Assembly: GCA_023250585.1 (NCBI GenBank)
Contig: JAHFAK010000023.1
Location: 1 to 21,720 of the forward strand
Direction: 5' to 3'
Origin: Deltaproteobacteria bacterium
GTDB lineage: Bacteria > Bdellovibrionota_F > JAHFAK01
DNA: 21,720 nucleotides
The notes beneath the pieces were generated by a model. The model did not search any database and was not told the DNA's origin. It was given only the letters and a program-made list of their open reading frames with translations. Within the stretch, counting starts at the first letter, position 1, and every line of letters begins with the position of its first letter. The position numbers and the translations under genes are program-made. This document shows, piece after piece, positions 1-21,720 of the stretch.

Positions 1-1303
1 TGTTTGCTGGAATCTTAAAGCTAAACTTTGCATTAAATGTGGTTTGAGTACTTGTTGTGCACAACGTTTCACCTGATGTACCTGCTTTTTCTATATTAGT
101 ATAAACAGCGCTTGTATTGCTTGCACAGAAATCAGCGCGAGCCTGGGTTAGATCAAAAGCAAAGTCTGAAATTGTTGCAGGTGATGTATCATCAAGGGCA
201 ATGAATGTAGCTCCCGTAGCAGTAAGCACCGTAGAATTAGTAAATGATGTATCAGCACTCAGCTGATACAATTCACCGACTACTGATCGAGCAGTTATAT
301 CACAAAGATATGTATGACCTAAAACCCAATTATTCTTTGCGGTAAAGGTAACTTTTGACGTTGATACCGTTGTATCTCCAGGAATAACTGGCACAGCACC
401 ATCGGTTATATCGTAACACGTAACTTCTAATGTTGTATCATCTTTTACTGTCTTATTAAAATTAAATACAAGTGCGGTTGTTGATCCGAGGACTTTTACT
501 CCGGTTACAGCCGTTCCACTATTTTCAAAGCGAACAATGTTACTGAAGATAAGATCAAATGTTGCGCCCCAGGTTGGCAATGCTAAATCTCCATTTTTAG
601 CTCCAGCCTCAGCCAAATGATTAATATTTACAGAATCAGTAGCTACGCCGTAGTCAAGTTCGCCATCGGAATTAATATCAAAAGGTAAATTATAAATACT
701 ATACCCATTCGTCTTGGGAACATTACTAAAAGTGTATACACCGTTTGCATCGGATGTCGCTTCGGCATAGAAATCACCGGCAGCTGAACTTCCGGTTGTT
801 TGATAATCATTTTCAAGCACAACGGTTACTCCGGCAAGAGGTCCATCAATACCAAAGACCGTTCCAGTTACGGTTCCAGTTGATTCAACAATCCCAAGTT
901 CCCCTACATTTAATTGTCGTTCGGCAAGCTCCTCAGTGGGTGAAATATATGTATCAAACTGGCGAATATATAAAGAGTATGATTTTGCTGTCCCAGCTGC
1001 ATCTGTAGCTGGAGGGGTAACAATCAAAAGAATATTTTCTCCTCGCGCAACAACATCAGTTACATCAAAATATCCCGCTTCATTAAAGGCTGTCTTTGTA
1101 TCATCTGTTTTTGTTGTAGCGTTTTTGAAAGAATCTCCTGACTTGATCTGAACCTTAGCATCTGGAATGCCTTTTTGTGTGACAGCATCAACAACACGCC
1201 CTGAAATTACGAGTTGAGTATTTACCTTTTCGAGTTCTTTCTGAGCATCGCAAACAAATGATGCCATGGAAAGGATTCCTAAGAAGAGAATAATTTTTTT
1301 CAT
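1..1303 (-). CDS. Secreted multi-domain protein with regulatory-like beta-sandwich and Ig-like domains, C-terminus outside window
   Basis: This frame is open from the ATG at 1303 to the window edge: 434 codons plus one base, with no stop. An AGGAGA ribosome site lies seven bases upstream. Residues 1-20 form a signal peptide (MKK, a hydrophobic stretch, then CDA before QKEL). Residues 32-98 (ISGRVVDAV...GIPDAKV...GYFDV) and 143-205 (GTVTGTVFG...PLAGVTV...SDANGVYTFSNV) resemble two carboxypeptidase-regulatory-like beta-sandwich modules. Residues 209-215 (DINSDGE) look like a calcium-binding loop. Residues about 255-355 resemble an SbsA-type bacterial Ig-like domain (VKVLGSTTALVFNFNKTV, then LGHTYLCDI). 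These modules usually serve extracellular adhesion or cell-surface structure. The domain calls rest on recognised patterns only, and the true function is unknown. A cysteine at 18 follows ASFV, which is not a good lipobox, so I favour signal peptidase I export. Confidence 0.85.
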   Translation of the reverse strand, partial: MKKIILFLGILSMASFVCDAQKELEKVNTQLVISGRVVDAVTQKGIPDAKVQIKSGDSFKNATTKTDDTKTAFNEAGYFDVTDVVARGENILLIVTPPATDAAGTAKSYSLYIRQFDTYISPTEELAERQLNVGELGIVESTGTVTGTVFGIDGPLAGVTVVLENDYQTTGSSAAGDFYAEATSDANGVYTFSNVPKTNGYSIYNLPFDINSDGELDYGVATDSVNINHLAEAGAKNGDLALPTWGATFDLIFSNIVRFENSGTAVTGVKVLGSTTALVFNFNKTVKDDTTLEVTCYDITDGAVPVIPGDTTVSTSKVTFTAKNNWVLGHTYLCDITARSVVGELYQLSADTSFTNSTVLTATGATFIALDDTSPATISDFAFDLTQARADFCASNTSAVYTNIEKAGTSGETLCTTSTQTTFNAKFSFKIPAN

Positions 1304-1391
1304 GTGAATATCTCCTATAGTTATTAAAAACTTTTCTTTTTGTAAAATTATTGCAATTATGAAAATTCATCTTTAAAAAGTAAAGAAAAAT
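1304..1391. promoter_or_regulatory. Divergent intergenic region between secreted protein gene and pdxA
   Basis: These 88 bases must carry or sit beside start signals for both flanking genes. The best match on the plus strand is TTGCAA at 1351-1356, then 17 bases, then TAAAAA at 1374-1379, which is weak and would leave almost no leader before pdxA. On the minus strand only the ribosome site AGGAGA (1311-1316) is clear. I see no convincing operator. Confidence 0.3.
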
Positions 1392-2369
1392 ATGAAACAA
1401 AATTTTTCAACCATTGTAACAATGGGAGATCCTTCGGGTATCGGACCAGAACTTTTGCTAAAACTTTTTACCGAAAAACCAATCCTTATAAAAAATATAA
1501 TTATTTTTGGAGATACACTTATTCTTGAAAAGCTTATTAAAAAATTTCATCTTTCTTTAAAATTAAAAAATCTTCCTATTATAGATGCAGGGATTGTAAA
1601 AAAATTTGATGACATCTTTGTTCCTAAAATAGCAGGCCTTGCAGCTTTTAACTATCTCGAACAAGCGATTGCCTATATGAAAGAACATAAAATTAAAGGA
1701 ATTATTACTCTACCCGTGAATAAAAAAAATATATCCCTCACCAACAAAAACTTTGATGGGCATACTTCATTTTTTGCTCAAAGCTTTGGAGTAAAAAATC
1801 ACGTCATGTTTTTTTATCATACAAAACAATCGTGTGCTCTCTATTCAGAACATATTCCTATTAGAGATGTTGCGCAAAGTTTACAAAAAAATGAACTAAT
1901 AAAAAAAATCAAACTTATTCATCATGATTACAAGATTTTCTTCGGAACTTTTCCTTCGATTGCGATGCTTGGACTTAATCCTCATTGTGGAGAAGAGGGG
2001 TTAATTGGAGACGAAGATACAATTATTAGTGATACAATTAAAGAGTTAAAAACAATTAATGTTGAAGGGCCATTTCCCGCTGATGGATTTTTCCTGGATT
2101 CCCGCCTTCGCGGGAATGACAGACGGAAACAATTTGATGTTATACTTGGCATGTATCATGATCAAATATTACCACCATTTAAGATGACTTACGGAGATCG
2201 GTGTGTTAATATTACGTTCGGATTACCAATTGTTCGAACAAGTGTTGCTCATGGCACATGTTCCGATATTGCTCGAACTTTTACGGTTAACCCCATAAAC
2301 TTTTACGAAACAATAAAATTAACAAAGGTTCTCTCTGCGAAAACCAAGAACGTAACACCATTAACCTAA
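1392..2369 (+). CDS. pdxA: 4-hydroxythreonine-4-phosphate dehydrogenase
   Basis: PdxA is a cytosolic NAD-dependent enzyme of the DXP-dependent pyridoxal phosphate pathway. It oxidises 4-phosphohydroxy-L-threonine. The family signature is present throughout: TMGDPSGIGPE at residues 10-20, TLPVNKK, GHTSFFA (substrate His-Thr), SEHIPIRDV, LNPHCGEEG and MYHDQ (the three metal-binding histidines). The substrate residues Lys, Asn and Arg are found in PPFK, CVNITFG and LPIVRTS at the spacing known from the E. coli enzyme. The 325 residues match the usual length of about 330. Two oddities stand out. Residues 235-245 (LDSRLRGNDRR) are encoded by a palindromic repeat, and the usual RTSxDHGTA motif reads RTSVAHGTC, with Asp replaced by Ala. 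The ribosome site before the ATG is weak. The next gene begins one base after the stop. Confidence 0.95.
   Translation: MKQNFSTIVTMGDPSGIGPELLLKLFTEKPILIKNIIIFGDTLILEKLIKKFHLSLKLKNLPIIDAGIVKKFDDIFVPKIAGLAAFNYLEQAIAYMKEHKIKGIITLPVNKKNISLTNKNFDGHTSFFAQSFGVKNHVMFFYHTKQSCALYSEHIPIRDVAQSLQKNELIKKIKLIHHDYKIFFGTFPSIAMLGLNPHCGEEGLIGDEDTIISDTIKELKTINVEGPFPADGFFLDSRLRGNDRRKQFDVILGMYHDQILPPFKMTYGDRCVNITFGLPIVRTSVAHGTCSDIARTFTVNPINFYETIKLTKVLSAKTKNVTPLT
2094..2122 (+). repeat. Palindromic repeat inside pdxA
   Basis: The arms ATTCCCGC (2098-2105) and GCGGGAAT (2110-2117) pair perfectly around a CTTC loop, with outer CTG (2094-2096) and CAG (2120-2122) also complementary. The unit is GC-rich compared with the surrounding pdxA. 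From memory, it matches a palindromic repeat dispersed in the intergenic DNA of many bacteria. Here it is read in frame as LDSRLRGND at pdxA residues 235-243, between the GPFPADGFF and MYHDQ motifs. Confidence 0.8.
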
Positions 2370-2370
2370 T

Positions 2371-5300
2371 ATGTTTAAACCGCAAGTCTTTGGCAAATAT
2401 CTACTCATGGATAAAATCTCCCACGGAGGAATGGGAGAAGTGTATAAAGCAAAATCATTTGGAGTTCAGGGCTTTGAAAAGCTTTTTGCAATTAAGCGTA
2501 TTTTGCCCAAGCTTTCCAAAACAAATGCATTCATTGATATGCTCGCTGATGAAGCAAAAATCATCGTATCTTTAAATCACAGTAACATCGCCCAAGTCTT
2601 TGAGTTCAATGAAGTTGAGAAAATCTATTACCTTGCCATGGAATTTATTCATGGAAAAGACTTGCGCTCAATAATGGAAAAAACTGAAAACGTTCCCATT
2701 GAAATAGCCGCCTATCTTATTGCTGAACTGTGTAAAGGACTTCATTATCTTCACAATGTAAAAAATGAAACTGGACAAAAACTCAACATAGTCCATCGCG
2801 ATATTAGTCCTCGAAATATTATTGTTTCATTTGAAGGAGAAGTGAAGATCATAGATTTTGGAATTGCAAATGCTTCGAACCGTGCTTTTACCATCGGCAA
2901 CGATATCTTTGTCGGCAAATACTCCTATATGTCTCCGGAACAACTTTTAGGAAAAGAGCTCTCACATAAATCAGATATTTTTTCTGCAGGAATTGTACTT
3001 TATGAACTTATTTTCGGGAAACTTCCTCCGGGAAAAATTAAAGATAGAAATTTACTCGCACTCGATAAAGAAAATATCGATGTAGACCCAGCCCTTGAAA
3101 AGAAGCTTTTAGCAAAACTACCCGACGAGCTCCGCGCCACAATTGAAAAAGCAGTAGCGGTTAACCCACAAGACCGATATGAAAATGCCCTGCTTTTGTA
3201 TAATGATCTGATGACTTTTATTAGCCACTATCAAAAACGCGTCGATTCATTCATACTCTCTCATTATATTAAAAATCTTTTCTCCAGTGAAATGTATGGA
3301 GCACGAGAAAATTTAGCCGCTCCCGCGGAAGATAAGACTTTTATTTTAGAAGAATACCTCACCGCATTTTCAGAACGGAAAAAAGTTGCTGTATTAAACG
3401 TCACGATTACACCTCTTAGTCTTGCTGAAGATGAAGAGAGCAAAGATCGCGAACGTAGCATGATGCTCGATGTATTTAAAGAAGTTTTGAGTATCACACA
3501 AAAAAATGGTGGGCTCATCTATCGACTAAAAGACACTGATCTCATTGCTGTTTTTGGTTTACCAAAAAGTCGCGAAGATGATATACAGCGCGCACTTTTT
3601 TGTGCATTGCAAATCCAAGATCACATTAATGCCACACAAACAAAATGCAAAGTAAAAATTGCTTTAGACTTTGGGACTGTCATTGTTACTTTTAAAGATC
3701 AAGATTTACGAAACTTCAATATCAGCGAGGGTCCTGAGAAAAAAGTAAAAAAAATAGTGAGCATTGCCCGAGATCGTGAGATTCTTTTTGGATCAGGAAT
3801 CGAAGCCATTGCAGGCATGCAGTTTGATATTGAAGAAATCGATCGCAAAGGAATTCGCTGTTTTCGGCTCATCGACATAAAAGAAACGCTTAAAGGATAT
3901 CTTAAAAAAATCGAAGTCCAAGAAAAATTTATCAATCGGGAAAAAGAACTGGAACTCATTGAAAAAGATTTAAGTGAAGTAAATTTTGATAAAGGTACAG
4001 TTGTGTTTTTGACTGGCGAAGCAGGCATTGGGAAAACTGCACTTACACAAGAAATTGCACACCGAGCAAGTAAGGAAAATATCCAAGTTTTTATTCAGTC
4101 ATTTCACCCTTATATAAAAACACCCTACTCTATTTTTAAACAAACAATTTTCCAAGTTCTCTCTCTCGAAAGCATGGATAAAACATTGTTTGCAACCAAA
4201 ATTAGCGAGCTTGCCGGCTTCGGTCTTACTAAAACTGAACTCGATGCTCTTCGTAATATTTTCTCTATTAAATATAAAAATCCCAGCTTTGACGCTCTTT
4301 CTCCCCAAAAGCAAAAACTCGTTATTCTCTTTGCATTACGAAAAATTATCGGGGGACTTGCTAATCAAAAGACTATTTTTATCTTAGAAGACCTGCATTT
4401 TGCGGATGAGCTTTCATTGGAAGTTCTTGATTTAATCCTTGCCAATGGACCTCTTCCGAATATTCTTTTTATAAAAACACATAGGCCGGAGTTTTCATAT
4501 AATTGGCAATATAAGGACCTCCTTTCTCATTCAATTTCATTAGAGCCTTTTAATGAAAACGTTTTGAATACCTATGTTACCACGCTCACTTCTGGTATTC
4601 AATTAACGCTGAGCTCTCTTTTTAAAATTTATACCAAATCTGGCGGAAATCCTCTCTTCACTCAAGAGCTCATCAAAAGCCTTCTTGATGAGAAAAAAAT
4701 GCATATTGTTAATAATCAATATACCCTTCTCGATGGAGCTGAAAGCTATCTTGTTCCTGATACCCTTTACGGACTTATTGCTGCGCGTATTGATTCATTA
4801 CCTCAAGAACTCAAAACAATCCTGCAACTCATATCAATCATAGGAAAAGATTTTAGCGTTGATCAGATTAAAAACCTTATGCCCACTGTAGAGATGAATC
4901 TTTCAGAAAAATTGATTGAGCTTCAATCCAGAGGAATCATTCGAGAAAAAGAAGTAAGTCCCGAGCTCACCTATGAAATTACGCATTCTCTTATGCGAGA
5001 AGTGACATATAAAAATTTAACGCCGACATATCGCCGATTACTACATACAAAATTAGCCACCTATTTAGAAACAAAATACACAGATGAACTCGATGAACAT
5101 ACACATTTTCTTGCCTATCATTATGCTCGAAGCAACAACTCAGCTAAAGCGCTTGAGTATCTTATGAAAGCAGGAGATGAAGCAAATAAACTCTACCTTC
5201 TGTCAGAAGCAAACCGTTATTACATTGAAGCAATTGCCTCATTTGTGAATAATGAAGAGCTTTTTAACAAACAGATCCGCAAACTCATTGAACTCAACTA

Positions 5301-6279
5301 CAAAGTTGGCACGGTAAACCAAATTCTTGGAAAACTTGATATCTCGACAAAGAGTTTAGAAGAAGCATTGGAGCTCTCACAAAAATACGGCATCTCGGAA
5401 TTTATACCAAAGAGTTATCATCAAATCGCTCGCATTTATAAAATTAAAGGTGATTATGAAAAAGTTTTGTACTATATTGATCAAGCAATTAAGGCTTCTG
5501 AAGAAACTCAAAATCAAAGAAATAGGCTCGAGCTTTTGCATGAACAAGCCGGAATTTATCGTTTGCAACAAAATAAAGAACGCGCGCTAGAAATCTTAGA
5601 ACATGGACTTCTTGAAGCGCAAAGAATTGGAGATAAATATATAGAAAGCATGTATTTAAATCATTTGGGAATTACGTATGAAAATCTTCAGCAGCATCGG
5701 AAAGCGCTTGAATGCTATAAGCAAACACTCGAGCTCCGCAAAGAACAAAAAGATAAATTGGCAATTTCTATTGTGCTTGCAAACATTGCAGCGCTCTTAT
5801 TCAAAATCAACAAGGTTAATAAATCCATAGAATACGCAAAAAAGAGTCTTCATATTTCATCTGAAATTGAAGATAAATTAGGCGAATGCCTCAATCTCAA
5901 TAATTTGGGAGAAATTTATCTTTCAATGAATTCATTTGATAAAGCAAAAAACTACTTTGAGAGAGCTCTGCAGGAGGCTCAAGAGATATCATGGAAAGAG
6001 GGAATGATCTCGAGCAAGATTCATATCAGTCTTATCAACACTCTTAAAAATGATAAGATTGATGAATCTCGTACCATGCTTGAAGAAGCATTTCTTGCAT
6101 TGAAGGAACTTCATCATCCGGAATATATTGCAAAAGCATATCTCGTTAAGTCTAAGTTGCTTCATATTACTCATGAAGAACAATCTTCACAAGAATGCTT
6201 TGCCGAGGCTCAAGAAATTATCAAACAAAATAATCTAAATAAAACATTAAAAAGTTTTGAGCAAATGCTTGAGCATTAA
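2371..6279 (+). CDS. Multi-domain Ser/Thr protein kinase with cyclase-homology, AAA-type ATPase and TPR regions
   Basis: This is a 1302-residue cytosolic regulator with no membrane segment. Residues 8-290 are a Hanks-type kinase: glycine loop HGGMGEVYKA (18-27), Lys42 in FAIK, HRD at 142-144, DFG at 162-164, and SPEQ in place of APE. Residues about 335-500 resemble a class III nucleotide cyclase domain (GGLIYRLKDTDLIAVFGLP), but the first metal-binding Asp is replaced (VLNVTI), so it is probably regulatory rather than catalytic. Residues about 515-880 form an AAA_16-like NTPase with Walker A GEAGIGKT (549-556) and Walker B IFILED (669-674). From about 925 to 1290 there are repeated TPR-like helical pairs of about 40 residues (for example EKVLYYIDQAI, KALECYKQTLEL, KAKNYFERALQEA). 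Such proteins sense signals through the TPR region and phosphorylate partners; the target here is unknown. No Shine-Dalgarno site precedes the ATG, so coupling to pdxA is likely. Confidence 0.93.
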   Translation: MFKPQVFGKYLLMDKISHGGMGEVYKAKSFGVQGFEKLFAIKRILPKLSKTNAFIDMLADEAKIIVSLNHSNIAQVFEFNEVEKIYYLAMEFIHGKDLRSIMEKTENVPIEIAAYLIAELCKGLHYLHNVKNETGQKLNIVHRDISPRNIIVSFEGEVKIIDFGIANASNRAFTIGNDIFVGKYSYMSPEQLLGKELSHKSDIFSAGIVLYELIFGKLPPGKIKDRNLLALDKENIDVDPALEKKLLAKLPDELRATIEKAVAVNPQDRYENALLLYNDLMTFISHYQKRVDSFILSHYIKNLFSSEMYGARENLAAPAEDKTFILEEYLTAFSERKKVAVLNVTITPLSLAEDEESKDRERSMMLDVFKEVLSITQKNGGLIYRLKDTDLIAVFGLPKSREDDIQRALFCALQIQDHINATQTKCKVKIALDFGTVIVTFKDQDLRNFNISEGPEKKVKKIVSIARDREILFGSGIEAIAGMQFDIEEIDRKGIRCFRLIDIKETLKGYLKKIEVQEKFINREKELELIEKDLSEVNFDKGTVVFLTGEAGIGKTALTQEIAHRASKENIQVFIQSFHPYIKTPYSIFKQTIFQVLSLESMDKTLFATKISELAGFGLTKTELDALRNIFSIKYKNPSFDALSPQKQKLVILFALRKIIGGLANQKTIFILEDLHFADELSLEVLDLILANGPLPNILFIKTHRPEFSYNWQYKDLLSHSISLEPFNENVLNTYVTTLTSGIQLTLSSLFKIYTKSGGNPLFTQELIKSLLDEKKMHIVNNQYTLLDGAESYLVPDTLYGLIAARIDSLPQELKTILQLISIIGKDFSVDQIKNLMPTVEMNLSEKLIELQSRGIIREKEVSPELTYEITHSLMREVTYKNLTPTYRRLLHTKLATYLETKYTDELDEHTHFLAYHYARSNNSAKALEYLMKAGDEANKLYLLSEANRYYIEAIASFVNNEELFNKQIRKLIELNYKVGTVNQILGKLDISTKSLEEALELSQKYGISEFIPKSYHQIARIYKIKGDYEKVLYYIDQAIKASEETQNQRNRLELLHEQAGIYRLQQNKERALEILEHGLLEAQRIGDKYIESMYLNHLGITYENLQQHRKALECYKQTLELRKEQKDKLAISIVLANIAALLFKINKVNKSIEYAKKSLHISSEIEDKLGECLNLNNLGEIYLSMNSFDKAKNYFERALQEAQEISWKEGMISSKIHISLINTLKNDKIDESRTMLEEAFLALKELHHPEYIAKAYLVKSKLLHITHEEQSSQECFAEAQEIIKQNNLNKTLKSFEQMLEH

Positions 6280-6310
6280 TCAGAATAATCTGTTTCTCCA
6301 AAACTATCCC

Positions 6311-6349
6311 TTGTAAAACCCTCTGTGGATATGCTATACTTTAAGTATA
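6311..6349 (+). promoter_or_regulatory. Probable sigma-70 promoter with dyad at the -10
   Basis: TTGTAA (6311-6316) is followed after 18 bases by TATACT (6335-6340), just upstream of the lipoprotein gene at 6369 and its strong GGGAGGAG ribosome site (6356-6363). The -10 is the left arm of a dyad, TATACT-TTA-AGTATA (6335-6349), which could be a repressor site. Confidence 0.5.
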
Positions 6350-6368
6350 ACATACGGGAGGAGCCAAA

Positions 6369-7625
6369 ATGACTAATCTTAAAACTTTTATTGTTACTTT
6401 AGCTATTGCAAGTGCCATTGCTTCGGTTATTGGAGGGGGTTGTTTAGAAAATGGAACAGTAAGCTTGCCTGAAAGTACCACTACCTTTACAAAAGAAGAC
6501 GTTTTACAACAACAGTTACTTTTAACTGATTTTCGGGGAGGTGTGTATACACACGATGGCATACTTATTGAAAATGCTAAAGTAGACGCTGATGGTTTAA
6601 TAATCATTAAAAATAAACAAACAGGGAAAGAAGAAAAACTCCCTAATTTTATGCTTAATGAAAAAACTGGAGAAATCGTTCCTCTCTTCAATCTATTCTT
6701 TAATCCCAGTACGCTTCAGCTTTTTTATCACCAAGATGACAAAGACGTCTGCGTAGGAACCTTTGCTGAAAATTTTGCCGCTCCCTTTTTTAATGGAAGA
6801 ACTATGGCAAATACTGATTTATTAGGCATAGAAGCAGATAAAATAATTACAAGAACAGATATGGAAGATAATGGACTCATTACACGAACTGATTTACTGG
6901 ATTATTTAAAAGACCATAATCTCATTACACGAACTGATATTCGAATCATTGTCAATGATCCCGTAAGAAGTCTTATTGCGAGCCTCATTACAACAACTGA
7001 TTCCGCTGAAGACGTTACCGCAGCATTTAACTTTATTATAGACCCATCTGAAGATATAGCAGGAAATATAAATCAATACACGAAAGCTCGTGCACGTAAT
7101 TCCGTAAATGATTCTGATGAAATAGGATTATTTGACAAAAATTTCAAAGTCATATGCTTACGTTCTACATTAGAAGAAAGTGGACAACTGAGCATTCCAA
7201 TAGCGTCTGATGCTCGTTTGATCGCAGAACGAGATCATAAGCGATATTATGATTGCCACATGACTTTTGCAGTCGGAGACATCGCTTCCATGGCTATAGG
7301 ATTACAGTATATTGGAGAAAGTTCGAAGTACCCCAAAGATAAATTAATTTTATACGGCCAATTAAGGTTTTTACATCTGGACAGAAACTTGGCTCTCATA
7401 CGCATAAGAGATAACAATATCTTTACCGAAACTCCCATAGCGCGAGAAGACTTATTTTTCGACCTTCCTAAAGTATCGCATTTATCTGATTTCGATATAG
7501 AGGATCTTTCCTTAAATTATGATTCAGATAACAATGGGATTTTTGAAATATTTTCTAATGAATCAGCCACGATTAATGAAAAGAGAATTTACTTAATTAA
7601 GAATTTTCAACGAGAAAAGAATTAA
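6369..7625 (+). CDS. Predicted lipoprotein with LITRTD repeats, function unknown
   Basis: The first 25 residues are a signal peptide ending IGGGC, which fits a permissive lipobox with Cys25 as the lipidated residue, so the 418-residue product is probably anchored to a membrane outside the cytoplasm. The middle holds four spaced copies of a short motif: IITRTD (159-164), LITRTD (170-175), LITRTD (185-190) and LITTTD (206-211). Two are identical at DNA level over 18 bases. The C-terminal half (about 260-418) is a mixed alpha/beta region with HLDRNLALIRI, which faintly recalls the Asp segment of trypsin-like proteases, but I cannot find a matching His or Ser, so I do not call it a protease. The start is fixed by GGGAGGAG five bases upstream. 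The stop overlaps that of the convergent lipoprotein gene. I do not recognise the family. Confidence 0.85.
   Translation: MTNLKTFIVTLAIASAIASVIGGGCLENGTVSLPESTTTFTKEDVLQQQLLLTDFRGGVYTHDGILIENAKVDADGLIIIKNKQTGKEEKLPNFMLNEKTGEIVPLFNLFFNPSTLQLFYHQDDKDVCVGTFAENFAAPFFNGRTMANTDLLGIEADKIITRTDMEDNGLITRTDLLDYLKDHNLITRTDIRIIVNDPVRSLIASLITTTDSAEDVTAAFNFIIDPSEDIAGNINQYTKARARNSVNDSDEIGLFDKNFKVICLRSTLEESGQLSIPIASDARLIAERDHKRYYDCHMTFAVGDIASMAIGLQYIGESSKYPKDKLILYGQLRFLHLDRNLALIRIRDNNIFTETPIAREDLFFDLPKVSHLSDFDIEDLSLNYDSDNNGIFEIFSNESATINEKRIYLIKNFQREKN
6876..6938 (+). repeat. Internal direct repeats in lipoprotein gene
   Basis: The 18-base sequence CTCATTACACGAACTGAT occurs at 6876-6893 and again, identically, at 6921-6938, 45 bases (15 codons) apart. 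A 16/18 match follows at 6984-7001. They encode the LITRTD motifs. Confidence 0.85.
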
Positions 7626-8371
7626 TACACATCAGGATATTTTGCCGTCTTAGTATACGTAAATTTCAAATCTCCTTTAGAAAGAGGAGTTGGCTCATTT
7701 TCCTTCATAACACGATCATATTCATAAAGATACATTGTATTATTCACGATTTCGTAATCAGTGCTGTTAAGTTTACGATACGGCCAAAAATCAGCTTTTG
7801 TAATTATTGTATACATTTGGCTATCAGGATCTTCGGAAAAACGAACGGATCCATACATAAATGCCCTTTCAGCATATTCACCCGGCTCTGATGTATCATT
7901 GGGACTATCAACGAGAAACATGTTAAGCTTTTGCATTGCATTGTTAATAACAGCATCCCTATCCTCTCCGGTATAATCCCAATATACCACTTCATTGAGA
8001 AAACTATACAGTTCATTAATATTTGAAACATAGAGCTCTGCTGCCTGCGCAATAGGATTGCCTTTTTGATCGGTGAATTCAAAGACAATGGGCTGACTAT
8101 ACTCTTTGATATTTTCCTTGCCACTTCGAGTAGTTGTCACGATAAAAGACCCATCGGCTTTGTAGAAACTTGTCGATTCTAAATAGTGACTTGCGCTAAA
8201 TCCTTGAGGGCTAGTGGCATCTAAAATGTAGGGTCTCCAGTATACTTCTTTGAAATAGTTGTTAACGTCTCCTTCCCAAGGAGCAAGAATGACTGCATTT
8301 TCTTCGCAGCCGAGAATAAAAGAAAAAAGTGAAAGGACTAAAACTAAGCCAAATACTTGTTTTGTCTTCAT
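7622..8371 (-). CDS. Predicted lipoprotein, function unknown
   Basis: The start is the ATG at 8371, because it follows a GGGAGG ribosome site and begins a canonical lipoprotein signal peptide: MKTKQVFGL, a hydrophobic core, then ILGC with Cys22 as the lipid anchor. The frame stays open upstream to 8413, but that extension has neither feature. The mature protein of about 228 residues is rich in Tyr, Asp and Asn and looks soluble and beta-rich (for example EYVYWRP-like and GDLKFTYTKTAKY segments). It probably faces the periplasm or the cell surface. It is convergent with the lipoprotein gene at 6369, and the two stop codons overlap by four bases. I recognise no family. Confidence 0.85.
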   Translation of the reverse strand: MKTKQVFGLVLVLSLFSFILGCEENAVILAPWEGDVNNYFKEVYWRPYILDATSPQGFSASHYLESTSFYKADGSFIVTTTRSGKENIKEYSQPIVFEFTDQKGNPIAQAAELYVSNINELYSFLNEVVYWDYTGEDRDAVINNAMQKLNMFLVDSPNDTSEPGEYAERAFMYGSVRFSEDPDSQMYTIITKADFWPYRKLNSTDYEIVNNTMYLYEYDRVMKENEPTPLSKGDLKFTYTKTAKYPDVY

Positions 8372-8539
8372 AGCGGCCTCCCTGTTCCCCCACTTTATGT
8401 CGCTTAATCCCATCGCTTATATCAGATAAAAATTAATGTCAATATAAATAATGCAAAAAAATTATAAGACATTGATAGTAAAAGAAAAATTTATTCTCTC
8501 CTTGACCAATTTTTATTTTACTATATTACACAAAGAGAC
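8372..8539. promoter_or_regulatory. Divergent intergenic region before surE
   Basis: This AT-rich gap of 168 bases carries the AGGGAGG ribosome site of the minus-strand lipoprotein gene at its left edge. For surE, TTGACC (8502-8507) followed after 16 bases by TATTAC (8524-8529) is a possible promoter, but the -10 is poor and would leave almost no leader. The ribosome site before surE is also weak (AAAGAG). Confidence 0.3.
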
Positions 8540-9337
8540 ATGAATACTAAACCATTAATAGTCTTAACAAATGATGATGGGGTTTGGCGGGAAGGAATTC
8601 AATCGCTCTACACTTTTTTAAAAGAAAAGTATCGAGTTATTGTTATTGCCCCTGAAAGAGAACGAAGCGCTGGAGGACATGCGCTAACCATACACAAACC
8701 TCTGAGGCTTTATCATCTTGCTGAAGATATTTATAGCGTTAGTGGCAGCCCCGTTGATTGCGTTAACCTTGCGATAAAGCATATCATCAAAGATCCAATA
8801 GATTTAGTTATTTCAGGAATTAACGAAGGTTCTAATCTCGGCGATGATGTTTTTTATTCGGGCACTGTATCAGCCGCAATGGAAGCTGCAAACTTTGGAT
8901 TAAAAGCATTTGCAATATCGCTCGTGCTCAACGGCTCGCAAGAAAGACATTTTAAGACAGCAGTCCATTATGCGGAAATGATGATTCCAAAAATGCTGAA
9001 TTCATTTGATGGAGCTCAAAGTTTACAAAAGTTTGAGCGAGCTAAAACAGTACTTAATATCAATATTCCCAACCAGGAAAAATCAAAAATCCAAGGAATT
9101 AAGATTACACGTCTTGGACAAAAACTCTATTCCCACGACATTCTTATTAACACCGATCCTGCCGGCAGAAAATACTATTGGATAGGCGGACGAGATATGG
9201 GCCATATTGATATGCCTGAATCTGACTGCAATGCTCTTGCCCAAAATTATGTTTCCATAACACCTCTTGCAACGGATATAACTAACGACTCATTCCTGGC
9301 GAAATTACATCAATGGAACTTTGATAATGGCCGCTGA
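8540..9337 (+). CDS. surE: 5'/3'-nucleotidase SurE
   Basis: SurE is a metal-dependent phosphatase that dephosphorylates nucleoside monophosphates and is linked to stationary-phase survival. The family signatures are clear: LTNDDG at 9-14 with the metal-binding Asp12 and Asp13, APERERSAGG with Ser43, SGSPVDCV, and SGINEGSNLGDDVFYSGTVSAAME with Asn95. The length of 265 residues fits the family. The N-terminal half is the Rossmann-like catalytic core, and the C-terminal part forms the dimer arm. The gene overlaps the next (pcm) by 11 bases in another frame. This pairing is conserved in many proteobacteria and suggests co-transcription. The start ATG gives the usual short lead into the first beta strand. 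Confidence 0.96.
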   Translation: MNTKPLIVLTNDDGVWREGIQSLYTFLKEKYRVIVIAPERERSAGGHALTIHKPLRLYHLAEDIYSVSGSPVDCVNLAIKHIIKDPIDLVISGINEGSNLGDDVFYSGTVSAAMEAANFGLKAFAISLVLNGSQERHFKTAVHYAEMMIPKMLNSFDGAQSLQKFERAKTVLNINIPNQEKSKIQGIKITRLGQKLYSHDILINTDPAGRKYYWIGGRDMGHIDMPESDCNALAQNYVSITPLATDITNDSFLAKLHQWNFDNGR

Positions 9338-9965
9338 TAATCGCATCGAACGCATGATTCGTGAACAAATTATTGCACGAGGGATACAGGATGCAAGAGT
9401 GATTCAAGCCTTTCGAGAAGTTCCTCGCGAACGATTTGTAGAAGGAGCATTGAAAGAACAAGCATATGCAGACTATCCTCTTCCCATTGGATACGGACAA
9501 ACTATTTCTCAGCCATACATTGTTGCATTGATGCTCTCAGCCCTTTCCTTACAAGGCAATGAGAGAGTTTTAGAAATTGGCGCAGGATCTGGTTTTCAAA
9601 CCGCTCTTTTGGCTAAACTTGCAAAAAAAGTATACTCAATCGAACGCGTTCATGGGCTTGTAATCTTTGCAAAAAGAATGATGGATCAGCTGGAAATCCA
9701 TAATGCGATCATTAAACTCGGAGATGGAAGCATTGGATGGAAAGAAGAAGCGCCTTTTGATCGCATCATTGTTTCAGCTGGCGCTCCAGACATGGTCAAG
9801 CAACTACACACTCAACTTGTTGAAGGAGGGAAAATGCTCATCCCTATTGGAGAAGAAGAACAACAAGAACTCAAATTATTCATCAAAACTTCGGCAGGAA
9901 TATCTGAACAAAACCTCGGAGCATGTCGATTTGTAAAACTTATTGGCAAATACGGCTGGAAATAA
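9327..9965 (+). CDS. pcm: Protein-L-isoaspartate O-methyltransferase
   Basis: Pcm uses S-adenosylmethionine to methylate L-isoaspartyl residues that arise in ageing proteins, starting their repair. Motifs seen: VPRERFVEGA, AYADYPLPIGYGQTISQPYIVA (the typical substrate-side segment), the SAM-binding loop VLEIGAGSGFQTA at 81-93, GDGSIGW, and FDRIIVSAGAP followed by LVEGGKMLIPIG. The length is 212 residues, as expected. The ATG at 9327 is preferred over a TTG at 9321 because it gives the usual short N-terminus; GGA lies nine bases upstream. It overlaps the end of surE by 11 bases, so translation is probably coupled. A strong terminator follows 11 bases after the stop. Confidence 0.96.
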   Translation: MAADNRIERMIREQIIARGIQDARVIQAFREVPRERFVEGALKEQAYADYPLPIGYGQTISQPYIVALMLSALSLQGNERVLEIGAGSGFQTALLAKLAKKVYSIERVHGLVIFAKRMMDQLEIHNAIIKLGDGSIGWKEEAPFDRIIVSAGAPDMVKQLHTQLVEGGKMLIPIGEEEQQELKLFIKTSAGISEQNLGACRFVKLIGKYGWK

Positions 9966-9976
9966 TCTACTGTCGT

Positions 9977-10010
9977 AAAAAGGTTAAAAAATGATTTTTT
10001 TAACCTTTTT
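9977..10010 (+). terminator. Strong rho-independent terminator after pcm
   Basis: A perfect 15-base-pair stem (9977-9991 with 9996-10010) closes on a TGAT loop. The central GGTT/AACC pairs are flanked by A runs on the left and T runs on the right, so it should work in both directions. It ends the surE-pcm unit. Confidence 0.9.
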
Positions 10011-10114
10011 GTACTCCCTAACTCCCCATCCAACTGAGCTGGTGTGAAAAAATCAAGAGAGAGCTCCATTTTTCTGAAAAAGAGCGATAGGAAACTGAAA
10101 TGTCCAAATCGACT

Positions 10115-10238
10115 GTCATTGCGAAAACCTGAAGGGTTTGAAGCAATCTCTTCTGACATATGCAGGATTGCGGAGTTTATTCCGAACCTGCTTGAGATTG
10201 CTTCGTCGGGCAAGAAAACGTGCCCTCCTCGCAATGAC
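10115..10238. repeat. Composite palindromic repeat element between pcm and the LysM/M23 gene
   Basis: The ends GTCATTGCGA (10115-10124) and TCGCAATGAC (10229-10238) are exact inverted copies, as are GAAGCAATCTC (10140-10150) and GAGATTGCTTC (10194-10204). Each arm carries its own small hairpin: AAACC/GGTTT on the left and GGGCA/TGCCC on the right. The centre forms another, GCAGG (10162-10166) with CCTGC (10187-10191), containing CGGA/TCCG. This looks like a non-coding, MITE-like or REP-like element. Short open frames across it are repeat artefacts. Confidence 0.8.
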
Positions 10239-10252
10239 AGAAGACCGTCGTT

Positions 10253-10304
10253 GTCATTGCGAACGAAGTGAGAAATCTGATTCTTGCACACCTCCTGAGC
10301 TGGT
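10253..10304. repeat. Second, partial palindromic repeat
   Basis: GTCATTGCG recurs at 10253-10261, now leading into a different sequence (AACGAAGTGAGAAATCTGATT). Read on the minus strand it ends in GGTGTGCAAGAATCAGA, which resembles GGTGTGAAAAAATCAAGA at 10041-10058 in inverted orientation. CTGAGCTGGT occurs on both sides (10034-10043 and 10295-10304). The cluster appears to be built from two related repeat families. The remainder of the gap from 10011 to 10403 shows no gene. Confidence 0.6.
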
Positions 10305-10325
10305 ACATCTTTTTAAATTAATCTC

Positions 10326-10354
10326 TTGATCAAACCTTTTAAATAGTATAAAAT
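10326..10354 (+). promoter_or_regulatory. Probable sigma-70 promoter of LysM/M23 gene
   Basis: TTGATC (10326-10331), 17 bases, then TAAAAT (10349-10354). It lies between the repeat cluster and the gene at 10404, which has an AGGGAGGG ribosome site at 10393-10400. Confidence 0.55.
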
Positions 10355-10403
10355 TATATGTGGAAGATTATAGGGTTATTTTTAATGATTTTAGGGAGGG
10401 CTT

Positions 10404-11144
10404 ATGCCTAAGCTCAATAGTAAGTATCTCTACATTCTTAGTCTGCTTTTTGCTTTTTTATCTACTGCCTGCGGAGTAAAAAATTACTCTCGGTTTTCTT
10501 ATCATGAAAAATACAAAACCGACTCCGTTTCTATGCAAAACGCGAAAACAAGTAATCCAGGCTCATCCTCCAAAGGATATTATTATACAGTACAAAAAGG
10601 AGACTCTCTTTGGCATATTTCTCAGGTAACGGGAGTTCTTGTTGATAGTATAAAAGAGGCCAATAAAATTATACATACAGACAAACTCTATACGGGCCTG
10701 AAACTCTATATTCCAAAAGTTCATGATCCATATGCTCAATTTAGCTGGCCGGCAAAAGGAGCAATTTATTCCGGCTATGGTCCACGAGGAAAACGATTTC
10801 ATCATGGAATCGACATAGGAGCTCAACGTGGAGATATTGTGAAGGCAGCTGCGCCAGGCAAAGTAATTTATGCTGATTATAACCGTGGAGGATTTGGAAA
10901 CCTTGTTAAAATCAGTCACTTCAATGGAGAATACATAACCTACTATGCCCACAATGATAAAATATTCGTACAAAAAGGTGACTATGTTCGAGCTGGAGAA
11001 GCGATCTCAAAAGTAGGAATGACTGGCAGAACCACTGGCCCTCATCTTCATTTTGAGATTCATAAACAAAATGGCCAAACGATTAATCCATTGACTCAAT
11101 TAGAACCTCGCATACATGGGAATATTAGACTTTCTCGTAAATAA
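10404..11144 (+). CDS. NlpD-like lipoprotein with LysM and M23 peptidase domains
   Basis: This is an envelope protein that binds and probably cuts peptidoglycan. Residues 1-23 are a lipoprotein signal peptide ending STAC, with Cys23 as the lipid anchor. Residues 59-104 are a LysM domain (YTVQKGDSLWHIS, then LYTGLKLYIP), which binds glycan strands. Residues 114-232 are an M23/LytM domain (SGYGPRGKRFHHGIDIGA ... YYAHND ... GPHLHFEIH). The zinc ligands of active M23 enzymes, His133, Asp137 and His216 of HLH, are all present, together with His183. In E. coli NlpD this site is degenerate and the protein instead activates amidases, so this homologue may be an active endopeptidase. Its place after surE-pcm matches nlpD in proteobacteria, but the terminator and its own promoter separate it, and no rpoS follows. 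Confidence 0.92.
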   Translation: MPKLNSKYLYILSLLFAFLSTACGVKNYSRFSYHEKYKTDSVSMQNAKTSNPGSSSKGYYYTVQKGDSLWHISQVTGVLVDSIKEANKIIHTDKLYTGLKLYIPKVHDPYAQFSWPAKGAIYSGYGPRGKRFHHGIDIGAQRGDIVKAAAPGKVIYADYNRGGFGNLVKISHFNGEYITYYAHNDKIFVQKGDYVRAGEAISKVGMTGRTTGPHLHFEIHKQNGQTINPLTQLEPRIHGNIRLSRK

Positions 11145-11212
11145 AAATGCTCCCGACCAAATAAGCTCATATGTCGGTCCCCACGTTTTGATTTTGATTT
11201 TGAATTGTGAAT

Positions 11213-11273
11213 TTGACAAAAATTATCTATACCTTAAAAAAGTCTTGACAAAATTAAACTTGTAGTAAAAAAT
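11213..11273 (+). promoter_or_regulatory. Candidate promoter region with two TTGACA boxes
   Basis: TTGACA occurs at 11213-11218 and 11245-11250, 32 bases apart, each followed by A-rich sequence. The first has TAAAAA after 16 bases (11235-11240); the second has only AAAAAT after 17 bases. The gene at 11280 lacks a Shine-Dalgarno site, so transcripts from the second box would be almost leaderless. The string CTTGACAAAATT at the second box recurs at 18172-18183. Confidence 0.4.
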
Positions 11274-11279
11274 GTTAGA

Positions 11280-12449
11280 ATGGAACGAAAACGATACCTT
11301 TATGACTTAATTGTACCTGAGCATCTAAAATCGCGCAAAATGATTTTAATCTCTGGCCCGCGGCAAGTGGGAAAAACAACGTTATCAAAACAGATTGGTA
11401 GTAATTTTAAAAATCATACGTATTTAAATTGGGATGATATTGATGATAGATTAAGAATTAGGAATAGAGAATTTTCTTCATTTACCATACTCGATGAAAT
11501 TCATAAGAGTAAACAATGGAAAAGTTTTGTTAAGGGAATATATGATAAATCCAAAGAAGAGGTCCTATTGTGTATTACGGGTAGCTCAAGAATAGACGTA
11601 TACAAAAAAGGAGGGGATAGCCTCATTGGAAGGTATTTTCATTATCTTTTACATCCATTTTCAGCAGGCGAACTTTCTAACAATCACATTGTGTTACCCA
11701 AAAATATAGATTGTGAGAATTACCAGGATATTCAAGAAACGGTGATTAATGACTTACTAAAATTTAGTGGTTTTCCTGAACCATTCTTACGCAAGGAAGA
11801 AGTCTTTTATAAAAAATGGAGAAATCAAAGACTCGAAAAAATATTAAAAGAAGATTTGCGAGATTTAGAAAACTTAAAGATGATTGAATTAGTCGAGTAT
11901 TTGTATCAACTCGGGAAAAATACTGTTGGTTCGACCTTCTCTATTAATAGTTTTCGTGAAACCTTGAATATAAGTTTTCCAACTACAGCGCATTATTGGA
12001 AAATTCTCGAATCGCTCTATTTATATTTCTCAATTCCTCCCTACTCAAAAAGTATTGCCCGAAGTCTTACAAAAGAACGAAAAGCCTATCTATGGGATTA
12101 CGCAGATCTTACTAATGAAAGCGCAGCTTTTGAAAATCTTATTGCAAGTCATTTATTAAAATATGTTCATTTTTTACAAAATACCTATGGCGAGAACATT
12201 AATTTATTTTATATCCGAGATAGAGAAAAGCGTGAAGTTGATTTCTTGTTAGAATATGAGAATAAGCCGTGGATGCTCATTGAGACAAAATTAGACACAA
12301 CTGAGATACATAAAAATAGCCTCTATTATAAAAACAATTTAAATGTTCCTTATTCAATCCAAGTAATCAAAAAGCCTCATGTGTTCATTAAAAAAGATGC
12401 TCAGATTATTCTATCGGCCAACAAATTCTTAGGTGTACTGGGGATATAG
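11280..12449 (+). CDS. AAA_14/DUF4143 family ATPase
   Basis: This is a complete 389-residue member of the widespread ATP-binding family with an N-terminal AAA domain and a C-terminal DUF4143 region. Walker A is GPRQVGKTTL at 26-35, Walker B is FTILDEIHK with Asp72 and Glu73, and a sensor-like strand reads CITGSSR. The following LIGRYFHYLLHPFSAGEL is typical of the family. Near the C-terminus REVDFLL (Asp321) and IETK (Glu335, Lys337) form a PD-(D/E)XK nuclease-like motif, so the C-terminal part may have a nuclease fold. Such genes are often scattered, horizontally moved singletons, and their biological role is poorly defined. No Shine-Dalgarno site precedes the ATG. The downstream gene is convergent. 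Confidence 0.92.
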   Translation: MERKRYLYDLIVPEHLKSRKMILISGPRQVGKTTLSKQIGSNFKNHTYLNWDDIDDRLRIRNREFSSFTILDEIHKSKQWKSFVKGIYDKSKEEVLLCITGSSRIDVYKKGGDSLIGRYFHYLLHPFSAGELSNNHIVLPKNIDCENYQDIQETVINDLLKFSGFPEPFLRKEEVFYKKWRNQRLEKILKEDLRDLENLKMIELVEYLYQLGKNTVGSTFSINSFRETLNISFPTTAHYWKILESLYLYFSIPPYSKSIARSLTKERKAYLWDYADLTNESAAFENLIASHLLKYVHFLQNTYGENINLFYIRDREKREVDFLLEYENKPWMLIETKLDTTEIHKNSLYYKNNLNVPYSIQVIKKPHVFIKKDAQIILSANKFLGVLGI

Positions 12450-12557
12450 AGTAGACAGATCAGAGAGCATTTGTTCATATATTTTATGAACACAATAAGA
12501 GAACAACTATACAGTCGGATATAATTAGACTATTTATGGTTAATCATGTCCGAGTTA

Positions 12558-13421
12558 CTAACTTTCAAGCAATTTTTTAATTATCGGCAGGTTTTTACTT
12601 TCCTTTCTATAGATAATATAAACTTTTCTTGAGGGAAGCTTAGGAATGTTCTTTTGAAATGATAAGTAAACCAAGGTGCCATTCTCTAAATAATCTAAAA
12701 CAAATCTTTTTGGTATAAAAGCTACTCCTTGAGATTCTAATACTAAACTTATAAGCATACTTATTTGATCAACTTCAAATCTAATATTTAAAGGACACTG
12801 AATATTTTTATTAATCCAATCATTAACGAGCTGATCGTTATGTAGTTTGATTAAGGGTAATTTCTGAAAATCTTGCTTGCCGATTGATCTTACCCCGTTT
12901 GCCAAAGAATGATTTTTGTTAACTACTAACAGTATCTCATCTTCATATAATTGATGGACTTTAATGGATGGAAGTGTTGGTTTTTGATAGACTAATCCAA
13001 TCTGAATAATCCTATCTAAAAGAAGTTGGATAATCTCCCACGAATGACCCGTTTTTATAGTCATTGTATGATGAAGATTTTTCTTACTATACTCGATTAA
13101 ACTTTTGTGTAATATACGCAGAATCGAATCAGGAGCTCCGATATTCAGCCTTTCATCTTTAAGATTTACCTGTATAACTTCCGATAATCCCTTGTCATGG
13201 AGTTCTAGAATACGTTGTGCATAAGGAATCAAGATTTGACCTGCCGGAGTAAGCGAAATATTCCGATTATTTCTCTCAAACAGCGGTTTACCGATTCTTT
13301 CTTCTAACTGTGCTATTCGTGTTGAGATAGTTGATTGAACAACAAAAAGGACCTGGGCTGTTTTTGAAAAACTTTTCGTTTCAACAAGACTTAAAAAAGC
13401 CTTTAATTGGTCTATTTCCAT
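12558..13421 (-). CDS. LysR-family transcriptional regulator
   Basis: The protein has 287 residues, normal for the family. Residues 1-60 form the winged helix-turn-helix (MEIDQLKAFLSLVETKSFSKTAQVL, then STISTRIAQLEERIGKPLFERNN and LTPAGQILIPYA). The remainder is a type 2 periplasmic-binding-like effector domain (about 88-287), with LNIGAPDSILRILHKSL at its start. It is divergent from the exported-protein gene at 13527, the classic layout in which a LysR protein controls its neighbour and itself. A palindrome that could be its operator lies in the shared gap. The effector cannot be inferred from sequence. Confidence 0.94.
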   Translation of the reverse strand: MEIDQLKAFLSLVETKSFSKTAQVLFVVQSTISTRIAQLEERIGKPLFERNNRNISLTPAGQILIPYAQRILELHDKGLSEVIQVNLKDERLNIGAPDSILRILHKSLIEYSKKNLHHTMTIKTGHSWEIIQLLLDRIIQIGLVYQKPTLPSIKVHQLYEDEILLVVNKNHSLANGVRSIGKQDFQKLPLIKLHNDQLVNDWINKNIQCPLNIRFEVDQISMLISLVLESQGVAFIPKRFVLDYLENGTLVYLSFQKNIPKLPSRKVYIIYRKESKNLPIIKKLLES

Positions 13422-13438
13422 TTTAATTATCTAAAAAA

Positions 13439-13454
13439 TTGATACTATTATCAA
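13439..13454. promoter_or_regulatory. Palindromic operator candidate for the LysR regulator
   Basis: TTGATA-CTAT-TATCAA is a perfect dyad with six-base arms. It covers the likely -10 (TAGTAT, minus strand, 13442-13447) of the regulator's own promoter, whose -35 TTGACA occupies 13466-13471 with an 18-base spacer. A second, looser dyad ATTATT/AATAAT lies at 13456-13476. Confidence 0.55.
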
Positions 13455-13464
13455 AATTATTCGT

Positions 13465-13492
13465 TTGTCAAATAATATAAATCCTCTATATT
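13465..13492 (+). promoter_or_regulatory. Probable promoter of exported-protein gene
   Basis: TTGTCA (13465-13470), 16 bases, then TATATT (13487-13492). The -35 overlaps the -35 of the divergent regulator promoter, so the two would compete or be jointly controlled. Confidence 0.55.
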
Positions 13493-13526
13493 ATTCTAGT
13501 GATCTTAAAACCTTAGGGAGGTTATA

Positions 13527-14093
13527 ATGAAACTTACACTACCTATTATTTTCTTAGCTATTTTTTCTATAGAATATCATTCTTTGTATGCTGTCGAAAA
13601 GAATTGTAACATTTTTAAACTTGAACGAAAATCTCTTACTGAGACAGAATTTCACCCTCTTGCTTCGCCTTATTTAGATGGAGGTATTGCTCAAGACCGG
13701 TTTAAAATTAAAAAGATAGACATTGACGGCACAAAAATAACTGCTTTAGTTGACATGATCAGCACTTATGCTTCTCCTACTGATACAGAAGGATTTCATC
13801 TTAGCTCTCCGCTAGCAGAAATGATGTTAGCACAAATTGGAATTATTCATGGAAGCTATATTCTCGGTTATCAGAAAAAAGAAACTGAAGTGTTCATGAA
13901 AAAAATAGAAAAGGAATTTAAAGAACCTATTCGTTCTCAGAAAAATATTAAATTTGAAATGGAAATTACTGCTTCAAAGCGATCTCGTAAAAATCCCTCT
14001 CTTGTATTAATTACATATGAATATAAGATCAACCAGGGGTCTTTCAGCGGGAAAACTACTCTCGCCTTTGTAATGCCAAATCTTCCAAAATAA
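13527..14093 (+). CDS. Exported protein, possibly hotdog fold, function unknown
   Basis: The 188-residue product starts with a clear signal peptide (MKLTLPIIFLAIFSI..., cleavage after LYA at about residue 22), and AGGGAGG lies five bases before the ATG. The mature part has a strand pair (FKIKKIDIDGTKITALVDM), a central hydrophobic helix (SSPLAEMMLAQIGIIHGSYILGY) and then a run of strands (NIKFEMEITASK, SLVLITYEYKIN, GSFSGKTTLAFVMP). This order and the AEMMLAQ helix recall hotdog-fold acyl-thioester enzymes or sensors, but such proteins are normally cytosolic and I see no confident catalytic residue. The gene is probably controlled by the divergent LysR regulator. Function is unknown. Confidence 0.85.
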   Translation: MKLTLPIIFLAIFSIEYHSLYAVEKNCNIFKLERKSLTETEFHPLASPYLDGGIAQDRFKIKKIDIDGTKITALVDMISTYASPTDTEGFHLSSPLAEMMLAQIGIIHGSYILGYQKKETEVFMKKIEKEFKEPIRSQKNIKFEMEITASKRSRKNPSLVLITYEYKINQGSFSGKTTLAFVMPNLPK

Positions 14094-14142
14094 ACAAAAC
14101 AGAAATACCCAACTCAATTACCCTTGCTAATTCCTCCGGATT

Positions 14143-14157
14143 GCCTTACGGTAAGGC
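14143..14157. promoter_or_regulatory. Palindrome immediately before the dgt-like start
   Basis: GCCTTAC-G-GTAAGGC ends two bases before the ATG at 14159. As RNA it could form a six-pair hairpin with a CGG loop that hides TAAGG, the only ribosome-site-like sequence available. It may limit translation or serve as a protein-binding site. Confidence 0.4.
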
Positions 14158-14158
14158 T

Positions 14159-15202
14159 ATGAAAACAATTCGGGAACAATTAGAACAACAAGAAGAAAAA
14201 ATATTTTCGCCATGGGCTCAACGTTCGGCCAAAACAAAAGGAAGACAACATCCACTTAGAGAATGTGATATTCGACCAGCTTTTCAGCGTGACCGAGACA
14301 GAATTCTTCATTCAAAACCTTTCAGAAGATTAAAACATAAAACACAAGTATTTTTAAGTCCAACGGGCGATCACTATCGAACACGTATGACTCATACACT
14401 TGAAGTAGGACAAATTGCACGCACTGTAGGAAAAGCACTGAGATTGAATGAAGATTTGATTGAAGCTATTACACTGGGACATGATCTTGGCCATACTCCA
14501 TTTGGACATGCCGGTGAAGCCGCACTCAATAAATTGTATAAACCTGGATTTAAACATCATGTTCAATCACTCCGTGTAGTTGATGAACTTGCCAATGATG
14601 GAAAAGGCCTCAATCTTACCTATGAAGTTCGCAACGGGATTATCAAACATTCTAAAGGTAAAGGAAATATTCTTTCAGCAACTCAAGAAACGCGTGCCAC
14701 AACACTTGAAGGCCAAATCGTTCGCCTTGCAGATATCACTGCATATTTAAATCATGATGTTGATGATGCCATTCGCGCGGGAATGCTCAGGCCTGAAGAA
14801 ATTCCTTCCGATATTCTTGAAACGCTTGGCCGCACTTTAAGTACTCGCATCGAACGCATTATCAAAGACATGATCGTGGAAACACAGAAAGCAGGCGATG
14901 GAGATCTGCACATGACGAATGAGGTACTTGAAGCCATCACAAAATTTCGGGCATTCATGTTTAGCACAGTATATGAAAATCCCCTTGTGCGCGACCAATT
15001 AGAAAAAGCACAAAAAATCCTCGAAGCGCTCTATAATTATTATTTAGAGCATCCCGAGGTTCTCGACAAAGAAGCCGGCACAATTAAAAAAGATGAGCCT
15101 CTAGAAGTTCGCATCTGTGACTTTATTTCTGGCATGACTGACCGATATGCGATAAATAAATTCCAAGAAATCTTCCTTCCAAAAGAATGGCATGTATATT
15201 AA
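14159..15202 (+). CDS. dgt: dGTP triphosphohydrolase-like protein (HD domain)
   Basis: Proteins of this family remove triphosphate from deoxynucleotides, mainly dGTP, and so tune the dNTP pool. Signature segments are REQLEQQEEKIFSPWAQRSA at the N-terminus, FQRDRDRILHSKPFRRLKHKTQVF, GDHYRTRMTHTLEV with His79, and the HD pair LGHDLGHTPFGHAGE (His108-Asp109). The later RLADITAYLNHDVDDAI supplies the last metal-ligand Asp. The length is 347 residues, typical for the shorter type-2 family rather than the longer E. coli Dgt. I use the ATG at 14159 because family members start with this RExLE segment; an in-frame TTG at 14141 has no better ribosome site. A small palindrome sits directly before the start. 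Confidence 0.93.
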   Translation: MKTIREQLEQQEEKIFSPWAQRSAKTKGRQHPLRECDIRPAFQRDRDRILHSKPFRRLKHKTQVFLSPTGDHYRTRMTHTLEVGQIARTVGKALRLNEDLIEAITLGHDLGHTPFGHAGEAALNKLYKPGFKHHVQSLRVVDELANDGKGLNLTYEVRNGIIKHSKGKGNILSATQETRATTLEGQIVRLADITAYLNHDVDDAIRAGMLRPEEIPSDILETLGRTLSTRIERIIKDMIVETQKAGDGDLHMTNEVLEAITKFRAFMFSTVYENPLVRDQLEKAQKILEALYNYYLEHPEVLDKEAGTIKKDEPLEVRICDFISGMTDRYAINKFQEIFLPKEWHVY

Positions 15203-15313
15203 AATCTGACATTGGCTTGCGTATGAGCAATTATTTATGTCGTTCAGTATAGCTCAATTATAGGATGCTTAAAAAATGAAAAAGGTAAGAATCATCAAAC
15301 TTTCTCGTATTTG

Positions 15314-16192
15314 CTAAATATCCATCCCAATTTTCCATACATTTTTTTCAAGAAATGCTTCAATGGTTTGGCGGGTTGCTTTATTTAACACATTTGAATG
15401 AGATAAATTTTCCATTTTTGCATATTCAGAAAGCGTAACAATTCGTTTATTTTCAAGATAAGCAAGTCGTTTGTGATAGCTATTCGTCAGTGCTTTTCCA
15501 ACAATTTCGTTCATAAGATGAGTTAGATTTTTATTATTAAATTCTTCGAATGCTTCGTAATATTTTTTTCGATCAATAAATTTGATATTGATAGGAACGA
15601 ATCCCTCTCGAATCAAAAGATAATTATTGAGTATACGGCCGATTCGTCCATTGCCATCAATAAAAGGATGAATATGCTCAAAGGTAAGATGAAACTTTGA
15701 TATGCGTTTTATTATATTTTCATGATTTTTCGCTTGATATTCTGCAAGCATTGTTTCAAGTAAATTGGTTACCTCGTGCGGACCCGGTGCTATATAACTA
15801 CCAACGCGAACATATTCATTACCTTGCCTCAATCGTCCAGCAATATCATCTCGAATGTTTGAAATAAGCATTTTGTGGAGAAATAAAATGACGGTAAGAT
15901 TTAATTCGTTTTTTTGGGCATTTCTATTTATATAGGTAACCACGCGAGCTAAGTTTTTTGCTTCAAATAACTCTCTTTCAGAAATAAATCGATCAAGATC
16001 AATCTGAAGAAGTATCTTTTCGGTTTCTTCTAAAGACAAAGTACTATTTTCAATTGCATTCGAGTTATACACCTGTTCAGCAACTTCAGAATCGGCAATA
16101 AGCTTGATAAGCGGTTCTTTGCCAAGAGCTGTTTTATAGTATCTTTCGCGTAAGAGACTAATTTTTTTAAATATTTCCGCTACCTTAGGCAT
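15314..16192 (-). CDS. Fic-domain protein (class II, self-inhibited) with C-terminal helix-turn-helix-like region
   Basis: Fic proteins transfer AMP or related groups from nucleotides to target proteins. The catalytic motif HPFIDGNGRIGR lies at 175-186 with His175 intact. The N-terminal inhibitory helix motif S/T-x-x-x-E-G/N is present as SNAIEN (44-49), which marks the class II type held inactive by its own helix. GNEYVRVGSYIAPGPHEV before the core is the usual flap region. The C-terminal 40 residues (TLSEYAKMENLSHSNVLNKATRQ, then AFLEKNVWKIG) look like a small excisionase/MerR-type DNA-binding fold, which suggests autoregulation. The gene stands alone, with no separate antitoxin gene, and its promoter is straddled by inverted repeats. 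Confidence 0.93.
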   Translation of the reverse strand: MPKVAEIFKKISLLRERYYKTALGKEPLIKLIADSEVAEQVYNSNAIENSTLSLEETEKILLQIDLDRFISERELFEAKNLARVVTYINRNAQKNELNLTVILFLHKMLISNIRDDIAGRLRQGNEYVRVGSYIAPGPHEVTNLLETMLAEYQAKNHENIIKRISKFHLTFEHIHPFIDGNGRIGRILNNYLLIREGFVPINIKFIDRKKYYEAFEEFNNKNLTHLMNEIVGKALTNSYHKRLAYLENKRIVTLSEYAKMENLSHSNVLNKATRQTIEAFLEKNVWKIGMDI

Positions 16193-16209
16193 ATAAATAC
16201 AACCTCATT

Positions 16210-16241
16210 TATTCACGATTATATCATAATAAACGTGAATA
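16210..16241. promoter_or_regulatory. Operator-like inverted repeat over fic promoter
   Basis: TATTCACG (16210-16217) and CGTGAATA (16234-16241) are exact inverted copies, with an inner dyad ATTAT-ATC-ATAAT at 16218-16230. A third CGTGAAT lies at 16285-16291. The outer arms flank the -10 and overlap the -35 of the fic promoter, the expected place for a repressor. Confidence 0.65.
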
Positions 16242-16245
16242 TCAA
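16218..16245 (-). promoter_or_regulatory. Sigma-70 promoter of fic gene
   Basis: On the minus strand TTGATA (16245-16240), 16 bases, then a perfect TATAAT (16223-16218), 26 bases before the fic ATG. This is one of the best promoter matches in the window. Confidence 0.7.
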
Positions 16246-16615
16246 GATAAAAACAACATTAATTCATTATTATTTACTTATAACCGTGAATTATATCTAA
16301 AGTAATCGAAAATGAAAAAGGACCAAAGAGTCACTCATAGCATAGGTGCCCGGAGCTTTTTGCCCGGTTTGTTGGCTGTCACTTTTTTTCCCAAGTCAAC
16401 ATTCTGATCAAAAAAATCTGAACGTTCATTTGTAAGGAGGAATTTTTAACAATAGCTGCAAAGCCATCAGCGATGGCATAGTATTAGGAATAGCGCCTTT
16501 TAGGAAATGTTTTATTCGTTGAGTATGATAGAGAAAGGTTAAGAAAATATGACATTTTCGTTTTGGTACATTATGTAATATTTTAACTTTGGCTGGACAT
16601 ACCCCAGTTTTGCAT
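16246..16615. other. Gap without a confident gene between fic and tRNA-Asn
   Basis: No frame of useful length is intact here. Visible items are a third CGTGAAT box, a small hairpin GCCATC-AGC-GATGGC near 16466, and a good ribosome-site sequence (AAGGAGGAA, near 16435) not followed by a start codon. On the minus strand short stop-broken stretches (for example IADGFAAIVKN) could be a decayed gene, but I cannot name it. Confidence 0.4.
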
Positions 16616-16642
16616 TTGACTTGAACACATTTTTTTTATACT
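16616..16642 (+). promoter_or_regulatory. Probable promoter of tRNA-Asn
   Basis: TTGACT (16616-16621), a short 15-base spacer, then TATACT (16637-16642), placing the transcript start about 25 bases before the tRNA. Confidence 0.5.
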
Positions 16643-16675
16643 GAATTTGTTTCTTACAATTCTTTTACACTATGT

Positions 16676-16748
16676 TCCCCAGTAGCTCAGTCGGTAGAGC
16701 AATTGGCTGTTAACCAATGGGTCGCTGGTTCGAGTCCGGCCTGGGGAG
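16676..16748 (+). tRNA. tRNA-Asn (anticodon GTT)
   Basis: A full cloverleaf is present. The acceptor stem is TCCCCAG (16676-16682) with CTGGGGA (16741-16747), discriminator G. The D arm contains AGCTCAGTCGGTAGAGC. The anticodon stem ATTGG/CCAAT holds loop CTGTTAA with anticodon GTT. The T arm is GCTGG-TTCGAGT-CCGGC. The 3' CCA is not encoded. A tRNA gene is a common integration site, and the genes to its right look accessory, but I found no second copy of its 3' end in the window. Confidence 0.97.
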
Positions 16749-16803
16749 CTTTTGTTCTTTCGATAAACTAATTTAACAGTTTAAAAATTTTATATCTTTG
16801 TTT

Positions 16804-17493
16804 TCAACTGTTCTCCTCTTTATTTAATTGTTTAATAAATTCGTCAACTGTGTCCTCAAAAGATAATATTTGATCTCTCAGATCACTGTCCTGAGTAATC
16901 TTAAAGTGCTCACGTATAACTTCAGAGATATTATACGCATGCATTATATTGCTCACAAACCCCTCCGATGTATATTTTTTAGAGAGTTTTAAATTGTTTA
17001 TTAACTTTCCACCACTAGGCATGCCATGGATGTACGAAGAAAGAGATCGGTAATCCATGTTATAAGGGTCCAATAGGTTCACTTCCTTAGCTCTTATTTC
17101 TAAACTTTTATTATGAAGCTTGCTGTGACTATTATTATTAGTTCGAGTAAAATAGTCTTCGCATACTGAATAAGTATGGGTTAAACCTTTCGAACAGTCC
17201 GGATGGTTAAATGCATAAACTGTATTTATATATTCTTCCGTAAGTACGCGCAGTCCAATGAGAGATAACAATAAGTCGTCCCGAAATAACGAATTATAAA
17301 TTTGAGTCATTAGCTGGCAAGATAACAGCACCTGTTTTCTAGCAATCACCCATCTCTTTTGCTCATTTTTATCCTTTATTGGCTCAAACCGAAGCAACTT
17401 ATTAGCTATATCAGTAGAGTATGTACTTGTCATAAAAGTTACCTGCTTGGCAAGGTTACGGATTACCTCAAAATTTTTATCTTCAAAATTCAT
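16804..17493 (-). CDS. HEPN-like protein, DUF5677-type, partner of S24 repressor
   Basis: The 229-residue product looks all-helical and soluble, with no signal peptide. The segment LLLSLIGLRVLTEEYIN (about 75-90) followed later by DYRSLSSYIHG (147-157) resembles DUF5677-type proteins. Arg149 and His156 fit the R-x(4-6)-H motif of HEPN ribonucleases, which are common in toxin and abortive-infection systems. This assignment is from pattern alone. The ATG shares one base with the stop of the upstream S24 repressor gene (TAATG) and is preceded by AGAGGA inside that gene, so the two are translated together. That makes it a likely effector released when the repressor is inactivated. It ends 55 bases from the tRNA-Asn gene. 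Confidence 0.75.
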   Translation of the reverse strand: MNFEDKNFEVIRNLAKQVTFMTSTYSTDIANKLLRFEPIKDKNEQKRWVIARKQVLLSCQLMTQIYNSLFRDDLLLSLIGLRVLTEEYINTVYAFNHPDCSKGLTHTYSVCEDYFTRTNNNSHSKLHNKSLEIRAKEVNLLDPYNMDYRSLSSYIHGMPSGGKLINNLKLSKKYTSEGFVSNIMHAYNISEVIREHFKITQDSDLRDQILSFEDTVDEFIKQLNKEENS

Positions 17494-18119
17494 TATCCTC
17501 TCACCTTCTTGATCACCTGTACCACTTTTCCATTAACCATGTAATCGACAAAATCATCTTCGTGAATATAAATCGGAGGAAATTCTTTGGTAGATTCTGA
17601 TAGTAAAACAATTTGATTGTTTTGTGTATCTCGACAAAACTTTTTTATATTTGCTGCGCCGTCAATGATGGAAATTACATAGTCGTTGTTTTTTGGCTCC
17701 CTGTCTTCGGAATCTATGATCACGTAATCACCATCTTCTATTGATTTGCCAGCAAAATTTGCTTTGTTCATAGAGGAACCAAGTGCTCGAACTGCAAATA
17801 ATTGTTTTTTCTTAGGAATCATCCTAGGAGAAACGGTGAGATATCCTTCAAAATTCTCAATAGCGACTTGACGAGGATCCCCGCAATTAGCAGCACCAAG
17901 AATAGGAATAGAAATCATTCTTGTTGTTTGATTATGAGCCCCTATGCTCCGCGGTTTATTTCCGTGTGTTAACAATCCTTTATTTCTTAACTGATCTAAG
18001 TGATGTTTAATTTTTTGTGGATGTGTTTCACCCACATATTCTCCCATTTCCCGCAATGTCATTAATTCTATATTTTTTTCTACCGCAAGTCTGAGAAGTT
18101 TTTTTTGTAATTCGTGCAT
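17493..18119 (-). CDS. LexA/S24-family self-cleaving repressor
   Basis: Residues 1-60 form a LexA-like winged helix-turn-helix (MTLREMGEYVGETHPQKIKHHLDQL). Residues about 72-205 are an S24 peptidase domain. The cleavage site reads GAANCGDP, that is Cys79-Gly80, like UmuD, rather than the Ala-Gly of standard LexA. The catalytic serine is Ser116 in LGSSM and the lysine Lys159 in ANIKKF, so the protein should be able to cut itself when RecA is activated by DNA damage. At 208 residues it is LexA-sized, but the changed cleavage site and accessory context argue for a phage- or island-type repressor. The gene is divergent from a Bro-N gene and overlaps the downstream HEPN-like gene by one base. No Shine-Dalgarno site is visible at the start. 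Confidence 0.9.
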   Translation of the reverse strand: MHELQKKLLRLAVEKNIELMTLREMGEYVGETHPQKIKHHLDQLRNKGLLTHGNKPRSIGAHNQTTRMISIPILGAANCGDPRQVAIENFEGYLTVSPRMIPKKKQLFAVRALGSSMNKANFAGKSIEDGDYVIIDSEDREPKNNDYVISIIDGAANIKKFCRDTQNNQIVLLSESTKEFPPIYIHEDDFVDYMVNGKVVQVIKKVRG

Positions 18120-18281
18120 AAATTATTTTTTAGTATTTATTTCTTATGGTGTCAATTAAAAATAAAATTTACTTGACAAAATTGACTATAAACCACAAAA
18201 AGGAATTCTTTAAAATTTAATCAATGGGATTTTTTCTTTTAGGCCAAGTATATTGAATAGAGTCAAAGCAGAAAGGATCGT
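18120..18281. promoter_or_regulatory. Divergent control region between S24 repressor and Bro-N genes
   Basis: TGTCAA (18150-18155) and TTGACA (18173-18178) form an inverted pair 17 bases apart, and TTGAC repeats at 18182-18186. On the minus strand TTGACA (18155-18150) with TAAAAA 17 bases on (18132-18127) is a possible repressor-gene promoter, though nearly leaderless. The GTCAA/TTGAC boxes are candidates for binding of the S24 repressor. The Bro-N gene has a GAAAGG ribosome site at its right end. Confidence 0.4.
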
Positions 18282-19127
18282 ATGGAAAAAGATAAATCAA
18301 TCGCTGAGATAAAACATCTTGTTGTTTTTAATAAAAAAGAAATTCGGAGAACTTTACATAATAATGAATGGTGGTTTGTAATCGAGGATATTGTTGCAGC
18401 TTTAACAGATTCAGTTCAACCCGCAGGATACATTAAAGATATGCGCCGTAGAGATCCTGAGCTTGCTCAAGGGTGGGGGCAAATTGCCACCCCCCTTTCA
18501 ATAGAAACATTAGGTGGGAAACAAAAGCTTAACTGTGCGAATACGGAAGGAATCTTTCGCATTATCCAGTCAATTCCTTCGCCAAAGGCAGAACCATTCA
18601 AGCGATGGCTAGCCAAAGTTGGTTACGAAAGAGTTCAAGAAATAGAAGATCCAGAACTGGCGAGTAAGCGAACTCGAGCCATATACAAAGCAAAAGGTTA
18701 CGATGATGCTTGGATCGAAAAACGGATGCGCTCGATTGCCATTCGTGAAGAGCTAACCGATGAATGGAAAGATCGCAGAGTAGGAGAAGACCGAGAATAC
18801 GCTATTCTCACGGCAGAAATTTCCAAGGCCGCCTTTGGTATGACTCCGAATGAATATAAAGATTTCAAAGGACTAGGACGCCAAAACCTACGTGATCACA
18901 TGAACGATTTGGAATTAATTTTCTCAATGCTCGGAGAAGCTGCAACCACAGAAATTACCATAAACAAAGATGCTCAAGGTTTTGATCAAAGCAAAGACTG
19001 TGCTCAAGAAGGCGGAACAATAGCTGGAAACGCTCGGAGGGATCTGGAGCAAAAAACAGGTAAGCGAGTTTCGACACGAGAAAATTATTTACTGAAGAGG
19101 CCTGATAAAAAGAGACTGGAGAATTAG
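18282..19127 (+). CDS. Bro-N domain protein (phage antirepressor/DinD-like)
   Basis: The N-terminal 115 residues are a Bro-N domain (LVVFNKKEIRRTLHNNEWWFVIEDIVAALTDS in outline, then the hallmark RIIQSIPSPKAEPFKRWLA). The central and C-terminal parts (ELTDEWKDR, EYAILTAEISKAAFGMTPNEY, NLRDHMNDLELIFSMLGEAATTEI, GGTIAGNARRDLEQKTGK) match the conserved tail of the bacterial Bro-N/DinD-like family. Such proteins occur in phages and islands as antirepressors, or as damage-induced genes of unclear function. Placed back to back with a self-cleaving repressor, this one is probably induced by DNA damage. A GAAAGG ribosome site precedes the ATG. The full length of 281 residues appears intact. Confidence 0.9.
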   Translation: MEKDKSIAEIKHLVVFNKKEIRRTLHNNEWWFVIEDIVAALTDSVQPAGYIKDMRRRDPELAQGWGQIATPLSIETLGGKQKLNCANTEGIFRIIQSIPSPKAEPFKRWLAKVGYERVQEIEDPELASKRTRAIYKAKGYDDAWIEKRMRSIAIREELTDEWKDRRVGEDREYAILTAEISKAAFGMTPNEYKDFKGLGRQNLRDHMNDLELIFSMLGEAATTEITINKDAQGFDQSKDCAQEGGTIAGNARRDLEQKTGKRVSTRENYLLKRPDKKRLEN

Positions 19128-19179
19128 AAGAATTACAACATCAATTAGTTACATCGAGTAACTTCAAAATGTATTGAAT

Positions 19180-19430
19180 ATGATTCGAAAACAAAAAAAC
19201 CTCCAATATTTTTGTTCGTGTTGGCTCAGCGTCTGGACTGGAAACAATCCAGAAAAACTTTTATCCTTTTATGCTTCTAATGCCTTTTATCGTAATCCTA
19301 CAGTAACGAAAGCTTTATATGGCCATAATGAACTAACTCCTTATTTCAAAAAACTTCTCTCCAAAAATCCTGATTGGGTTGGAAAAGATTAGTTGTTGCA
19401 TTCACCAAACAAGATCTTTGATCCTTAATC
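19180..19430 (+). pseudogene. Frameshifted NTF2-like (SnoaL-type) protein remnant
   Basis: From the ATG at 19180 the frame reads FCSCWLSVWTGNNPEKLLSFYASNAFYRNP, then GHNELTPYFKKLLSKNPDWVG, and stops at 19392. This resembles the N-terminal half of nuclear-transport-factor-2-like proteins of about 120-140 residues, which usually continue DWVW. Shifting frame at about 19380 restores W and reads KRLVVAFTKQDL before stopping near 19430, so one base seems to have been lost and the C-terminal half is missing as well. No Shine-Dalgarno site precedes the start. I consider it a non-functional remnant; a sequencing error would explain the frameshift but not the missing end. Confidence 0.65.
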
Positions 19431-19501
19431 TTTTGCATTAGGATAATATTAGGACTCCAAGGTATTTGTGAAATAAGGAGTTGATCTTTTCGGAATGTCT
19501 G

Positions 19502-19530
19502 TAATTATGCAACAGGCTGTTGCATAATTA
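19502..19530. repeat. 29-base near-perfect palindrome
   Basis: Arms of 14 bases, TAATTATGCAACAG (19502-19515) and CTGTTGCATAATTA (19517-19530), are exact inverted copies around a single G. Ends like this resemble insertion-sequence terminal repeats brought together, or a recombination or protein-binding site. It lies in a 250-base gap with no gene, between a broken gene and mutY-like. Confidence 0.75.
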
Positions 19531-19681
19531 AGCCAATATCTTGATATTCCGTATTTTTCTTCAAATGCATTATACTAGCCAATTCTAGCTGATAACTCAA
19601 TAGTACTCTTTAATTGAAGCTTCAACTTGATTTCTTGTTTTATAAATGCGTACATCGAGAAGAGCTTTTGTTTTAATCTCA

Positions 19682-20494
19682 ATGAAAAAATCTCTAAAAG
19701 AATTTAAACAAAAAATTTATCGTTATTATCAAGAATACGGCAGGGTGTTTCCATGGCGGGAAACCCAAGATGCTTATAGCATTTTAGTTTCGGAAATTAT
19801 GCTTCAGCAAACGCAAACCGATCGAGTGCTGCCGAAATACAATTCTTTTATCAAAATATTTCCTGATTTCAAAACACTTGCGAATGCTTCGCTTGGAAGC
19901 GTTCTTATTGAGTGGCAAGGTCTTGGATATAATCGTCGCGCTATTCATCTAAAAAATACGATGGAAATTATTGCGCATCATTATAAAGGCATTCTTCCCG
20001 ATGAAGAAGATGAACTCATCCGCCTTCCAGGAATTGGCCCATATACAGCAAGAGCGTTACAAACATTTGTATTCAACAAACCAACGGTTTTTATCGAAAC
20101 CAATATTCGAACAGTTTTTATTCATTCATTTTTCAAAGACAAAGAAAATATAAGAGATAAAGACATTATGCCGTTGATAGACAAAACGCTCGATAAAGAT
20201 AATCCAAGGCATTGGTATTATGCGCTTATGGATTATGGAGTAATGCTCAAAAAAAAATATGGAAATGCCAACAGAAAAAGTAAGCATTACACCAAGCAAA
20301 GCCGATTCAAAGGAAGTAATCGCGAGCTCCGAAGCATGATTCTCAAAAAAATCCTCAGTAATCAGGGTATTAGCCAGGAAGAAATCATACGTTCTCTTAA
20401 CCAAAACTCTGTCTCTATTGACAAAAATATTCGCGCCCTTCTCAAAGAAGGATTCATTCGAATACGGAATAATTCCCTAGAAATTGACACTTAA
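19682..20494 (+). CDS. Short MutY-like adenine DNA glycosylase (HhH-GPD) without Fe-S motif
   Basis: MutY-family enzymes remove adenine mispaired with 8-oxoguanine. Seen here: FPWRETQDAYSILVSEIMLQQTQTDRVLPKY with the catalytic Glu38, the helix-hairpin-helix LPGIGPYTARAL at 115-126, and IETNIRTV at 138-145 where MutY has its catalytic Asp in DGN. The position is Glu139, a conservative change. The C-terminal four-cysteine Fe-S cluster and NUDIX-like recognition domain of classical MutY are missing; instead GNANRKSKHYTKQSRFKGS is followed by a winged-helix-like end (SQEEIIRSL, then IRALLKEGFIRIRNN). This matches a known short subfamily. The ATG at 19682 suits the family better than the one at 19646. 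Neither has a ribosome site. Confidence 0.85.
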   Translation: MKKSLKEFKQKIYRYYQEYGRVFPWRETQDAYSILVSEIMLQQTQTDRVLPKYNSFIKIFPDFKTLANASLGSVLIEWQGLGYNRRAIHLKNTMEIIAHHYKGILPDEEDELIRLPGIGPYTARALQTFVFNKPTVFIETNIRTVFIHSFFKDKENIRDKDIMPLIDKTLDKDNPRHWYYALMDYGVMLKKKYGNANRKSKHYTKQSRFKGSNRELRSMILKKILSNQGISQEEIIRSLNQNSVSIDKNIRALLKEGFIRIRNNSLEIDT

Positions 20495-20512
20495 AATAAA
20501 TATTGATATAGA
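20484..20512 (+). promoter_or_regulatory. Probable promoter of exported-protein gene
   Basis: TTGACA (20484-20489), 17 bases, then TATAGA (20507-20512). The -35 lies inside the last codons of the MutY-like gene. The gene at 20549 follows with an AAGGGG ribosome site. Confidence 0.5.
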
Positions 20513-20548
20513 GCTATATTAGCTTACTTACTATATAAAGGGGTAAAG

Positions 20549-21406
20549 ATGAAAACTTTCTCATTAAAAGCCATAATTGTGTATATTTTTATTTGTATAT
20601 TATGGCAACAAACCACAACACAAGCATCAAAGACTAACGCCTCATGCGGAACTATTTTTACTATTCCACAAAAAATACAAATACTGAAGGACTTACCTTC
20701 GGACATGATTCCTTTTGGAGTAAACTCTCTTGATGTAGCTCTGCTTTTCTATTACAAAAATTTTGGGTCCCGCTATGTTGGCAAGAAGGAGTTCAACTAT
20801 TACCTTACAAGAGATTTCAAACTACTGAATGAAAGTATTCTCTATAAAGAGGAGGATATTGTTACAATGCTTAAGCCGGGATATCTTATTGTCTTTGATG
20901 ATAATTATGCTGCAGTCTATATTGGAAATAATCAATTTATCGATAAAAGAGGATATGCCCAAAAATTTCCTATACGTACTGTTTCCTTAAATTCCATTGA
21001 TGATGTCCCCTATCCACTCCTCCCAATTATTACTCGATTTACAAGAATTAAAATTTATACTTTTGATGTTACTAATAGAAAGTCAGCAACAATATCAGAA
21101 TATTCTCATAGAATACGACAGCAATATGTTAACAAAGCATTAACTTTAAATAAGAATATATACTCCATTGTCAGCCAGTTAAGCTGGGGCATAACCTATT
21201 TCCTTGATAATAAAACGGTTGATAAAGCTATTGATCTCCATAAAGAGATTAAGAATTGGACTGGTACAAAATGGCAAAGAGTAGAAACGAATTGTGGATC
21301 GTATTGTGTAGAAACTCTATACCAATTCCTAAGTTTAGTAGAAATATATCCGGCGTATCTTCAGCATTATCACCCTGAGATACATCAACAAATGCAAAGA
21401 AACTAA
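20549..21406 (+). CDS. Exported protein, function unknown
   Basis: The 285-residue product begins with a signal peptide (MKTFSLKAIIVYIFICIL..., cleavage near TQA at about 27). The mature protein has an N-terminal helical part (FGVNSLDVALLFYYKNFG), then LKPGYLIVFDDNYAAVYIGNNQFIDKRG (about 108-135), which resembles the strand pattern of NlpC/P60-like and related papain-fold proteins in which GD-x-x-x-F is followed by H-x-x-I-Y-x-G. The catalytic histidine position is not obvious, so activity is doubtful. The C-terminal part carries two cysteines in NCGSYCVETLYQFL (near 262). I cannot assign a family. AAGGGG lies seven bases before the ATG. A second exported-protein gene follows 66 bases on. Confidence 0.85.
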   Translation: MKTFSLKAIIVYIFICILWQQTTTQASKTNASCGTIFTIPQKIQILKDLPSDMIPFGVNSLDVALLFYYKNFGSRYVGKKEFNYYLTRDFKLLNESILYKEEDIVTMLKPGYLIVFDDNYAAVYIGNNQFIDKRGYAQKFPIRTVSLNSIDDVPYPLLPIITRFTRIKIYTFDVTNRKSATISEYSHRIRQQYVNKALTLNKNIYSIVSQLSWGITYFLDNKTVDKAIDLHKEIKNWTGTKWQRVETNCGSYCVETLYQFLSLVEIYPAYLQHYHPEIHQQMQRN

Positions 21407-21472
21407 AATTATCAAAAGTATAAAAAAAGTGTTTACAACGCACTTTACTCTATATTACATTTATCTTCATTC

Positions 21473-21720
21473 ATGAAGGGCACAAAGCTTTTTGTAATCC
21501 TTGCTGTTATTACTTGTTCATTGATCCTACCATTGCGTTCCTTTGGGATGTGTAACTTATTTCGAGACTCTCCTCACATGCATGATTTAAAAGAAAATTT
21601 TTTTCGTACAAACTTTGTTTCTCTTAAAGACCTTGGAAAACGATGGGGGCAGGGAGTCTATCAATCCCGTTTTACTATTAAACCTTCACCGAAAAATCCT
21701 ATTGAAGAGAGAGCTGTTTC
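21473..21720 (+). CDS. Exported protein, C-terminus outside window
   Basis: From the ATG at 21473 the frame stays open for 82 codons to the window edge. It starts with a signal peptide (MKGTKLFVILAVITCSLILPLRSFG) and then a polar mature region (MCNLFRDSPHMHDLKENF, then LKDLGKRWGQGVY). No ribosome site is evident before it; the 66-base gap holds a hairpin AAAGTG/CACTTT (21426-21446). It shares the direction of the preceding exported-protein gene and may be in the same unit. No family can be named from this fragment. Confidence 0.7.
   Translation, partial: MKGTKLFVILAVITCSLILPLRSFGMCNLFRDSPHMHDLKENFFRTNFVSLKDLGKRWGQGVYQSRFTIKPSPKNPIEERAV

Follow-up and report, generated by a model that had tools for sequence, protein, structure and literature searches.

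Class II Fic proteins are said to make up about 80% of all Fic proteins, with a function and control that are almost unknown (PMC9755527). One of the closest known systems is the class II Fic protein CccR (PDB 7XUX) from Yersinia pseudotuberculosis, which has a C-terminal HTH, gives a footprint over an AGATAATCAT-N26-ATGATAATCT inverted repeat close to the −35 and −10 boxes, and represses its own promoter (PMC9755527). CbFic2 of Coxiella burnetii (PDB 8CIL) is likewise a class II Fic protein with a DNA-binding C-terminal winged helix-turn-helix, and it differs from the protein described here in having a DUF4172 dimer domain and a DeoR-type domain and in targeting host histone H3; the available part of that report gives no operator of its own (PMC10628234). 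The SoFic and PDC-S04 proteins of the PADLOC collection resemble it in being stand-alone Fic proteins, and Sofic confers phage defence (PMC12249575); downstream of Sofic lies AS1, a small antitoxin gene, for which there is no conserved counterpart in 80 loci of the family studied here.

The window (the whole stretch of 21,720 nucleotides analysed) contains a fic gene that shares with CccR a C-terminal DNA-binding domain and an inverted repeat over its own promoter, with binding in the window suggested by conservation of the repeat. The two operators are not the same (AGATAATCAT-N26-ATGATAATCT for CccR versus TTTCACG-N16-CGTGAAA at the window fic), the CccR DNA-binding domain occupies residues 276–380 whereas that of the window Fic has about 45 residues and is of the excisionase/BldC type, CccR is a T6SS effector, and the two proteins are 17% identical (Z 19.3). 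The window Fic would work like CccR but is outside the CccR family, and the family to which it belongs is distinct in DNA-binding domain, operator, spacing and spread. A literature search for co-mention of the Fic domain and Patescibacteria, or of the Fic family and the Candidate Phyla Radiation, found none in the papers searched. The features of the locus are as follows.

15314–16192, minus strand: fic gene, encoding a 292-aa class II Fic protein with a C-terminal winged-helix tail (ORF, Pfam, homologue alignment)
15323–15451, minus strand: excisionase/BldC-like winged helix, residues 248–290 (predicted structure and fold comparison)
15374–15400, minus strand: putative DNA-recognition helix HSNVLNKAT, residues 265–273 (helix from the model; recognition role presumed)
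15635–15670, minus strand: Fic catalytic motif HPFIDGNGRIGR, residues 175–186 (alignment)
16046–16063, minus strand: inhibitory motif SNAIEN of the (S/T)xxxE(G/N) type, residues 44–49 (alignment)
16210–16241, no strand assigned: inner operator palindrome TATTCACG-N16-CGTGAATA (exact match, kept upstream of homologues)
16218–16223, minus strand: −10 box TATAAT, directly adjacent to the right operator arm (promoter score)
16240–16245, minus strand: −35 box TTGATA, partly within the left operator arm (promoter score)
16263–16290, no strand assigned: outer operator palindrome with one arm decayed, TTCACG-N16-AATGAA read on the minus strand (2 mismatches)

The Fic protein and its C-terminal tail

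The product of the minus-strand gene at 15314–16192 matches the Pfam Fic family (PF02661, E 4.5e-20). Its catalytic motif, H175-PFIDGNGRIG-R186, fits HxFx(D/E)GNGRxxR, with H175, G180–R183 and R186 unchanged across 40 homologues. The inhibitory motif sits N-terminal to the Fic motif, which is the class II arrangement; S44, N45, A46, I47 and E48 are unchanged across 40 homologues and N49 completes the motif, so that the motif of the inhibitory helix claimed in the earlier note is indeed present, with S44 and E48 invariant. The full-length model has a mean pLDDT of 83.6, and the inhibitory region (residues 43–68) falls below 50, so its position is taken from the motif only. The protein is thus a predicted class II Fic AMP-transferase. 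The nearest solved structure to the Fic part is human FICD (HYPE; profile E 1.7e-24 over residues 8–220; fold Z 22.6), an ER enzyme that acts on BiP, which has the same class II control but is without a DNA-binding tail. The Fic core also scores against the PADLOC profiles PDC-S04 (E 7.7e-33) and SoFic (E 2.8e-25), both alignments ending before the tail; because this places it among phage-defence candidates, defence or toxin would be its likeliest role, by analogy only.

With good confidence, structure prediction gives the last 45 residues an excisionase/BldC-type winged-helix fold, in agreement with the proposal of an excisionase-type fold for the last 40. The model runs strand, helix, helix and two-strand wing (residues 248–290), with pLDDT about 92–95 to residue 270 and 82–92 beyond it, and the same secondary-structure elements are recovered when the tail is modelled on its own. 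BldC-DNA complexes head its structural matches (Z 5.9 and 5.7, 44 residues), and it also matches the Xis of mycobacteriophage Pukovnik (Z 5.3), a phage P2 DNA-binding protein (Z 5.1) and DNA-bound lambda Xis (Z 5.0, 1.2 Å over 42 residues); Z-scores of 5–6 are modest, as expected at 55 residues. The tail has no Pfam match and no PDB sequence match, and weak HTH matches were seen for single family members, so it is placed by fold comparison alone. Residues N270, K271, A272, R274 and Q275 are invariant across 40 homologues. The likeness to BldC and phage Xis is one of fold: BldC contacts direct repeats head-to-tail (PMC5859096), whereas the half-sites at the window fic are inverted and the domain is joined to an enzyme.

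The operator and its conservation at fic promoters

In the window the inner arms are exact copies (TATTCACG at 16210–16217 and CGTGAATA at 16234–16241), and the fic promoter, TTGATA-16-TATAAT on the minus strand (16245–16218), scores 11/12 and spans the inner palindrome. The perfect TATAAT and the exact inverted copies described in the earlier note were confirmed. The third half-site that it listed, CGTGAATT, is present at 16285–16292, but it does not stand alone; it is one arm of the outer, imperfect palindrome, and the outer unit repeats the inner one in direct orientation, over 40 nt at 75% identity and with a period of 51 bp. In plan the operator is a pair of tandem palindromes. The −35 and −10 boxes of the window are shifted relative to the family plan, in which most relatives have the −35, not the −10, between the inner arms. 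Some 8-bp exact inverted repeat appears in 403 of 2000 dinucleotide shuffles (about 20%) of this AT-rich stretch, so the window by itself is weak evidence for an operator and the comparison across relatives decides.

Bacterial and archaeal genomes were scanned and yielded 80 loci at 69–77% identity, near full length. The promoter set (n = 80) consists of the window and 79 relatives with readable upstream regions, and includes a few near-identical pairs (e.g. L006/L007 and L014/L019). The relatives belong to the Patescibacteria, Pseudomonadota, Planctomycetota, Spirochaetota, Actinomycetota, Elusimicrobiota, Omnitrophota, Nitrospirota, Myxococcota, Bdellovibrionota and others; the phylum-level phylogeny is weakly resolved, and some loci are possibly misplaced by MAG binning.

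Several features emerge. First, TTCACG-N(15–18)-CGTGAA is found upstream of fic exactly in 53 of the 80 promoters, with at most one mismatch in 70 and at most two in 78, and is absent from only two (L057 and L060); the inner spacer is 16 bp in nearly all relatives. A lack of such repeats before close fic homologues, which the earlier note had named as the outcome that would count against its proposal, was therefore not observed. Second, none of 31 other Fic genes (from the same genome, its relatives and viral contigs) comes within two mismatches of the operator, and the exact operator was reproduced by no shuffle. Third, 61 of 69 aligned promoters have an extra CGTGAA, 28–29 bp upstream of the left arm, and 12 of these 69 have a fourth half-site at −51/−52, the same plan as in the window. 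Fourth, a TTGACA-like −35 lies within the inner palindrome, with the −10 15–19 bp beyond, in 75 of 96 promoters, and the −35/−10 spacing is 15–17 bp in 73 of the 75 promoters with both boxes recognisable. Finally, the exact palindrome is present in 26 of 37 host genomes searched, where, one GC-rich chance match and one solo copy apart, it is always at the fic promoter. This fic family is carried by 44 of 379 Patescibacteria genomes (counted from a table), and exact palindromes with TTGACA in the spacer occur at 15 places in 14 genomes, all among those 44 (counted by eye from the table); the remaining exact palindromes in the 379 genomes are scattered, in a number comparable to the reversed control. 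Sequence comparison thus shows the operator to be conserved at, and confined to, this fic family, which it accompanies in dozens of bacterial phyla.

A regulon search of the window's genome gave no convincing second target apart from a fic remnant (see below). An exact palindrome on contig C83 was considered as a second target and set aside: it coincides with, or lies just past, the point where a long reading frame ends, and looks like chance. The operator pattern had zero matches in IMG/VR, and carriage by phages or plasmids was rejected, as phages, plasmids and IMG/VR yielded distant Fic proteins only (<60% identity).

A sister subfamily in Patescibacteria (about 230–366 bits) shares this tail, with a spacer of 17 bp. 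All three half-sites could be placed in 19 sister promoters; comparing them within each promoter at the two variable positions gives 94 agreements out of 114, versus 70.5 when shuffled (0 of 5000 shuffles as high, the shuffle ignoring relatedness), and the types CGTGAAT, AGTGAAT and CGTTAAT each tend to fill all sites of one promoter. Such covariation within a promoter is the pattern expected from a promoter-specific binding protein. Residue 271 is Lys or Arg with strict CGTGAAT sites (5/5) and Ala with relaxed sites (12/14; p 0.002 per locus), but the link is a single change on the tree and so a lead only, not independent proof; residue 271 as a determinant of specificity was dropped as confounded by phylogeny. 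Examples are NKAKRQ tails with CGTGAAT-type sites and NAARRQ tails with AGTGAAT- or CGTTAAT-type sites. Two distant members (L187 and L188, in genomes G410 and G458) have tails reading NAAKKQ and half-sites, apparently GGTGAAT/TTTTCACC, that sit further downstream than usual; they would appear to be a further specificity type.

Genomic surroundings of the fic loci

A search for a partner or antitoxin gene found no conserved neighbour in the 80 fic loci, the commonest being a RhuM-like gene in 9, and the conserved partner that marks two-gene Fic toxin-antitoxin systems (FicTA, Phd-Doc, Sofic-AS1) was not seen in them. Two apparent conserved ORFs beside fic proved to be an antisense reading of the operator itself. 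The loci with the RhuM-like gene nearby include L004, L010, L012, L013, L025, L054, L057 and L078; restriction-, methylase- and AbiE-like genes, named from a look at their sequences, also recur near fic and hint at defence islands.

No close fic copy was found in 97 other genomes searched as relatives of the window's. The window's own genome holds a second, deleted fic cassette (L119:1163–1301; contig C159 of G000, about 37962–38100), in which a three-half-site operator is joined to the last ~20 codons of fic (RQTIDAFLEKGVWKIGVE). The deleted cassette, solo operators in other genomes and the lack of a conserved neighbour are the grounds on which gene and operator appear to move together, coming and going as one unit across many phyla.

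Adjoining the fic remnant is a palindromic-looking repeat element of ~120 bp (L119:1036–1160). One solo three-half-site operator (L145:1045–1072), without an obvious −10, lies just before a FAD-linked-oxidase-like gene in a Planctomycetes genome that has an intact fic elsewhere, and could be a remnant or a second target. Another, in Patescibacteria (L221:685–714; G333:C1:780485), is a solo clade-2 operator that contains TTGACA; an intact fic lies 3 kb away, and the operator's strand has no gene directly downstream. In the window, a tRNA-Asn gene (16676–16749) is followed at 16804–19127 by a DUF5677-like gene, an S24/LexA-like regulator and a Bro-N gene, a stretch that is possibly a small island or prophage remnant, and at 11280–12449 an AAA_14/DUF4143 ATPase matches the PADLOC phage-defence candidate PDC-S01 (E 6.1e-46).

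Modes of control and their implications

We propose a one-gene Fic module in which the protein's own inhibitory helix restrains the enzyme and its own tail autorepresses the gene, and assign this a probability of about 0.82. The domains, the operator, the joint transfer and the absence of a partner gene are established by sequence analysis. The class II AMP-transferase activity would be kept low by the inhibitory helix, while the winged-helix tail would bind the inverted TTCACG...CGTGAA half-sites, probably as a dimer; the half-site centres are 22 bp (two helical turns) apart and inverted, an arrangement that fits a symmetric dimer on a single face of the DNA. As the half-sites overlap the core promoter, bound Fic would block RNA polymerase, and the second upstream palindrome or half-site would probably give cooperative binding. 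One protein would thus have two brakes, on activity through the inhibitory helix and on amount through autorepression, and fic and operator could move between phyla as a unit, with a partner gene unneeded. Tail binding to the operator, repression and AMPylation activity are steps that we infer, and the Fic protein very probably represses its own gene. The earlier suggestion that one gene controls both its own activity and its transcription thereby draws support from the anatomy of the locus and from the CccR precedent.

DNA binding could instead act mainly as an enzyme switch, in which occupancy frees the inhibitory helix and starts (de)AMPylation, with autoregulation a by-product. There is precedent in CbFic2 of Coxiella, whose (de)AMPylation is stimulated by DNA via the winged helix-turn-helix (PMC10628234), and such Fic families are listed as phage-defence candidates (PDC-S04, SoFic); nonetheless, an operator set tightly over the promoter and strictly confined to fic argues for gene control first, and we regard a mainly switching role as unlikely, though compatible with the autorepression module and not exclusive of it.

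It is quite improbable that the operator is bound by another regulator, encoded elsewhere, with the Fic tail doing something else, for example non-specific DNA binding or target recognition. An S24/LexA-like regulator does lie nearby in the window (17493–18119), but operator and fic are co-inherited in many phyla without a conserved neighbour, the site is nearly absent elsewhere in the host genomes, unlike the sites of a host regulator, and the half-sites covary promoter by promoter.

Slighter still is the prospect that Fic activates its own promoter like classical MerR proteins, even with a tail of MerR/BldC-type fold and sites within the promoter. MerR activators work at promoters with 19–20 bp spacing, whereas here the window has 16 bp and nearly all relatives have 15–17, and near-consensus −35 and −10 boxes need no activator; a site over a core promoter of normal spacing makes repression far likelier than MerR-type activation. 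It is scarcely credible that the repeats derive from a small mobile element, as its ends or residues, despite wide cross-phylum transfer and solo copies without fic (L145, L221): the repeats sit on the promoter side, hardly varying in distance from the −35 and −10 boxes, their flanks differ, and no matching repeat was seen at the other end in the window.

Beyond autorepression, it is conceivable, if doubtful, that DNA occupancy couples fic transcription to enzyme activity, the gene staying off and the enzyme staying inhibited for as long as binding lasts. If so, the coupled module, its tail counting its own operator or foreign DNA, would be the single-protein equivalent of a toxin-antitoxin system and would spread between phyla as a gene-plus-operator cassette. 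The family is in any case a large and clearly bounded one, with an operator that can be read from the sequence in nearly every member, and its natural half-site and spacer variants make DNA recognition directly testable. It presents an enzyme gene with its own operator that appears to travel as a unit through the Patescibacteria and many other phyla.

Follow-up and report, generated by a model that had tools for sequence, protein, structure and literature searches.

A LexA-like S24 repressor between a candidate effector gene and a divergent DdrC-like Bro-N gene may form a local DNA-damage switch

Three adjacent genes, encoding a LexA-like repressor with a Peptidase S24 domain, a 229-aa candidate effector, and a divergent Bro-N protein, are described here and read, on balance, as a local DNA-damage switch with exchangeable effectors. 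The proposal builds on the gene layout, catalytic residues, family-wide neighbors, family-specific sequence boxes, and Bro-N fold similarity seen in the analysis. The S24 protein would bind a GTCAA direct repeat in the 162-bp region common to both sides and so repress its own operon, which encodes the S24 protein itself and the 229-aa candidate effector, as well as the divergent Bro-N/DdrC-like gene. DNA damage, such as that from phage attack, would produce RecA filaments and, through them, self-cleavage of the S24 protein at Cys79-Gly80; repression would then be lost and both neighbors made, one a candidate effector of growth arrest (perhaps a HEPN-type RNase), the other a DdrC-fold protein. 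In this scheme we infer the cleavage, its RecA dependence, operator binding, effector toxicity, and the defense function. The S24 controller family heads many different defense operons, so that the window's effector would be one of several interchangeable ones; a fixed three-gene system fits less well than a conserved controller whose effectors are exchanged.

The window, meaning the whole stretch of DNA analyzed, is one entire contig (C67, 21,720 bp) from a 2.24-Mb genome bin that is 96.7% complete, and its phylum is represented by two genomes in the comparison set. All three ORFs lie where the first-pass annotation had placed them. The S24 gene (17493..18119, minus strand) encodes a 208-aa protein with a LexA-like winged helix-turn-helix (wHTH) and a Peptidase S24 domain and is followed by the second gene of the operon, that of the DUF5677-like, possibly HEPN, candidate effector (16804..17493, minus strand). 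They share one base (TAATG), a sign of possible translational coupling. The 281-aa Bro-N protein, a PDC-S13 member with a DdrC-like fold, is encoded divergently from this operon (18282..19127, plus strand). The tRNA-Asn gene reported beside the set is also present (16676-16749, plus strand). The earlier idea of an island-control unit has this tRNA neighbor as its only support, since no attachment repeat was found near tRNA-Asn and the annotated ORFs of the window include neither an integrase nor structural phage genes; a tRNA-borne genomic island at tRNA-Asn was rejected because repeat and integrase are both absent. Elsewhere in the window, a pdxA-like ORF contains the in-frame palindrome GGATTCCCGCCTTCGCGGGAATGACAG (2094-2122, peptide DSRLRGND), which resembles a REP-type repeat inserted in a coding gene, and a similar repeat-like stretch (LLRRARKRALLAMT, one frame) lies at 10044-10329 between protein-L-isoaspartate methyltransferase and NlpD-like genes. 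On another contig of the same genome (G000, contig C42, locus L071), two perfectly matching 37-bp arms around a 40-nt loop form an inverted repeat (2518-2631) just upstream of recA that resembles a small mobile element of palindromic type.

The 208-aa protein matches Peptidase_S24 (PF00717) with an E value of 7e-18 (64.9 bits) and contains Cys79-Gly80, Ser116, and Lys159, all at positions conserved across the family. S116 and K159 are invariant in the A2 family profile, and the Cys-Gly site is present in 47 of the 51 members of the window protein's clade. The intact Ser116/Lys159 dyad and Cys79-Gly80 thus bear out, as a prediction, the earlier description of a self-cleaving repressor with an UmuD-like Cys-Gly site. 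Its relatives of solved structure are LexA and UmuD, with which it shares the S24 fold, the Ser-Lys dyad, and a LexA-like N-terminal domain (21.6 bits to the LexA DNA-binding model, slightly below the cutoff); it differs from them in its local defense-operon context, GTCAA direct-repeat boxes, and Cys-Gly site. It is the single S24 (PF00717) protein found in the 96.7%-complete genome, which makes a wider SOS role possible, and it might be the genome's LexA, a global SOS repressor with ordinary SOS genes or bystanders as neighbors. A score of 98.9 bits against TIGR00498, the LexA equivalog model, and the resemblance of the Bro-N protein to DdrC and, weakly, DinD, both damage inducible, point the same way. 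That score, however, is under the LexA cutoff of 110.95 bits, the nearest kin of the protein head defense operons, and its distribution is patchy (one class has it in 4 of its 49 genomes, for example). In addition, no TTGAC/GTCAA box was found upstream of recA in the window's genome, so the protein is probably no recA repressor via that box, another operator type being possible there. We therefore regard a global LexA as unlikely.

Relatives of the S24 protein are 41 to 55% identical to it, many of them in small, Patescibacteria-like genomes. No relative scoring above 64 bits was found in 386 diverse genomes, the window itself excepted, and about 20 copies at 138 to 225 bits, far above the rest, were found in the 379 genomes of the phylum of G059. 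Genome sizes of about 0.5 to 2 Mb, together with a LexA/gpmI gene pair in G059, mark this phylum as probably the Patescibacteria. With the A2 profile, one further S24 copy was detected in the 49-genome class, and the class of G648 (383 genomes) yielded about 30 strong ones. Kin on GTDB contigs were sought with two peptide patterns. A fragment containing HPQKIKHH, a motif in the N-terminal DNA-binding region of the repressor, led to a viral contig (L073, 42% identical), L075 being the second viral contig; exact-peptide scans other than this one recovered no S24 kin. The S24 tree comprises 99 proteins and places the window protein within a 51-row clade with support of 100/99.

GTCAA/TTGAC boxes are located at 18151, 18173, 18182, and 18262. 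The proposed operator, the direct repeat GTCAA-TTTT-GTCAA (18173..18186, read on the minus strand), lies 54 to 67 bp ahead of the start codon of S24; on its other side it adjoins TATAAA (18187), which may belong to a Bro-N promoter. TTGACA at 18150..18155 (minus strand) is a possible −35 element of the S24 promoter, and the third GTCAA box, in the Bro-N leader (18262..18266), may be there by chance. The window repeat is an exact instance of the clade-specific 9-bp direct repeat, GTCAATTTTGTCAA; a GTCAA-N4-GTCAA direct repeat is expected 0.04 times in the window. Counted over the 160 bp preceding each S24 start, coding-strand GTCAA is found in 41 of 51 clade members versus 4 of 48 others (P = 8e-14), and the 9-bp-period repeat GTCAA-N4-GTC occurs in 12 of 51 versus 0 of 48, with an average of 0.16 in mononucleotide shuffles of the 55 family regions, whereas TTGAC, which is also the −35 hexamer, shows no difference (33/51 and 28/48). 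The boxes that had been noticed between the S24 and Bro-N genes are therefore real, and their enrichment in the clade, together with the exact repeat in the window, marks them as a family trait and a putative operator. Most Bro-N relatives that have no S24 neighbor have no such GTCAA boxes. An inverted operator, TTGAC..GTCAA, was also tried and had no match in the window; the direct repeat is the informative form. Sequence data thus support an S24 repressor that is placed to control both neighbors, with conserved operator-like boxes.

For the family-wide comparison, S24 loci were taken with up to 6 kb per side, and defense or toxin labels were assigned by hand from profile matches. The same-strand partner is labeled defense or toxin in 25 of 28 operonic clade members, a count that takes in the window itself and L191 (DUF2130, with no PADLOC match) and becomes 23 of 26 without both, versus 9 of 29 other S24/LexA copies (Fisher P = 6e-6, P values here being optimistic because labels were hand assigned from profile matches and rows are related). 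Those other copies, in the same genomes, adjoin recA, MazG, ftsK, and ABC-ATPase genes and a few defense genes. As 23 of the 51 clade members are without an adjacent same-strand partner, the S24 family is not solely a defense controller.

Immediately 3′ of S24 are MazF/PemK genes (seven loci), C5 methyltransferases (seven loci, 2 with Vsr and 4 of the 7 outside the window's clade), fused N6 methyltransferase/specificity proteins, HsdR of type I restriction, a CBASS cyclase (SMODS/SLATT) with a transmembrane effector (L118 and L198), PIN-TPR-GreABC (L117), metallo-β-lactamase proteins of PDC-M48B (L183 and L189), and a Bro-N gene of the same PDC-S13 family as that of the window (L108, 425.9 bits to PDC-S13). 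With the names TIR, OLD, and TcmP read from sequence, the slot also takes a TIR-like protein plus caspase (L124 and L185; no Pfam family for TIR), an OLD-type ATPase (L073; Pfam AAA_21/AAA_15), and a TcmP-like protein (L177; PADLOC PDC-M30A). Divergent defense genes stand beside S24 in L075, L121, and, by the same kind of reading, L122, where a methyltransferase lies 3′ of S24 and the divergent side carries a gene for a predicted membrane protein and, after it, a nucleotidyltransferase-like gene, an arrangement that reads as CBASS by sequence resemblance. On the S24 tree, the defense labels require 18 changes versus 29.5 for shuffled labels; they are scattered as expected under repeated effector exchange. 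The exact trio of S24, 229-aa, and Bro-N genes, which the first-pass annotation had treated as a unit, was not found in the other genomes searched, and no other locus was found with S24 next to the 229-aa protein. Metallo-β-lactamase genes (PDC-M48B or Lactamase_B) recur next to this S24 type in L075, L121, L183, and L189, and several of them have a membrane-protein partner. In L218 (G665), a CBASS-like operon is headed by a second S24 type that falls outside the window's clade, and PIN-TPR-GreABC genes are present in L238 and L239.

Three named damage-responsive controllers of immune operons, CapW/BrxR, CapH+CapP, and CapK+CapS, are treated in a 2026 paper, which mentions no S24 or LexA type among them (PMC13373217). 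CapH+CapP, a CBASS-associated repressor and an ssDNA-activated protease, resembles the proposed switch as a damage-released repressor beside varied immune operons (PMC13373217) but comprises two proteins, with the repressor cut in trans, whereas the protease domain is part of the S24 protein itself. CapW/BrxR and CapK+CapS likewise exert damage-responsive control of adjacent immune operons (PMC13373217, PMC9122601) but use a WYL domain, or a kinase and a STAS repressor, and no S24 domain; a domain search of the window's three proteins found no WYL domain, metallopeptidase partner, or STAS/GHKL pair. A literature search, mainly outside subscription papers and preprints, found no report of S24 or LexA with defense genes. 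The S24 family sits beside varied immune operons, and the role of its neighbor in the window is presumably immune as well. The controller is best read as a LexA-type, one-protein counterpart of CapH+CapP, CapW/BrxR, and CapK+CapS. We give even odds to the broader proposal of a fourth class of damage-responsive immune-operon controller. Each such controller would be a single LexA-like protein that cleaves itself and acts through a GTCAA direct-repeat operator of its own; the class would be common in Patescibacteria-like genomes and occur in other phyla too. Its downstream slot would take restriction, CBASS, MazF, caspase, OLD, and HEPN-like effectors, and in the window the controller would also drive a DdrC-like protein. 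If true, a single-protein RecA-type switch would tie phage defense directly to classical SOS logic, and the S24 family with its GTCAA repeats would provide a search handle for new effectors in hard-to-culture genomes.

The 229-aa protein had been proposed as a HEPN-type gene product, with a profile check against DUF5677 suggested. The DUF5677 match (residues 113-161, E = 2e-4) spans R149 and H156 and is subthreshold, at 21.7 bits versus a cutoff of 27.1. The R-x6-H motif itself stands, at 149-156, but shuffling this protein yields an R-x4-6-H pattern in 64% of cases, so the motif by itself has no weight for HEPN. R-x6-H, a helical prediction, and a weak DUF5677 match recall HEPN toxins and DUF5677 proteins, though at a score below threshold; the single-sequence model is all helical and, at a pLDDT of 42.9, too poor to use. 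The protein remains a possible HEPN protein and is a candidate effector mainly by its operon position. No homolog was found in 59 relatives, plasmids, phages, IMG/VR (two scans), or GTDB contigs; weak matches (E = 0.002 to 0.009) occur in 5 of 379 Patescibacteria-like genomes. At an E value of 0.001, no DUF5677 protein was found in the window's genome and eight other genomes. The protein could instead be a repair or RNA-binding helper, no toxin, that acts with the DdrC-like protein in a DNA-repair operon. As a toxin the protein is hypothetical, and the DdrC fold points to DNA repair; the same-slot partners in related loci are toxins or defense enzymes, however, and we think a repair operon improbable.

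The 281-aa protein matches Bro-N (E = 1e-12) and PADLOC PDC-S13 (365.3 bits, residues 11-274 of 281) and also falls in phrog_15286. PDC-S13 is listed as a single-protein candidate, and this member differs in standing opposite an S24 operon. A model built from eight sequences (pLDDT 81.7) has all three full-length entries of Deinococcus DdrC as its top structural matches (Foldseek E = 2e-7; Z = 14.1 over 223 residues, both domains). The rmsd of 11 Å probably reflects domain orientation, and the N-terminal domain alone matches the DdrC N-domain (8u1j, Z = 6.1). VIA-align rows beyond DdrC, a granulovirus Orf22 domain, and the DdrC N-domain were low-Z or helical-bundle matches and were set aside. 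The top three sequence matches of the Bro-N family profile are also DdrC entries (E = 0.012 to 0.041). By its model, the Bro-N protein has the DdrC fold over its full length, at about 11% identity to DdrC of Deinococcus radiodurans. DdrC is a damage-induced DNA-binding protein with DNA-break-binding activity; in Deinococcus it is controlled by DdrO and IrrE/PprI and is not known to be under an S24 protein. The likeness makes the damage theme credible, and it suggests a DdrC-like working of the widespread PDC-S13 family. DinD of Escherichia coli was considered as kin of the C-terminal half and set aside as weak (hhalign probability of 51 and 30), DdrC being far better.

These matches also bear on whether the locus is the remnant of a prophage switch, in which an S24 repressor and a Bro-N antirepressor are accompanied by an unrelated passenger gene. 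In PHROGs, Bro-N relatives carry the annotation antirepressor and S24 that of phage repressor, and two S24 kin are on viral contigs (L073 and L075). Yet the N-terminal domain of the repressor is a LexA-type winged helix and not a phage XRE, the full-length match of the Bro-N protein is to the DdrC fold and PDC-S13, and integrase and structural phage genes (among the ORFs) and an attachment repeat are all lacking; such a remnant is very improbable. Bro-N does not need this S24 type, since no S24 gene was found within about 1.5 kb of Bro-N relatives in 30 genome loci, and the wider loci examined for five close relatives also lacked one. In a small genome (L227, 6522-7337), a LexA-like gene has a DinD homolog 5 bp downstream (E = 4e-72 to E. 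coli DinD). In G001, the only other genome of the class, a Bro-N relative 70% identical to that of the window lies beside a 1,045-aa gene that is Cas9-like by its N terminus (L242, 4521-8708). The best-scoring Bro-N relative outside the class (L241, 6807-7745; G132) begins directly after tRNA-Arg, and the module in the window is also near a tRNA.
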